Shown here one piece after another: positions 1-54,332 of a stretch of 54,332 nt of DNA. The stretch's first letter is position 1; each line of letters begins with the position of its first letter. The notes beneath the pieces are model-generated. The model saw only the letters and a list, made by a program, of their open reading frames with translations. It made no database searches and was not told where the DNA came from. The stretch comes from Vicinamibacteria bacterium (GTDB lineage: Bacteria > Acidobacteriota > Vicinamibacteria > Fen-336), in contig JAFGSN010000187.1 of NCBI GenBank assembly GCA_016934575.1, positions 1 to 54,332 on the forward strand, in the 5' to 3' direction. Made by a program: the position numbers and the translations under genes.

Positions 1-1788
1 AGCGGCGAGTTGCGCGGCGTCTGTTCGACCAGCTCGCTCGAGCTGGGGATCGACGTCGGCGCGCTCGACGAGGTGCTGCTCGTCCAGACGCCGCCGACGC
101 TGGCATCGGCGGCCCAGCGCATCGGGCGCGCCGGTCATGCCGTCGGCGCGGCCAGCCGCGCGCGCTTCTTTCCGCTCGTCCCACGCGACCTTCTCGACGC
201 GGCGGTCGTCGCGCCCGCGGTGCTTGAGGGCGCGATCGAAACGGCGGCGCCCGTATCGGGCGCGCTCGACGTGCTCGCGCAAGCGATCGTCTCGATCGTG
301 GCCACCGAGACCTGGCGGCTGGACGATCTATTCGCGCTGGTGCGCCGCGTCGATCCCTATCACGAGCTGCCGCGGCGGTCGTTCGACCTCGTCGTGGAGA
401 TGCTGGCCGGGACGCGCGGAAACCGCCGCATACGCGCGCTCAATCCTCTCGTATTCATGGACCGCGCGGCCGGCACGCTGCGCGGTCTGCCCGGCGCCGC
501 ACGCCGCGTCTACCTGGCCGGCGGAACCATACCGGACCGCGGCTATTATCGGCTTCGGATCGAAGGAACGGGCGCGCTTCTAGGCGAGCTGGACGAAGAG
601 TTCGTCTGGGAGCGCTCGATCGGCGATTCCTTCACGCTCGGCGTACAGACCTGGCGCATCGAGCGCGTCACGCACAACGACGTGTTCGTTTCACCGGGCG
701 GGCGGCGAGCGGCGATGGCGCCCTTCTGGCGAGCCGACGAGCGGCATCGCCGCTTCGAGACCATGGAGCGCGTGGCGCTGTTTCTCGAATCCACGGAGCC
801 GCGCATCCGCGACCCGCGGCTGCGCGAGGAGCTGATCGAGAACAACCGCCTGGCGCCCGACGCGGCGGACGCGCTAATCCGATTCCTGGGAAAGCAGATG
901 CGCTCCACGGGCGGCATGCTGCCGCACCGCCATCGCGTGATCATCGAACATGTGCGACACGAGAATCATGAGCAGGTCATCCTGCACACGCTCTGGGGCG
1001 GACGGGTCAACCTGCCTTTTGCCCTGGCGCTCAGCGAGGCATGGGAGCGGCGTCACGGCGCGCCCGTCGCCTTCCTCCACGAAGACGACTGTATCGTGGT
1101 GAGCGAAGCAACCGGCGTCGATGTCCGAGAGCTTCTGGCGTTCGTGACTCCGGACAACGTCGAGGATCTGCTGCGCGCGCTTGCCGCGCTCGGGCGTCTT
1201 CGGCGCGCGCTTCCGCGATGCGGCCGCGATCTCGCTTCTTCTTCCGCGCGAGGGCTTTCGCCGCCGCACGCCGCTGTGGCTCGCGCGCCAGAGGGCCAAG
1301 GAGCTGCTGCAGGCGGTGTCGGGCTTCGACGATTTTCCGCTGACGATCGAGGCCTGGCGCGCGTGCCGCGACGACGTCTTCGATCTTGGCGCCCTGCGTT
1401 CGATACTCTCCGAACTCGCTTCCGGCCGCATCGCCGTGCGCGAGGTCGAGAGCGAGCGCCCGTCTCCTTTCTCGGCTCACGCCCAGTGGAAACGCACGAA
1501 CGATCTCATGTACGCGGACGACACGCCGTCGCCCGACGCCGCGCCGCGAGCGCGTCCCAATCTCATACGCGAGGCGGCCTTCTCCGCTCACCTGCGCCCG
1601 CGGCTTCCGCCCGCTCTGTGCCTCGATCTGTCGCGCAAGCTGCGGCGCGTGCATCCCGGCTACGCGCCGCGCTCGATCGAGGATCTGCTCTCCTTCATCG
1701 AAGAGCGCGCCGTCATTCCTCTCGACGAGTGGCGCGAGCTTCTCGCGGCGATCGAGCGCGATCGGGACGAATCGGTCATGCCGCCTGA
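1..1788 (+). CDS. lhr: Lhr-type DEAD/H-box helicase, upstream fragment (5' cut by window, 3' out of frame)
   Basis: Large helicase-related (Lhr) protein, a superfamily 2 DNA/RNA helicase. The frame is open from base 1, so the gene begins outside the window. Visible are helicase motif V (STSSLELGIDVG) and motif VI (QRIGRAGH), followed by the winged-helix and Lhr-core region; the stretch MLPHRHRVIIEHVRHENHEQ is typical of the family. The Lhr-like sequence in this frame stops at about 1190 and continues in the +2 frame (next entry). From there to the stop at 1788 the translation is Arg/Ala/Ser-rich and looks like out-of-frame reading. I keep the ORF boundaries as they stand, but only about 1-1190 is supported as coding. 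Either a true frameshift mutation or a 1-2 base assembly error would explain it. Confidence 0.85.
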   Translation, partial: SGELRGVCSTSSLELGIDVGALDEVLLVQTPPTLASAAQRIGRAGHAVGAASRARFFPLVPRDLLDAAVVAPAVLEGAIETAAPVSGALDVLAQAIVSIVATETWRLDDLFALVRRVDPYHELPRRSFDLVVEMLAGTRGNRRIRALNPLVFMDRAAGTLRGLPGAARRVYLAGGTIPDRGYYRLRIEGTGALLGELDEEFVWERSIGDSFTLGVQTWRIERVTHNDVFVSPGGRRAAMAPFWRADERHRRFETMERVALFLESTEPRIRDPRLREELIENNRLAPDAADALIRFLGKQMRSTGGMLPHRHRVIIEHVRHENHEQVILHTLWGGRVNLPFALALSEAWERRHGAPVAFLHEDDCIVVSEATGVDVRELLAFVTPDNVEDLLRALAALGRLRRALPRCGRDLASSSARGLSPPHAAVARAPEGQGAAAGGVGLRRFSADDRGLARVPRRRLRSWRPAFDTLRTRFRPHRRARGRERAPVSFLGSRPVETHERSHVRGRHAVARRRAASASQSHTRGGLLRSPAPAASARSVPRSVAQAAARASRLRAALDRGSALLHRRARRHSSRRVARASRGDRARSGRIGHAA

Positions 1789-3469
1789 TCGCATCGACAC
1801 GAACGTCGTGTCGATACGTCTTGCCGGACGAGACGCCGCGACGTTCGTGTCTTTGCGCGTGGCTGTTCCACGCATCCTCGACGCTCTCGGAGTCGAGCCG
1901 GCCGGCGTCGAAATCCGCGCCGCGATGAGCGGGCGGGAAATCCTCGACGCGGCCGCCTCGTGCTCAAGGGAACGGATCGTAAGCGACGGGGAGGAAGGCG
2001 ATCCCTTGACGGAGCTGATCGCCGACGTGGTTCGTTTCTATGGTCCCGTATCGGAACGATTCATTCCGGATCTTCTGGCGCTGTCCGAGCCGATCTGGCG
2101 TCAGACACTCGCGGACCTCGTTGACGCGCAACGCATAGTATCCGACGCGCTCACGACCGACGCCGAGGCCGTACAGCTCTGCGACGCCTTGAACCTCGAG
2201 CGCCTACTCCGCCTGACTCGCGCCGCGGCGCGTCCCGCGTTCACTCCTCTCCCGCTCGATCGCTTGCCGTATTTCCTCGCCGCCTGGCAGGGCCTGCTCA
2301 TGCCCGCGGAAGGCCCCGACGGAGTGAGGGCTTCACTCGACCGGCTCGCCGGTTATCCTGCCCCGGTCTCGGTTTGGGAGGACGATCTGCTCCCGTCACG
2401 ATTGTCCAACTATCAAACGGCTTGGCTCGACGCGGTTTTTGCGGAAGGCGGGATCGTCTGGATCGGATGCGGCGAAGAGCGCCTGACGTTCATCGACTCC
2501 GAGGATCGCCTCCTGCTCGGAACCGAGGAGCCGACGTCCGAGGATTCGGTCGTGCTGGATGCCACCTTTCCCGCGCCGTTTGGCCGTTTCACGCTCGATG
2601 ATCTCGTGGCGCACACGCGTCTCGACTCGGCCGATCTCACCCGGAAGCTCTGGCATCTGGCATGGCGCGGCCGCGTCACATGCGACGGATTCGCTCCGGT
2701 GCGCCAGGGCATCGCCGGTCGTTTCCGGCCGAGCGTGATCGGACCGCCGTCTCCGGCGCGGGCCTCGGACCGGCGCCCGCGCTTTGCGCGTTACACGAGA
2801 ACGCGGCCTTTCGGCGGCGCGTGGCGTCGACTGACGCATGTGAATCAACCGGCCGACGCCCTCGAAGAGGAAGCTCTGGCGCGTGATCGCGCGCGGCTGC
2901 TCATTCAACGGTACGGCGTGCTCTTTCGAGAGCTGACGGATCGCGAGCTTCCCGGTCTCTCGTGGAGCCGGCTCTTCCGCGCCCTGCGCCTCCTGGAGTT
3001 GTCCGGGGAGATTGTCGGCGGGCGCTATTTCGACGACATCCCTGGGCTTCAGTTCGCCTCACCGGCCGCGGTGCGTCTATTAAGCGACGGCCTGGATGCC
3101 GCGGGCGTATATGCGATGAACGCCGTCGATTCCGCGTCGCCTTGCGGGCTCGGCATGGCGGTGACCGGCGCTCTTCCACGGCGCCTGCCGAACGCGCATC
3201 TCGTCTTCGACGGCCCGCGTCTCGCCGTCGTCTCGGAGCAGGGGGGACGGCGGCTCGTCATCCGCGCCGCGCCCGACGACGCGCGCCTTGGCGATTTCCT
3301 CAAGGCCCTACGATCCCGGCTGACTGGCGGCGATAAAGCGCGCCGATCGGTCGTCGTCGAAACGATCAACGGAGCGCCGGCGTCGCGAACCGGCTATCGC
3401 CCCGCCCTCGATGAGCTTTTCGACGTCATGCGCGACCATCTCGCTTTGCGGTTGATGCGGAAGTACTGA
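1181..3469 (+). CDS. lhr: Lhr-type helicase, downstream fragment (continuation after frameshift)
   Basis: This frame carries on the Lhr protein exactly where the first frame loses it. It opens with SGVFGARFRDAA, matching the conserved 'ALFGARFRENAA' region of Lhr, then LLLPREGFRRRTPLW and the segment ending VFDLGALRSIL. The rest (about residues 200-762) corresponds to the long Lhr C-terminal extension of winged-helix modules found in full-length (about 1500-residue) Lhr; LPYFLAAWQGL fits that domain. The first ATG at 1181 is probably not a real start because the protein is contiguous with the upstream fragment. The 3' end is intact, with a TGA at 3467. Lhr proteins act in DNA repair, and in some bacteria sit beside nuclease genes; none is visible here. 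Confidence 0.85.
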   Translation: MPRSGVFGARFRDAAAISLLLPREGFRRRTPLWLARQRAKELLQAVSGFDDFPLTIEAWRACRDDVFDLGALRSILSELASGRIAVREVESERPSPFSAHAQWKRTNDLMYADDTPSPDAAPRARPNLIREAAFSAHLRPRLPPALCLDLSRKLRRVHPGYAPRSIEDLLSFIEERAVIPLDEWRELLAAIERDRDESVMPPDRIDTNVVSIRLAGRDAATFVSLRVAVPRILDALGVEPAGVEIRAAMSGREILDAAASCSRERIVSDGEEGDPLTELIADVVRFYGPVSERFIPDLLALSEPIWRQTLADLVDAQRIVSDALTTDAEAVQLCDALNLERLLRLTRAAARPAFTPLPLDRLPYFLAAWQGLLMPAEGPDGVRASLDRLAGYPAPVSVWEDDLLPSRLSNYQTAWLDAVFAEGGIVWIGCGEERLTFIDSEDRLLLGTEEPTSEDSVVLDATFPAPFGRFTLDDLVAHTRLDSADLTRKLWHLAWRGRVTCDGFAPVRQGIAGRFRPSVIGPPSPARASDRRPRFARYTRTRPFGGAWRRLTHVNQPADALEEEALARDRARLLIQRYGVLFRELTDRELPGLSWSRLFRALRLLELSGEIVGGRYFDDIPGLQFASPAAVRLLSDGLDAAGVYAMNAVDSASPCGLGMAVTGALPRRLPNAHLVFDGPRLAVVSEQGGRRLVIRAAPDDARLGDFLKALRSRLTGGDKARRSVVVETINGAPASRTGYRPALDELFDVMRDHLALRLMRKY

Positions 3470-3566
3470 CGCCCTCGGCCGTTCAATTGCCCCTAACCTG
3501 GAAACGGATAAGATTCAATGATAGGCGCCGATTGGCCGCATCATCCACGCGCCTTGAAGGGAGACA

Positions 3567-4940
3567 ATGGGAATGTTCGGTAATCATTCAATTCGCTATC
3601 ATGTCGTTGAAACGGGATCGGCGCCGAAAACGGCGGCGTTCCTGGCGGCGCTGGGAGTTGTCGCGTCGCTCGCGTTCGCCGCGCCCTCGAGAGACGAACC
3701 GGCGGCAGGCAGTCCAGCGGCGCCGCCGGCCGACGGGATGGGCGCTTATGCCACCGGCAAGTATCGAAACATCTTTATCGAAGCCGGCCGCACCCAGGAA
3801 GAAGTCGACGCCAAGATCGACAAGGCGTATCGGCAGCTCTTCCATGGCGACCTGGAGACGGAGCGGTTGTTTTTCCCGAGCGGCGAGAACGAGAACGGCC
3901 CGCTGGCGTACATTCCCGACATCCAGCACAACGACGTACGTTCCGAGGGCATGTCCTACGGCATGATCATCGCCGTTCAGCTCGACAAGAAAGACGTTTT
4001 CGACGCGCTCTGGAACTGGTCCATGACGTACATGTATCAGAAGGATCCCAAGCATCCCACTTACGGATTCTTCTCCTGGCAGATGGCTTACGACGGCTCC
4101 GTGATCGACGAGCTTCCGGCGCCGGACGGCGAGGAGTACTACGTGATGGCGCTCTATTTCGCCGCGAACCGCTGGGGCAACGGCAAGGGCATCTACGACT
4201 ACAAGGCCCAGGCGGACCGGCTGCTGCACAACATGGTCCATCGCGAGCCGATCACGGGGATGGTGCGCCATCGGCACGGACAACGCGAGCACACCGTGAG
4301 CAAGGAGGTGAACGCCGAGCACGGGATGATTCTCTTCTCTCCGGACGAGCGGAATCATCTCACGGACGCGTCCTATCATCTGCCCGCTTTCTACGAGCTG
4401 TGGGCGCGCTGGGGCCCGGAAGACGACCGTGCGTTCTGGGCCAGGGCCGCCACGGTCAGCCGCGACTATTTCGTGAAAAGCGCCCACCCGGAAACGGGCC
4501 TCGTGCCCAATCTCGGCGGTTTCGACGGGAAACCGGTCGGACTCTTCGGACCATGGTCCACCGCGTTCAGGGAGGACGCCTGGCGCGTGGCCATGAATTG
4601 GTCCGTCGACTGGTCCTGGTGGGCCAAGGATCCGCGCCAGCAGGAGTTGAGCGATCGCATTCAGGCTTTCTTCGAAAGCCAGGGCATGGACGCATACGGC
4701 GACAACTGGAACCTAGACGGCACGGCGATCCGGCAGCGTCATTCGCCGGGCCTCGTCGCCACGAACGGCGTCGCTTCTCTCGCGGCGACGAACGGTGAGC
4801 GCGCCAGAAAGTTCACGGAGGCCCTCTGGAACCTGGAAGTCCCGTCGAGTCGCATTTTTCGCTACTACGACGGCCTGCTCTACATGATGAGTCTCATGCA
4901 CGCCGGCGGCAGATTCCAGATCATCATGCCGCGGCAATGA
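3567..4940 (+). CDS. Secreted GH8 enzyme, reducing-end xylose-releasing exo-oligoxylanase-like
   Basis: Glycoside hydrolase family 8, closest in motif pattern to Rex enzymes, which remove the reducing-end xylose from xylo-oligosaccharides by inversion. The family signature NDVRSEGMSYGM puts the proposed acid at Glu127; the proposed base is Asp337 in FREDAWRVAMN (spacing resembles Rex Glu70/Asp263; inferred, not aligned). A hydrophobic stretch at residues 22-39 ending LAFA suggests a signal peptide, so periplasmic or extracellular action. GAAGGGAG lies upstream; the second ATG at 3573 has better spacing than the first. The stop overlaps the next start (ATGA), so the two genes are translationally coupled. 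Cellulase BcsZ, also GH8, is less likely because no cellulose synthase genes are nearby. Confidence 0.85.
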   Translation: MGMFGNHSIRYHVVETGSAPKTAAFLAALGVVASLAFAAPSRDEPAAGSPAAPPADGMGAYATGKYRNIFIEAGRTQEEVDAKIDKAYRQLFHGDLETERLFFPSGENENGPLAYIPDIQHNDVRSEGMSYGMIIAVQLDKKDVFDALWNWSMTYMYQKDPKHPTYGFFSWQMAYDGSVIDELPAPDGEEYYVMALYFAANRWGNGKGIYDYKAQADRLLHNMVHREPITGMVRHRHGQREHTVSKEVNAEHGMILFSPDERNHLTDASYHLPAFYELWARWGPEDDRAFWARAATVSRDYFVKSAHPETGLVPNLGGFDGKPVGLFGPWSTAFREDAWRVAMNWSVDWSWWAKDPRQQELSDRIQAFFESQGMDAYGDNWNLDGTAIRQRHSPGLVATNGVASLAATNGERARKFTEALWNLEVPSSRIFRYYDGLLYMMSLMHAGGRFQIIMPRQ

Positions 4941-7252
4941 CCCCAGGGTTGCGCGACATGATTCGACTCGCGATTTCCCGTCGAATACGCCGGCGTCCAT
5001 CAGTGCGCCAATGGCTGAAAATTATCCCGTTCTTGGTGTTCATGTTCATTCCGACCCAGGCTCTCTGGGCGCGTGATTACTGGGTCGACGCCAGCGCGCC
5101 GGACGGCGGAGACGGAAGCCCGGCCTTTCCTTATCGCCAAATTCAGTCCGCCGCATCCCGGGCCGCCGCTGGCGACATGGTGAGGATTCTTCCAGGCATC
5201 TACCGCGAGACGGTCATTCCCGCGAATAGCGGCTTCTCCGGACTTCCCATCGTCTATCGAGCGGAAAACGGGCCGGACACGGCGTTCATCCATGGCTCCG
5301 TGCCGTCTTCTTCTCTTGCCTGGACGGCCGCCGGCGATGACGTCTACTGGGCGGATATCTCCATGTTGCCAACCTTGCCGGAATTGATCTACGAAGTTCC
5401 CGTTTCGGGCCGCCCGATCAGGTATCCAAAAGCGCACGAACCGGACTTCACGGTGACGACGGCATGGAAACACCACGAGAACTGGCGGACGGCCGAGGGC
5501 GGCGGCGCGGCCGGGAATCGGTCGATGTACGAGTTGACCGATGCCGCGCATCTGAGCGGACCGCCCGACTTGAAGGGCGCTGTCGTCTACATGCTGGATA
5601 CGATCGAGGCCTTCTACAACTACCGCCGGACGGTGACAAGCCACGACGGGGCGACCGGAACAATCGGATGGACGCAGAAGGCGGAATTCGACAGCGGCTC
5701 CGACAATCCGGCGATCGGCATGTGCACGAAGTATTTCATCGAGGGCAAGAGCGTCTTCTGCGACGAGCCTCACGAGTGGTACGTCGAGAACGACCGATTG
5801 TATGTCCGCATGAACGGCGCCGTGGATCCGGCGACTCGCGACATCGAGATCGCGGTGCGCGGAATCGGCGTGGATTGCACGGATCGCTCCTTCCTCACCT
5901 TCAAGGATTTAAACATACGCTTCATCAATAATCGCTTATCGGAGGAAGGAACGCAGCATCCCGAGGGCGCTTTCCTGGTTTTCAATTACGACGCGCCGCA
6001 GAGCAGCCAGTATCTCGTTCTGGACAACCTAGATATCGCGCACTGCGGCAAGGGCTTGCGGTTCATCCAGTCGGCGGTCCAGGCCGGCCATCGCACCGAG
6101 CACGTCACGGTGAGGAACTGCGAGATTCACGACATCGAGGGCAGCGCGCTCGACATGAAATCCTGGAACTATCCTCAAGGCGCCGGCGTGCGCGGCGGAT
6201 ACCCGCACTTCATTTTCGAGTCCAATCATGTCCACGACGTCGGATTCAAGGCCGTCGCGGAAAGCCACGCCTTGATGTTCCTGGACGTCTACAAGCTGAT
6301 CGTGCGCGACAACTGGATTCATGACGTCGCGCACAAGGGAGTCATGATCAGTCGCGCCAAGAAGGGCGACGACGCCGGAGAATACATCCTGGTTCAGAAC
6401 AACGTGATCGAAAGAACTGGGCTGAACCACAGCGAAGGAGCGGGGATCGGCGCTTGGGACTTCAACCTGACCTGGCTCAAGACGCTGATCATGGGAAACG
6501 TGATCTCCGACGTCCATTCCTGGACCCACGCTTGCGCCGAAGCCGCGGCCGGCCGCAATCCGGACGGATACTCTTATTACAACGGCGAATCCGGCATGGG
6601 GGTGAATCTGGATCACGTGCGCGGCGTCAATCTCTATCGAAATATCGTGCTGGACGGCAGCTATTTCGGCCTGGAATCCACGCGCGACACGCGCGTCCAC
6701 AACAACCTCGTGCGCGGCTCGTGGCAAGGAGTCTCGGGCATGACCCAGCACGCCGGGCAGGAAAACGTCCGGATCATGAACAACATCCTGCTCGACAATT
6801 ATTATGGAATCCGGATCAATCCCGCGGACACGGCCTTGACCGAGATCGATCACAATCTCTATCAGCGCACGGACGGCGGTCCGTCATGGAGTCCGCGTTC
6901 GCACCTCTTTCTGGATCTTCCGTCGCAGAATCATTTCTATTTGAGCGTCGCTGAAATACAGGCGAGTCCGCTGTTCGATTGGGAAGCGCACGGCGTGGAG
7001 AACGCGGGCGCGCCGATTGTGCGGAATCCGTCGGGCGAAACGCGAGACGACTTCCGCCTGGTGTCCGGCGCCAAGGCGATCGACGCCGGCGCGCCGCCGG
7101 CCGAGATCGCCGCCTTGATGACGGAACTTTCCGATAATCTCGGCGTCCCTGTCGCGGACGTGACGACTCAAGGTCCATACGACATCGGTCCTGATGAATA
7201 CGTCATGACGCCCCGGCCGCGCGGATTGAGAATTCGGCCGAGGATGGAATAG
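4937..7252 (+). CDS. Secreted right-handed parallel beta-helix protein, probable glycan-active
   Basis: A hydrophobic segment at about residues 27-45 (IIPFLVFMFIPTQALW) ends before ARDYWVDASAPDGGDGSP, consistent with an unusually long n-region signal peptide; a start at 4961 would shorten it. The mature N-terminus (YWVDAS... GDMVRILPGIYRE) is the DUF1565/pectate-lyase-type opening of right-handed beta-helix proteins. Repeated rungs of the type 'VRNCEIHD', 'VRDNWIHDV', 'VQNNVIERTG' and 'LYRNIVLDGS' run through residues 330-620. Families with this fold include GH120 beta-xylosidases, GH28 and several polysaccharide lyases. The coupling to a GH8 Rex-like enzyme favours xylo-oligosaccharide or related hemicellulose breakdown, but no catalytic residues could be assigned. 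The start overlaps the GH8 stop by 4 bases. Confidence 0.75.
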   Translation: MTPGLRDMIRLAISRRIRRRPSVRQWLKIIPFLVFMFIPTQALWARDYWVDASAPDGGDGSPAFPYRQIQSAASRAAAGDMVRILPGIYRETVIPANSGFSGLPIVYRAENGPDTAFIHGSVPSSSLAWTAAGDDVYWADISMLPTLPELIYEVPVSGRPIRYPKAHEPDFTVTTAWKHHENWRTAEGGGAAGNRSMYELTDAAHLSGPPDLKGAVVYMLDTIEAFYNYRRTVTSHDGATGTIGWTQKAEFDSGSDNPAIGMCTKYFIEGKSVFCDEPHEWYVENDRLYVRMNGAVDPATRDIEIAVRGIGVDCTDRSFLTFKDLNIRFINNRLSEEGTQHPEGAFLVFNYDAPQSSQYLVLDNLDIAHCGKGLRFIQSAVQAGHRTEHVTVRNCEIHDIEGSALDMKSWNYPQGAGVRGGYPHFIFESNHVHDVGFKAVAESHALMFLDVYKLIVRDNWIHDVAHKGVMISRAKKGDDAGEYILVQNNVIERTGLNHSEGAGIGAWDFNLTWLKTLIMGNVISDVHSWTHACAEAAAGRNPDGYSYYNGESGMGVNLDHVRGVNLYRNIVLDGSYFGLESTRDTRVHNNLVRGSWQGVSGMTQHAGQENVRIMNNILLDNYYGIRINPADTALTEIDHNLYQRTDGGPSWSPRSHLFLDLPSQNHFYLSVAEIQASPLFDWEAHGVENAGAPIVRNPSGETRDDFRLVSGAKAIDAGAPPAEIAALMTELSDNLGVPVADVTTQGPYDIGPDEYVMTPRPRGLRIRPRME

Positions 7253-7367
7253 GCGCAAGGCGCCGAGCGATGAGAAGAGCTGCGTGGAACAGACCTTGGC
7301 GCTATCCGATTTCGGATTGGCGGGCCGAGACATCGCCGCGCCGCTGACGGACGTCGAGCGCGAACGC

Positions 7368-8237
7368 CTATTCTTGCGGCGGAAAAAGCCGGTAGCGGTA
7401 GTCGCGCGCGAAACCGTCGATCTCTGGAAACAACGACGCTTCAGTCACGTTCATGTGGCGCAGTTCGTCAAGCGCGTCCCAGTGACACCCGCGGATGACG
7501 AAGAGCTTCATGTGATCATCCCTGTTCATGGCGTTCGCCACGGTCGCCCGCAAGTTCTCGGCGAACGACGCCTCCAGATCGCCCTGGCACAGGAACACGC
7601 CTTGCTGGATCGTCAGACGCTCGTTGAGACGGAGAGGATTGAGAGGATAGACGAACTTGACGCGCTTGCCGGCACGAAACAGGCGAACAAAGAACTCGCC
7701 TGACCGCTTTTCCAGGAAGCGCGCAAGCATCTTGTCCAAGCGATAGCGCCGAAGCAGACGTTCGACTCGCTTGGCGAGCCACTGCGCATCGACCGCCCAT
7801 ACCGCCGCGTCGCCTTCGAGCGGCCCGTCCTTGTCCTTAACCGCGGCATGAGCCGCCACATAGGGCGAATAGCTCCAATCGAGCAGTTGCGTGGGCGCCC
7901 CGTAATGTTGCATGACGGCCAGCCATTCCAGCCAGTCGTCGGACGTGGGCGGACTGGAGATCAGGTGCCCGGAACGCCGCTGGAAATCACGCACCATCTC
8001 GTCTTGCCATCTGACGCGAGTCCACTTCTTCGTCGTCTTATCAGGCAATCGGTTCCAGCAACGCTCGAATAACGGCCGTAGGGTGGAGTGCTCGGCGGAT
8101 TGCCCGCGGTAGATCCAGGGCGAGTCCGAGGTTCCTGCCATCGACAGCCTGCGCAGCTTGTCGAGGAAATCGGCCCAGCCCGCGCATTGGATTCGACGGA
8201 ACAGATCGGAGACATTCTCTCTTTTGTTTGCATTCAT
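7368..8237 (-). CDS. FRG domain-containing protein
   Basis: 289 residues, no signal peptide or membrane span, so cytoplasmic. The FRG domain hallmarks are clear: WIYRGQS at residues 41-47 and MQHYGAPTQLLDWSYSP at 109-125. The biochemical role of FRG domains is not established; they occur in stand-alone proteins and in accessory or defence-linked loci. The gene is convergent with the beta-helix gene (115 bp between stops) and runs in the same direction as the membrane protein at 8360, 122 bp downstream of that gene's end. No partner toxin, antitoxin or phage gene is visible, so I assign no function beyond the domain. Confidence 0.8.
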   Translation of the reverse strand: MNANKRENVSDLFRRIQCAGWADFLDKLRRLSMAGTSDSPWIYRGQSAEHSTLRPLFERCWNRLPDKTTKKWTRVRWQDEMVRDFQRRSGHLISSPPTSDDWLEWLAVMQHYGAPTQLLDWSYSPYVAAHAAVKDKDGPLEGDAAVWAVDAQWLAKRVERLLRRYRLDKMLARFLEKRSGEFFVRLFRAGKRVKFVYPLNPLRLNERLTIQQGVFLCQGDLEASFAENLRATVANAMNRDDHMKLFVIRGCHWDALDELRHMNVTEASLFPEIDGFARDYRYRLFPPQE

Positions 8238-8359
8238 GCTGGCGCTTCCTTCCTCTCATGCCGCGCGGGGGCGGGTCCCGGACGATGCCATGTCCGGATT
8301 CGACTTCGACGGTCGCTTGGCGATCGTATGTCGCCGTTGATCTCTCCGGCGCTCGCGAC

Positions 8360-10201
8360 TCATCGCAGCACATAGAACCACAGCGCGCCGTAGAGATTCA
8401 ACAAAACGGAATATTGAACGAGCGGAACGAGCGGCCATGGATACGCACGGCAGAGGCGGCCGGCGGCATATACCAGGACCGGGATCAAGTCCACGCCGTA
8501 GCGATAGCCGAACTGAAACCAGCCGTTCGATTCGTGCAGGAGAAGTCCGCCCCAGTGCAGAAACAGCGCGAGCGCAATCAACGCCTTCTCGCTTCGCGGC
8601 AATCTCCCGCTAAGGAACGCCCCGAAACCCAACAGGAGGATCGGACTGTGAATCCATATGGCGGTGCCACGCCCACTGAAGCCCAGGATTTCGCGCCCCG
8701 CATCCCACGCCGGGAGCTGCGCAAAAGCATGAAATAGGTTACGCGGCAGGTATGCCAGATTGAAAACACCGTGTTCTACGGCACGCGACCAGGGAAGAAA
8801 CGTGTGACCGAACTCGAACGGCGAGCCAAAGCGCGCGATGTTATAGACGGCATAGAAGACGATCGGGGGCGCAAAACCGATGATCGCGGCCGCCACATTT
8901 CGCCATGCCGGCGCCCGCCGGCAAGCCAGGTAGCAGTAGAGCGGTACGGTGAAGACGTGGAACGGCCGGCAGCCGACGGAAAAACCCAGCAGAAGAGCGC
9001 CAACTGCCGCGCGAGACGGTGAAACCGCCCCGGATACGCACAGGAACGCGGCGAGCGCAAAGCAGACGCCGAAGAGATGGCCTTGATGCCAGACCGAGCC
9101 CTCGAGCGAAAGATAAAGAACATTCGTTCCCCAGAAAAAAGCGAAAGCCAGGAGAAATGCCGAGCGCCGGTCGGCGCCCAGACGCACCAGCAGGGCGAAG
9201 GCCATCATCATTGATAGCCATGTGGCCAGAAGCAGCGCCAGCGTGTTGGGGGTCTCCCGGCCGAAGATGAGCGTGAGCGGCAACTCGACGAGAGTCGGCA
9301 CCGGCGGGAAACTGACGTAGTAGCGACCCTTGTAGGGTGAAAGCTCCAGCCATCCGCCGTCCTCGAGTTGCGAGACGCGCCCTTCGCGCCAAAGGGTCGC
9401 CTGGAGGGCATGCTGGTCGGCGCCGGAGTGATGTAGAAGCGACCGATCGATCGCCGGCAGCAACGCGAGCCAGAGCAACAGCATCGTGCCCCCGAAGATC
9501 AGAACGTCAGGACGGATGACGCGGCTTGCGGACGCCGCCTCCTTCGGTTGAATCGTCCGACCGAGAAAACGCCAACCCAACGGCGCGGCGAGCACGACGA
9601 TGCCCGCCAGGATGAGCATCAACGAATGAGAGCGCCAAGACGACGCGCGCTCCAGGTGATGCGCCTTGACGATGAACGGGACGACTCCGTCCGGCAGCGA
9701 CTCGATTCGCTCGAGCGTCACGTCGTCGAACCACGCGATGCCCTGATTCGGTCGAGTGGGCAGACCGAGCGTCAACATCAACGTGACCGAGTCGACTCCG
9801 CGCCCGGTCTTGAGATACAACTCCACGGCCTGCCACTCGTTGTCGCCGCGCAAGTCGCCTGCGATACGCGTCAATCCCCGGACTGTCAATCCCGCGCCGG
9901 CCGCATTCCGTCCGATGTCCTGAGTTCGCGCCCAGGCCGAAATGCGATAAAGCAAGCCCGGCGCGACACGCAAATCTTGCATTAGGCAAGCATGCGCGGG
10001 ATCGAGATTCTCGATGCGCATGCTGCGTTCGCCATCGTGGCTGCGGCGCGCATCGACCGTGAATCGACTGCAAGAGTCGTCCATCACGGACGCGACGGCG
10101 GTCCATCCGATCACGCGTCCATCATTCCGCGTCTCCTCAAACGATGGATTGGCGATTGTTACGGCGCCGGCGGCGAACAGAACGAGGAACAGCAGCGACA
10201 C
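8360..10201 (-). CDS. Polytopic GT-C-like membrane protein with N-terminal lectin-like domain
   Basis: Residues 1-16 are hydrophobic (export signal). Residues 17-165 resemble a carbohydrate-binding jelly-roll of the CBM4/9 type: it opens IANPSFEE, has a GWTA motif, and ends AWFDDVTLERI. One transmembrane segment follows at about 190-210, then about ten from 235 onward, including HSGADQHALQATL and SFPPVPTLVELPL, a layout like dolichyl-phosphate-mannose-type GT-C transferases. The start is GTG at 10201; an in-frame TGA sits two codons upstream, preceded by a short stretch MRLAAPFFRNRAY that would make a better signal-peptide n-region (see findings). It probably modifies or transfers a glycan at the cytoplasmic membrane; substrate unknown. 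Confidence 0.7.
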   Translation of the reverse strand: MSLLFLVLFAAGAVTIANPSFEETRNDGRVIGWTAVASVMDDSCSRFTVDARRSHDGERSMRIENLDPAHACLMQDLRVAPGLLYRISAWARTQDIGRNAAGAGLTVRGLTRIAGDLRGDNEWQAVELYLKTGRGVDSVTLMLTLGLPTRPNQGIAWFDDVTLERIESLPDGVVPFIVKAHHLERASSWRSHSLMLILAGIVVLAAPLGWRFLGRTIQPKEAASASRVIRPDVLIFGGTMLLLWLALLPAIDRSLLHHSGADQHALQATLWREGRVSQLEDGGWLELSPYKGRYYVSFPPVPTLVELPLTLIFGRETPNTLALLLATWLSMMMAFALLVRLGADRRSAFLLAFAFFWGTNVLYLSLEGSVWHQGHLFGVCFALAAFLCVSGAVSPSRAAVGALLLGFSVGCRPFHVFTVPLYCYLACRRAPAWRNVAAAIIGFAPPIVFYAVYNIARFGSPFEFGHTFLPWSRAVEHGVFNLAYLPRNLFHAFAQLPAWDAGREILGFSGRGTAIWIHSPILLLGFGAFLSGRLPRSEKALIALALFLHWGGLLLHESNGWFQFGYRYGVDLIPVLVYAAGRLCRAYPWPLVPLVQYSVLLNLYGALWFYVLR

Positions 10202-10626
10202 GGCTCAATACGCTCGATTCCGGAAAAAGGGGGCAGCGAGGCGCATGGCGGAATCTGAAAGCTACTACCAGCGCCTCGGGGGTGTCAAGAGCAATGGATG
10301 TGGAAATGGCGCGCCGTTCCCTTTATCTCGGCGAGACTCCGCGCGTCGGCCGTCATGGCGAGGCTGTCGTCGACATGCTCGCGCCCAGCAGCCGGGCCGT
10401 GCAGACCACACGGAATCTCCGCGGTTTCTGGGCGTGCGCAAGGAGTTGCGCGGACGATCGCCGGAGCGTCCCGGTTCCGAGGACCTTTCGAAGCGCCGAA
10501 CCCGGCGCGCGAAAAACCAACGTTGAGATTCAAATCTCCGAAACACGGCCCTGATCCGCCGCCGGCGTGGAAGGACGCCTGGTCAAGCCGTTGCGTTTGC
10601 GGTACTCTTTCCTAACGGAACAGGCG
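10202..10626 (+). other. Intergenic region between divergent genes, no gene recognised
   Basis: 425 bases separate the minus-strand membrane protein from the plus-strand PilZ gene, so promoters for both should lie here. I could not pick out a convincing -35/-10 pair. ORFs in all frames are Arg-rich and show no family motifs. A 13-codon ORF (MRLAAPFFRNRAY, 10246 down to 10205) ends just before the GTG start of the membrane protein in the same frame. Confidence 0.5.
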
Positions 10627-10950
10627 ATGCCGGAGCGCGAGGCGGAAAGACGTCTGTCGAGGCGTATCTCCTATCCGTGCGAGATCCGCGGCTACGCCCT
10701 GGGCGCGAGCCTGGTGGGCGCTCATCTCACGGACCTGAGCGTCGGCGGCGCATTCGTCGAAATGAACCTCGATCTGACCGAACGTACGGTGATTGTGTTG
10801 AAATTCCGGGTGAATGACGCGAACGTCAAGGTCGAGGGCACGGTCGTGCGCAACGATCCGCCGCGCGGCGTGGCCGTGCGGTTCATCAACCTTGCGCCGG
10901 AGCATCGCGACGCCATCGAGCGTGCGATCGAGAAACACCGGATTGGCTAG
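10627..10950 (+). CDS. PilZ domain protein, c-di-GMP-binding motifs intact
   Basis: 107 residues, essentially one PilZ domain. The RxxxR motif is present near the N-terminus (RRLSRR, residues 8-13) and the second motif [D/N]xSxxG as DLSVGG, so c-di-GMP binding is plausible. The domain ends VAVRFINLAPEHRDAIERAI, typical of the PilZ C-terminal strand and helix. The ORF track extends to 10567, but ATG 10627 follows GGAACAGG and begins right before the RxxxR motif, so I chose it. It lies upstream of an ABC export operon with about 195 bp between them; whether they are co-transcribed is unclear. No other domain is fused, suggesting a stand-alone c-di-GMP adaptor. Confidence 0.8.
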   Translation: MPEREAERRLSRRISYPCEIRGYALGASLVGAHLTDLSVGGAFVEMNLDLTERTVIVLKFRVNDANVKVEGTVVRNDPPRGVAVRFINLAPEHRDAIERAIEKHRIG

Positions 10951-11145
10951 ATCCATCCGTTCACGGTCCGATCCGTTCTGGACGACCGAGCCAAGCGCGG
11001 TTCGCTGCCATGCGCTTTCGTATCCATGCACGGGTAAACCGTTTTCTTGAAGGCGTCCGTATCCGGCGAATATCCGGCGAATGCAACCTGGGACGGGTTA
11101 CCAACGTATTCTGAGATGAGTGCCGTGGAAAGGATGCGAAAACAC

Positions 11146-12240
11146 ATGCGCAAGGGGCTTATCGTCATCGGAATCCTGGCCGCCGGAGGCTTGGCCGCCG
11201 TCCTCTACAGTCGATCGAGCCACAACGGAAACGGTCTGAAAACCGTCGGGGTGACGCGCGGATCCATAGCCGAGAAGGCGCTCGCCATCGGCGCCATCCG
11301 GCCCCAGAAGGAGATCGCGGTCAAAAGCAAGATCTCCGGAATCGTGAAGAACTCGTTCCGTGAGGTCGGGGACAGGGTGAAGGTTGGAGAACCGCTTTTC
11401 GAAATACTGCCCGATCCCACGCCGCTCGAACGGACCGAGGCGCGACGCGAGGCGGAGATCGCGCGCAACATCTTCGAGCAGGCCCGGAAAAAGCACACGC
11501 GTTCGAAGTCCCTGAAAGAGCAAGGCGTTCTCTCGAGCCAGGATTGGGACCTGGCGGAAAAGGAGCTCCAGGACGCGCGTATCCGACTCGATCTGGCCGC
11601 CGAAAAACTGGCCCTGATCGAGAAGGGAAGGATCAAGAGCGATAGTAGCAATCGCCTGGCCGTGGAGTCGATCATCCGCGCTCCGATCGCGGGAACGGTG
11701 CTCGAGCTTCTCGTAAACGAGGGCGATCCGGTGGTTCCCTTGACTTCCTATCAGGCCGGAACCGCCCTGACCACCCTGGCCGACATGTCCGCCCTGGTCT
11801 TCAAGGGAACGGTGGACGAGATCGACGTGGGCAAGCTCCGGGAGGGCATGCCCGCCCAGATCAAGATCGGAGCCCTGCCTGATGCCAAGATCGAAGGCAA
11901 GGTCTACAAGATCGCGCCCAAGAGCACGACCGTCGAAGGCGCCACGCTGTTCGACATCGAGATCGAGCTGTTGCCGGTCAAGGACATCACGCTCCGAGCG
12001 GGCTATTCGGCCAACGCGGAGATCGCGGTGCGCTCCAAGGAGAACGTGCTGATCCTGCCCGAGAGGCTCGTGACCTTCGCCGCCGGCAAGGCCGCCGTCG
12101 AGGTGCCCGGCGTCGCGGGCGACGAGCCCGTCAAGAAGGAGATCGAGGTCGGCCTGTCGGACGGGCTCAACGTCGAGGTGACGAAGGGACTCGTCGAGAA
12201 GGACGTCGTCGTGGAGCGCCCGCCCAAGGAGATCGAGTAG
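11146..12240 (+). CDS. Periplasmic adaptor (membrane-fusion protein), MacA/HlyD type
   Basis: N-terminal membrane anchor at residues 3-19 (GLIVIGILAAGGLAAVL), then the biotinyl-lipoyl half-domain (AVKSKISGIVKNSFREVGDRV), a helical hairpin at about 85-170 rich in Glu/Lys/Arg, the second lipoyl half (IRAPIAGTVLELLVNEGDPV) and beta-barrel. This is the order of MacA-type adaptors linking an inner-membrane ABC transporter to an outer-membrane channel. The ORF is open to a TTG at 11047, but ATG 11146 has GGAAAGGA upstream and starts directly before the anchor; ATGs at 11116 and 11134 are alternatives. It heads a four-gene exporter operon. No outer-membrane TolC-like gene is in the window. Confidence 0.88.
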   Translation: MRKGLIVIGILAAGGLAAVLYSRSSHNGNGLKTVGVTRGSIAEKALAIGAIRPQKEIAVKSKISGIVKNSFREVGDRVKVGEPLFEILPDPTPLERTEARREAEIARNIFEQARKKHTRSKSLKEQGVLSSQDWDLAEKELQDARIRLDLAAEKLALIEKGRIKSDSSNRLAVESIIRAPIAGTVLELLVNEGDPVVPLTSYQAGTALTTLADMSALVFKGTVDEIDVGKLREGMPAQIKIGALPDAKIEGKVYKIAPKSTTVEGATLFDIEIELLPVKDITLRAGYSANAEIAVRSKENVLILPERLVTFAAGKAAVEVPGVAGDEPVKKEIEVGLSDGLNVEVTKGLVEKDVVVERPPKEIE

Positions 12241-12293
12241 CGCCGGGCACGGCGCCAGCGAACGAAGAATCGCCGACATCAGTCAATTCAAGG

Positions 12294-13538
12294 ATGGAAA
12301 CGGTCATGACCTCGCTCTCCTTCCTGCGGCAGATGCTCCAGGACGTCCGGCATCAGAAAGTGCGTACTCTGCTCACCTTGCTCGGCATCACCTGGGGAAC
12401 AGTCTCGGTCGCGCTGCTGGTGGCCTTCGGAGAGGGTTTGCAACGAAGGATCGTGAAAAGCCAAAAGGGGCTCGGCGAGAGCATCGTCATCGCCTGGCCC
12501 AGTCGCACCTCTATTCCATATGAAGGTCTCGGAAAAGGGCGCGGCATCAGAGTTACCGAGGAAGACATCGAGGCGCTGCGACGCAAGATTCCGGACGCGC
12601 GCTTTTCCGGAGAACACTCGGACGGCCGCAACACGTTTCGTCGCGAGCGGGTGCGCATCTCGCCCGGCATGTCGGCCGTCAGTCCCGTTTTCGGAGTCAT
12701 GCGTAATCTCATTCCCGCGCCCGGCGGACGCTTCGTGAACGATCTTGACGTGGATCGTAAGCGCCGAATGGTTTTTCTCGGCGACAAGCTCAAGCAAGAC
12801 CTCTTCGGCGACGCCGAGGCCGTCGGCCAGACGATCATGATCGACAACGCGCCCTTCATGGTGATCGGCGTCCTGAAGAAAAAGGCCCAGGACTCGAGCT
12901 ACAGCGGCCGTGACCAGGATAAGGCTTTCATCGTCGACACGACGTATCGCGGGATTCACGGCGATCGTTACGTCAACAATTTCATCTTTCAGGCTAGGCA
13001 TCCTTCGCTGGTTCCGGAAGTCACGCGTCGGGTTTATGAAGAGCTCGGTCGTCGACTGAAGTTCAATCCCAATGACAAGGAAGCCATCAAGACGTGGGAC
13101 ACCACCGAGGGCGAAAAGTTCCTCTCGATATTCTTCACGACGTTCCGCCTGTTCCTGGCCGTGATCGGATCCTTCACGTTGATGGTCGGCGGACTCGGCG
13201 TGTCGAACATCATGTACGTCGTGGTTGAGGAGCGCACGCGCGAGATCGGAATCAAGCTCGCGGTGGGCGCCAAGCCTCGTTTCATACAGAGCCAGTTCCT
13301 GCTCGAAACCCTGACTCTCACGGCCCTGGGCGGCGTCCTGGGCTTCATCATCACCCTGGCGGTGCTGTGGATCTTCCCCTTTCTCGGCCTCGATGAGTAC
13401 GTCGGCACGCCAACGGCTTCGCCGGCGGTCGTGCTCACGACGGCCGCGCTGCTGGGTTTGATCGGGATCGCAGCCGGCCATTTCCCCGCCCGCCGGGCGT
13501 CGCTGCTCGACCCGGTCGCGGCGCTCAAGCTCTCATGA
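12294..13538 (+). CDS. FtsX/MacB-type ABC transporter permease (first)
   Basis: Four-helix MacB-like permease without fused ATPase. N-terminal transmembrane helix within residues 20-50 (RTLLTLLGITWGTVSVALLVAFGEG), a large periplasmic domain, then three C-terminal helices: IGSFTLMVGGLGVSNIMYVVVEERTREIGIKLAVGAK carries the conserved 'ERTREIGI..A.GA' coupling segment, and the protein ends HFPARRASLLDPVAALK, the standard FtsX terminus. ATG 12306 is as likely a start as 12294, since AAGGATGG would be better spaced for it. Its stop overlaps the next start (ATGA). Together with the adaptor, second permease and ATPase it should form a tripartite export or lipoprotein-handling pump in the inner membrane. 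Confidence 0.9.
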   Translation: METVMTSLSFLRQMLQDVRHQKVRTLLTLLGITWGTVSVALLVAFGEGLQRRIVKSQKGLGESIVIAWPSRTSIPYEGLGKGRGIRVTEEDIEALRRKIPDARFSGEHSDGRNTFRRERVRISPGMSAVSPVFGVMRNLIPAPGGRFVNDLDVDRKRRMVFLGDKLKQDLFGDAEAVGQTIMIDNAPFMVIGVLKKKAQDSSYSGRDQDKAFIVDTTYRGIHGDRYVNNFIFQARHPSLVPEVTRRVYEELGRRLKFNPNDKEAIKTWDTTEGEKFLSIFFTTFRLFLAVIGSFTLMVGGLGVSNIMYVVVEERTREIGIKLAVGAKPRFIQSQFLLETLTLTALGGVLGFIITLAVLWIFPFLGLDEYVGTPTASPAVVLTTAALLGLIGIAAGHFPARRASLLDPVAALKLS

Positions 13539-14794
13539 GATTCGCGGCCGCCGAGATCGCGTTGGTGCTGCGCCTTTTCCAGGCGGACCTCGCCCATCAA
13601 CGCAAACGCATCGCGCTCACCGTCATCGCCATCGCGTGGGGCACGCTCTCGATCGTGCTGCTGCTCTCCTTCGGCGAAGGTCTGAAGCGCTCCTTGAGCA
13701 AGGGCGCCCGCGGCATGGGCGAAGGAGTCGCGGTCGTGTGGCCGGGCGCCACGACGCGGGCCTTCATGGGCCTCCCCTCGGGTCGCCGCATCGCCATCCG
13801 CGAGGAGGACGCGGAGCTTCTCCGCCGCTGCATCCCGGAGATCGAGACGTTGAGCCTGGAGTATGCCCGACATATACCCGTGACCGCGGGGACGAAGAGC
13901 GTGAACACGCGCGTGCGCGGAGTCGAGCCGGAGTTCGGCGAGATGCGCAATCTCCATCCCCAGGCCGGCGGGCGCTTCTTGAACGCGCCCGACATGGCTC
14001 AGAAACGCCGCGTCGTTTTCCTGGGCGAGGAGCTGGCGCGCGATCTCTACGGAACCGAGGACGCGGTCGGACGCGCCGTTCAGATCAACCAGTCGTCGTT
14101 TCTGGTCGTGGGCGTCGCCCGGAAGAAGCTCATGATGGGAATGTACAGCGGTCACGATCGCACACAGGCCACCATTCCGGCGACGAGCTTCAAGGCCATG
14201 CACTCCGACGCCGAGGTCGGAAACCTCGTCTATCGTCCCGCGCGGCCCGAGCTGTCCGGCCGCGCCAAAGCCGAGCTGTACCGCGTCATGGGACGCAAGC
14301 ATCATTTTGATCCCGAGGACACACGCGCCCTCGGCCTGTGGGACACTCTGGAAATGCAACGCATCAACAGAGACGTCGCCGTCGGAGTCCAGATCTTCTT
14401 GGGCATCATCGGCGGCCTGACGCTCTTCGTCGGCGGAATGGGCGTCGCCAACATCATGTACGCCGTCGTCAAGGAGCGCACCCGCGAGATCGGCGTGAAG
14501 ATGGCCCTTGGCGCAAAGGCGCGACAGGTAATGCTGCCGTTCGTGCTCGAGGCGCTGCTGATGACCGTCATTGGCGGGATCCTAGGCGCGGCGATCGCTC
14601 TGCTGCTGATCTTCGGTCTCGCGGCTCTGCCGCTGGAAAACGAAGCGTTCGACCTTCTCGGCCGGCCTACGTTCTCGCCGGTTATCGCCGTGACGACGGC
14701 CCTCGTGCTGGGAACGATCGGCGCGGCGGCCGGATACTTTCCCGCGCGCCGCGCGGCATTCGTCGATCCCGCGGAATCATTGAGGTATGAATGA
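13535..14794 (+). CDS. FtsX/MacB-type ABC transporter permease (second)
   Basis: Paralog of the preceding permease: RIALTVIAIAWGTLSIVLLLSFGEG as first helix, periplasmic domain, then IIGGLTLFVGGMGVANIMYAVVKERTREIG and the terminal [19 protein letters not shown]. Two different permease genes side by side imply a heterodimeric transporter, rather than the MacB homodimer. The start overlaps the previous stop by ATGA, and its own stop overlaps the ATPase start by ATGA, so the three cistrons are translationally coupled, which suits fixed stoichiometry. Confidence 0.9.
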   Translation: MRFAAAEIALVLRLFQADLAHQRKRIALTVIAIAWGTLSIVLLLSFGEGLKRSLSKGARGMGEGVAVVWPGATTRAFMGLPSGRRIAIREEDAELLRRCIPEIETLSLEYARHIPVTAGTKSVNTRVRGVEPEFGEMRNLHPQAGGRFLNAPDMAQKRRVVFLGEELARDLYGTEDAVGRAVQINQSSFLVVGVARKKLMMGMYSGHDRTQATIPATSFKAMHSDAEVGNLVYRPARPELSGRAKAELYRVMGRKHHFDPEDTRALGLWDTLEMQRINRDVAVGVQIFLGIIGGLTLFVGGMGVANIMYAVVKERTREIGVKMALGAKARQVMLPFVLEALLMTVIGGILGAAIALLLIFGLAALPLENEAFDLLGRPTFSPVIAVTTALVLGTIGAAAGYFPARRAAFVDPAESLRYE

Positions 14795-15477
14795 TGATGA
14801 TCGAGATGCGAGCGATTCGCAAAACCTATCGAACCGGCCGCGTGGAGGTCGAGGCGCTCCGGGACGTCAATCTCGACGTGGACCGCAATGAGTTCGTTGC
14901 CATCGTGGGACCTTCAGGCTCGGGCAAGAGCACGCTCATGAATCTGCTCGGCTGTCTCGATACGCCGACCGCCGGCGCGTATCGTCTTTCGGGCGAAAGC
15001 GTTGCCGGACTGGATCGCAACCGGCTGGCCGAGATCCGCAATCGCCACATCGGCTTCGTCTTCCAGAACTTCAACCTGCTTCCCTACGCCAGCGCCCTGG
15101 AGAACGTGGAACTGCCGCTTTTGTTCGCCGGCCTGCCGGCCAACGAACGGAACGAGCGCGCCACTGCGATACTCGAAAAGGTGGATCTCGCCGATCGCAT
15201 GCACCACAAGCCGGGCGAGCTGTCCGGCGGGCAGATGCAGCGCGTCGCCATTGCGCGCGCGCTCGTCAACCGGCCGACCATGGTGCTGGCCGATGAGCCG
15301 ACCGGGAACCTCGACTCGGTATCGGGACGCGGAATCGTGGGTCTCTTTCAGGAGTTGCACGCCGCCGGGCAAACGATCGTGATGATCACTCACGACATGG
15401 CGATCGCACGGATCGCTTCCCGTGTCGTTCAGATCCGGGACGGCGAGATCGTCGAGGACAAGAGCGCCGCGGCATAA
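14791..15477 (+). CDS. ABC transporter ATP-binding protein, LolD/MacB family
   Basis: 228 residues, a complete single nucleotide-binding domain. Walker [11 protein letters not shown]-loop [20 protein letters not shown], signature [15 protein letters not shown], Walker [13 protein letters not shown] and switch histidine in MITHDMAIA are all intact. The sequence type is that of the LolD/FtsE/MacB (DrugE) group that partners FtsX-like permeases. The first codon lies in ATGATGATG, overlapping the stop of the second permease. It energises the adaptor/permease complex from the cytoplasmic side. The cargo cannot be read from the sequence; antimicrobial compounds, peptides or lipoproteins are all possible for this family. 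Confidence 0.93.
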
Positions 15478-15725
15478 GACGCGTGCCCGACCTGACGCAT
15501 CCGCACGCTCGCCTGCCTGCCTCACGGCGTTCGCGCCTTTCCATGGCGCTATCGCTTCCTCGTCGACGCCTCGGACGCGGTTGTTGCGTGACCCGACGCA
15601 CGGCGTCCCTGCGCCGCCGCGCGGCACAAGATCAAATGAACGCTTCGACCCGTCCAGGAAGGGAGCAAATGGCCACGGCGCGGAGATCCGGCTGGTCTTC
15701 AAGGTGAGTAATCGACTATGCTTGA

Positions 15726-15746
15726 TGGACGTTCAAGGAGCGTCCA
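15726..15746 (+). promoter_or_regulatory. Hairpin presenting the pta ribosome-binding site
   Basis: TGGACG and CGTCCA form a perfect 6-bp stem around the 9-base loop TTCAAGGAG, which contains the AAGGAG Shine-Dalgarno for the ATG at 15748. The start codon lies 2 bases after the stem. The loop could display or limit the ribosome site; the sequence shows the structure only, not a regulatory effect. Confidence 0.5.
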
Positions 15747-15747
15747 C

Positions 15748-16755
15748 ATGGCAGATTTTTTAGAGCAAATCTTCGAGAAGGCGAGATCGAGCCCGAAAAA
15801 GGTCGTGTTCCAGGAGGGCGACGACGAGAGGACCGTCCAGGCGGCGGCCGAAGCCACGAAACAGGGCATCGCCCATGTCACCATGATCGGCGATCCCGGG
15901 AATATCAAGAGTATCGCGGAGGCGAGGTCGCTTCACCTCGGCGGAATCGAGATCATCGACAAGGCCGATCCGCCGCGCCTTCAGGAGTTCACGCACGAGC
16001 TATTCGAGCTACGCAAGGAAAAGGGCATGACCGAAGCCGCGGCCCTCGAGCAAATCCGCGAACCGCTCTGGTACGGCGCCATGATGGTCCGCAAGAACGT
16101 GGTGGACGCCTTCGTCGCCGGCGCCGTCCACTCCACCGCGGACGTGTGCCGAGTCGCGATCCAGGCGGTGGGTCTCAAACCCGGAATCAAGACCCTCTCC
16201 AGCTTCTTCGTGATGGTCCTGCCCGGCAAGACCTTCGGCAAGGACGGGATCCTCTTCTACGCCGACTGCGGCGTGGTGATCAATCCCGACGACAGCCAGC
16301 TCGCCGACATCGCGATCTCCGCATCCGAGTGCTATCGGCTGCTGATGGAAGACGAGCCCAGGGTCGCCTTGCTTTCGCTGTCAACCAAGGGAAGCGCGAA
16401 GCACCCGCGCGTGGAGAAGGTCAGGCGCGCATTGACGCTCGTCAAAGAACGCGCCCCGGACCTTGTCATTGACGGAGAGCTTCAGGCGGACGCGGCGCTC
16501 ATCGCCCAAATCGGGCAGCAGAAAGCCCCGGGCTCTCCGGTCGCCGGACGCGCCAACGTCCTCGTCTTCCCCGATCTCGACGCCGGCAATATCGCGTACA
16601 AGCTTACGGAGAGACTTGCCGGCGCCGAGGCCTACGGCCCGATCCTCCAGGGCACAGCCAAGCCGTGCAGCGATCTCTCGCGCGGCTGTAAAGCTTCCGA
16701 TATCGTCAATGTCGCGGCCATCAATGTCGTACGGTTCCAACACCCAGCCAGATGA
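15748..16755 (+). CDS. pta: Phosphate acetyltransferase
   Basis: Monofunctional PTA/PTB-family enzyme (335 residues) interconverting acetyl-CoA plus phosphate and acetyl-phosphate plus CoA. The opening [21 protein letters not shown], the central [21 protein letters not shown] and the C-terminal [19 protein letters not shown] and GPILQG are characteristic of Pta; the last segments distinguish it well from unrelated malic-enzyme fusions. The ORF track begins at 15718, but ATG 15748 has AAGGAG at correct spacing and starts at the usual place. The acetate kinase gene follows 76 bp downstream, so the pair forms the Pta-AckA route for acetate production with ATP yield, or acetate assimilation. Phosphotransbutyrylase is a less likely alternative given that neighbour. 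Confidence 0.93.
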
Positions 16756-16831
16756 CTCCGCCATCGAGGACGGGCTGGCGCGCGCGTGACCGAACGCCGA
16801 AATATCGGCCTGTCGAGGAGGCACTCGAACA

Positions 16832-18049
16832 ATGAAAGTCTTGGTGATCAACTGCGGCAGCTCTTCTCTCAAGTTCAAGCTATTCGACATCGAGCAAAGC
16901 GACACCCTGCTTGCCAAGGGTCTGGTGGAAGAGATCGGAAGGACGCAATCGCGATTCAGATACAGCAGCCACCGAATGAAGAACGGGGAGAATCTCACGC
17001 AGCAGGTGACGGCCGAAAACCACACGGCGGCCGTGGATGTCGTCGCCAAAACGCTCCTGGATCCCGAGGTCGGGCTGTTCGAGGACGCCATCCGAGTGGA
17101 CGTCGTCGGCCACCGCGTGGTTCACGGCGGAGAGCAGTTCTCCAAGAGCGCTTTGATCACGACGGGGGTCAAGAAGGTCATCGAGGCCTGCTGCGACCTC
17201 GCTCCACTGCACAACCCGCCCAACCTCGCCGGGATTCTGGCTTGCGAGCATATCTTCCCCGGCATACCGCAGGTGGCGGTGTTCGACACCGCTTTCCACC
17301 AGACGATGCCCCGTAAAGCGTTCATTTACGGCCTGCCCTATGAATTGTACGAGCGCTACCACATCCGGAAGTATGGATTCCACGGAACGTCGCACGAGTA
17401 CGTGTCGCTGCGGGCCGCGGAGATCCTGGGCAAGGAGATCACGAAACTGAAGATGGTGACCTGCCACCTCGGCAACGGATCCAGCATCACCGCCGTGAAA
17501 TTCGGCCTCTCCATCGACACGTCGATGGGTTTCACGCCGCTGCCAGGTCTCGTCATGGGAACCCGGACGGGAGACATGGACCCGGCGGTGGTTCTTTTCT
17601 TGATGGAGAAAGAGCATCTCGACCTCAAGGCGATGAACGATCTGCTCAACAAAAAGAGCGGCCTCAAGGGAATCTCGGGCGTGAGCAACGATCTCAGGGA
17701 AGTCATGGAGAGCGCCCAACACGGCAATGCGCGAGCCCACGTGGCGATCGATTCGATGGTGTATCGAATCACCAAGTACATCGGCTCCTATGCGGCGGCA
17801 ATGGGCGCAATCGACGCTATCGTGTTCACCGGCGGCATCGGCGAGAACGCGGCGGCGATCCGCGAGAAGGTGCTGGAGCCGCTTGCATTCATGGGAGTCG
17901 TCCTGGATCCGGAAAAGAACGACTCCAACGACCGGGAGAAGGCGATCACCACCGACGATTCTCCGGTGAAAGCGCTGGTCATTCCGACGAACGAAGAGCT
18001 CATGATCGCCAGGAAGGCCAAGGCGATCGTGGAAGAAGCAGCCGGCTAA
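16832..18049 (+). CDS. ackA: Acetate kinase
   Basis: 405 residues, the normal length. ASKHA-fold kinase converting acetyl-phosphate and ADP to acetate and ATP. The N-terminal signature VLVINCGSSSLKFKLFD, the phosphate-loop region KYGFHGTSHEYV, LGNGSSITAV, GFTPLPGLVMGTRTGDMDP and the C-terminal FTGGIGENAAAIR are all present. A strong GAGGAGG precedes the ATG by about a dozen bases. It works downstream of pta, conserving the energy of acetyl-CoA during overflow or fermentation, which suggests at least a facultatively fermentative lifestyle. The protein ends EEAAG. No fermentation genes other than pta are nearby. Confidence 0.96.
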   Translation: MKVLVINCGSSSLKFKLFDIEQSDTLLAKGLVEEIGRTQSRFRYSSHRMKNGENLTQQVTAENHTAAVDVVAKTLLDPEVGLFEDAIRVDVVGHRVVHGGEQFSKSALITTGVKKVIEACCDLAPLHNPPNLAGILACEHIFPGIPQVAVFDTAFHQTMPRKAFIYGLPYELYERYHIRKYGFHGTSHEYVSLRAAEILGKEITKLKMVTCHLGNGSSITAVKFGLSIDTSMGFTPLPGLVMGTRTGDMDPAVVLFLMEKEHLDLKAMNDLLNKKSGLKGISGVSNDLREVMESAQHGNARAHVAIDSMVYRITKYIGSYAAAMGAIDAIVFTGGIGENAAAIREKVLEPLAFMGVVLDPEKNDSNDREKAITTDDSPVKALVIPTNEELMIARKAKAIVEEAAG

Positions 18050-18116
18050 ACCTGCCGAGATTCCCGATTCGCGGGGCCACGTTTTCGGGCAGATCATTTT
18101 CCTGTTGTGATTCACC

Positions 18117-18150
18117 CGACGCCGTCGCCAATACAGCATGAACGGCGTCG
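18117..18150 (+). terminator. Inverted repeat downstream of ackA, possible terminator
   Basis: CGACGCCGT and ACGGCGTCG make a perfect 9-bp stem with a 16-base loop, about 70 bases after the ackA stop. No T-run follows, so it is not a classical intrinsic terminator; it might stabilise the 3' end or help Rho-dependent ending. Confidence 0.3.
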
Positions 18151-18189
18151 CTCGAAAAACCCGGCCGCCCATGACAACGGGGAGCATCC

Positions 18190-18279
18190 GTGAACAAGAC
18201 GATCTCCCGCGCAAAGCGCGGCCGACCGGGACATATCGATGATAAAATGAGACAAACAATCATCGAGCATCATGCGTAA
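18190..18279 (+). CDS. Possible 29-residue small ORF
   Basis: GTG start 6 bases after GGGGAG, encoding a basic peptide containing KRGRPGHIDDK and ending IIEHHA. It is too short for the ORF track and lies in the ackA to CARDB-gene gap. The good ribosome-binding site is the only argument for it; chance is quite possible. Confidence 0.2.
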   Translation: MNKTISRAKRGRPGHIDDKMRQTIIEHHA

Positions 18280-18336
18280 TCGCTCATCGAGAGGCGAGAA
18301 GTCCGAGGCTAAAAGCAACAATAGGAGGATGGAAAA

Positions 18337-18840
18337 ATGAAGCAGCATATGAGCAGTTGGAGGATGGGCATCGGCGCGGCGACGCTCGTTTGCGCGGGCT
18401 TTGGATTGGCCTGGGCGAAGCCGGCGCCGACGCCAGCCACGCGTCTGGAAATAAAGAATAAGGTCGACTTGGCGATCCCGGTGAATGGGATGAAAGCGAC
18501 AAAGACGGGAGTCGCCGGAACAGATCACAAAGTGCGCATCGACGTCACGGTTCGCGCCACAACTAGATCGATGCTGAAGATCTGCTCCGGTCCATTCAAG
18601 GTCAAGGTCGAATCGACCGAAGACCCCACGACCGGGACCTGGAATCTCGTCGGCACGGCGGGAATCGCTGATATTTGCGTGGGCGGCGCTAAGGTCGCGA
18701 AAAGCGAGAAGCGTTCGTTTAACGACACCGTCCCGGCGGGATCGTTCCGCAAGTATCGGGCGACCATCGATTTCCTCGATCAAGTCAACGAATCCAACGA
18801 AACCAACAACGTCGAGTCCATCGGATACGTGGCTCACTGA
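18337..18840 (+). CDS. Secreted CARDB-like domain protein
   Basis: Signal peptide at residues 1-27 (GAATLVCAGFGLAWA, cleavage before KPAPTPA). The mature part is a single immunoglobulin-like beta-sandwich of about 130 residues ending in FLDQVNESNETNNVESIGYV; 'N/DESNETNN' near the C-terminus is the hallmark of CARDB (cell-adhesion-related) domains. Two cysteines (C97, C119 by rough count) could form a disulfide. The ribosome site is excellent (AGGAGG, 8 bases before ATG), suggesting high expression. The role is probably extracellular binding or structural; no partner is identifiable. A strong hairpin follows immediately, so it is probably a single-gene transcript. Confidence 0.75.
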   Translation: MKQHMSSWRMGIGAATLVCAGFGLAWAKPAPTPATRLEIKNKVDLAIPVNGMKATKTGVAGTDHKVRIDVTVRATTRSMLKICSGPFKVKVESTEDPTTGTWNLVGTAGIADICVGGAKVAKSEKRSFNDTVPAGSFRKYRATIDFLDQVNESNETNNVESIGYVAH

Positions 18841-18854
18841 GAAAAGCGATTGGG

Positions 18855-18900
18855 CGAGCTACGGCGTCCTCATGCGACGATAAGAGGGCGCCGTAGCTCG
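18855..18900 (+). terminator. Strong stem-loop between CARDB gene and membrane-protein operon
   Basis: CGAGCTACGGCG and CGCCGTAGCTCG pair perfectly over 12 bp; inside, CCTC and GAGG extend the stem after a mismatch. It begins 15 bases after the CARDB-gene stop and ends 14 bases before the next ATG. Without a T-run it is not a textbook terminator, but it is the most stable hairpin I noticed in the window and could terminate, attenuate or block 3' decay. Confidence 0.55.
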
Positions 18901-18914
18901 ATCATGGACTGTCC

Positions 18915-21047
18915 ATGACAAAGTGGACGCCTCGCCTGGCGTCGCGACGCAAACGTGCATGGATGGGCGTCGCGCTCACGCTCGGATATCTCGGGCTCAC
19001 TCTGCTCTTCACTTATCCCCTGGCCTCATGCCTGATGACCTGTCATGCCGGCGAGGCCGGAGGGGACGCGCCCACGTACGTCTGGAATCTGTGGTGGATG
19101 AAGAAATCCCTGATCGAGCTTCATTCCAACCCGCTCACGACCGAATTCATCTTCCATCCCATCGGTATCAGTTTGGCGCTGCACACGCTCGGCGCGACCC
19201 AGGGCGCGTTCTTCGTCCCGTTGAGTCTGGCGCTGGGCGACGTCGCCGCCGCGAACGTCGTCGTTCTCCTTACTTTTCTTTTCTCGGCCCTAGCCGTATA
19301 TGCTCTCGCGCGCCACTATCACGCCGATCGCGGCGGCGCCTTTCTCGCCGGCGCGGCGTTCGCGTTCTGTCCCTATCGCGTGGCGCGCCTCGCGGGCCAC
19401 TACGATCTCCTGAGCACGGAGTGGATCCCTCTCTTCTTGCTGTGCTTCGCCAAAGCGCTGGATCGGACGCGGCGTTCGCGCGCCTGGCTCGTCATGGCCG
19501 CGCTGACGGCGGCGGCCTGCGGTTACGCGAACCTGAGTTATCTCGTCTTCCTGGGCCTGATCGCGATCGTCTTCGTGCTCGAACGTCTTGCTCGCAAGCG
19601 GGCTCCGTGGCGGACGCTGTTCTTGCGAGCCGGCTTCGTTTTCATCACGGCCGGCATCCTGCTTTCGCCGCTTTTCATCGCCATCGCCCAGGCGATGACG
19701 CGTTGGACCTATCCTCCGTACCCCGGAGCAGAGCGTTATTCGGCCGATTTGTTGTCCTACCTTCTTCCGGCGCCGAATCAGAACGTCCTCGGCGGCGCGC
19801 TCGGATACGAAGCGAGCCGCAATGCGACCGAATCGATCGTCTTTCCCGGATATCTGCCGTGGCTGCTCGGTCTGGCCGCGCTGCTGAAAAAACGCCTGCG
19901 GCGCTCGCATGCGTTCTGGATCGCGAGCGGAGTAATCTTCTTCCTGTTCAGCCTGGGCCCGGTCCTACGTGTTGCCGGACGCGAGACGGGCCTCCCCTTG
20001 CCGTTCGCCCTGCTTCAGAGACTGCCCCTTTTGCACAACCTGCGCGCGCCTGCGCGCTTCTCGCTCATCGTCGTCCTCGCTCTCGCGATTCTCATGGCCG
20101 CGGGCTGGACGGCGCTGAGCCGCCGGCTGCGCCGGCGAAGCGCTCGATACGCGATGACTGGAGCGGCCGCGGCGGCGCTCATCTTGGAGCTCGTCTCCGT
20201 TCCCGTTTCGGTGTTCGCCGCGGAAACCCCCGCGCTTTTCCGCGCCGTCGGCGCCGAGCCCGGCGATTTCGCGGTGGTCGAGATCCCCGGCATCGATCAA
20301 GTGTCGGGACGGCTCATGCACCATCAGACGGCGCACGGCAAGAGAATTTTCATCGGCTTTTGCGCCCGCGTGCCGCTTGAAAAAAAATCATATTACTACG
20401 GCCTTCCGCTCGTCCGTCCGCTGATCGACTTGCGCAAGCGCAAGATCCCGCTCGACGACGCGCTTGTTGAGCGGGAACGGACAAGCGCGCCGCGCGCCGC
20501 GCGCTTTCTCGGCATCCGCTACTTCGTGATCGAACGCTCCTTCGCCAAACGAGGCGTGATCGACTACCTCGAGCGCGTTCTTCCGATCGAGAGGCTCGGC
20601 GGTGACGACGAGCGCGAGCTGCTTCGCGTTCGCGAAGAGGAGCTGCCGCCTCTTCCCTGGACGATCGAGGCCGGCGCGCCCGAGTCGCGCCTTTATTTCG
20701 AAAGTGGCTGGCGGCGACCGGCCGTCTTCGAGGGCCGTCTCGGTCGCGCGGCTCGCGGCAGGCGTTCGACGGTTCTGCTGCGACGTCCAGCGGCCGGAAC
20801 GAGCGCGGTGACTCTGGTCGCGCACGTTCCCGCAAGCCTCCCGATCGATCTGCGAATCGACGACGAACGAATCGGGCGTCTGCGATTGCCCGCGGGTTGG
20901 AGCCGTCCACGAATCGAGCTACCGGCGTCGAAAGGCGCGTTCGCCGAAAGGCTCACCCTTCTCTGGAACGGGCCCGCCGATCCGAGCATCGAATCCGCGA
21001 TCGTGACCGAGATTCGCTTCGTACGATCGACGGCGTCGTATCACTGA
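18915..21047 (+). CDS. YfhO-like polytopic membrane protein (GT-C fold, putative glycosyltransferase)
   Basis: 710 residues. About 11-12 hydrophobic segments fill residues 15-440; the first periplasmic loop carries GGDAPTYVWNLWWMKKSL, an acidic loop-1 motif as in GT-C glycosyltransferases, and RLAGHYDLLSTEWIPLFLLC is typical of YfhO/membrane-O-mannosyltransferase-like proteins. The C-terminal 270 residues are soluble, probably periplasmic, and contain PGIDQVSGRLMHHQTAHGKR and a final beta-rich module. YfhO-type proteins attach sugars from polyprenyl-phosphate donors to cell-surface polymers. It precedes another GT-C-like gene and an SGNH hydrolase, so it may belong to a surface-glycan locus. 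Donor and acceptor are unknown. Confidence 0.65.
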   Translation: MTKWTPRLASRRKRAWMGVALTLGYLGLTLLFTYPLASCLMTCHAGEAGGDAPTYVWNLWWMKKSLIELHSNPLTTEFIFHPIGISLALHTLGATQGAFFVPLSLALGDVAAANVVVLLTFLFSALAVYALARHYHADRGGAFLAGAAFAFCPYRVARLAGHYDLLSTEWIPLFLLCFAKALDRTRRSRAWLVMAALTAAACGYANLSYLVFLGLIAIVFVLERLARKRAPWRTLFLRAGFVFITAGILLSPLFIAIAQAMTRWTYPPYPGAERYSADLLSYLLPAPNQNVLGGALGYEASRNATESIVFPGYLPWLLGLAALLKKRLRRSHAFWIASGVIFFLFSLGPVLRVAGRETGLPLPFALLQRLPLLHNLRAPARFSLIVVLALAILMAAGWTALSRRLRRRSARYAMTGAAAAALILELVSVPVSVFAAETPALFRAVGAEPGDFAVVEIPGIDQVSGRLMHHQTAHGKRIFIGFCARVPLEKKSYYYGLPLVRPLIDLRKRKIPLDDALVERERTSAPRAARFLGIRYFVIERSFAKRGVIDYLERVLPIERLGGDDERELLRVREEELPPLPWTIEAGAPESRLYFESGWRRPAVFEGRLGRAARGRRSTVLLRRPAAGTSAVTLVAHVPASLPIDLRIDDERIGRLRLPAGWSRPRIELPASKGAFAERLTLLWNGPADPSIESAIVTEIRFVRSTASYH

Positions 21048-21052
21048 AAGCC

Positions 21053-21080
21053 TTATGACGCGGGCGGCGTCTGCTATAGT
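21053..21080 (+). promoter_or_regulatory. Possible sigma70-type promoter
   Basis: TTATGA, 16 bases, TATAGT. It lies at the head of the 160-bp gap before the second GT-C-like gene. The -10 element is good, the -35 weak. It would let the two downstream genes be transcribed separately from the YfhO-like gene. Confidence 0.3.
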
Positions 21081-21206
21081 TTTCATGACGGCCTTCCGAC
21101 GCGGCCTTGAGCGGCGATCAAACCGTCGCGGCCCATGATCTGCGTCCCGCGAGGCCGTGCCGGCCGGGAACGCGTCCCGGCCGGAGCATCTACGTGGAAT
21201 GTGTTT

Positions 21207-22565
21207 ATGTCGCGGATCCATGTCATATCGATGAAGCGTTCTATATTCTGCATTCTCATCGTCTCCGGCCTGATCGTGCGTCTGCTCGGCATGGGATCGT
21301 GGGGCACCTTCGATAACGAGGTGCAGAAAGCCTGGGCGGCGCGAGCGGCTTCGGAAGGTCTGGCCGATATCTATGGTCCTCCGGATCGTCAACTGCTTCA
21401 GTCGTCGCGGACCTACGGCCTGGACCCCACCGCGCTCGACGTTCCCTGGACGGAATGGGAGTGGGGAGGCAGACGCTACACCGTGGATTACCCGCCCGGC
21501 AGCCTGCTCTTCCTGTGGTCGGCGGGAAAGCTCTTTAACGCCCTTGAGACGAGGAGAGCCAACCATCCTCTGTTCAACGCGGCGATCAATCTCTTTCCTC
21601 TCCTGGGAAGCGGCGTCATCGCTTTCCTATTGTGGCGTTCCGCGCCGGCGGCCTTCGGTGGAAAAAGGGCGCTCGCGTTCTGGCTGAATCCCGCCGTGAT
21701 CCTGGCCGTTCCTTTCCATGGCTATCAAGACACGATCTTCGGCGCATTTGCCCTGGGAGCCACGCTGGCTCTATGGCGCGGGCGCCATGCTCAAGCCGCC
21801 GTTCTCATCACGGCGTCGATCCTGATCAAGCCGCAGGGCGCGCTGCTGCTTCCGACGCTGATCGCCGTCATGCTCCGCGAGACGCGCTGGCGCACGTGGA
21901 TCCGCGCCGTATTGTCTTCGGCCGTGACGGCCGCCATCGTGCTCTGGCCGTGGTGGAGCCGCGGGCACTTGTTGTCCGCCGTCCTGGGCGGCCTGCGGCC
22001 GCTTTCGCAGACGACGCTCTCGGCGCAAGGATTCAACCTCTGGTGGATCGCGGGCTGGCTCATGGATCGCGCGTCAGGAGCGCCGGATATGCTGGCCCGA
22101 ATCGTCCAGATTCACGAGTTCGAGGCATGGGCCGGCTGGGACCCGCGTCTTCTCTCTCGCGCGCTCGTGTGCGTCGCGGCTCTCGGCGTCGTCACGCTTG
22201 TCGCGCATCGACTGAAGGAGAGCCGCCACGCCATTCCTCTCTCAATCGTTCTCATGACGCACGCCTACGCGCTCCTCAACACCGCTGTCCACGAGAATCA
22301 CGTCTTTCTGGCGGTCATCGTGTCGCCGCTCTTGCTCGACGCCTGGCCGCGCGCCCGGGCAATCGTCGGCCTGAGCTCCGCTTTCCTCTTCCTCAATCTG
22401 TTTCTGACGTTCGGCCTGGGCCGGCGCGTCACTCGCCTGGCATGGGTCCACTCCATGCGCACGCTGCCGGGCCTTGACGTCAGCCTGATCGTGGCGTTGT
22501 TTCATGCCGTCATATTGACGCTCGTGATCATCTGGGCGACGCGACGCCTGGAGGCGCGCGCGTGA
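21207..22565 (+). CDS. GT-C / GT87-like polytopic mannosyltransferase-type membrane protein
   Basis: About 450 residues with roughly ten transmembrane segments. Motifs of polyprenol-dependent GT-C enzymes are visible: the loop-1 acidic motif in GSWGTFDNEVQKAW, YTVDYPPGSLLFLW, FHGYQDTIFGAFAL, and ILIKPQGALLLPTLI, which matches the 'KPQ' motif of GT87/PIG-M-like proteins. A late HENHVFLAVIVSPLLL also fits. ATG 21207 was preferred over the long N-terminal extension in the ORF track; ATG 21231 is another option. Its stop overlaps the GTG start of the SGNH gene, so the pair is coupled. It likely transfers a hexose from a lipid-linked donor at the outer face of the inner membrane. Confidence 0.7.
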   Translation: MSRIHVISMKRSIFCILIVSGLIVRLLGMGSWGTFDNEVQKAWAARAASEGLADIYGPPDRQLLQSSRTYGLDPTALDVPWTEWEWGGRRYTVDYPPGSLLFLWSAGKLFNALETRRANHPLFNAAINLFPLLGSGVIAFLLWRSAPAAFGGKRALAFWLNPAVILAVPFHGYQDTIFGAFALGATLALWRGRHAQAAVLITASILIKPQGALLLPTLIAVMLRETRWRTWIRAVLSSAVTAAIVLWPWWSRGHLLSAVLGGLRPLSQTTLSAQGFNLWWIAGWLMDRASGAPDMLARIVQIHEFEAWAGWDPRLLSRALVCVAALGVVTLVAHRLKESRHAIPLSIVLMTHAYALLNTAVHENHVFLAVIVSPLLLDAWPRARAIVGLSSAFLFLNLFLTFGLGRRVTRLAWVHSMRTLPGLDVSLIVALFHAVILTLVIIWATRRLEARA

Positions 22566-23974
22566 ACAGCGAGCGACGTTTCGCTCTTGCGCGACTCGTC
22601 GGCTCCGCGTTTCTCGCCGCGGGGTTGACGCTCGCGCTTTTCACAAACCGCATACGGCTGCTCGCGGCGCTCGGCGACGTCGCGATCTTCTGGCTTCCCG
22701 CGGTGGCCGTTCTCGCGCTGACACTTCGCCTTTTCCGCAACGCCTCATGGTCAAAGGGACTGGCGCGAAATCGCACGGGCATCTCGATTGCGCTGTTTAT
22801 CGCCTCGTCGGTCGTGGCCTGGAGCTTGACGTCTCGCGGCGGAAGACTGGCGCGTCACATCGTCGAGTTCCTCGTCGTCTGGCTTCCCATGCTCCTCCTT
22901 CTCAACTGGAGATACTGGCTGCGACGCTGGCGTGATCTGATCGCAACGGCAGTCTCCTCCATGGTCGTCATCCTCTCGTTGTGGCTCGCCGGACCGGAGA
23001 TCATGCGCCGCTGGATTCTGCCGCAATACGCGCTCGATCTCGATCACCGCCCGCGGCCCGGCACAGATCAGACGAACGAGGACGGCGTCTATACCTCGCG
23101 TCCGGCGAGCGCCTTCGGCCCCGACGGATTCAACGTCATCTGTATCGGCGACTCCTTCACGGCCAATCCGCACCTCCCGCCCGAGGAGCGTTTCCCTGAT
23201 CGCCTCGAGGCGCTTCTACGACAAAGGTGCTCGCATCGAGTGATCCGCGTGGCGAACTTCGGATGGGTTTCCTCGAGTCCCGTGCTGCAGGCGCGGCGGC
23301 TGCGCGAGATCGGATCTCGCTACCACCCGGCGCTCGTCGTTCAAGCGATCGACATGACTGATTTCCACGACGACTTACGCGCGACCGCGCGTATCCGCAG
23401 GCTCAATCTGGACGGCCGAGGCCGGGACGTCACGATCTTCCATGCCGTCGGCGCGGCCGTGAGTCGCCTCCTGGGAACCGATGACTATGGCGAGTGGCTT
23501 AGGGCCTATTTTGTCCTCGCGCCGCCCGCTCAACGGACCGAAATCCCCAGAAGACGGTTTTTTCCGCTCTTCCAGCCGCTATCGGCGACCGAGCCGTATC
23601 TCGATACGACCTGGCGGGCGATCCTCGAAACCGAGCGCATCGCGCGCTCACAGGGCGCTCGCTTCGCGCTTGTCGTGTTCCCACGATATCAGCAGTACAA
23701 CAGCCAGGAGGCGCCGCGCGATCTTGAGAAACGCGCCTTCCCGCCGTCCGACGAGTTCATCCTGGAGCCTTTTCGTTTCTTCGAGACGCGTCGCGGATCG
23801 GTCTCGTTTCCAATTCATTCGCTGCGCGAGGACTTCCTTCGGGCGTACGTCTTCCCGACCTGTCGCGAAGACGATCCTCACTGGAACGCGGAGGGCAACC
23901 GTGTCGCCGCCGAGGCGCTGGCCCGCTTTCTGGAGGCCGACGGCCTGCTGCCCTGTGGACGCGAGACGACGTGA
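22562..23974 (+). CDS. Membrane-anchored SGNH/GDSL-type hydrolase
   Basis: Four hydrophobic segments occupy residues 10-145, followed by a periplasmic catalytic domain. SGNH block I is NVICIGDSFTANP (nucleophile Ser in GDS), a block II-like Gly occurs in RVANFGWVSSSPV, and the Asp/His pair is in DDPHWNAEGNRVAAEAL near the C-terminus, followed by ARFLEAD. This pattern resembles acyl-handling SGNH domains in exopolysaccharide O-acetylation (AlgJ/AlgX type), so O-acyl transfer or removal on a surface glycan is likely. GTG start overlapping the previous TGA (GTGA) shows coupling to the GT-C gene. Its stop is 4 bases from the stop of the convergent cNMP-binding gene, with no room for a terminator. 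Confidence 0.75.
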   Translation: MNSERRFALARLVGSAFLAAGLTLALFTNRIRLLAALGDVAIFWLPAVAVLALTLRLFRNASWSKGLARNRTGISIALFIASSVVAWSLTSRGGRLARHIVEFLVVWLPMLLLLNWRYWLRRWRDLIATAVSSMVVILSLWLAGPEIMRRWILPQYALDLDHRPRPGTDQTNEDGVYTSRPASAFGPDGFNVICIGDSFTANPHLPPEERFPDRLEALLRQRCSHRVIRVANFGWVSSSPVLQARRLREIGSRYHPALVVQAIDMTDFHDDLRATARIRRLNLDGRGRDVTIFHAVGAAVSRLLGTDDYGEWLRAYFVLAPPAQRTEIPRRRFFPLFQPLSATEPYLDTTWRAILETERIARSQGARFALVVFPRYQQYNSQEAPRDLEKRAFPPSDEFILEPFRFFETRRGSVSFPIHSLREDFLRAYVFPTCREDDPHWNAEGNRVAAEALARFLEADGLLPCGRETT

Positions 23975-23978
23975 TCGA

Positions 23979-24356
23979 TCACATCTTGGCGATGACGTTG
24001 CTGCGGCGAAGCCGCTGCGCCATGAGTCCCATGACCTCGCGCGCGAAGCCCGGAACCTGCCGGACGAATTCGTCAAATTCCTCGCGGGTGATCACGACCA
24101 TCGAGCAGTCCGGGCCAGCGACGGCTCTGGCGCAACGGGGAGAGCTGTCAATGAGGGCCATTTCACCCACGAGGCCGCCGGATCCGACCGTTTCGAGCAG
24201 ACGGTCGCTGATCCATAATTCCACCGTGCCTGTGCGCACGATGTACATGGACTCTCCCGTCTCGCCCTCCTCGAAGATGACCGTTCCCTCGGCGAAAGGA
24301 ATCGGCCGTTCTTCGGACATCATCAACGCCTCGATATGAGTGTGGATCTCGGTCAT
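23979..24356 (-). CDS. Stand-alone cyclic-nucleotide-binding domain protein
   Basis: About 125 residues, one cNMP-binding beta-roll. FAEGTVIFEEGETGESMYIVRTGTVEL is the classic first half; the phosphate-binding cassette reads GEMALIDSSPRCARAVA, keeping Glu and Arg, so a cyclic nucleotide could bind. There is no helix-turn-helix, so unlike Crp it is not a DNA-binding regulator on its own; it could act as an adaptor. The ORF is open up to 24455, but ATG 24356 starts just before the domain with GAGGTCGAG upstream. It lies downstream of rho in the same orientation, separated by 300 bp. Confidence 0.8.
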   Translation of the reverse strand: MTEIHTHIEALMMSEERPIPFAEGTVIFEEGETGESMYIVRTGTVELWISDRLLETVGSGGLVGEMALIDSSPRCARAVAGPDCSMVVITREEFDEFVRQVPGFAREVMGLMAQRLRRSNVIAKM

Positions 24357-24656
24357 CTGCTCGACCTCGGGAGTACCGGCGGCCTGCACAAACGTTTTAA
24401 ATATCCCAGAAACCGCTTCGCGCGCGTGATCGGCGTCACACCATGGCGGTCTCACGAACGTGTCTATACCAAAAGGATCTTTTCCGCAAGTATCAGTGAA
24501 AACGGCTTGCCTCGCTCCACGAATCCTATTCTCCGGATACCATCGTCACGCAGTCCATGACTCCTCTATAAGGCGCATTCTCTCATTAGCGCGCGGAATT
24601 CCACGCCGACGCATCCGCTGGCCGAGCGACGTCGAAGACAGCGGCCGTGGAATGGA
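24357..24656 (-). other. Gap between rho and the cNMP-binding gene
   Basis: 300 bases downstream of rho. An upstream extension of the cNMP ORF to 24455 is open but unproven. On the minus strand AGAGGAG precedes a ten-codon ORF (MDCVTMVSGE). The region is less GC-rich than its surroundings and may hold the promoter of the cNMP-binding gene. No RNA gene was recognised. Confidence 0.3.
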
Positions 24657-25994
24657 TCAGCGCAGGCGCCGCGATGCCGGCGGAGGCGCGGTCAGCGTCG
24701 AAAGAAATGCGGCGTTTGAAGACGTCTTCTGAAGCTTGTCGACGAGGAATTGCGCCGCCTCCACGGGGCTCAGATCGGCCAGAGCACGCCGCAGGAGATG
24801 CCGCTTCTGCAACTCCTCGGGCGTGCACAGCAACTCTTCGCGTCTGGTGCCCGATTTCAACACGTCCACCGCCGGGAAAACGCGACGATCGGCGATGGCG
24901 CGGTCGAGAATAAGCTCCATGTTGCCCGTGCCCTTGAACTCCTGAAAGATGACCTCGTCCATGCGACTGCCCGTGTCCACGAGCGCCGTGGCGAGGATCG
25001 TCAGGCTTCCGCCGCCTTCGCAGTTACGCGCGGCGCCGAAGAACTGACGCGGAAAAAGTAGCGCGCGGTTGTCCACGCCGCCGCTCATCGTGCGCCCGCC
25101 AGGACCCTGCTCGCGGTTGCTGGCACGGCCCATTCGCGTCAGGCTGTCGAGCAGGATGACGACGTGCCGTCCCGCCTCGACGAGCCGCTTGGAGCGTTCG
25201 AGCGCGATGCGAGCGAGTCGGATATGCGAGTCGGAAGTGGAATCAGCCGAGGAAGCGAGCACCTCGGACTTCACCGCGCGCCGGAAGTGCGTCACTTCCT
25301 CGGGCCGCTCGTCGATCAGAAGCATGATGAGGTGAACGTCGGGATGGCGCCGGACGATCGCTTGGCCGAGATGCTCAAGGAGGGTCGTCTTTCCCGCCTT
25401 GGGCGGAGACACGATCAGGCCGCGCTGGCCGCGGCCGATGGGCGTGATGAGATCGATGACGCGTAGGCTGATCTCACCTTGTTCGCCCGCGAGACGAAAA
25501 GAGTCGTTCGGGTTGATCGAAACGAGATCCTGGAAGTGAGGCAGCGAAGCATACTGCGCCGGAGGAAGACCTTGCACCGCCGCGACCTCGATGAGCGTTC
25601 GGCGACCGCCGCCGTCGCGGGCGACGCCTTCGATTTCCGCGCCATCCCTGAGACTCAACGCGCGCACGAGCTGCGGGGGGACGATCACGTCCTCCCGGTT
25701 CGGGAGATAGTTGCGCTCCGCCATCCGAAGAGAACCGGCGCCCGAGCCGTCGATCTCCAGAAGTCCGGTGACCGCCATTGTCGGAACCGACGACGCGCGT
25801 ATGTTGTTGCGGGCGGCGCCCGCCTCGCGATGAGCCCATGGCACGGGTCGAGACCGCCCTCCGTTCCGGCGGGGGCGACGTCGGCGGCGTGAGCGTCTCG
25901 ACGCCGGACGCGTCGGTCCGATCTCGGCCGATACGGAGCGCGCGCCGACGGGCGGGGTCTGCGGCGAAGAGACGTTGCTCGTCGAATCACGCAT
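24657..25994 (-). CDS. rho: Transcription termination factor Rho, divergent type
   Basis: Hexameric RNA-dependent ATPase core: Walker [12 protein letters not shown] (196-206), [27 protein letters not shown]-loop region [48 protein letters not shown] and SGTRREELL are unmistakable. The N-terminus differs from classical Rho: no recognisable Rho_N helical domain, instead an Arg-rich tract (residues 33-48). The OB-fold motif that reads GFGFLR in E. coli reads GAGSLR here (85-90), losing the two RNA-stacking aromatics. ATG 25994 was chosen; the ORF track extends 48 codons further. The unknown secreted-protein gene lies 50 bp upstream in the same direction. Confidence 0.92.
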
Positions 25995-26044
25995 GAGCGT
26001 TTCGCCGTTCGAGGAAGCGGAGCGTTCGATAAGACGTGGATCGG

Positions 26045-26716
26045 TCAGGGATTCTCTCCAGGCAACAATGGCCGTAACGTCACGACGTATTTCTTGTCGC
26101 GATGACAGACGGAAGCCGGCGCTGCTCCAGTCGGCCATCCCGACGCCATCTCGGCCGGAACGACGCGAGGAGCGGGCAGAACGTCGATCAAGGGCAACGC
26201 GAAGCTCCAGCTCCGACAGCCCCCCCGCAACTCGCCGGAGCGGACAGCCAACCGGTATCTGATCGCTTGATAAGGCCGAAGGGCCGGACTATCGAAGCAA
26301 AGCATGCGCTCGATCAACTGACTCAAGGGCTTCAGGCCCGACGGAACCGCGCCGAGATCGCCACGGGCCGTGAGCATGCCGCCCTTGCGAATATGGAGCT
26401 TGTATCGGGTTTCGCCCGGTCCCAGAACAACCTCGCCGGTCCAGACCCTCATCTTTCGAACATGATCGATCCGCTTCTGCAACCCATGCCGCTCCTTCCT
26501 CTCGAGACGGCAAGTATATATATCCGATGTCCCGCCCACGAAAACCTGTCCACTCCGGAGCATCACAAACCGCGGCGGAGCGGCTTCCGGAATAAAGTCA
26601 GGTGCGGGCGATCCGGCCACCTCGAACACAAGCTCCGCCTCCGGCACGCCGCATGGGGCGAAGGAAGCTGAAAACAGGGCGCAGACAGCGCCAAACGTCC
26701 AGGATGACACTCTCAT
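26045..26716 (-). CDS. Secreted protein of unknown function
   Basis: 223 residues. Residues 7-21 (FGAVCALFSASFAPC) form a signal peptide, perhaps a lipoprotein type because of Cys22, though the lipobox is poor. The mature protein contains AAPPRFVMLRSGQVFVGGTSDIY, reminiscent of short beta-rich proteins, and a basic helix RLERKERHGLQKRI. There are no catalytic motifs I recognise. It precedes rho by 50 bp in the same direction and has its own probable promoter about 105 bases upstream (TATAAT on the minus strand). I assign no function. Confidence 0.6.
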   Translation of the reverse strand: MRVSSWTFGAVCALFSASFAPCGVPEAELVFEVAGSPAPDFIPEAAPPRFVMLRSGQVFVGGTSDIYTCRLERKERHGLQKRIDHVRKMRVWTGEVVLGPGETRYKLHIRKGGMLTARGDLGAVPSGLKPLSQLIERMLCFDSPALRPYQAIRYRLAVRSGELRGGCRSWSFALPLIDVLPAPRVVPAEMASGWPTGAAPASVCHRDKKYVVTLRPLLPGENP

Positions 26717-26827
26717 TCACGTGAGCCGCCGCAGGGCATCCCTATCGATCAACTGTCTCGAGCGCCGATCACCACCACGGGCAGGGGGTGCGACCAGCGA
26801 CTCGGACCCCACGGCAAAATCGTATCG

Positions 26828-26870
26828 ATTATATCAGCCCTTTCCGGAAAAAGCACCTCTTTTATATCAG
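26828..26870 (-). promoter_or_regulatory. Promoter/operator region with direct repeats and a palindrome
   Basis: On the plus strand TTATATCAG occurs at 26829-26837 and again at 26862-26870, starts 33 bp apart (about three helical turns), with the palindrome TTTCCGGAAA (26841-26850) between. On the minus strand the first repeat contains a perfect -10 TATAAT (26833-26828); no good -35 is visible. The second repeat overlaps the stop codon of the TPR gene. It is a plausible regulated promoter for the secreted-protein/rho unit. Confidence 0.5.
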
Positions 26871-27526
26871 TTGAAGGGTCTTTCGGGAGGGGGCCATGGA
26901 TCGCCTCGCTGAGCGGATTCATACGCGGCCCGTGCCCCGGGACGATTCTTCCAGAAGTCCGAATCAAGCCTCTGCGCCTCCCTGAAAGCCTCGACTGCTT
27001 CTTCATGCCGCCCGATCCTCGCCAGCGCAAAGCCCAGTGAACCGAAGGCGCTCACGGAATCTGGACGAAGAATCAACGACTTACGTAGGGGAAGCAGTGC
27101 ATCCCAAGGACGCCCCAGACCGAAGAGAATCGTATCTGCCAGCCGAAGATGCGCCTCGGCATCCTCCGGACGAAGCTGCACGAGCTTCTGATAGGCGTCC
27201 GCCGCCTCGTTCCATCGCGCCAGGTTTGCCAGATGGAGCGCAAGCACGCCCTGCGCCACGGATCTGCGCTCCGGGCCAAGCGGCAACAAAAGAGCTTGCC
27301 TGCAGGCCGCGACGCCCTCCTCCTTGCGTGAGGACATGCAAGAATAGAAAGCTTCATGCGGCGCCAGGACGCCCGCCGTCTCCTCCGAACTCGACGCCGA
27401 GGAAAACGCGACAAGAACGGCGCCCACGAACCCAGCGCGGCCGATTCGTCGCCAAACGAGCGACACTGCATTGTCGCGAACAACGCGATTGTCACGGAGT
27501 AATGAAGTTCCGCATAATCTCTTCAT
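26867..27526 (-). CDS. Exported TPR-repeat protein
   Basis: About 219 residues. A hydrophobic stretch IGRAGFVGAVLVAFSSAS near residues 29-46 suggests export with a long n-region. Tetratricopeptide repeats follow: ARWNEAADAYQKLVQLRPED, AEAHLRLADTILFGLGRPWD, then SVSAFGSLGFALARIGRHEE, ending in FREAQRLD. About three to four TPR units make a scaffold for protein-protein contact. Start taken at ATG 27526, since the track's TTG at 27532 is less likely. It is divergent from the DUF4126 gene and ends 150 bp before the unknown secreted-protein gene, which runs in the same direction. Confidence 0.75.
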   Translation of the reverse strand: MKRLCGTSLLRDNRVVRDNAVSLVWRRIGRAGFVGAVLVAFSSASSSEETAGVLAPHEAFYSCMSSRKEEGVAACRQALLLPLGPERRSVAQGVLALHLANLARWNEAADAYQKLVQLRPEDAEAHLRLADTILFGLGRPWDALLPLRKSLILRPDSVSAFGSLGFALARIGRHEEAVEAFREAQRLDSDFWKNRPGARAAYESAQRGDPWPPPERPFN

Positions 27527-27618
27527 CGTCAATCAATCAGCTCATGATCCGGCCGGGTATGCGATGCCGCGTGCGCTTGACGAGAAAAGCATATCGCGAA
27601 AAAGGACACCGCGCTTGC

Positions 27619-27647
27619 TTGACAGCCGCCGCCGCTGATTTTAGGCT
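27619..27647 (+). promoter_or_regulatory. Probable sigma70 promoter of the DUF4126 gene (leaderless)
   Basis: TTGACA, 17 bases, TAGGCT. The -35 is perfect and the spacing ideal. The ATG at 27654 begins only 6 bases after the -10 hexamer, where transcription itself should start, and there is no Shine-Dalgarno, so a leaderless mRNA is predicted. Confidence 0.55.
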
Positions 27648-27653
27648 CGAACC

Positions 27654-28235
27654 ATGACTACGGCGCCCTGGAGCGACGTGCTGCCGTCACTGGCACTGGC
27701 TATCGCTCTCGCCGCCTGCGCGGGCCTGCGCGCCTGGCTGCCGCTGTTCCTGGCCGCCGCGCTCGCGCGCCTGGGATGGCTCGACCTCAACCAATCCTTC
27801 GCCTTTCTCGCGTCCAACCAGGCGTTGATCCTCTTCGGAGCCGCGACTCTGATCGAGATCGCCGCGGACAAGATCCCGGCAGTCGATCATGCCCTGGACG
27901 CGGCGTCAACGGTGATTCGTCCGCTGGCGGGATCGCTCCTAGCCGCTTCGGTCCTTGGTTGGATCAAGGACCCCCTAGCCGCCTTGGCTCTCGGCATCGT
28001 CGTCGGGGCGCCCGCGGCTTTCGTGCCGCACGCCGCCAAGGCCAGCCTACGAACCGTAACGAGCGCGTTGACGGCCGGCATGGCCAATCCCATTCTGAGC
28101 TTCATGGAAGACGTTTTCACCGTCGTGCTGTTCGTCCTCGCGGTGCTCGTGCCCGTGCTGGTCCTCGTGATACTGCTGGGCGCCGCGTACTTCGCTTCGC
28201 GGCGTGCGAGAAGAAGACGACGCCGCTTCGCATGA
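27654..28235 (+). CDS. DUF4126 family membrane protein
   Basis: 193 residues with about five hydrophobic segments. ACAGLRAWLPLFLAAALARLG, LIEIAADKIPAVDHALDAAS and IRPLAGSLLAASVLG are the defining stretches of DUF4126. The AADKIP..DH motif sits between membrane helices. The C-terminus ends in an Arg-rich cytoplasmic tail (RRARRRRRRFA). Function of the family is unknown. It is transcribed from the predicted leaderless promoter and ends 72 bp before the FHA-phosphatase gene, so the two could be co-transcribed. Confidence 0.88.
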   Translation: MTTAPWSDVLPSLALAIALAACAGLRAWLPLFLAAALARLGWLDLNQSFAFLASNQALILFGAATLIEIAADKIPAVDHALDAASTVIRPLAGSLLAASVLGWIKDPLAALALGIVVGAPAAFVPHAAKASLRTVTSALTAGMANPILSFMEDVFTVVLFVLAVLVPVLVLVILLGAAYFASRRARRRRRRFA

Positions 28236-28307
28236 CTCGCGCGGGCCGCACGCGAATGATCGAGTCGCAGCCTGACGGCGCGTACGCGATAGGATGAGTC
28301 GCGCTGC

Positions 28308-29984
28308 ATGCCAAGAATCGAGATGGAGAAAGGCGACGGACGGAGCTGGTCGGTGCCTCTGCGCGGCGATCACGTCACGATCGGCCGCTCGCAAGACAAC
28401 GATATCTGCCTTCCCGACCAATGGCTGTCCCGGCATCATGCCGAGATCCGTCGTCGCGCGAACGATCACTACCTAATAGATCTCGGAAGCCGCAACGGCA
28501 GCTTCATCAACGAGTCTCGGGCGCGAAACGAAGAAAAGCTCAAGCATGGCGATCTCATAAGACTGGGCGAGAACCGGTTGAGATTCCTCGATGATGAGCG
28601 CGAACCGGCGTTCGGTAAGCCGACTCTCCCGACGGAGGCCGTGCCGCCCAGGACAAAAGTCTTCACCATGTCGGAAATGTTCGCCACACACGAGCCTTCC
28701 TTCGTGGAGAACGACGCATCGGCGCTTCAAAACCGTTCCCTTGGGCTGATCGCCGAAACGGCCAGCATCTTGCTCGTCGAGCATCGTCCCCTGCCGGATA
28801 TCTACGAACGCATTCTGTCGTTGTTGATGCGGGCGGTGCCCGCCGAGCGAGCGGCTATTCTTCGCCTCGAAGGCGATCCGCCGGAACCGACGATCAAGGC
28901 TTCCCGCAGTCGCTGCGGCGAGTCCATCGCGCGCATCAGCCGTTCGATCGCGCGCAAGGTCGTGAGGGAACGAGTCGTGCTTCTATTGCCCGACATCATG
29001 GAGGACGCGGACCTCAGCTCACGGGAGAGCATTCTCACGACGGGTATTCGCTCGGCGCTTTGCGCGCCACTTTGGTTCCGCGCTCCGTCTTCGGATCAGG
29101 ACGCGGTCATCGGCCTGGTCTATCTGGACACGCGCCGGCATGACCGCCCCCTGTGCGACGCCGACGTGCCCATCGCGAGCGCCCTGGCCAACATCGCGGC
29201 GGCCAAGATCGAAAACGTGCGCCTGCTCGATGAGAGCATCGAGAAACGGCGTCTCGAGGAGGACATCCGCGTGGCGGCTGAAGTGCAGCGCAGCCTGCTT
29301 CCGCGCGATCTGCCTCGCGTCGCCGGTCATGACCTGGCCGGCTCGACCCGACCCTGTCATGCCGTGGGAGGCGACTACTACGATCTGCTTGCCGATGATC
29401 ACCGGCTACTCCTGTCCCTCGGCGACGTCTCGGGCAAAGGAACGAGCGCCGCGCTGCTCATGAGCGTCCTGCGCGCCAGCGCGCGCGCCCACTGGCGCGA
29501 CGACGCGCCCGCGGCGGCCATGGCGCGGATCAATCGGACGGTCTTCGAAAACACGCCGGCCAATCGTTACGTGACCTTCTTTCTCGCGGCGCTCGACATA
29601 CGCGACGATCGACTTCGTTTCGTCAACGCCGGCCACAATCCCGGCCTGCTGATTCGCGCCGGCGGCGGCGTTGAACGCCTCCGGGACGGCGGCGTGGCCC
29701 TGGGCGTATTCGAAGAGGCGCATTATGAAGAGGGCGAAACGCGGCTGCTGCCCGGCGACACGTTGCTCCTGTACTCGGACGGCGTGACCGAAACATGGAA
29801 CGAGCGGGAGGAGGAGTTCGGCGAGGCGGGCCTGATCGGCGTGGTCACGCGCTGCCGCCGGCTCGGCGCGTCCGCGATCGAGTCCGAGATCTACCAGGAG
29901 CTCGAACGCTTCGCTCCCGGGACGCGCGCCATGGATGATCGGACTCTTCTCGTCGTCAAGCGCCTTCCATGTCCCGTCGCGTAG
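28308..29984 (+). CDS. FHA-GAF-PP2C (SpoIIE-type) protein phosphatase
   Basis: 558 residues in three domains. FHA at 1-100: VTIGRSQDNDICLPDQWLSR and DLGSRNGSFIN carry the phosphothreonine-binding Arg, Ser, His and Asn. GAF at about 145-320, with AIGLVYLDTRRHDRP-like ending. SpoIIE/RsbU-type PP2C at about 335-555: AVGGDYYDLL, LGDVSGKGTSAALLMS, FVNAGHNPGLLI and LLYSDGVTE provide the metal-binding aspartates. Such enzymes dephosphorylate anti-sigma antagonists or other Ser/Thr-phosphoproteins; the FHA domain should dock onto a phosphoprotein. No Ser/Thr kinase or STAS gene is in the window. The pseudo-receiver gene follows 108 bp downstream in the same direction. Confidence 0.93.
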   Translation: MPRIEMEKGDGRSWSVPLRGDHVTIGRSQDNDICLPDQWLSRHHAEIRRRANDHYLIDLGSRNGSFINESRARNEEKLKHGDLIRLGENRLRFLDDEREPAFGKPTLPTEAVPPRTKVFTMSEMFATHEPSFVENDASALQNRSLGLIAETASILLVEHRPLPDIYERILSLLMRAVPAERAAILRLEGDPPEPTIKASRSRCGESIARISRSIARKVVRERVVLLLPDIMEDADLSSRESILTTGIRSALCAPLWFRAPSSDQDAVIGLVYLDTRRHDRPLCDADVPIASALANIAAAKIENVRLLDESIEKRRLEEDIRVAAEVQRSLLPRDLPRVAGHDLAGSTRPCHAVGGDYYDLLADDHRLLLSLGDVSGKGTSAALLMSVLRASARAHWRDDAPAAAMARINRTVFENTPANRYVTFFLAALDIRDDRLRFVNAGHNPGLLIRAGGGVERLRDGGVALGVFEEAHYEEGETRLLPGDTLLLYSDGVTETWNEREEEFGEAGLIGVVTRCRRLGASAIESEIYQELERFAPGTRAMDDRTLLVVKRLPCPVA

Positions 29985-30011
29985 ATTCCCGGGCGCGCTT
30001 CTTGACGTTGC

Positions 30012-30063
30012 CGGCGTGTTCACGCCGATCGATTCCATCAAGTCCGCCGCGGGGCGGTATACT
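30012..30063 (+). promoter_or_regulatory. Hairpin and possible -10 element before the pseudo-receiver gene
   Basis: CGGCGTG-TT-CACGCCG (30012-30027) is a compact 7-bp inverted repeat, and TATACT at 30058-30063 resembles a -10 box 30 bases before the start codon; no clear -35. The hairpin may end the phosphatase transcript while the -10 restarts transcription. Confidence 0.3.
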
Positions 30064-30092
30064 ACGAAGGAACTGTTGCGGAATGCGCTTCC

Positions 30093-33000
30093 ATGGCCGA
30101 GATCCGCGCGCTAGTCGTCGATAACGATGAACGCTTCATGGAGCTGCTCCGCTCCTCGCTGGACCCATATGGCGTCCGAATCGACGTCGCCAGCGACGCC
30201 AACGACTGTCTTGACCGCGTCGCCAGCCTGAGATTGGACGTTGTTTTCATTTCCGTGGAAGCTCCGGATAAATCGGGCTTTAAGCTGTTCAGTCGCGTCA
30301 AGGGGCTGAGCAAGGTTCTTCCGGTGGTCCTCGTCACATCGACCGTCCCTCCGGCGGACATGACCCTGCATCAGAAGCTCAAGATCCACGCGGACGATTA
30401 CTGGAACAAAAGCGATCTCACGCCGGAATCCGTCGTCAACCGCATGGCTAAGATCGTTCCGCTCAATGAACGACATCGCGCGGAAGCCGATGCGACTGAA
30501 AACGAAGACTTCATCGTCGTGGAGGACGCCGAGCTGGACGAGTTATTGAGCGATATCTCGCGGGCCGAGCGATCCATGTCGGAGAAAGCCGCGAAAAATT
30601 CGCCGCCCGACGCGCATCAAGAGCGCCTCGTGGCTCACGTGCACTCTCCCGTGCGCGGATTGAGCCTGGACGAGCTGGAGGCGCTCGTGGCCGAGCTGTC
30701 GGACTCGAGCTCCGCGCCGGCGTCCGCCGCCGCCTCTCCGACGACAAACCGCGGCGCCGACGGCAGTTCGGAAGAAAACGCGGAAATCCTGCGGCTGCGA
30801 AACGAGCTGGACGAAGCGCGGCGCATCGCTCGCGCTTCCCCGTTTTCTCAGGATTTCTTCCGTCTGCTCGAGAACGTTCGCGACAAGGAAAAGGAGATCT
30901 TCGACCTCAACGTGAAGCTCGAGGCGCGCAAGCGCGAGCTGTCATCAAGGACCGGAACGGCGCGCCAGTTGGCGGAGCAGCTTCTCGGAGCGCTCAGGTT
31001 AAGGGAGCATGAGCAGGAAATCATCTCCACGATGGAAGACGATCTCGGAGCGATTCGCGCCGAGCTGGAGAGAGAGCGCGCGGAGCGAGAGACGCTCCGC
31101 CTGCAACAGGACGCGGAAATCAAGCGTCTCGAAGCCGATTTCTCCCTCGAACGCGAACGCCATGCCGAGGCCTGCCGCCGCTATGAAACGACGATCACGG
31201 AAAACAGAACCCGTCACGCGGATGAGCTGAGAGACGAGGCGCAGGCCCGTCTTACCACCCTCGAGGCTATCGAGACGCGCCTGCGCGAAGAAAAGAACCA
31301 CGCCGTCGAGAACGCCATCGAGCGTGAGCGCCGGGAGCGCGACGAACGAATCCAGGAGCTGAAACGCGCCCACGAAGAGCAACTCGCCGCCCAGGAGCGT
31401 GAGCACGAGGCCGCGCGCAAGGGCGCTTCCGAGGAGCTGGCGCAGATACACGCGGCGCTGGAGAAACGCCTGGAAGAGATGCGCCGCGAGCGCGATGCGC
31501 GCGCCAGTCAACTCGCCGACGAGCACGCCCAGGCTTTGCTTGTCAAGGAGCAAGAGCACAAGAACGCGCTCGCGTCCATCGAGCGTCGATTGCATGATGA
31601 AGGTCTACGCGAGATCGAGGAGATCCGGCGGCAACACGCGGCGCAGTTGCGCGATAACGAGACGCTCCATGCCCAGGCGTTGGCCGAGGCCGAGCGCCGG
31701 CATCAGGGCGTCCTGGCGGAGATCGAGAAGCGGACGACGAGAGAGAAGAATGAAACGATACGCGCCTCGTCGTCCGAATGGGAAGGCCGACTGGCGCAGT
31801 TACGGCGCGAGCACGCCCAGGCGCTCGCGGCGCGCGAAGAGGAACACGAGCGGAAACGTCATGACATGCAGGCGCAGATCTCCGTGCAGTTGGGCCACGA
31901 GCGCGAGCAGACCGCCGAGCTCCGTCGCGTCGTGGACGAGATGTCGGCCGCGCGCGGCAGGCTCGAGCGACAACTCGACGAAACCCGCGATCAGCTCGAA
32001 TCGAAGCTGGCTGCCCTGGAAGTGCGCCACGCCGAGGCGCTGCACGAGGTCGAACAGAACCGTCTGATGGATCTTCAGACGGCCGAGAAACACCTGGCCG
32101 AGGAGAAGTCTCGGGCAATCGCCGCCGCGGAAGCCGGGTGGCGGCGGAAACTGGAACAGGCGCAACACGAGCGCGACGAGGCGATCGAGGCGTCGCGTCG
32201 GGATCTCGAGGCGCGAATGGCCGCCGCCGAGAAGTCGCAACGCGATCTGCGCGAGCGCGAGGCCTCGGAGATCACGGCAATGCGCCTGGAACTGAACCGG
32301 ATGCAGCGGGAATCGAGAGAAACGGAGTCGCGGCACGCGGAAGCGCTGCGTTTGGCCGATAAACAGCGAGACGACGCGCTGCGGGCCCTTGAAGGCCGCC
32401 TGAACGAGAAAAAGACCCAGGCGCTTTCGGCGCTCGACAACGAATGGCGCGAAAAGATGGAACAAGAGCGCAGGCGACATGCGGAAGCGCTGGCGCTTCT
32501 GAGACAGGAGCACGAAGCCGCATCCTCCGTTCAAGAAATGCAACTCCGGGAAATGCGGGAACGCGGGGGCGAGGAGATCAGATCTCTGCGCGCCGAAGCC
32601 CAGGATCTGCGCGACAAATTGTCGCTTATACAAGCCCAGCAATCCGAGGGACATCGACAGGCGGAAGTCGAACGCGACGCCGCTCTACAGGCCCTTGAGG
32701 CGCTTCTCGCCGAGAAGCAAGCGCAGGCGCTCGCGAAAACCGAGGAACAGTGGCGTCAAAAACTGAACGCGGCCAACCGCGAGAAGACCGATCTCCTCAT
32801 GACCGTGCAACGCGAACGCGAGCAGCTTGACGCTTCGGCGCACCAAGCGCAGGGCGAGGCGCTTGAAAAGAAAGAGGGCGAGCTCAAGATCGTCATGGCG
32901 GAAAACGCACGCCTCGAACAACAGCTCACGGAATCAAAGAGCGTCGTCGCGAATCATGAGCGCGCCATTGATTCGCTCCGGCGCGAGTCCGCCGATCAAG

Positions 33001-33206
33001 CTCAGACGATCGCCTCCCTCAAGGCGATGATCGGTGATTTTACCGTCGCTCCTGCGGGGCCGGATCAACCGATTCCAAAGGTCGCGGCCGCCGCCAAGCC
33101 GAATATGCCGCCACCCGCGACGCCCGGCGCAACGACACCCAAGCCCGCCGGGTCGTCTAGTCCGAAGGTGCCGCAGAAGACAACATCCGGATCAAATCGG
33201 CGATGA
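30093..33206 (+). CDS. FrzS-like protein: pseudo-receiver domain plus long coiled coil
   Basis: 1037 residues. Residues 1-125 fold as a response-regulator receiver: the acidic pair is D10/D12 (VVDNDE), T82 and K106 (YWNK) are kept, but the phospho-acceptor site in LDVVFISVEAPDKSG is Ser54 instead of Asp. Residues about 220-970 are an almost uninterrupted coiled coil rich in Glu, Arg, Ala and Gln, with recurring blocks such as 'RRHAEAL..L..EHE' and 'ALEALLAEKQAQAL'. The tail is Pro/Thr/Lys-rich. This is the architecture of Myxococcus FrzS, a polar protein controlling type IV pilus motility whose receiver also cannot be phosphorylated; orthology is an inference. It is a likely cytoplasmic scaffold, about 50 bp of its 3' end overlapping a convergent small gene. 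Confidence 0.85.
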   Translation: MAEIRALVVDNDERFMELLRSSLDPYGVRIDVASDANDCLDRVASLRLDVVFISVEAPDKSGFKLFSRVKGLSKVLPVVLVTSTVPPADMTLHQKLKIHADDYWNKSDLTPESVVNRMAKIVPLNERHRAEADATENEDFIVVEDAELDELLSDISRAERSMSEKAAKNSPPDAHQERLVAHVHSPVRGLSLDELEALVAELSDSSSAPASAAASPTTNRGADGSSEENAEILRLRNELDEARRIARASPFSQDFFRLLENVRDKEKEIFDLNVKLEARKRELSSRTGTARQLAEQLLGALRLREHEQEIISTMEDDLGAIRAELERERAERETLRLQQDAEIKRLEADFSLERERHAEACRRYETTITENRTRHADELRDEAQARLTTLEAIETRLREEKNHAVENAIERERRERDERIQELKRAHEEQLAAQEREHEAARKGASEELAQIHAALEKRLEEMRRERDARASQLADEHAQALLVKEQEHKNALASIERRLHDEGLREIEEIRRQHAAQLRDNETLHAQALAEAERRHQGVLAEIEKRTTREKNETIRASSSEWEGRLAQLRREHAQALAAREEEHERKRHDMQAQISVQLGHEREQTAELRRVVDEMSAARGRLERQLDETRDQLESKLAALEVRHAEALHEVEQNRLMDLQTAEKHLAEEKSRAIAAAEAGWRRKLEQAQHERDEAIEASRRDLEARMAAAEKSQRDLREREASEITAMRLELNRMQRESRETESRHAEALRLADKQRDDALRALEGRLNEKKTQALSALDNEWREKMEQERRRHAEALALLRQEHEAASSVQEMQLREMRERGGEEIRSLRAEAQDLRDKLSLIQAQQSEGHRQAEVERDAALQALEALLAEKQAQALAKTEEQWRQKLNAANREKTDLLMTVQREREQLDASAHQAQGEALEKKEGELKIVMAENARLEQQLTESKSVVANHERAIDSLRRESADQAQTIASLKAMIGDFTVAPAGPDQPIPKVAAAAKPNMPPPATPGATTPKPAGSSSPKVPQKTTSGSNRR

Positions 33207-33348
33207 TAATCGCCTCTTCCGCCCCCGATTGCAGATAGATCGGTATTGAGGCGCGATAGTGTTGACAGGCCTTGAGAAGCAGCTTGCGCTTCGGATCAGT
33301 AAGCCGCAAGGCGAACGCTTGATCTTCCGACTCTTCGGCGGAACTCAC
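33157..33348 (-). CDS. Small helical protein, 63 residues, unknown
   Basis: GTG start preceded by GGGGAG at good spacing; the ORF track starts six codons upstream. The product contains LRLTDPKRKLLLKACQHYRA, then SIPIYLQSGAEEAIIIADLI, giving two predicted amphipathic helices, and is composed like a genuine protein, unlike the Arg-rich shadow ORFs nearby. It follows the paralog pair in the same direction (76 bp after the end of the second) and its 3' end lies antisense to the last 50 bases of the pseudo-receiver gene. No family recognised. Confidence 0.5.
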   Translation of the reverse strand: MSSAEESEDQAFALRLTDPKRKLLLKACQHYRASIPIYLQSGAEEAIIIADLIRMLSSAAPSD

Positions 33349-33424
33349 CCGAAGCGCTCCCCACACAGAGCAATCGAGTCGTCACTCATCGCTCTATCGA
33401 ACGACCGATCAGAACAGACGGTGA

Positions 33425-34174
33425 TTATTCTGCGTCCGGCGCTTCTTCCTTCTTCTTGCCGGAAGAAGACGTGCGGATCCGGCCCTCCTCGGCAACCGAG
33501 ACGCGTTTGCGCGGCGGCGTCTCCTGACGATCGCCTACCGTGACCAGGAGCACTGGAGGAATGACTTCCTCCATCTGCTTCCGATCGTCGAAGAAAGCGT
33601 TGCGGATCGCGGCGGCGTGGATCGCCACTTCCTCCATGTCACGGTTGCCGGCGTCCTCCAGCTCCGAGAGCTTCTCGAGCACTTCGAGAATCGCCCGATT
33701 GAGCGGATCGTCCTGACCCTTCTCCTTGTCCAGGTGCTTGCCCAAAGCATTCACGTCTTGAATGGAGAGCGGATAGATCCGATACCCGTCCTTGGGCGAG
33801 CTGTACACGGACTGCAAGACGCCGAGTATCACCGAAAGGTTTTTGTGATAGATCCCGCCCTTGTGCCAGCGCGTCATCATCGCCAGGATGCGCCCGACGA
33901 TGAACTCGTTGGGCTGCACGCCCGAGAGCAAGAGGAACGGATCCCTGTCTCCGATGAGAGCGTCGATGACCCAGTGATTCTCGATCTCGAGCATACGCAG
34001 GAAGACCGGGTAGTTCTCGGGAGTGATCCCGATCGTGCTCAGGAAGGTCGCGTAGGTGACCGCGGCCTCGACAGCCTCGGTCGTCCGGCATCCGAAGATC
34101 CCTTGCAGAAGCCGGTTCTCGATCTCCGAGATCTGAGCTTCAGTCCAGACTGGCTCGTCTATAACGTTGTTCAT
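33425..34174 (-). CDS. Unknown soluble protein, tandem paralog A
   Basis: 249 residues without signal peptide or membrane segment. It is clearly paralogous to the neighbouring gene at 34237: shared blocks include NYPVFLRMLEIENHWV (NYPLFLKMLEIENHYV there), DPFLLLS, and LGVLQSVYSSPKDGYRIYPL, followed by LGKHLDKEKGQ. By eye about half of the core residues are identical. Predicted mostly helical. Paralog A has an extra charged tail from residue 215 (RKRVSVAEEGRIRTSSSGKK). AAGGGG precedes the ATG. I do not recognise the family. It is transcribed toward the FrzS-like gene, with the small 63-residue gene downstream. Confidence 0.8.
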   Translation of the reverse strand: MNNVIDEPVWTEAQISEIENRLLQGIFGCRTTEAVEAAVTYATFLSTIGITPENYPVFLRMLEIENHWVIDALIGDRDPFLLLSGVQPNEFIVGRILAMMTRWHKGGIYHKNLSVILGVLQSVYSSPKDGYRIYPLSIQDVNALGKHLDKEKGQDDPLNRAILEVLEKLSELEDAGNRDMEEVAIHAAAIRNAFFDDRKQMEEVIPPVLLVTVGDRQETPPRKRVSVAEEGRIRTSSSGKKKEEAPDAE

Positions 34175-34236
34175 CGTGTTACCCCTTCAACCCTCACGCT
34201 GTCCCGTAACCGTTGGTTCCCGAATCGTTCGCGCGG

Positions 34237-34929
34237 CTAGTCCGCGAACAAGGAACGCGGGGCCGTCTCGTCTGCGCGATAGTCGCCCCTTACCAGTAGA
34301 ACTTGCGGGATGCAGTCCTCCAGCATCTTCGTGTTGTCGAAGAAGTTCCCGCGGATTCTGATCGCCTGCCGAGCCACCTGTTCCATCAAATCGTCTGAGC
34401 GCACGCCCTCAAGGGAACCGACGCGGTCGAGGATGTCCAGGATGCAGCGGTTGCGTTCGTCCTTCTGGCCCTTGTCCTTCTCGAGGTGCTTGCCAAGGTT
34501 GTCCACGTCGGCGATGCTCAGTTTATAGATCTTGTAGCCATCCCGCGGCGAGCTGTAGGCATTCTGCAACACGCCCAGAACGATGGCCAATGTCTTGGGG
34601 TAGATCCCGCCCGGACGCCATCGCGTCAGCAACATGAAGCACTTGGCGATGAGATATCCATTGGGCGGAATGGTGGAGAGGAGTAAAAAAGGATCGCTGT
34701 TCCCCAAGAGCGCGTCGAGCACGTAATGATTTTCGATCTCGAGCATCTTCAGGAACAGTGGGTAGTTCTCGGTGTCCAGGCCAGAGAGCCTCAGAAATCG
34801 CGCATAGCTCGTCGCCGCCTCCACCGATTCCGGCGTTCGGCTCGCCATGATTTGCTGGAGAATCTTGTTCTCCACCTGTAAGATCGACTCCCGTGCCCAG
34901 AGCTTTGACGCTGCTTCCTGTTTCGCCAT
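34237..34929 (-). CDS. Unknown soluble protein, tandem paralog B
   Basis: About 230 residues, cytoplasmic. Same family as paralog A, with the blocks ENYPLFLKMLEIENHYVLDA, DPFLLLS, LLTRWRPGGIYPK, VLGVLQNAYSSPRDGYKIY and LGKHLEKDKGQ. The conserved 'GGIY.K' and 'YSSP.DGY.IY' motifs are too specific to be coincidence and suggest a shared binding surface, perhaps a heterodimer. ATG 34929 was chosen because GGAAGGAG lies 11 bases upstream, whereas the track's GTG at 34941 is directly adjacent to it. 62 bp separate it from paralog A, same direction, so the two are probably one operon. Confidence 0.8.
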   Translation of the reverse strand: MAKQEAASKLWARESILQVENKILQQIMASRTPESVEAATSYARFLRLSGLDTENYPLFLKMLEIENHYVLDALLGNSDPFLLLSTIPPNGYLIAKCFMLLTRWRPGGIYPKTLAIVLGVLQNAYSSPRDGYKIYKLSIADVDNLGKHLEKDKGQKDERNRCILDILDRVGSLEGVRSDDLMEQVARQAIRIRGNFFDNTKMLEDCIPQVLLVRGDYRADETAPRSLFAD

Positions 34930-35146
34930 CTTGGTGCTCACTCCTTCCCGGCCGCGAGACGGCCCGGATCCGTCTTTTTGAAGTCCGTTAGATCGTCATT
35001 CGGCACTCTAATCCGCTTTAGGGTGGGTTGTCAAGAAGGCAAGAGCCTCCATACGATCCTGAAGATAAAGGACATGCTTGCTCGCCGGATCCCACGCCGC
35101 ACCGATGACGGGGCCAACGCGAAAGACGATCCGAAGCAGGCGGCCA

Positions 35147-35974
35147 TCAATCCTCGTCCAGGCCTTCAGCGTCCTCGAAACGCTCCGTCCCCGTAGCATC
35201 AACCTCCATGACCGGATCCTCTTCACCAAGGCTCGCCTCCGACGGTCGCGGCGCCGCGATCGCTTTTTTAAGGCCTTCGACGTCGACTTCCTCCCCCAGA
35301 ACCTCGGCGAATTCCTCGATTCTCGGCAGCTCCGAAAGATCCTTGAGTCCGAAATGAACGAGAAATTCCTTGGTCGTTCCGTACAGCATCGGACGACCGA
35401 CGACGTCCTTGCGACCCTCGATCCTGATCAGGCGCCGTTCGAGCAGCGTCTTGATCACACCGCCGGACTTGACGCCGCGCAGCTCGATGATCTCGGGCAG
35501 AGTCACCGGCTGCTTATAAGCGATCACGGCCAGAGTCTCGAGAGCCTGCACCGACAGGCGCGTCGGCGCCTTGGGGTGCAACAACTCGCGCACCCAGTCG
35601 TTGTATTCAGGGCGCGTCGTGATCTGGTATCCGCCCGCCACCTCGACGAGCTGCAAGCCGCGTCCCGCGCGGGCATAGTCGTTCCGAAGATCGTCGAGAG
35701 CGGATGACCACTCCGCCTGTTCGACGGCGTCGCCGATGACCCGCGTGATTTCGCGCGTCGTGACCGGCTGCGGCGACGCAAAGATGAGCGCCTCGAGCAC
35801 GGCGCGCAGATCTTCAGGCGGAAGCGTAAGCGCCTCATCGCCTGATGAGCCCGTCTCTCGCGCCTCGCCGACATCCGACGCGATGTCACCGGCATTGGCG
35901 TTCTCCGGCCGGACTTCTGCCGTCTCATAAAGCGGCGGTTCCTTTTCGCGTTCTTCTTCCATTTCTTCAAGCAC
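35147..35974 (-). CDS. scpB: Segregation and condensation protein B
   Basis: ScpB forms part of the SMC-ScpA-ScpB condensin complex that organises the nucleoid. Tandem winged-helix domains span about residues 52-215: AVLEALIFASPQPVTTREIT opens the first, and RLSVQALETLAVIAYKQPVT, RGVKSGGVIKTLLERRLI and GRPMLYGTTKEFLVHFGL are signature segments of the second. The N-terminal 50 and C-terminal 40 residues are acidic and probably disordered. GTG 35974 overlaps the scpA stop by 8 bases; ATG 35962, just after that stop, is an alternative start. Co-translation with scpA fits the complex. Confidence 0.95.
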   Translation of the reverse strand: MLEEMEEEREKEPPLYETAEVRPENANAGDIASDVGEARETGSSGDEALTLPPEDLRAVLEALIFASPQPVTTREITRVIGDAVEQAEWSSALDDLRNDYARAGRGLQLVEVAGGYQITTRPEYNDWVRELLHPKAPTRLSVQALETLAVIAYKQPVTLPEIIELRGVKSGGVIKTLLERRLIRIEGRKDVVGRPMLYGTTKEFLVHFGLKDLSELPRIEEFAEVLGEEVDVEGLKKAIAAPRPSEASLGEEDPVMEVDATGTERFEDAEGLDED

Positions 35975-36863
35975 CCGCCGGCGGAGCGATCGTCTCGGGT
36001 CCGATGGGACGGAAAATCCGGATCGGCCCGAACAGCCCCCGCTGATACACTTTGATGCGACGAAGTCGGATCAACTCAAGCAGCGCCAGGAAAGTCACGA
36101 TCATGTCGGACTTGGTCCGCTCGTGCTCGAACAGATCGAGGAACTCGATCGACTCGCCTTCTCGCAACAACGTGAAGATCTCCCCCATGCGCTCTTCGAT
36201 CGACTTGCCCGACGGCCGCACTTCGTGCGCCAGCAGAACCTTGCGCCGATCGAGAAGCTCCTTGAAAGCGCCGATCAAGTCGAACAGTCCGACCTCCAGA
36301 TTCTCGTCGTCCGCGTCGCCGAAGGACGGCACGGCCCCGTCGGGACGGATCCACGTCGCGGCGCGAATCTCGCGCTTCTGATGAAGCAGGCCCGCCGCTT
36401 CCTTGTAGCGCTGGAACTCCAACAAGCGCTGCACGAGTTCTTCGCGCGGATCTTCATAGGGCTCCTCGCCCTCGGCTTCGGCCGGCGCGAGAGGCACGAG
36501 CATCTTGGATTTGATATGGATCAGAGTGGCCGCCATTACCAGGAACTCTCCGGCCAGCTCGAGATTCAGCTCCTTCATCAGATCGAGATATTCCATATAC
36601 CGCCGCGTGATGGGCGCGATGGGAATATCGTGAATGTCGATCCGTTCCCGGCGAATGAGGTAGAGCAGAAGGTCGAGAGGGCCTTCGAAAATCGGAAGCT
36701 GGATTCTGGGAACGTCTTCAGGCAGCGTCGACTCGACGCCCGCGGGAACGTCGACCTTATCCGGACGGGAGGGCGCGGCGGCGGCGTCATCGGCCGGCGA
36801 CGGGGCCCCCTCGCCTTCCTGGCCGATCTCTCGATCGTCCGTCACGTCGTCATCCACGCTCAC
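35967..36863 (-). CDS. scpA: Segregation and condensation protein A
   Basis: ScpA is the kleisin of the bacterial SMC complex. The N-terminal kleisin motif QLPIFEGPLDLLLYLIRRER, then IDIHDIPIAPITRRYMEYL and EFLVMAATLIHIKSKMLVP are diagnostic; the C-terminal winged helix is in MIVTFLALLELIRLRRIKVY. About 60 acidic, low-complexity residues precede the motif. The track ORF runs into trpS (to 37193); GTG 36863, 25 bases after the trpS stop, is the sensible start. The order protease-trpS-scpA-scpB recurs in several Gram-negative phyla. Confidence 0.95.
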   Translation of the reverse strand: MSVDDDVTDDREIGQEGEGAPSPADDAAAAPSRPDKVDVPAGVESTLPEDVPRIQLPIFEGPLDLLLYLIRRERIDIHDIPIAPITRRYMEYLDLMKELNLELAGEFLVMAATLIHIKSKMLVPLAPAEAEGEEPYEDPREELVQRLLEFQRYKEAAGLLHQKREIRAATWIRPDGAVPSFGDADDENLEVGLFDLIGAFKELLDRRKVLLAHEVRPSGKSIEERMGEIFTLLREGESIEFLDLFEHERTKSDMIVTFLALLELIRLRRIKVYQRGLFGPIRIFRPIGPETIAPPAGA

Positions 36864-36888
36864 GATCGCGCTTTGTCCAATCGCCGGT

Positions 36889-37878
36889 TCAGTGCTGAAC
36901 GCCCATGGCCGTTCTCGCCTCGTCCATGGTCGCCCGGGCACGCTCGCGCGCCCGACGAGACCCCTCGCGCAGAATGTCCCAGACCGTGTCCGGGCGAGCC
37001 GCAAGCTCCGGTCGTCGCGCATGAATGGGGCCAAGTCGTTCCAGGACATGATCCGTGAGCCTGGCCTTGCAGTCGAGGCAGCCGATCCCGGCGCCGCGGC
37101 ATCCGGCCGCGGCCCACTCGAGCGTCGCTGGCGAAGAGAAGGCTCGATGCAAATCGAACACCGGGCACTTCTCCGGATCGCCGGGATCGACACGACGCTT
37201 TCGATTCGGATCGGTGATCATGGGTTTGATCTTCCGGCGCAGCTCCTCGGGCGTGTCCTTGAGAAAGATCGCATTATCGAACGATTTCGACATCTTGCGT
37301 CCGTCGGTTCCGGGAATCCGCGGCGAAGGCGTGAGCAGCGTTTTCGGCTCTGGGAAAACCGGCCGGTACAGGTTGTTGAAGCGGCGCACGACCTCGCGCG
37401 CCAGCTCGATGTGGGGCGCTTGATCCTCACCCACCGGGACCGCGTCGCTCTTGTAGATGACGATATCGGCCGTCTGGAGCAGGGGATATCCGAGAAATCC
37501 GTAGGTTGACAGATCGCGGCCCATGAGTTGTTGCTGTTGTTCTTTATAAGTCGGAACCCTCTCGAGCCAGGGCAGCGGCACGATCATCGACAGCAACAGG
37601 TGCAACTCGGCGTGCTCCGGCACCAGGCTCTGCACCATGAGCGTCGAGCGCTCCGGATCCAGGCCCGCCGCCAGCCAGTCGACGGCGACCTCGAGGATGT
37701 TCCGGCGTATGGCAGATGGCTCCGCGTAGTCCGTCGTCAACGAGTGCCAGTCCACAATGCCGAAAACGCATTCGTACGAATCCTGCAGTTGAATCCAGTT
37801 GTCAAGCGCGCCCATCAGGTTCCCGAGATGCAGGGCGCCCGTGGGGCGCATTCCGGAGAAAATCCGCGGTTTATTCAT
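36889..37878 (-). CDS. trpS: Tryptophan--tRNA ligase
   Basis: Class I aminoacyl-tRNA synthetase, 329 residues, normal length. The HIGH-type motif is in SGMRPTGALHLGNLMGALDN, and the KMSKS loop reads GRKMSKSFDNAI. VPVGEDQAPHIELAREVVRR is the standard Trp-specific segment. Residues about 255-280 carry four cysteines in CPVFDL.., GCRGAGIGCLDCKARL, consistent with the Cys motif seen in a subset of bacterial TrpRS. ATG 37878 was chosen; the track starts at TTG 37890. Its start is 4 bases from the stop of the protease gene, so co-transcription is certain in practice. Confidence 0.96.
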   Translation of the reverse strand: MNKPRIFSGMRPTGALHLGNLMGALDNWIQLQDSYECVFGIVDWHSLTTDYAEPSAIRRNILEVAVDWLAAGLDPERSTLMVQSLVPEHAELHLLLSMIVPLPWLERVPTYKEQQQQLMGRDLSTYGFLGYPLLQTADIVIYKSDAVPVGEDQAPHIELAREVVRRFNNLYRPVFPEPKTLLTPSPRIPGTDGRKMSKSFDNAIFLKDTPEELRRKIKPMITDPNRKRRVDPGDPEKCPVFDLHRAFSSPATLEWAAAGCRGAGIGCLDCKARLTDHVLERLGPIHARRPELAARPDTVWDILREGSRRARERARATMDEARTAMGVQH

Positions 37879-37882
37879 GGCT

Positions 37883-38539
37883 TCAGGCAATCAGAAGAAG
37901 CAACTGGTGAACCAGCCTGACGACGGGCCCCAACACGAAACCGATGGCTCCCGAGAAAACGAGCAGAATGAGAATCCACATCCCGTATGGCGCAATGACG
38001 CGATCGTAACGCTCGGAAAAGGAGCGCGGAAGCCCCCAGGAGACGATCCACGAACCGTCAAGAGGCGGCAATGGTATCAGATTGAAGATCATCAAGACCA
38101 CGTTGAGAATGACGCCGGCCTTCAAAACCGCAAAAATCGGAACGAACAAGTCGCCGTACAGGCCGAGCCGGCTCATCAACGCGTATAGCGCCGAAGCAAC
38201 GATCGCCAAAACGAGATTGGACGCCGGCCCCGCGGCCGACACGAGCACATGCCCTCGAGCCTGCTGTCGGAAGTTGCTCGGAACGACAGGCGTCGGCTTG
38301 GCCCACCCGAACAACGGAAGACCATTCACGAATATCATGAGCAGCGGAATGACAACCGTTCCCATCGGATCGATGTGACGGATCGGATTGAGACTGACGC
38401 GGCCGAGACGCATCGCGGTGTCGTCGCCCATGCGATGGGCCGCCCAGGCGTGCGCCGATTCATGCGCCGAGAGGCTGAAAAGCAGGACAACAAAGAAGAT
38501 CAATCCTTGAATGACGACGTCTCCGGACATACCGCTCAT
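37883..38539 (-). CDS. Site-2 protease family (M50) membrane metalloprotease
   Basis: 218 residues, about six membrane segments. The zinc site HESAH (residues 26-30) lies within helix FFVVLLFSLSAHESAHAWAA, and the third ligand Asp is in NLIPLPPLDGSWIV. NPIRHIDPMGTVVIPLLMI and GPASNLVLAI are typical of the small FtsX-less M50B subgroup (SpoIVFB/Rv2869-related, no PDZ domain). These enzymes cut substrates inside the membrane; many orthologs next to trpS have no known substrate. ATG at 38539. Confidence 0.92.
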   Translation of the reverse strand: MSGMSGDVVIQGLIFFVVLLFSLSAHESAHAWAAHRMGDDTAMRLGRVSLNPIRHIDPMGTVVIPLLMIFVNGLPLFGWAKPTPVVPSNFRQQARGHVLVSAAGPASNLVLAIVASALYALMSRLGLYGDLFVPIFAVLKAGVILNVVLMIFNLIPLPPLDGSWIVSWGLPRSFSERYDRVIAPYGMWILILLVFSGAIGFVLGPVVRLVHQLLLLIA

Positions 38540-38672
38540 TCCAGTCGGCGAAATTTCGATGTTAGCACACGCGTCAGGAATTCGCGCCGACTCCGTATAG
38601 TCGCCCGCGAATTCGAAACGCGCCGACGAACGATCCGCGACCGCCCATGAGAACCGCGAATCGAGTCCGGAT

Positions 38673-38835
38673 CTATCGGTGAAAGACGGAACCGTTGCGC
38701 ATCAATTCCTTGATTGCCTCGGTGCCCTTATCCCCCCGGCGCGGCGACCGCTCCGACGATACGAAGCATCAAGGACGCAAGCGCCGTGCCGCTGCAAGAC
38801 GGCGGCGGCTCTAGCCTCATGGTTGGAGTGCTCAT
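38673..38835 (-). pseudogene. Possible small ORF disrupted at a G-run
   Basis: In the 368-bp gap before the M50 gene, a minus-strand frame starts MSTPTMRLEPPP and reads TALASLMLRIVGAVAAPG before a stop; removing one base of the GGGGGG run at 38732-38737 joins it to DKGTEAIKELMRNGSVFHR and a stop, giving about 53 well-composed residues. Either a homopolymer error or a decayed small gene; it could also be chance. Nothing else was recognised in this gap. Confidence 0.3.
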
Positions 38836-38907
38836 CGCGTCGTCTCGCGTGAAATCGCGAGCCCACGTGAGCCTAATGCACTCTAATCGAGACGTCAATT
38901 CAACCGG

Positions 38908-40707
38908 TCACGTCTCCTTCACGGCGAGATGCCGCCTGATTCGCCGCGCCAGGCTCTCGCCGACGACGCCGGCCAGATCGGCCTCGCTCGCCAGCTTCAA
39001 GCGGCGCAGGGAGCCGAAGTGAGCCAATAATCGCCGGCGTCGCGCCGGACCGACGCCGGGAATCTCGTCGAGCCCCGAGCGCAGCAGGCTCCTGGAACGA
39101 GAGGCGCGGTGAAAGCGAATCGCGAAGCGATGCGCCTCGTCGCGCATGCGCTGCAAGAGCTGCAAAACCGGCGAGTGCCGCGGGAGAACGATCGGCTCCG
39201 CGCGCCGACCGACGAAGATCAGTTCCTCGCGCTTGGCGAGACCGGCTGCCGGCCGGTCGCCGAGTCCGATCTGTTCGAGCGCTTCAAGCGCCGCCCCCAA
39301 CTGCCCCCTGCCGCCGTCGACGAGCACGAGGTCCGGGAGCATCCGGCCTTCTTCGAGCAGCCGCCGGTATCGACGAGACACCGCCTCGCGTATCGCCGCG
39401 ACGTCGTCGGGTTTGTCCGTAACGCCACGAACGCGATACTTGCGATAAGCGGACTTGAGAGGACGCGCGTTCTCGAAGCAAATCATCGCGGCGACAACAT
39501 CCGACCCTTGCGTGTTCGAGACGTCAAAGCACTCGATGCGTCTCGGCGCGTCTTCGAGCCCCAGCAAATCGCGGAGCGCGCACAAGATCTCCTCGGATTG
39601 ACGCCGCGGGCGCCTCCATTCCAAATCGAACGCCAATCGCGCGTTGCGCGCCAGAAGATCGAGCAGGCGCAACTTTTCGCCGCGTCGTGGCACGCGAATG
39701 CTCACGCGCGCGCCGCGTTTTTGCGACAACCACGACTCGATCAGACCACGCTCCGGGAAATCATCCTGGACGAGGATCTCTCGCGGCACGTCCTTGTCGG
39801 ATCCGTAATACTGCTGAAGCGTCGCGGAGAGCGCTTTGTCGGGCTCCTCCAGGCGGTCGAGCAGGAAAGCCTCGCGTTCGACCACCCGGCCGCCGCGAAC
39901 GACAAAGACCTGGAGCGCGGCGCGCGCGCCCTCGACGTGCGCATAGAAAACGTCGCGATCCCGCCTCGCGATCGTTGTGATCTTCTGGGGGGCGGCGAGC
40001 CGTTCGAGGTCGCGAATCTGATCGCGCAACGCAGCCGCATCCTCGAAGCGTTCGTCTGCGGAAGCGGACGACATCCGTGCGCGTAAAGACGCCAAGACCT
40101 CGTCGGCTCTTCCATCAAGAAACAAACGCGCCTCCTCGCAGGAACGACGATAACGCGCGCGAGAACAGATGGTTTCCACGCACGGCGCGAGACAGCGGCC
40201 GATCTGATGCTGAAGGCAGGGACGGCGACGGCGGCCGTCGAGCTTTTCGTGACAGGAACGAATCCCGAAGGCTTTGTGAACGACCGCCGCCGTCCGTCGC
40301 GACAACCCGGCCGGTATGTACGGCCCGCCATATGCGCCGCCGTCCGCGTCCACGCGCCGCACGACGTGCAGCCGCGGATATTCCTCGGCCAGCGTGAGCT
40401 TGAGATAAGGATGATTCTTGTCATCGCGCAAAAGAACGTTGTACGGAGGACGATGGCGCTTGATGAGATTGTTCTCGAGCGCGAGCGCCTCGACCTCGGA
40501 GTCGGTGACGATCACTTCGATATCGACGATCTCCGAGACAAGCGACCGCTTGTGCGGATCCAACGGCTGCTTTGGCTGAAAGTAGGTGCGCGCGCGATCG
40601 CGCAGGGAGCGCGCCTTGCCGACGTAGAGAATCCGGCCGCCGTCATCACGAAAGAGATAGACGCCCGGCCGCGACGGCAGGCCGTCGAGTTTTTCCCGCA
40701 GACTCAT
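38908..40707 (-). CDS. uvrC: Excinuclease ABC subunit C
   Basis: About 599 residues, full length. UvrC makes both incisions in nucleotide excision repair. N-terminal GIY-YIG nuclease: GVYLFRDDGGRILYVGKARS, with ENNLIKRHRPPYN. A Cys-rich linker RRPCLQHQIGRCLAPC follows, then the UVR (UvrB-binding) helix ERFEDAAALRDQIRDLERL, and the RNase H-like C-terminal nuclease with ECFDVSNTQGSDVVAAM and DLVLVDGGRGQLGAALEAL. Tandem helix-hairpin-helix: LDEIPGVGPARRRRLLAHFG. ATG 40707 preferred over the adjacent GTG 40710. uvrA and uvrB are not in the window. Confidence 0.97.
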   Translation of the reverse strand: MSLREKLDGLPSRPGVYLFRDDGGRILYVGKARSLRDRARTYFQPKQPLDPHKRSLVSEIVDIEVIVTDSEVEALALENNLIKRHRPPYNVLLRDDKNHPYLKLTLAEEYPRLHVVRRVDADGGAYGGPYIPAGLSRRTAAVVHKAFGIRSCHEKLDGRRRRPCLQHQIGRCLAPCVETICSRARYRRSCEEARLFLDGRADEVLASLRARMSSASADERFEDAAALRDQIRDLERLAAPQKITTIARRDRDVFYAHVEGARAALQVFVVRGGRVVEREAFLLDRLEEPDKALSATLQQYYGSDKDVPREILVQDDFPERGLIESWLSQKRGARVSIRVPRRGEKLRLLDLLARNARLAFDLEWRRPRRQSEEILCALRDLLGLEDAPRRIECFDVSNTQGSDVVAAMICFENARPLKSAYRKYRVRGVTDKPDDVAAIREAVSRRYRRLLEEGRMLPDLVLVDGGRGQLGAALEALEQIGLGDRPAAGLAKREELIFVGRRAEPIVLPRHSPVLQLLQRMRDEAHRFAIRFHRASRSRSLLRSGLDEIPGVGPARRRRLLAHFGSLRRLKLASEADLAGVVGESLARRIRRHLAVKET

Positions 40708-40829
40708 CACCCCTCAATTATGCGGGAGAAATCGAGAAGCCGAAGGAAGCGCGCCGCGCCGCCGTGACGCGCCGCGCCGCTCCGGAGCAAGCCGGAATCG
40801 AACGCGGCTCATGCGCCTGGAACCCGACT

Positions 40830-41861
40830 TTAGCCGGGCCCTATCGCATCCCGTGAGCGAATGGGAGTCGACTCCACATCGTGGGATTCAATCGAGACGC
40901 CGTACCAGATGGCCTCGGGCGTCACGCCCAGGCTTCCGGCCTGCATTCTCAGCTCGATCCGGCCTTTCGCGAGACCGACATATCGACGAAAGCGGATTGG
41001 CACGCGAATCGCGCCCGGTTCGAGAGCCGGCAGCCTGACGGCGAGACCGCGTGAGACGACCTTGTGAAGCTGATCCAGAACGTCCTTGGGCCGCAAGGCC
41101 AGACCGCATCGCCAGAACGTGTCCTGGGCGCGCAACGCCTTCTCGACATGACTCCACGAGGCGCCGGACGGTTTCACGCGTACGCGAAGACGGCGCCCAT
41201 GAATCCGCGGCCGCGCCACGACCGTCTCGCCGTCGGCCGTCAGCAAGAGCTCTCCCGTCAGGTCGTAAGTCTGCGGCATGATGTCGGCTTCGACTTCCTG
41301 CCGCAGACTGAAATCGCGGCAGACCAGGTTCGCCATTCCCCGTGAGTTCCACGCGAATTGCATGGTGGCCCGCGCCCGGCCTTCCCGCAAGGATACGGGC
41401 ATGACGATCGCCACGCGACTTTCATCTTCACAAGCGACCTGCGGCCGGCCGGCGCGCAGCACGCCGCTGACACGATGTACGTCGAGCCGCAACCTCCAGC
41501 TCCCGACGCGAACCCGGCCGAGAAGCACGCCCTTGTGAACGTCGCCGCGCTTCTCCACGCGAATGCCCTCCACATCGAGCGGAGCGCGGTCGATGACCTG
41601 CGCGACGACGCGCTCGGTGAGTTTCTGCGCGTAGAGCCAGCGCAAACCGAAAGCGACGTCATTGCGAGGCGCGCCGCGCAACGACGGATCCTGCGCGGCC
41701 AGATGGGCCCATTGCGCGCGCAGTCGCTCTCGGTCGTCGCGCAGCTCTCCCAAGCTCGGGCGCAAGAAAAGGTAAACACCGACCGCCAGAATGACCGTCA
41801 GGGCGAGGGCTCGCAACGGTCGCGGTCGCGTGCGTTTCGGTCGCTTGGTCTTCCTGGCCAT
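40830..41861 (-). CDS. Membrane-anchored protein of unknown function
   Basis: 343 residues: a very basic N-terminus (KTKRPKRTRPRPLR), one transmembrane helix at about 18-34 (LALTVILAVGVYLFLRP), then a predicted periplasmic domain of about 300 residues that looks beta-rich (VEGIRVEKRGDVHKGVLLG, YDLTGELLLTADGETVVARP). Similar layering to lipid-handling or AsmA-type envelope proteins is possible but not demonstrable. The gene above (41871) ends... starts only 9 bases before this one's start region in the same operon, and both have alternating beta-strand patterns, suggesting they act together. No family recognised. Confidence 0.65.
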   Translation of the reverse strand: MARKTKRPKRTRPRPLRALALTVILAVGVYLFLRPSLGELRDDRERLRAQWAHLAAQDPSLRGAPRNDVAFGLRWLYAQKLTERVVAQVIDRAPLDVEGIRVEKRGDVHKGVLLGRVRVGSWRLRLDVHRVSGVLRAGRPQVACEDESRVAIVMPVSLREGRARATMQFAWNSRGMANLVCRDFSLRQEVEADIMPQTYDLTGELLLTADGETVVARPRIHGRRLRVRVKPSGASWSHVEKALRAQDTFWRCGLALRPKDVLDQLHKVVSRGLAVRLPALEPGAIRVPIRFRRYVGLAKGRIELRMQAGSLGVTPEAIWYGVSIESHDVESTPIRSRDAIGPG

Positions 41862-41870
41862 CCGAGAACG

Positions 41871-42656
41871 CTACTCCGAAGGCGACTCGATTGAGTCGGT
41901 CACATCGGCGCGCAGGGCAATCCACAGTCGTCCATCGTACGCCAGCACGTCGGACACGGTCGCCGTGACCGCAAGTCGGCCCGCATGCAATCGAACGGCG
42001 CCATGCCGGCTCGCCGGAGGTATGTCGATGACGCGCTCAAGACGCACGGGAACCTCAAAAGGGCGCGCGAATGTCTCAAATGCATGGATTCGCAAACGTC
42101 CAAACTCGTCGAGAAGACGCCGTGTCGCGCCGTGACGCTCAAAAACGCCGGCGGGGCGGACTTCGAACGCCAGGAGTGAAACACGCCCCTTCAGCGTGCC
42201 CTCCACGTCGTCCAGATCGACGACATCGACCTCGCCGAAGAGCCGCAATGCCGCGAACTCGTCGGACGGTTGCACGCCGCGTTCGCCGACGCGGCCCTCC
42301 ATGACCAGAAGAGCCAGACCGTCCTCACACTCGACCGCCACTTCAGTGATCCGTACGCGATATCGATCAGCGACGACATCCTCCCAAGGCAGATGCGCGC
42401 CGAGGATCGCCGCGATCAGGCCCTGATCCAGGACCAGCGTCATGTCGTGCTCGGCGAGAATCGACCCGGCGCGCGACGCGTTGACGAGTTTTCGCAGCTT
42501 CTCCACTCGCCGCGTCAGGATCGCCCGCTCGCCGGATCCCGTCAGCCGCAGACGGCCGCAGGCGGAAGGATCGAAGGTCGGCATGCCCACGAGCCCGATC
42601 GCCAGAAGGGCGGCGACCGGCGCGCGAGCGACGCCGAATCCGACGGCGCGATTCAC
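41871..42656 (-). CDS. Exported protein of unknown function
   Basis: 261 residues with an N-terminal hydrophobic segment (APVAALLAIGLVGMPTF, about 11-28) that is a signal peptide or anchor, then a mature domain of alternating strands: MTLVLDQGLIAAILGAHLPW, VRITEVAVECEDGLALLVME, FGEVDVVDLDDVEGTLKGR and a final VRLHAGRLAVTATVSDVLAY. The pattern resembles the half-barrel lipid-binding or AsmA-like envelope proteins, as inference only. It ends 9 bases before the next gene (40830-41861) and starts 3 bases after the Nudix stop, so it sits in one tight operon. Confidence 0.65.
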   Translation of the reverse strand: MNRAVGFGVARAPVAALLAIGLVGMPTFDPSACGRLRLTGSGERAILTRRVEKLRKLVNASRAGSILAEHDMTLVLDQGLIAAILGAHLPWEDVVADRYRVRITEVAVECEDGLALLVMEGRVGERGVQPSDEFAALRLFGEVDVVDLDDVEGTLKGRVSLLAFEVRPAGVFERHGATRRLLDEFGRLRIHAFETFARPFEVPVRLERVIDIPPASRHGAVRLHAGRLAVTATVSDVLAYDGRLWIALRADVTDSIESPSE

Positions 42657-42659
42657 GGC

Positions 42660-43190
42660 TCAGGCGCTCCTAACCAAGCGCGCCAGGACTCGACGCACGG
42701 AATCGAAGGCGACGTCGCTCATGTCGATCTCCCGCGGAAGAACAAAGTCGTAATCGGAAATGTCGTCAGCGGCGCGGATCAGGGACGGATCGTGAACGCC
42801 GCAGGTGTAGTAGACGTCGAGTGTGTTGTAACGCAGACCGCCGTAATCGTAGGTATTGAATTCGGAGCAGAAGTACTTCGAATCAACGATCTCCAGGTTG
42901 AGCTCCTCACGCAGCTCGCGATGCAACGCCTCCTCGGCCGTCTCCCCCGGTTCGACGAATCCCCCGGGAACGTCGAGTTTGCCGCGTTGAGGATCGATCG
43001 CTCTTCGCGTGAGAAGCACCCGATCGTCGTCGCCCCGAATGATCGCGGCCACGGCGGCGGCGACATCCAGATAAAAGATGAACCGGCAGCTCGCGCAACT
43101 GAAACGGGAACCGGCTCCCGACTCCAGCCCCGCGGCGCCGCATCGGGGACAGAAGCGAAAAACGAGGGCGGGCTGAGCGTCGGCGCTCAT
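42660..43190 (-). CDS. Nudix hydrolase with N-terminal zinc ribbon
   Basis: 176 residues. Two CxxC pairs (CPRCG at about 14-18, CASC at about 32-35) form a zinc ribbon as in NADH pyrophosphatases. The Nudix box is complete: GGFVEPGETAEEALHRELRE followed by EL, supplying the Mg-binding glutamates. The NudC-specific SQPWPFP motif is not present, so NAD(H) specificity cannot be claimed; the substrate is probably a nucleoside-diphosphate derivative. ATG overlaps the stop of the 47-residue peptide gene (TGATG), making translational coupling likely. Confidence 0.9.
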   Translation of the reverse strand: MSADAQPALVFRFCPRCGAAGLESGAGSRFSCASCRFIFYLDVAAAVAAIIRGDDDRVLLTRRAIDPQRGKLDVPGGFVEPGETAEEALHRELREELNLEIVDSKYFCSEFNTYDYGGLRYNTLDVYYTCGVHDPSLIRAADDISDYDFVLPREIDMSDVAFDSVRRVLARLVRSA

Positions 43191-43333
43191 CAGAAATCGA
43201 GACGCGTCTCGGCCGTCACGCCGCGTTCGATGCTATCGCCATGCGTCGCTTCAGTCTCCAACCGCTCCAGATCGTGCTCGCATGCGAACGAAAGCGGCAT
43301 GGCGAACGGCACGATGGCAAGGATCCATCGCAT
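43190..43333 (-). CDS. Small secreted peptide/lipoprotein-like, 47 residues (not in ORF track)
   Basis: ATG 43333 follows AAGGAGG at ideal spacing, the strongest ribosome site in this operon. The product begins MRWILAIVPFAMPLSFACEH, a short signal peptide ending at a Cys (weak lipobox SFAC), then an acidic mature part of about 29 residues (LERLETEATHGDSIERGVTA). Its stop overlaps the Nudix start by one base. It is the first gene of the run Nudix - two envelope-type proteins, in line with an envelope role. No homolog recognised. Confidence 0.65.
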   Translation of the reverse strand: MRWILAIVPFAMPLSFACEHDLERLETEATHGDSIERGVTAETRLDF

Positions 43334-43397
43334 TCACGTCCTCCTTCCGGCGTGACTCAATGAGATCGACCCTCCCGGACTCGCACGCCCTTATGGA

Positions 43398-43425
43398 TTG
43401 ACACGGTCTCACGCTCCTGTATAGC
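43398..43425 (+). promoter_or_regulatory. Sigma70-like promoter motif pointing into the 3' side of the AAA gene
   Basis: TTGACA, 16 bases, TATAGC on the plus strand, in the gap between the small-peptide gene and the AAA ATPase. All neighbouring genes are on the minus strand, so a transcript from here would be antisense to the AAA gene. Chance occurrence is possible. Confidence 0.25.
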
Positions 43426-43509
43426 CTAATCTAATCCAGCCATTGTCGGCATCGGCCCTTTGATGGGAGGCTAGCGGAACCTTCAGCGTGACGAAGGAGT
43501 GAACGCCGC

Positions 43510-44619
43510 CTAACCCGCCGCGGCGTCGTTCTGCGCTCGAAACGCGGCGAGCGCCCGATCGACTTCGGCGACGTCGATCACGATCTTGCCGTCTTCGGCG
43601 GCCGTCCCCCGGGGATCGTACTCGAACGGGCGAATCACGCGCCGAAAGATCTCCTTGAGAGCGCGCGCGCCCAGTCGCGGCTGTCGCGACGCTTCTCGGG
43701 CGATTCTGCGGCAGGCGTCGGGAGTGAGCTGGAGCCGAATGCCCAGACGGGCGAAATAGGTCTGCGACTGTCGTAATGCCGACTCCTGCCCTTGCGTGAA
43801 GATCCTCAACAGATCCTCCTCGCCCAGAGCGTCGAGAAGCACGACGGCATCGAAGCGCGACAGAAACTGCGGGCTCACGCCGTACTCGAAGAGGTCTTCG
43901 CTCTTCAGCCATTCGCGCAACGAGAACTGAAGCTCGTTGCGAACGCGGCCGTCCTCCACGACCGTCACCGGTTTCAAGGCGCCCCGGTCCCTCCCCGCGG
44001 TGACGCGATGATAAACGGCGTCATGGAGGCCCTCGAACGCCCCCACACAGACGAACAAGATGCTCCGCGAATCGATCTGAACCGTCGCACCGTCCGCCCA
44101 GTCCGGAAGTCGCAGCGGCACGGCCTCGTTCTCGATCAGGGTGAGCAACGCCTCCTGCGCCCGAATTCCGGAGACGTTCGGCTGCCCGCCGACCACCGTC
44201 CGGATCTTATCGACCTCGTCCACGAACACCAGGCCGTGGCTGGCTTGCTCAATCAGCAGCTCGACGGAGGCGCCGGAGCCGAGCCGCCTGCGAGCGCGTT
44301 CGATCAATCGCAGCAACAGACCCTCTCCGGCATGGCCGCGCTCGGCCTCCTCTCCCAGCACGTTGGCGTGAATGCGTATCACGTTCGAGCTCACGGCCAG
44401 GCTCGGATCGGCGGCCAGCATCTCTTCGACGGCATGCAGCAGCGTCGTCTTGCCCGTGCCCGAGGGCCCGATCATCAAGACGTTGCCGACGCGCAGGCCC
44501 GTCAGCTTCTTCGCGATCGCGACCGCGATCTCCTGAATCGCCTCCCGCTGGCCGATCACGCGCTGCTCAAGCTGTTGCGCGATCTGAATCGGAGTCGGCG
44601 TTCCCGACGTGATGGTCAC
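43510..44619 (-). CDS. ClpX-like AAA+ ATPase without zinc finger, GYVG or IGF loops
   Basis: 369 residues. Walker A GPSGTGKTT (51-59), Walker B VFVDEVDKI (131-139), SILFVCVGAFEGL, FLSRFDAVVLLDAL (Arg finger region) and sensor-2 GARALKEIFRRVI follow ClpX/HslU order. It differs in three ways: no N-terminal Cys4 zinc domain; the pore-1 loop GYVG reads GHAG (95-98), losing the substrate-gripping aromatic; and the ClpP-docking IGF region reads GRDRGALKPVTVVEDGR. So it is probably a remodelling ATPase, not a ClpP partner. GTG 44619 starts 4 bases after the rph stop with AGGA upstream, forming one operon. The track's longer N-terminus overlaps rph and is out of family. Confidence 0.85.
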   Translation of the reverse strand: MTITSGTPTPIQIAQQLEQRVIGQREAIQEIAVAIAKKLTGLRVGNVLMIGPSGTGKTTLLHAVEEMLAADPSLAVSSNVIRIHANVLGEEAERGHAGEGLLLRLIERARRRLGSGASVELLIEQASHGLVFVDEVDKIRTVVGGQPNVSGIRAQEALLTLIENEAVPLRLPDWADGATVQIDSRSILFVCVGAFEGLHDAVYHRVTAGRDRGALKPVTVVEDGRVRNELQFSLREWLKSEDLFEYGVSPQFLSRFDAVVLLDALGEEDLLRIFTQGQESALRQSQTYFARLGIRLQLTPDACRRIAREASRQPRLGARALKEIFRRVIRPFEYDPRGTAAEDGKIVIDVAEVDRALAAFRAQNDAAAG

Positions 44620-44623
44620 TTTT

Positions 44624-45442
44624 CTATCCTGCAGGCCGGGCGGGACCCTTGAGAGGAACCTCGCCCAGCGCTTGACGTTGAATCGCGATGAGCTCGGAGA
44701 TGCCGCGCTCGGCCGTCGCCAAAAGCGCATGCAGGTCGGTCGTATCGAACGGACGCCCCTCGGCCGTGCCCTGAATCTCGACGAAACGGCCGCCGCCAGT
44801 CTTCACGATGTTCATGTCGACCTCGGCGCTCGCGTCCTCCCGATAAGTGAGATCGAGCAAGACGTTGTCGCCGATCTTGCCCACCGAGGTCGCCGCGACA
44901 AAATCAAGCAACGGCGGCTGAACGACGAGTTTCTGTTTCTCCAGCCGCTTGAGCGCCTCGGCCAAAGCCACGAAGGCTCCCGTGATCGAAGCCGTCCGCG
45001 TGCCGCCGTCCGCCTGAATGACGTCGCAGTCCACCCACAGCGTGCGTTCCCCCAACGCCTTGAGGTCCACCACCGCCCGTAGCGCGCGGCCGATCAGCCG
45101 CTGGATCTCGCAGGTCCGCCCTGAAGCGCGGCCGCGGGTGGCTTCGCGTTGCGTCCTGTCGCTCGTGGCGCGCGGGAGCATTCCATACTCGCTGGTGATC
45201 CAGCCCTCGGCCTTTCCCTTGAGAAAGCGCGGGACGCGCTCCTCGACGCTGACCGTGCAAATGACTTTCGTCTCGCCCACCTCGATCAGCGCCGACCCTT
45301 CCGCATGCTTGCTGAATCCGGGAGTGATGACAACCGGCCGCAACGCGTCCGCCCTCCGACCGTCCTCGCGCTCGCCCGGAGCGCGATCACGAAGCAGGGT
45401 CGAATCGATGCGAGTCTTGAAATCGCCGATATGAAAGCTCAT
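44624..45442 (-). CDS. rph: Ribonuclease PH
   Basis: Phosphorolytic 3'-5' exoribonuclease that trims tRNA 3' ends. Motifs: [36 protein letters not shown], the ring-fold [40 protein letters not shown] with catalytic aspartates, and [15 protein letters not shown]. The first 30 residues ([19 protein letters not shown]) are an extension relative to the usual start at the 'R.D.LRP' motif; ATG 45442 overlaps the slt stop by ATGA, so I keep it. C-terminus is a short Pro/Ala tail. Confidence 0.95.
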
Positions 45443-47652
45443 GGCTGCGTGTTTCTCGCGGAATGGACATGGCCCGGTGTTCCGAGCGCATAGATCCGCC
45501 GATAGTGAGCCTGGTTGGCCAGGACCGTGGCAACATAATGCCGGGTTTCGGAAAAGGGGATGTTCTCGATGAACATCTCCGCGGGCATGTCGGGCTGAGA
45601 CGAAGTCCACTGAGTCACGCGGTGAGGTCCGGCGTTGTATGCCGCCAGGGCGCGTTCGATCCGTCCTCCGAAAGAGTCGATCATTTCGCGCAGGTAGTGT
45701 AGCCCGAAGTCGAGGCTCACGGCAGGATCGTGAAGAGCCTGGCGGCTGAAAGGCGTTCCCAACTCACGAGCGATCTGCCGCCCCGTGGCGGGCATGATCT
45801 GCATCAGTCCGCGCGCTCCGGCGGGGCTTAAGGCGGCGGCCTGGAACGTGGACTCCTGACAGATCAACGCCGCGATCAACGCGGGATCGATGTTTTCTCT
45901 CACGGCCTTGGAAACGATCATCTCCTCGAATTCCAGCGGGTAGAGAATACGCCAGACCGGCTCGGGAAGCAGATCGCCGGCCTCGCCGATCCATTCGGGA
46001 TAGGCGCGTTTCATGGAGACGATCGCGGGACGCAACCGTTCCGAGCGCCGCTCCAGCCAACCGATCGTGGCTTGCACGCCGGGCGTCAAAGGCAGGCTCT
46101 TCAGCTCGCCAATCGCTTCAGCGTGCCGATTGATCAGAACGAGCTGCCGTACGCGAGCGCGGCTGGGCTCCGGAATGTCCGCGGCGGCGTCCTCGGCCAT
46201 GGGCCGAACGAACGCGGGCGGCGCGGGGCTCTTCGTCGGCGGCGCGGGAAGCTCGCCCAACGCCTCGCGCGCCTTCATTCCGTGATATGCGTGCTTGAAA
46301 CGACGTACGGTCTCGGCGAACAGATCGCGAGCCCGGTCCGTCTGTCCGGTCGCGATGCGCGCACGACCGGCCCAGTAGAGAAACCCCGCGGTCTCCCGCT
46401 CCGACGGCCAGACACGCGCCGCGCGCTCGAATGACTGGGCCGCGGCATCGTATCGCCCGTGACGGAAATCCGCCCAAGCGACGTGCCAGGATGCTCGCCG
46501 AGCGTCGCGCGATTCAGTGTCCGCCGCCAGCAGTTGGCGAAAGAACGGCACGGCATCGTCCGCGCGTCCCTGGGCGAGATGGTTGGAGGCGAGTCGTATC
46601 AGGGCCGCCCCGGCCCATGGGCTGCCCGGACAGCATCGCGCCACGGCCTCGTACCCGGCGAGACGATTGTCCTTTGTGGGAGCGCGGCGCGCGCGATGGT
46701 AGAGCGCTTCCGCTTCATAAGGCGAGCCCGTGGGGACCGACGCGAGCTGCGCCAGACCCGCGCGACGGCGCCCCAGAGCCAGAAGCGTCCGGCCCAGTCG
46801 AACGGCAATGAGATCGTCCTCGACCGTGCCCGAGCGCGGCTTTTGAAGCGCGCCCAAAAGGGATTCGGCCTCTCGATACAGTTTCGCGTCAAAGAGCGCG
46901 AGAGCCCTCTGGAGATTCCGCCGCCGCTGTTCAATCGGAGTGAGGGGCGGCAGATACCGCGCCAGAGATCGCATGAGATCGGCCGCCTGGACACGCTCCG
47001 GCGCGGCCGGGTGTTCGCGATCAAGACGATCGAGGCACGACGCCGCTTCCTGCGAATTCTTCTGATCATTGCGAACGCGCGCCAGAATCAGCAATACCCT
47101 TGCCGTCCGTTCGGGACAGGCGGCCAGCGCCTGCATCGACGCATCGGCCGCCTCGCTGAGCCGTCCAATATCGGCCAGAACCGACGCGCCTTCGATCAAC
47201 GCCGGACAGATCAGCGGGCTTCCTGTCTGCGCCTTGGCGGCGGCAAGAAACAGCTTTCCCGCATCCGGCTTGTCGCCGGCGTCGCGATAGGCGCGCGCCA
47301 GCGCGAGCAACGCATGATCGGACAGCGCCGTCAAGCGTACGTCGGGGTGCCCGAGCAGCGTCGCCGCCCGCGCCACGCGACGTGATTCGATCAGCGATAG
47401 TCCCGCGGCGATGCGCGCCAGACCCGCGACGAGCGTGCCCGGATGCGCCGACCATACTCGCTCAAGGGCGGCGATGCGCGCGTCGGGACCGCCGAACGCG
47501 GTCATGACAAGCGCGTCCCGCAGCGACTCCTCGCCGTGCGTCTCGAATCCAGGCTCGTACCAGTAGCCGTGACGTTGCTCCGCCGCGGCAGGCGGCGCGG
47601 CGGCAAGGCCGAGCATAAGGCTCGCAAGAATGTGAGCGCCGAGCACGAACAT
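45439..47652 (-). CDS. Soluble lytic murein transglycosylase with superhelical TPR-like region
   Basis: 737 residues. Signal peptide 1-24 ([17 protein letters not shown]). Residues 30-560 are repeated helical pairs, the U-shaped superhelix of Slt70-type enzymes (examples: [40 protein letters not shown]). The SLT catalytic domain at about 575-700 has Glu600 in [36 protein letters not shown] and [12 protein letters not shown]. It cleaves peptidoglycan glycosidic bonds to 1,6-anhydro products in the periplasm. Confirms a Gram-negative envelope. Overlaps rph by ATGA and follows the GAF gene by 20 bp. Confidence 0.95.
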
Positions 47653-47672
47653 GATCTTGAATCAAGAAAGCG

Positions 47673-48902
47673 CTACATCGGACCAAGCGCGGAAGGATCC
47701 CCTCCGGCGAGAATACGCACGAGCTCGTCGACGAAGTAGTTGGTGCTCTCGCGGATCTGGGCGGGAACGCGATCGAGATACATCTGCCGCCCCCGTTCAA
47801 TATCCTCCTTCAAACGCTCGTAGACGTCGCGATTGCGCCGGCCTTCAGTCACCTTGGCCTCGTTGTACAGCTTGATCTCGCTCACGACGAGTCGCGCAAA
47901 GCGCTTGGCGTCTTCGTGAGCTTTCTGGTCATCGGGCGTCAGCGCCGGTCGAACCGGCGCTGGAGGAGGAGGAGGCGTTGCGGCTGGAATCGGCGTGTGC
48001 GCCGCGATGCCGGACATCTGCTGTTTGAGCGCCGCGGCGACGGGGCTACGGAACATTACCGTGGCCGCGCTCTCCTCGCTCGCCGGAGGCACGGGCGTGA
48101 ATCCGCCCGGCGACGGCGTCATGGGTCGTTCCTCGGCATGCGTCCGCATCGCGTGAGCGGGAGCGCCCGCGACCTTGGCCGCGCCGGCGGCCTTTGGAGC
48201 CAATGAGATCAGATCGATCACCTTGGCGGCGAAAAAAACCAGGATCTCGATCGCGCTCGTCTCGGCAACGGATATCTCCTCCTGCGTGGAGTCGCAATAG
48301 AGGATCGCGGCGATCTTGTCGCGCAAGATCAACGGCACGGCCAGGATGCCCTGCGGCGCGCCGCCGAGACGCGCGATCGCCTGCATCGTGCCGGGAGAAT
48401 GTGCGATGTGTCCGCTCAGAGCCTGTCGTGAGCTCAAAACGATGCGGAAGACGGTGTCGGCGCCGAGCGGAATGTTGATCTGCTTGACCAGGTCGGGCGG
48501 ATCGATGCCTCGAGCGTACCAGCCGATGGCGTTGTTGCCCTTGATGATGAACATCGCCGCCCGGTCGGCGTATTGGGAAACCTCGTTGACAAGGAAAATG
48601 AGGACTTCGGAAAGGCTTGTGCCTTTTTCCACGGCCACGATCGAAGCTTTGAGCCGATCGATCCCTGGACCGACCGGAGCAGGCGGTGGCTGCAGGGCCA
48701 ACGTCTCTGCAATCGCCGCGTCGATGGCGGACTCGTCGATCCGTTCGTCATATTTCGCGGCATTTTCCTGGAGAACATCCAGAGCGCTGACAAAATCCGC
48801 CTGTTGTCTGGCGATCTGTCGCTGTATCTCGACGACCCAGTTCGCCATCTGTTGATGAATCAGCGCCAAAGCTTTCGCTTTCAGCTCGTCCTGGAGGCTC
48901 AT
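47673..48902 (-). CDS. GAF-domain protein with conserved helical C-terminal module
   Basis: 409 residues. N-terminal coiled coil (1-70), GAF domain at about 80-230 (SLSEVLIFLVNEVSQYADRA, ILAVPLILRDKIAAILYCDS), a Pro/Ala/Thr linker (ATPPPPPAPVRPALTPDDQ), then a charged helical module KRFARLVVSEIKLYNEAKVT, followed by RRNRDVYERLKEDIERGRQM. I recall that last module recurring at the C-terminus of otherwise different sensor or zinc-ribbon proteins in Acidobacteriota and relatives (recollection, not a search). It is probably a cytoplasmic small-molecule or redox sensor whose output is unknown; it heads the slt-rph-AAA operon. Confidence 0.8.
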   Translation of the reverse strand: MSLQDELKAKALALIHQQMANWVVEIQRQIARQQADFVSALDVLQENAAKYDERIDESAIDAAIAETLALQPPPAPVGPGIDRLKASIVAVEKGTSLSEVLIFLVNEVSQYADRAAMFIIKGNNAIGWYARGIDPPDLVKQINIPLGADTVFRIVLSSRQALSGHIAHSPGTMQAIARLGGAPQGILAVPLILRDKIAAILYCDSTQEEISVAETSAIEILVFFAAKVIDLISLAPKAAGAAKVAGAPAHAMRTHAEERPMTPSPGGFTPVPPASEESAATVMFRSPVAAALKQQMSGIAAHTPIPAATPPPPPAPVRPALTPDDQKAHEDAKRFARLVVSEIKLYNEAKVTEGRRNRDVYERLKEDIERGRQMYLDRVPAQIRESTNYFVDELVRILAGGDPSALGPM

Positions 48903-49087
48903 GTCAACCTCGGCCTACCCTCGAAATCTCGGTGGCACCGGAATTTAGGCGTCAAAGGATTATCCGTCAGTTGAAGAGTCCTGTCAATGCTTCGCGCGTC
49001 TCCAAGCTTCTGGGCGGCGGCAGAAGACGGCGGAAATCGAGGTTTCCGTGCAGAATGCCATATCATGCTAACATTCCCATTATCAGA

Positions 49088-49441
49088 GGGGGCGTCACGG
49101 TTTCGACGGGAACGCCGTCCCCGAGGGAGGCAAGCCGAGCGTTCTACCGGCTCGTTGATACGGTGGAAAACCTTAACTGCCAACGATAACTTGGCTCTGG
49201 CTGCCTAAAATATAGGCAACCCGCTTCTCCGGTTCCCCGCCCACGGGCGTCGGAAGAAGCGTCATCAATGTGGGCTGGCCCATGAGCTCTCGGTCCGGGG
49301 GCTTCGGGCAAGATCAATCGGACTAGCCGCCGCCGGTTTCGTCCGATCTTCACGGCGACGGCGAATCAACAGGTCGGACTAAGCTTGTAGGCTCTCTCGC
49401 AGGCACGCTTCCGGACGCGGGTTCGACTCCCGCCGCCTCCA
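49088..49441 (+). ncRNA. ssrA: Transfer-messenger RNA
   Basis: One-piece tmRNA. 5' GGGGGCG pairs with 3' CGCCTCC (one G-U); the T arm is GCGGG-TTCGACT-CCCGC; the 5' D-like region is CACGGTTTCGACGGG. CCA is not encoded (A then GATC). The resume codon is GCC at 49179 and the tag reading frame encodes ANDNLALAA, stop TAA at 49206. With Clp/Lon proteases it tags stalled-ribosome products; RNase R, nearby, is its usual decay partner. It stands alone between oppositely oriented genes. Confidence 0.97.
49179..49208 (+). CDS. tmRNA proteolysis tag ORF
   Basis: GCC AAC GAT AAC TTG GCT CTG GCT GCC TAA, i.e. ANDNLALAA, ending in the LAA degron recognised by ClpXP-type proteases. Preceding CCTTAACT is the usual upstream context of the resume codon. 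Confidence 0.93.
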   Translation, partial: ANDNLALAA

Positions 49442-49453
49442 GATCAAGAAACA

Positions 49454-49470
49454 CGTCGCCGAAGGCGACG
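49454..49470 (+). terminator. Hairpin 12 bases after tmRNA
   Basis: CGTCGCC-GAA-GGCGACG, 7-bp stem with three-base loop. No T-run follows, but its position fits the end of the ssrA transcript or processing of its 3' extension. Confidence 0.4.
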
Positions 49471-49502
49471 CGCGTCTACGAGTCGGTCATCGACGGCCGG
49501 GA

Positions 49503-49949
49503 TCAACTCTTGCGTTTTGCGCCGCCCGTTGCATGTTGTGAGATGTAATCACGCACAAGCCTCTCGATGCGTTCTCGGTCCTTCATGCTAAGCCGCTCGA
49601 ACCGGACGCCGCAGCCGGGCGGCAAGCTGTGCACGGGATGCGCCTGGCGCGGATTCTGCCAGGCGACCACGGACCGCGCCTCGACCTCATTCTCGCTGCC
49701 GGGCAAACCGAAGCGACAGACGACGCGCCGCCCGAGCTCGGGCATCAGGTCCAGCGCGATGTAAGCGCCAAGCACGTTGATGTTGACGATGAAAGCCTCG
49801 GCCGTCGAGCCGTCCTCGAACTCCAAATGGCTGCGTCGCACGAACGGGATACGAAGCATGCCGCTCGAGCGGCGGTCGTTCGGCGGCTGCGTGCCCGCGC
49901 GCGGCGCTTCGGCCGCTCTTCGGGCCGGATCACGCTTGCTCGTGGCCAT
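49503..49949 (-). CDS. PilZ domain protein with degenerate c-di-GMP motifs
   Basis: 148 residues: a basic unstructured N-terminus of about 32 residues, then a PilZ barrel (RIPFVRRSHLEFEDGSTAEA, FIVNINVLGAYIAL, VVAWQNPRQAHPVHSLPPGC, GVRFERLSMKDRERIERLV). The canonical second motif [D/N]xSxxG reads NINVLG, lacking the Ser, and the RxxxR spacing is altered, so c-di-GMP binding is doubtful. It is downstream of pgi on the same strand (73 bp gap). PilZ domains without binding residues act as protein adaptors in some systems. Confidence 0.75.
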   Translation of the reverse strand: MATSKRDPARRAAEAPRAGTQPPNDRRSSGMLRIPFVRRSHLEFEDGSTAEAFIVNINVLGAYIALDLMPELGRRVVCRFGLPGSENEVEARSVVAWQNPRQAHPVHSLPPGCGVRFERLSMKDRERIERLVRDYISQHATGGAKRKS

Positions 49950-50022
49950 CTCGCTGCCCTCCGTTTCACATCCGCCGCGCGCGGTTTCGTGCGGGATGCA
50001 CGGTGACGCTGATCGACCTCCG

Positions 50023-51441
50023 TTACACGATCGCGCGCGGCAGCCGCGCGTCGCGTCGCAACTCGACCGCGCGCGCCTCGAACCCCGTTCGCCCCATGAG
50101 GGCGTAAGTGGCGATCTTGCCCGCCTCCACGCCCGGCTGGTCGAAAGCGTCGATGTCGTACAGCTCGCCGGCCAGAGCCGTCTGGAACTCGAAAAGATAG
50201 AAGAGCTGGCCGAGCACGTGCGCGGAGACGGCGGGCAAAATGTAAGAAAGATTGGGACGTCCCGCGGCCGTGAGAGCGGTCTCGGTGGCCTTGCGCTCGG
50301 CCAGGATCAGCTCGCCAAGCGTCCTTCCTCCGAGATATCCCGTCGAGGAGAGGTCGTCATGCAAACGCGGTATGCGAACGTCCCGTCGAAACGCGCGCAC
50401 CTCCAAGAACGTCACGACCTTGTCGTGCGGCCCTTCCATGTAGAGCTGGACCTGCGAGTGCTGGTCGGTCGCGCCCAGCGCGGCGACCGGCGTCTGTCCC
50501 GTCTCGACGAGACGGCCCCGGCGATCGACGCGCTTGCCGAGGCTCTCGGCCCAGAGCTGACAATACCAGCCGACGAGGTGAACCAGCGCATCGGAGTATG
50601 ACATCAGAACCTGGATGTTTCGCCGCCTCTTCGTCGCCAAGAGAAAGAGAACGACCGCGCCGATCACGCCGACGTTTTTCTCCGGAGGCGCGGACCAGCA
50701 ATGACGCCGCATCAAGCGCGCGCCCTCGATCAAGGCCGCGACGTCGACGCCGAGGAAAGCCGCCGGCAGGAGACCGACGGGCGACAGTACGGAAAATCGA
50801 CCGCCGACGTTCTCGGGAATCGGGAGCGTCGGAATCCCGAGTCGCCGCGCTATCGCCAGCAGATCGCCCTTGCACGGATCGGTGGTCGCGGCCCAGTGAC
50901 GGACGTGACGCGGACCCAGCGAGCGCTCCATCCATTCGAGCAGAACCAGCAGGTTGGCCATGGTTTCTGCCGTGCTGCCCGACTTGGTGATCGCATTGAC
51001 GGCGGTCCGCCGAGGCTCTAGCGAGGACAGAACCGCGGCGACGCCCTCGGGATCGATGTTGTCGAGAACCGCCAAGCGGCGCCGCGAGCAGAGCGCGGTC
51101 TCGATCGCCAGCGGTCCCAGCGCGGAGCCGCCGATGCCGTTGACGACGAGGACGTCCGCGAGACGCGCCAGCCGGCGTCCCTCGCGAACGCTGGCGCTCT
51201 GCAACCGACGGTCGTCGAGAATCTCATCGAAACCGTAGCGGCCGGCTTCGAGCGCGCGCCGCAGACGTCGCATTCCTCTATCCGCCGCGCGGCATCCGCG
51301 TCGGATCTCGACGGAGGTCAATCCGCTCCGTCCCACGCGCTCGGCCGTGCACCCGGTGTAATCGAGCAGAACTCGCGTCGACTGCGCTCGTGATGCGCGA
51401 CGCCTTCGCGGTCCGTCTCCCATCGCGGTTCTCTTCGACAT
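50023..51441 (-). CDS. pgi: Glucose-6-phosphate isomerase
   Basis: 472 residues, the shorter bacterial type. Interconverts glucose-6-phosphate and fructose-6-phosphate in glycolysis/gluconeogenesis. SIS-domain motifs: VVNGIGGSALGPLAIETAL, NAITKSGSTAETMANLLVLL, and PENVGGRFSVLSPVGLLPAA. The substrate-binding and signature-2 regions read GATDQHSQVQLYMEGPHDK and ELYDIDAFDQPGVEAGK. The first 40 residues are basic and poorly conserved; a start at ATG 51423 is also possible. The duplicated-motif small gene ends 11 bp upstream, likely same operon. Confidence 0.95.
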   Translation of the reverse strand: MSKRTAMGDGPRRRRASRAQSTRVLLDYTGCTAERVGRSGLTSVEIRRGCRAADRGMRRLRRALEAGRYGFDEILDDRRLQSASVREGRRLARLADVLVVNGIGGSALGPLAIETALCSRRRLAVLDNIDPEGVAAVLSSLEPRRTAVNAITKSGSTAETMANLLVLLEWMERSLGPRHVRHWAATTDPCKGDLLAIARRLGIPTLPIPENVGGRFSVLSPVGLLPAAFLGVDVAALIEGARLMRRHCWSAPPEKNVGVIGAVVLFLLATKRRRNIQVLMSYSDALVHLVGWYCQLWAESLGKRVDRRGRLVETGQTPVAALGATDQHSQVQLYMEGPHDKVVTFLEVRAFRRDVRIPRLHDDLSSTGYLGGRTLGELILAERKATETALTAAGRPNLSYILPAVSAHVLGQLFYLFEFQTALAGELYDIDAFDQPGVEAGKIATYALMGRTGFEARAVELRRDARLPRAIV

Positions 51442-51452
51442 CGCAAGCGCTC

Positions 51453-51791
51453 TTATGAAAAATCACGCGAGGTCGAGACTCCGAAGACGGTCTCCGCGTT
51501 CTTGTAGAGTTTGGCCGCCAGCGCCAGCCGCGCTTCCTTCTCGGCGCGGGCGATGAACGAGAAGTTCTCGCGGGTGACCTTGATCAGAAACAGCAACTCA
51601 TCGCGCGTGAGGTTGAGCACGACGCGGCTTTCGAGCTTGTCAACCGGGAACTCGAGAAACTTGTCACGCAAACGAAGCCGCGCCTGCTGCTCCTCGTCAG
51701 TGATGAAATGATACTCCTGCCGAGTGACCTTCTGAAGGAAAAGCATCTCGCGACTCGACAGATTGAGCGTCACGGTTCGGACTTCCGACAT
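51453..51791 (-). CDS. Small protein made of two copies of one motif
   Basis: 112 residues. Residues 7-45 (VTLNLSSREMLFLQKVTRQE...) and 57-95 (VVLNLTRDELLFLIKVTREN...) are clearly duplicated with a 50-residue period: 'V.LNL.R.E.LFL.KVTR....FI...E..ARL.L..K'. Each unit would form a strand followed by two helices. No signal peptide. The track ORF starts further upstream; ATG 51791 fits the first repeat. It lies 11 bp before pgi. I do not recognise the family; a dimer-like or ligand-binding fold from tandem units is an inference. Confidence 0.75.
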   Translation of the reverse strand: MSEVRTVTLNLSSREMLFLQKVTRQEYHFITDEEQQARLRLRDKFLEFPVDKLESRVVLNLTRDELLFLIKVTRENFSFIARAEKEARLALAAKLYKNAETVFGVSTSRDFS

Positions 51792-51989
51792 GCCGTTCTC
51801 CTCCGCGGCCCGCCGTCGGCCGACTCCTCGATCCATGTCAATGCGCCTATTCTATCCGAACGTCTGTTTCGACCAAGCCGGGTCAAACGCGGCCTCCGGC
51901 CGCAACCGAACTGAAGCAACCCGTCCGCTTGTCGCGCATGCGCCTCGAAAGAGTACATGCGTCGAGCGCGGACGTCGCCGAGTCGTCGA

Positions 51990-54209
51990 CTATCGAGCGC
52001 GGCGGCGCGGCGGCCCGGAACGCCGCGCCTTCGGCGGTCGCCCCGGTCGCGCTCCGGCTTGCGCGCGGGCGGCCACGTCCACGAGCACGAAATCGACCTG
52101 TCGCCGATCGAGATCCACGCGCGCGACTTGGACCTCCGCGCGATCTCCCAGCCGGTACACGCGGCGCGTGTTCTCGCCGCGCAACGCCCGGTTTTTCTCT
52201 TGGAAGACGTAGTAGTCGTCGCTCATCGAGGACACGTGCACCAGACCCTGGACATAGATCTCTTCCAGCTCGACGAACAGACCGAACGCCTGCACGTTTG
52301 TCACGTATCCCGAGAAGGTCTCGCCGATCTTGCCCGCCATGAAGCGAACCTTCTTCCACTCGATCAACTCGCGCTCGGCCTCGCTGGCCGCCCGCTCGCG
52401 TTCGGAGAGGTGACGGCTCATCTCCGACAAGCGCTCGCCGCGATCCATGTCGATACGAGCGCTCCTGTTCCGGCGCAACGCGCGTAACACGCGATGCACG
52501 ATCAGGTCGGGGTATCGGCGGATGGGGCTCGTGAAATGCAGATAACGCTCGGTCGCCAGGCCGAAGTGCCCCAGGTTCTCCTCGTTGTAGCGCGCCAGCT
52601 TCATCGTGCGCAAGAGCAGATATGAGACGAGCTTTTCCTCGGGACGATGCTCGATCCTGCGCAGAATCGCCTGAAAATCCAGGGGGGTCGCTCCGCCCTC
52701 ACGCCGAGGAAGACGATAGCCTAGGGACGCAACGAGATCGCAGAACTCCTCGACCTTCTCCGGATCGGGGGCTTCGTGAATGCGAAACACGGCCGGTGTT
52801 CCGGACTCGACCAGATGGCGCGCCACGGCCTCGTTCGCCGCCAGCATGAACTCCTCGACGATGCGCATGCTCGTCAGGCGTTCGGCGCCTTTGATGCCGA
52901 CCATCTCGCCCGACTGGTCGAGCAGTAACTTGGGTTCGGGCAAATCGAGATCCAGAGCACCCCGTTCGTGTCGTCGTGCGCGCATCCGTTGCGCCAGCCC
53001 GCTCATCGTTTCGAGCATCGGGACCAGCCGCTCGCGCCGCGCACGCGACTCCGTGTCGCCGTCGAGGATACGCTGCGCCTCCTCATAATTCAGACGCGCC
53101 GCGCTGCGGACGACTCCGTCGTGGAATTCGGCGCTCGTGACGCGACCCGTCTCGTCCACTTCGAGAATCACGCTCTGCGTCAACCGGTCGCGCCCCTCGC
53201 GCAGGCTACAGACGTCGCTCGAGAGGGAGTGCGGCAACATGGGGACGACGCGGTCCGGAAAGTAGACCGATATCCCGCGCCGGTAGGCCTCGGCGTCGAC
53301 GACGCCGCCTTCCGGAACGTAGTGCGCAACGTCCGCGATGTGCACCGCCAATCGATATCCCGAGCCCACGCGCGAGATGGCGACGGCGTCGTCGTGATCA
53401 CGCGCGTCCTCGGGGTCGATCGTGACCGTCGTCCAGTCGCGGAAGTCCGTACGCTCCGCGATCTCCTCGGGAGAAGGCTCGCGGGCACCGCGGGCCGCCT
53501 CGGTTTCGACCTCCTCCGGAAGCGTTTCGGGCCACCCGTGCTTCGCGAGGATGACCTTGACGTCCACGCCCGGTTCGTCGATTCGCCCGAGCACTTGAAT
53601 CACACGACCGAACGGATTGCGTGTCGCCGTCGGCGGCCGCGTGACCTCGGCGACGACCATCTCGCCGGTCAAAGCGGTTCCGCTCTCGCCCGGCGGAACG
53701 ATGAGCTCGTGCAGAACTCGCCGGTCAAAGGGCACGACATGCCCGCCGTGCCGCTCGTCTTCCTCGTAACGGCCCACCAGCCGCGACAGGCGTCGTTCGA
53801 GCACCCGTATGATCCGTCCCTCCGGTCCGCGATCGGTCGTGCGCTCGATGCGCGCGATCACGCGATCGCCATGAAGCGCCTCTTTCATGTTGACGGCGGA
53901 GACGTATACGTCGCGACGCCTTTTCGTGGCGCGGGCATCGTCCGGCTCGCGGGCCTCCGGCACGACGAATCCGAAACCCGACGGACTGCAACGCAGCTCG
54001 CCCACGACGAGGTTCATGCGCAGCGGCAGGCCGATCCGGCCGCCCCGCACCCGGATCACGGCGCCGGCCGTGAGGAGGTCGCGCAGCGACGCCTTCAACT
54101 CTTTGAGGGCGGCGCCGCGCAGATCCAGGCCGTGAGCCAGCTCGCGCAACGCTACGGGCTTTCCCGCATGCGACACGCGATCGAGAATCCGATCGTGCAA
54201 TTCGGTCAT
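51990..54209 (-). CDS. rnr: Ribonuclease R
   Basis: 739 residues, RNB-family 3'-5' exoribonuclease. Order: N-terminal winged helix (1-70), cold-shock domains (MNLVVGELRCSPSGFGFVVP, VSAVNMKEALHGDRVIARIE), RNB domain with TIDPEDARDHDDAVAISR carrying the catalytic aspartates and YFPDRVVPMLPHSLSSDVCS, FTSPIRRYPDLIVHRVLRAL, then S1 (GYVTNVQAFGLFVELEEIYV) and a basic tail rich in Arg/Pro/Lys, typical of RNase R rather than RNase II. ATG 54209 was chosen over the longer track ORF. It degrades structured RNA and tmRNA-tagged messages. Confidence 0.96.
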   Translation of the reverse strand: MTELHDRILDRVSHAGKPVALRELAHGLDLRGAALKELKASLRDLLTAGAVIRVRGGRIGLPLRMNLVVGELRCSPSGFGFVVPEAREPDDARATKRRRDVYVSAVNMKEALHGDRVIARIERTTDRGPEGRIIRVLERRLSRLVGRYEEDERHGGHVVPFDRRVLHELIVPPGESGTALTGEMVVAEVTRPPTATRNPFGRVIQVLGRIDEPGVDVKVILAKHGWPETLPEEVETEAARGAREPSPEEIAERTDFRDWTTVTIDPEDARDHDDAVAISRVGSGYRLAVHIADVAHYVPEGGVVDAEAYRRGISVYFPDRVVPMLPHSLSSDVCSLREGRDRLTQSVILEVDETGRVTSAEFHDGVVRSAARLNYEEAQRILDGDTESRARRERLVPMLETMSGLAQRMRARRHERGALDLDLPEPKLLLDQSGEMVGIKGAERLTSMRIVEEFMLAANEAVARHLVESGTPAVFRIHEAPDPEKVEEFCDLVASLGYRLPRREGGATPLDFQAILRRIEHRPEEKLVSYLLLRTMKLARYNEENLGHFGLATERYLHFTSPIRRYPDLIVHRVLRALRRNRSARIDMDRGERLSEMSRHLSERERAASEAERELIEWKKVRFMAGKIGETFSGYVTNVQAFGLFVELEEIYVQGLVHVSSMSDDYYVFQEKNRALRGENTRRVYRLGDRAEVQVARVDLDRRQVDFVLVDVAARAQAGARPGRPPKARRSGPPRRRAR

Positions 54210-54297
54210 CGTCGCACTTCGCCGAAGGTCGGCTCGATGGAGGCGGGCGAACACGCCGCGTCTCGAGCCGTCAATGTCGTCTGGCTCCGCGATCGAG

Positions 54298-54332
54298 TGG
54301 TGCCGGAGGTGGGACTTGAACCCACACTAGCC
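54298..54332 (-). tRNA. tRNA-Leu, 3' part (cut by window end)
   Basis: Read on the minus strand: T arm GTGGG-TTCAAGT-CCCAC, then acceptor strand CTCCGGC, discriminator A and encoded CCA. CTCCGGC would pair with GCCGGAG, the usual 5' end of tRNA-Leu, and the preceding GGCTAGT looks like a long variable arm, favouring Leu over Ser/Tyr. The anticodon lies beyond the window. Confidence 0.85.

Follow-up and report, generated by a model that had tools for sequence, protein, structure and literature searches.

A putatively mobile four-gene unit in an acidobacterial genome joins a FrzS-like scaffold to an apparently new family of paired paralogs

Do a phosphatase, a putative coiled-coil scaffold, two tandem paralogs, and a small protein encoded side by side in an acidobacterial genome form one module, and if so, what might it do? 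An initial annotation had proposed that five genes at positions 28308 to 34929 make up a signaling or polarity module built around a FrzS-like scaffold; FrzS-type scaffolds are polarity factors of Myxococcus. We refer to the whole 54,332-nucleotide stretch analyzed as the window, which is one contig (G000:C188) of a 3.98-Mb acidobacterial MAG. All five genes are present at about the positions claimed. The genes for the scaffold, the small protein S, and paralogs A and B are linked and constitute a four-gene unit at 30093 to 34941; the fifth, the FHA-GAF-PP2C phosphatase gene, is not a member but a bystander. PilZ proteins had also been noted elsewhere in the window, and one such gene is found, at 49503 to 49949 on the - strand, rather than several. 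The unit and its surroundings comprise the following features.

27654..28235, + strand: DUF4126 gene; old neighbor of the phosphatase gene and left flank of the insertion
28308..29984, + strand: FHA-GAF-SpoIIE/PP2C phosphatase, 558 aa; bystander by context, outside the unit
30093..33206, + strand: FrzS-type scaffold (by sequence), 1037 aa; pseudo-receiver at about residues 1 to 125, linker, ASPFS motif at 248 to 252, proline-free charged stretch at 251 to 986
33157..33366, - strand: S, 69 aa; conserved C..YR..(I/L)P.YL domain
33425..34174, - strand: paralog A, 249 aa; predicted to be helical, with a charged C-terminal tail of low complexity; apparently new family
34237..34941, - strand: paralog B, 234 aa; predicted to be helical, invariably upstream of A; apparently new family
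35147..37890, - strand: trpS-scpA-scpB; right flank of the insertion, conserved in relatives that lack the unit

The phosphatase contains FHA (76.6 bits), GAF (40.3 bits), and SpoIIE-type PP2C (160.2 bits) domains. Its gene lies near DUF4126, without the scaffold, A, or B, in all seven stretches fetched from the window's own family. Three A/B-positive acidobacteria (G030, G034, and G040) belong to another family of the same class, f10; there the nearest phosphatase homologs are 40 to 42% identical and lie on other contigs. Because the DUF4126 neighborhood is kept in relatives without the unit and the f10 homologs are encoded elsewhere, we rejected the phosphatase as a member of the unit. On the other side, six own-family trpS stretches all contain trpS, scpA, and scpB, with no A or B; uvrC is found in five of them and is absent from G003, whose stretch begins 2.3 kb before trpS. 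Since the two flanking blocks occur apart from the unit in relatives, the unit sits between them as an insertion. The TrpS of the contig is 72 to 79% identical to that of its own family, compared with 63 to 65% for f10, indicating that the contig belongs to its genome; contamination was rejected for this stretch, given a TrpS only 2 kb away with up to 79% identity to the own family. The window B is 75 to 77% identical to the B proteins of f10. A compositional sign of transfer was rejected: GC content is lower in A (0.59) and B (0.57), but GC3 resembles that of neighboring genes. Transfer most simply explains the linked unit of scaffold, S, A, and B, the alternative being its loss from all other own-family genomes.

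A and B are 53% identical to each other over 217 columns. No Pfam or NCBIfam family was matched by the window proteins or by the 30 members searched, and there was no PHROG or PADLOC match. PDB sequences likewise gave no match to A/B (best E value, 0.39), and searches of the same sequences with the A/B, S, c3, and c6 profiles returned nothing better than this value. The open-access literature that we searched described neither an A/B-like family nor a FrzS-type scaffold with a link to such a family. A and B thus appear, from comparison with curated families and PDB sequences, to represent a new family. AlphaFold2 models were poor, with pLDDT values of 55 for B and 56 for A, too low for a fold claim; ARM/HEAT-type matches for A were weak (best Foldseek E value, 0.06; best VIA Z score, 6.9) and come from a model with a pLDDT of only 56.

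The distribution of A/B is patchy, covering Acidobacteriota, Desulfobacterales, Spirochaetota, and one other MAG (SZUA-336). Among 60 relatives, a set that includes the window's own genome, G000, the genes occur in three besides G000, all of them in f10, and in none of 13 other own-family genomes; in a 396-genome sample of the phylum, G000 is the only carrier. A scan of genome contigs recovered 18 loci in Acidobacteria, Spirochaetota, Desulfobacterales, and the SZUA-336 MAG, which is labeled 'Proteobacteria', with B 70 to 77% identical wherever it is full length. Phylum samples around the spirochaete, Desulfobacterales, and SZUA-336 centers contained carriers in 11 of 296, 1 of 297, and 1 of 282 genomes, respectively. 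We call the window-type genes type 1 and those of a second spirochaete group, which form arrays, type 2; the type-2 genomes (10 sample matches besides the center) mostly hold three to five divergent A/B-family copies, largely in one array. Wherever a locus is long enough to hold both genes, B precedes A (16 of 16). In a tree of 69 members, window-type A and B form separate clades with starred support, each spanning Acidobacteriota, Thermodesulfobacteriota, SZUA-336, and Spirochaetota, suggesting that the pair moved together. Two side observations concern the surroundings of B: a GGDEF gene, judged by eye from its translation, lies upstream in two f10 genomes, and a Ras/Arf-type GTPase gene lies 7 kb away in L026 only.

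We examined whether A/B co-occur with the pseudo-receiver gene, using a scaffold profile of six rows (A3) to which G000 and G040 contributed and G030 and G034 did not. Its best score reaches at least 127 bits in exactly 4 of the 60 relatives, G000, G030 (in three genes), G034, and G040, and these are the A/B genomes; none of the other 56 exceeds 57.8 bits. Among the 46 genomes of a second set, G428, G432, G434, and G435 score at least 408 bits and G424 scores 91.6, while 21 A/B-negative genomes stay at or below 62.8 bits. Fisher P values for co-occurrence are 2e-6 and 1e-10, with phylogeny ignored and with profiles A3 and A4 built partly from genomes later counted. The scaffold gene adjoins A in the window and G040, where the two are convergent, and in L026, L030, L032, and L033, where they run in the same direction. 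It is near A in G034, apparently split over two contigs, and on a different contig from A/B in G030 and G424. Instead of being scattered, A/B are therefore linked to the scaffold in Acidobacteriota and Desulfobacterales, across phyla; a link to the phosphatase, which had also been envisaged, did not hold.

The scaffold begins with a receiver domain (47.6 bits) that has Ser at the phospho-acceptor position, together with H93, H99, A100, and Y103. The best PDB match of a nine-row receiver profile (A9) is FrzS at 66.5 bits, a lead of only 3 bits over YycF at 63.2. At the residue level, His92 and Tyr102 of FrzS align with H93 and Y103, both invariant in 9 of 9 scaffolds. In PMC1974792, both FrzS residues are reported to be required for S-motility and leading-pole localization, and the Asp nearest the normal phospho-site to be dispensable for both. 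The fetched loci yielded 42 receiver rows, which divide into 17 strong matches, which represent 11 distinct genes with repeat copies under several locus identifiers, and 25 weaker ones. H93 is present in 17 of the 17 strong rows, H99 in 15, and the phospho-Asp in none, whereas the weaker receivers keep the phospho-Asp in 24 of 25, with H93 in one and H93 plus H99 in none. The likeness to FrzS that was first proposed is thus borne out, and the receiver appears from these alignments to be FrzS-type down to the residue level. Residues 251 to 986 are proline-free and highly charged, and an [S/A/T]SPFS motif precedes the long tail in all nine scaffolds with this region. A global Fourier test for heptads in the tail was flat; with a windowed test used instead, enrichment was clear in six of nine scaffolds (z of at least 4.6), modest in those of the window (2.8) and L033 (1.9), and absent in that of G424 (-0.3).

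The small gene at 33157 to 33366 on the - strand, which had been noted for its tail-to-tail overlap with the scaffold gene (50 nt), is real and belongs to the unit. A profile of 46 positions, for which 9 of the 17 positive genomes lay outside the alignment, shows a conserved domain and detects S in 17 genomes out of 46, all of them among the 19 with type-1 A/B, and in none of the 10 with type-2 arrays or the 17 without A/B. The two type-1 misses, G437 and G438, have A/B cut by contig ends and lack the scaffold too. This pattern of conservation marks S as a genuine domain and not a chance ORF. Outside the spirochaetes S follows A, whereas in spirochaetes it makes up the C terminus of a longer protein. 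In L022 a Pkinase-TPR gene lies directly downstream of S.

The spirochaete loci have a different set of neighbors. The gene bearing the S domain shares 19 nt with a ParA gene (AAA_31, 147 bits) in all four loci whose gene calls are clean. SpoIIE, HATPase_c_2, and STAS genes lie no more than about 9 kb from A/B, a set confined to type-1 spirochaetes, and alpha/beta hydrolase genes are among the spirochaete neighbors too. No ParA occurs among the genes adjoining the window unit (26867 to 37193), and the SpoIIE-HATPase-STAS set is absent there, the only phosphatase being the bystander PP2C. The type-2 arrays have a Metallophos gene nearby; Pkinase genes accompany them in L066 and, with a score under the cutoff, in L061. 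The distant arrays also hold a 305-aa gene (A5) with no Pfam or PDB match, which, by eye and from its motif, may be kinase-like. Spirochaetes of the second set, with or without A/B, gave no strong scaffold match, and none was found in the 8 genomes of the type-1 spirochaete clade or the 10 with type-2 A/B. Because these lineages lack a strong scaffold and type-2 genomes also lack S, A/B-family proteins can work without either. The presence of ParA and partner-switching genes at loci without the scaffold supports a role in spatial organization or signaling in general, rather than in gliding.

Taken together, we assign a probability of about 40% to the reading that 30093 to 34941 is a horizontally mobile unit of a subcellular-organization module, in which an A/B assembly is placed by a FrzS-type scaffold or by ParA. 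A and B would form a hetero-assembly for which S would serve as adaptor. The scaffold would place this assembly in Acidobacteriota, Desulfobacterales, and SZUA-336, its output face (H93/Y103) binding a partner independently of Asp phosphorylation, like that of FrzS; in spirochaetes, ParA would take over the placing. From gene content, we infer that scaffold and ParA are alternatives. A bolder version, which we consider rather doubtful, makes A, B, and S the putative cargo side of a new mobile positioning system, one core served by two unrelated machines with S as the common adaptor. If S were such a shared adaptor, a single cargo would be switching between two positioning machines.

The neighbors of the spirochaete loci also suit another explanation, in which a Ser/Thr phospho-switch, by partner switching or a kinase/phosphatase pair, has A/B as its output and A/B play no positioning role. 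The SpoIIE, HATPase_c_2, and STAS genes near type-1 A/B, the Metallophos and Pkinase genes of the arrays, and the Pkinase-TPR gene of L022 are all consistent with it. However, the type of phosphatase varies between lineages, and Acidobacteriota and Desulfobacterales loci have no conserved phosphatase or kinase neighbor, the window PP2C being a bystander. We judge this explanation unlikely. A structural role, with A/B as a polymer or lattice and the coiled-coil scaffold as its cytoskeletal partner, strikes us as improbable. The 70 to 77% identity of B across phyla is what proteins held by many contacts would show, and the tandem divergent paralogs in most carriers of the second spirochaete group and the apparently helical, very long scaffold fit as well, but no filament signature is evident, the A/B models are poor, and the fold matches are weak.

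The spread of the unit, which is patchy, transferred, and compact, could instead reflect an accessory mobile function such as anti-phage defense. PADLOC and PHROG gave no match, viral contigs and plasmids contained no relative, and there is no toxin or nuclease domain; we consider this highly improbable. Chance adjacency without any functional link does describe the phosphatase; for the scaffold, S, A, and B it is scarcely credible, as these co-occur and are linked across phyla (with the Fisher P values above, which ignore phylogeny). Positioning by the scaffold or ParA remains our preferred, if tentative, reading. The presence of the functional His/Tyr pair of FrzS in a linked unit with a new family, in three other groups of uncultured bacteria, would offer new partners to a field in which the switching of pseudo-receiver domains is called a mystery (abstract of PMC12632262).

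Three known systems invite comparison. Partner-switching modules of the RsbU/RsbW/RsbV type and SiaABCD resemble the spirochaete A/B surroundings in their SpoIIE phosphatase, HATPase_c_2, and STAS genes; they differ in that this set is missing from the window interval and that none of A, B, and S corresponds to a known component. In ParA-type cargo positioning, as in the spirochaete loci, the ParA gene overlaps a partner gene, here one with the S domain at its C terminus. Here, however, the cargo would be A/B, the partner family is absent from the libraries searched, and there is no ParA near the window unit. The third likeness is to FrzS of Myxococcus xanthus, and also to AglZ. Unlike FrzS, the scaffold has the extra [S/A/T]SPFS motif and is linked to A, B, and S, in loci that showed neither Frz nor pilus genes, and its tail differs in length, at 431 to 1069 residues compared with the 258-residue coiled coil given for FrzS in PMC1974792. 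What the two share is a pseudo-receiver without the phospho-Asp, what appears to be a long C-terminal helical domain, and the His92/Tyr102 pair within an H.KL(K/R).HAD.Y stretch.

The uvrC gene lies within 5 kb of B, the upstream member of the tandem A/B paralogs, both in the window and in one Desulfobacterales genome (L026), a shared proximity that is possibly due to chance.

Window 38908-40710: uvrC, named by eye
L026:5472-7292: uvrC, named by eye
L026:422-2607: genes encoding PilZ, DUF4388/cNMP-binding and Ras/Arf-type GTPase proteins, located 7-10 kb 5' of B
Window 49088-49441: tmRNA gene, encoded tag ANDNLALAA

The L026 GTPase appears MglA-like by eye, and uvrB, likewise named by eye, lies with uvrC between B and the PilZ/DUF4388/GTPase genes. 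An A/B-positive acidobacterial relative (G030) by itself holds three FrzS-type scaffold genes, each on its own contig (L097, L098, and L100).

In spirochaetes with window-type A/B (type-1), a further gene lies immediately 3' of A.

L024:11497-12573, with six orthologs: 358-aa gene

Its product consists of two halves that resemble each other by eye, and searches of Pfam and PDB with it returned no match. Distant members of the spirochaete sample carry A/B paralogs in tandem arrays (L060-L069), several accompanied by a metallophosphatase gene and an unnamed 305-aa gene. The latter bears a DRNPNNY motif and looks kinase-like by eye.
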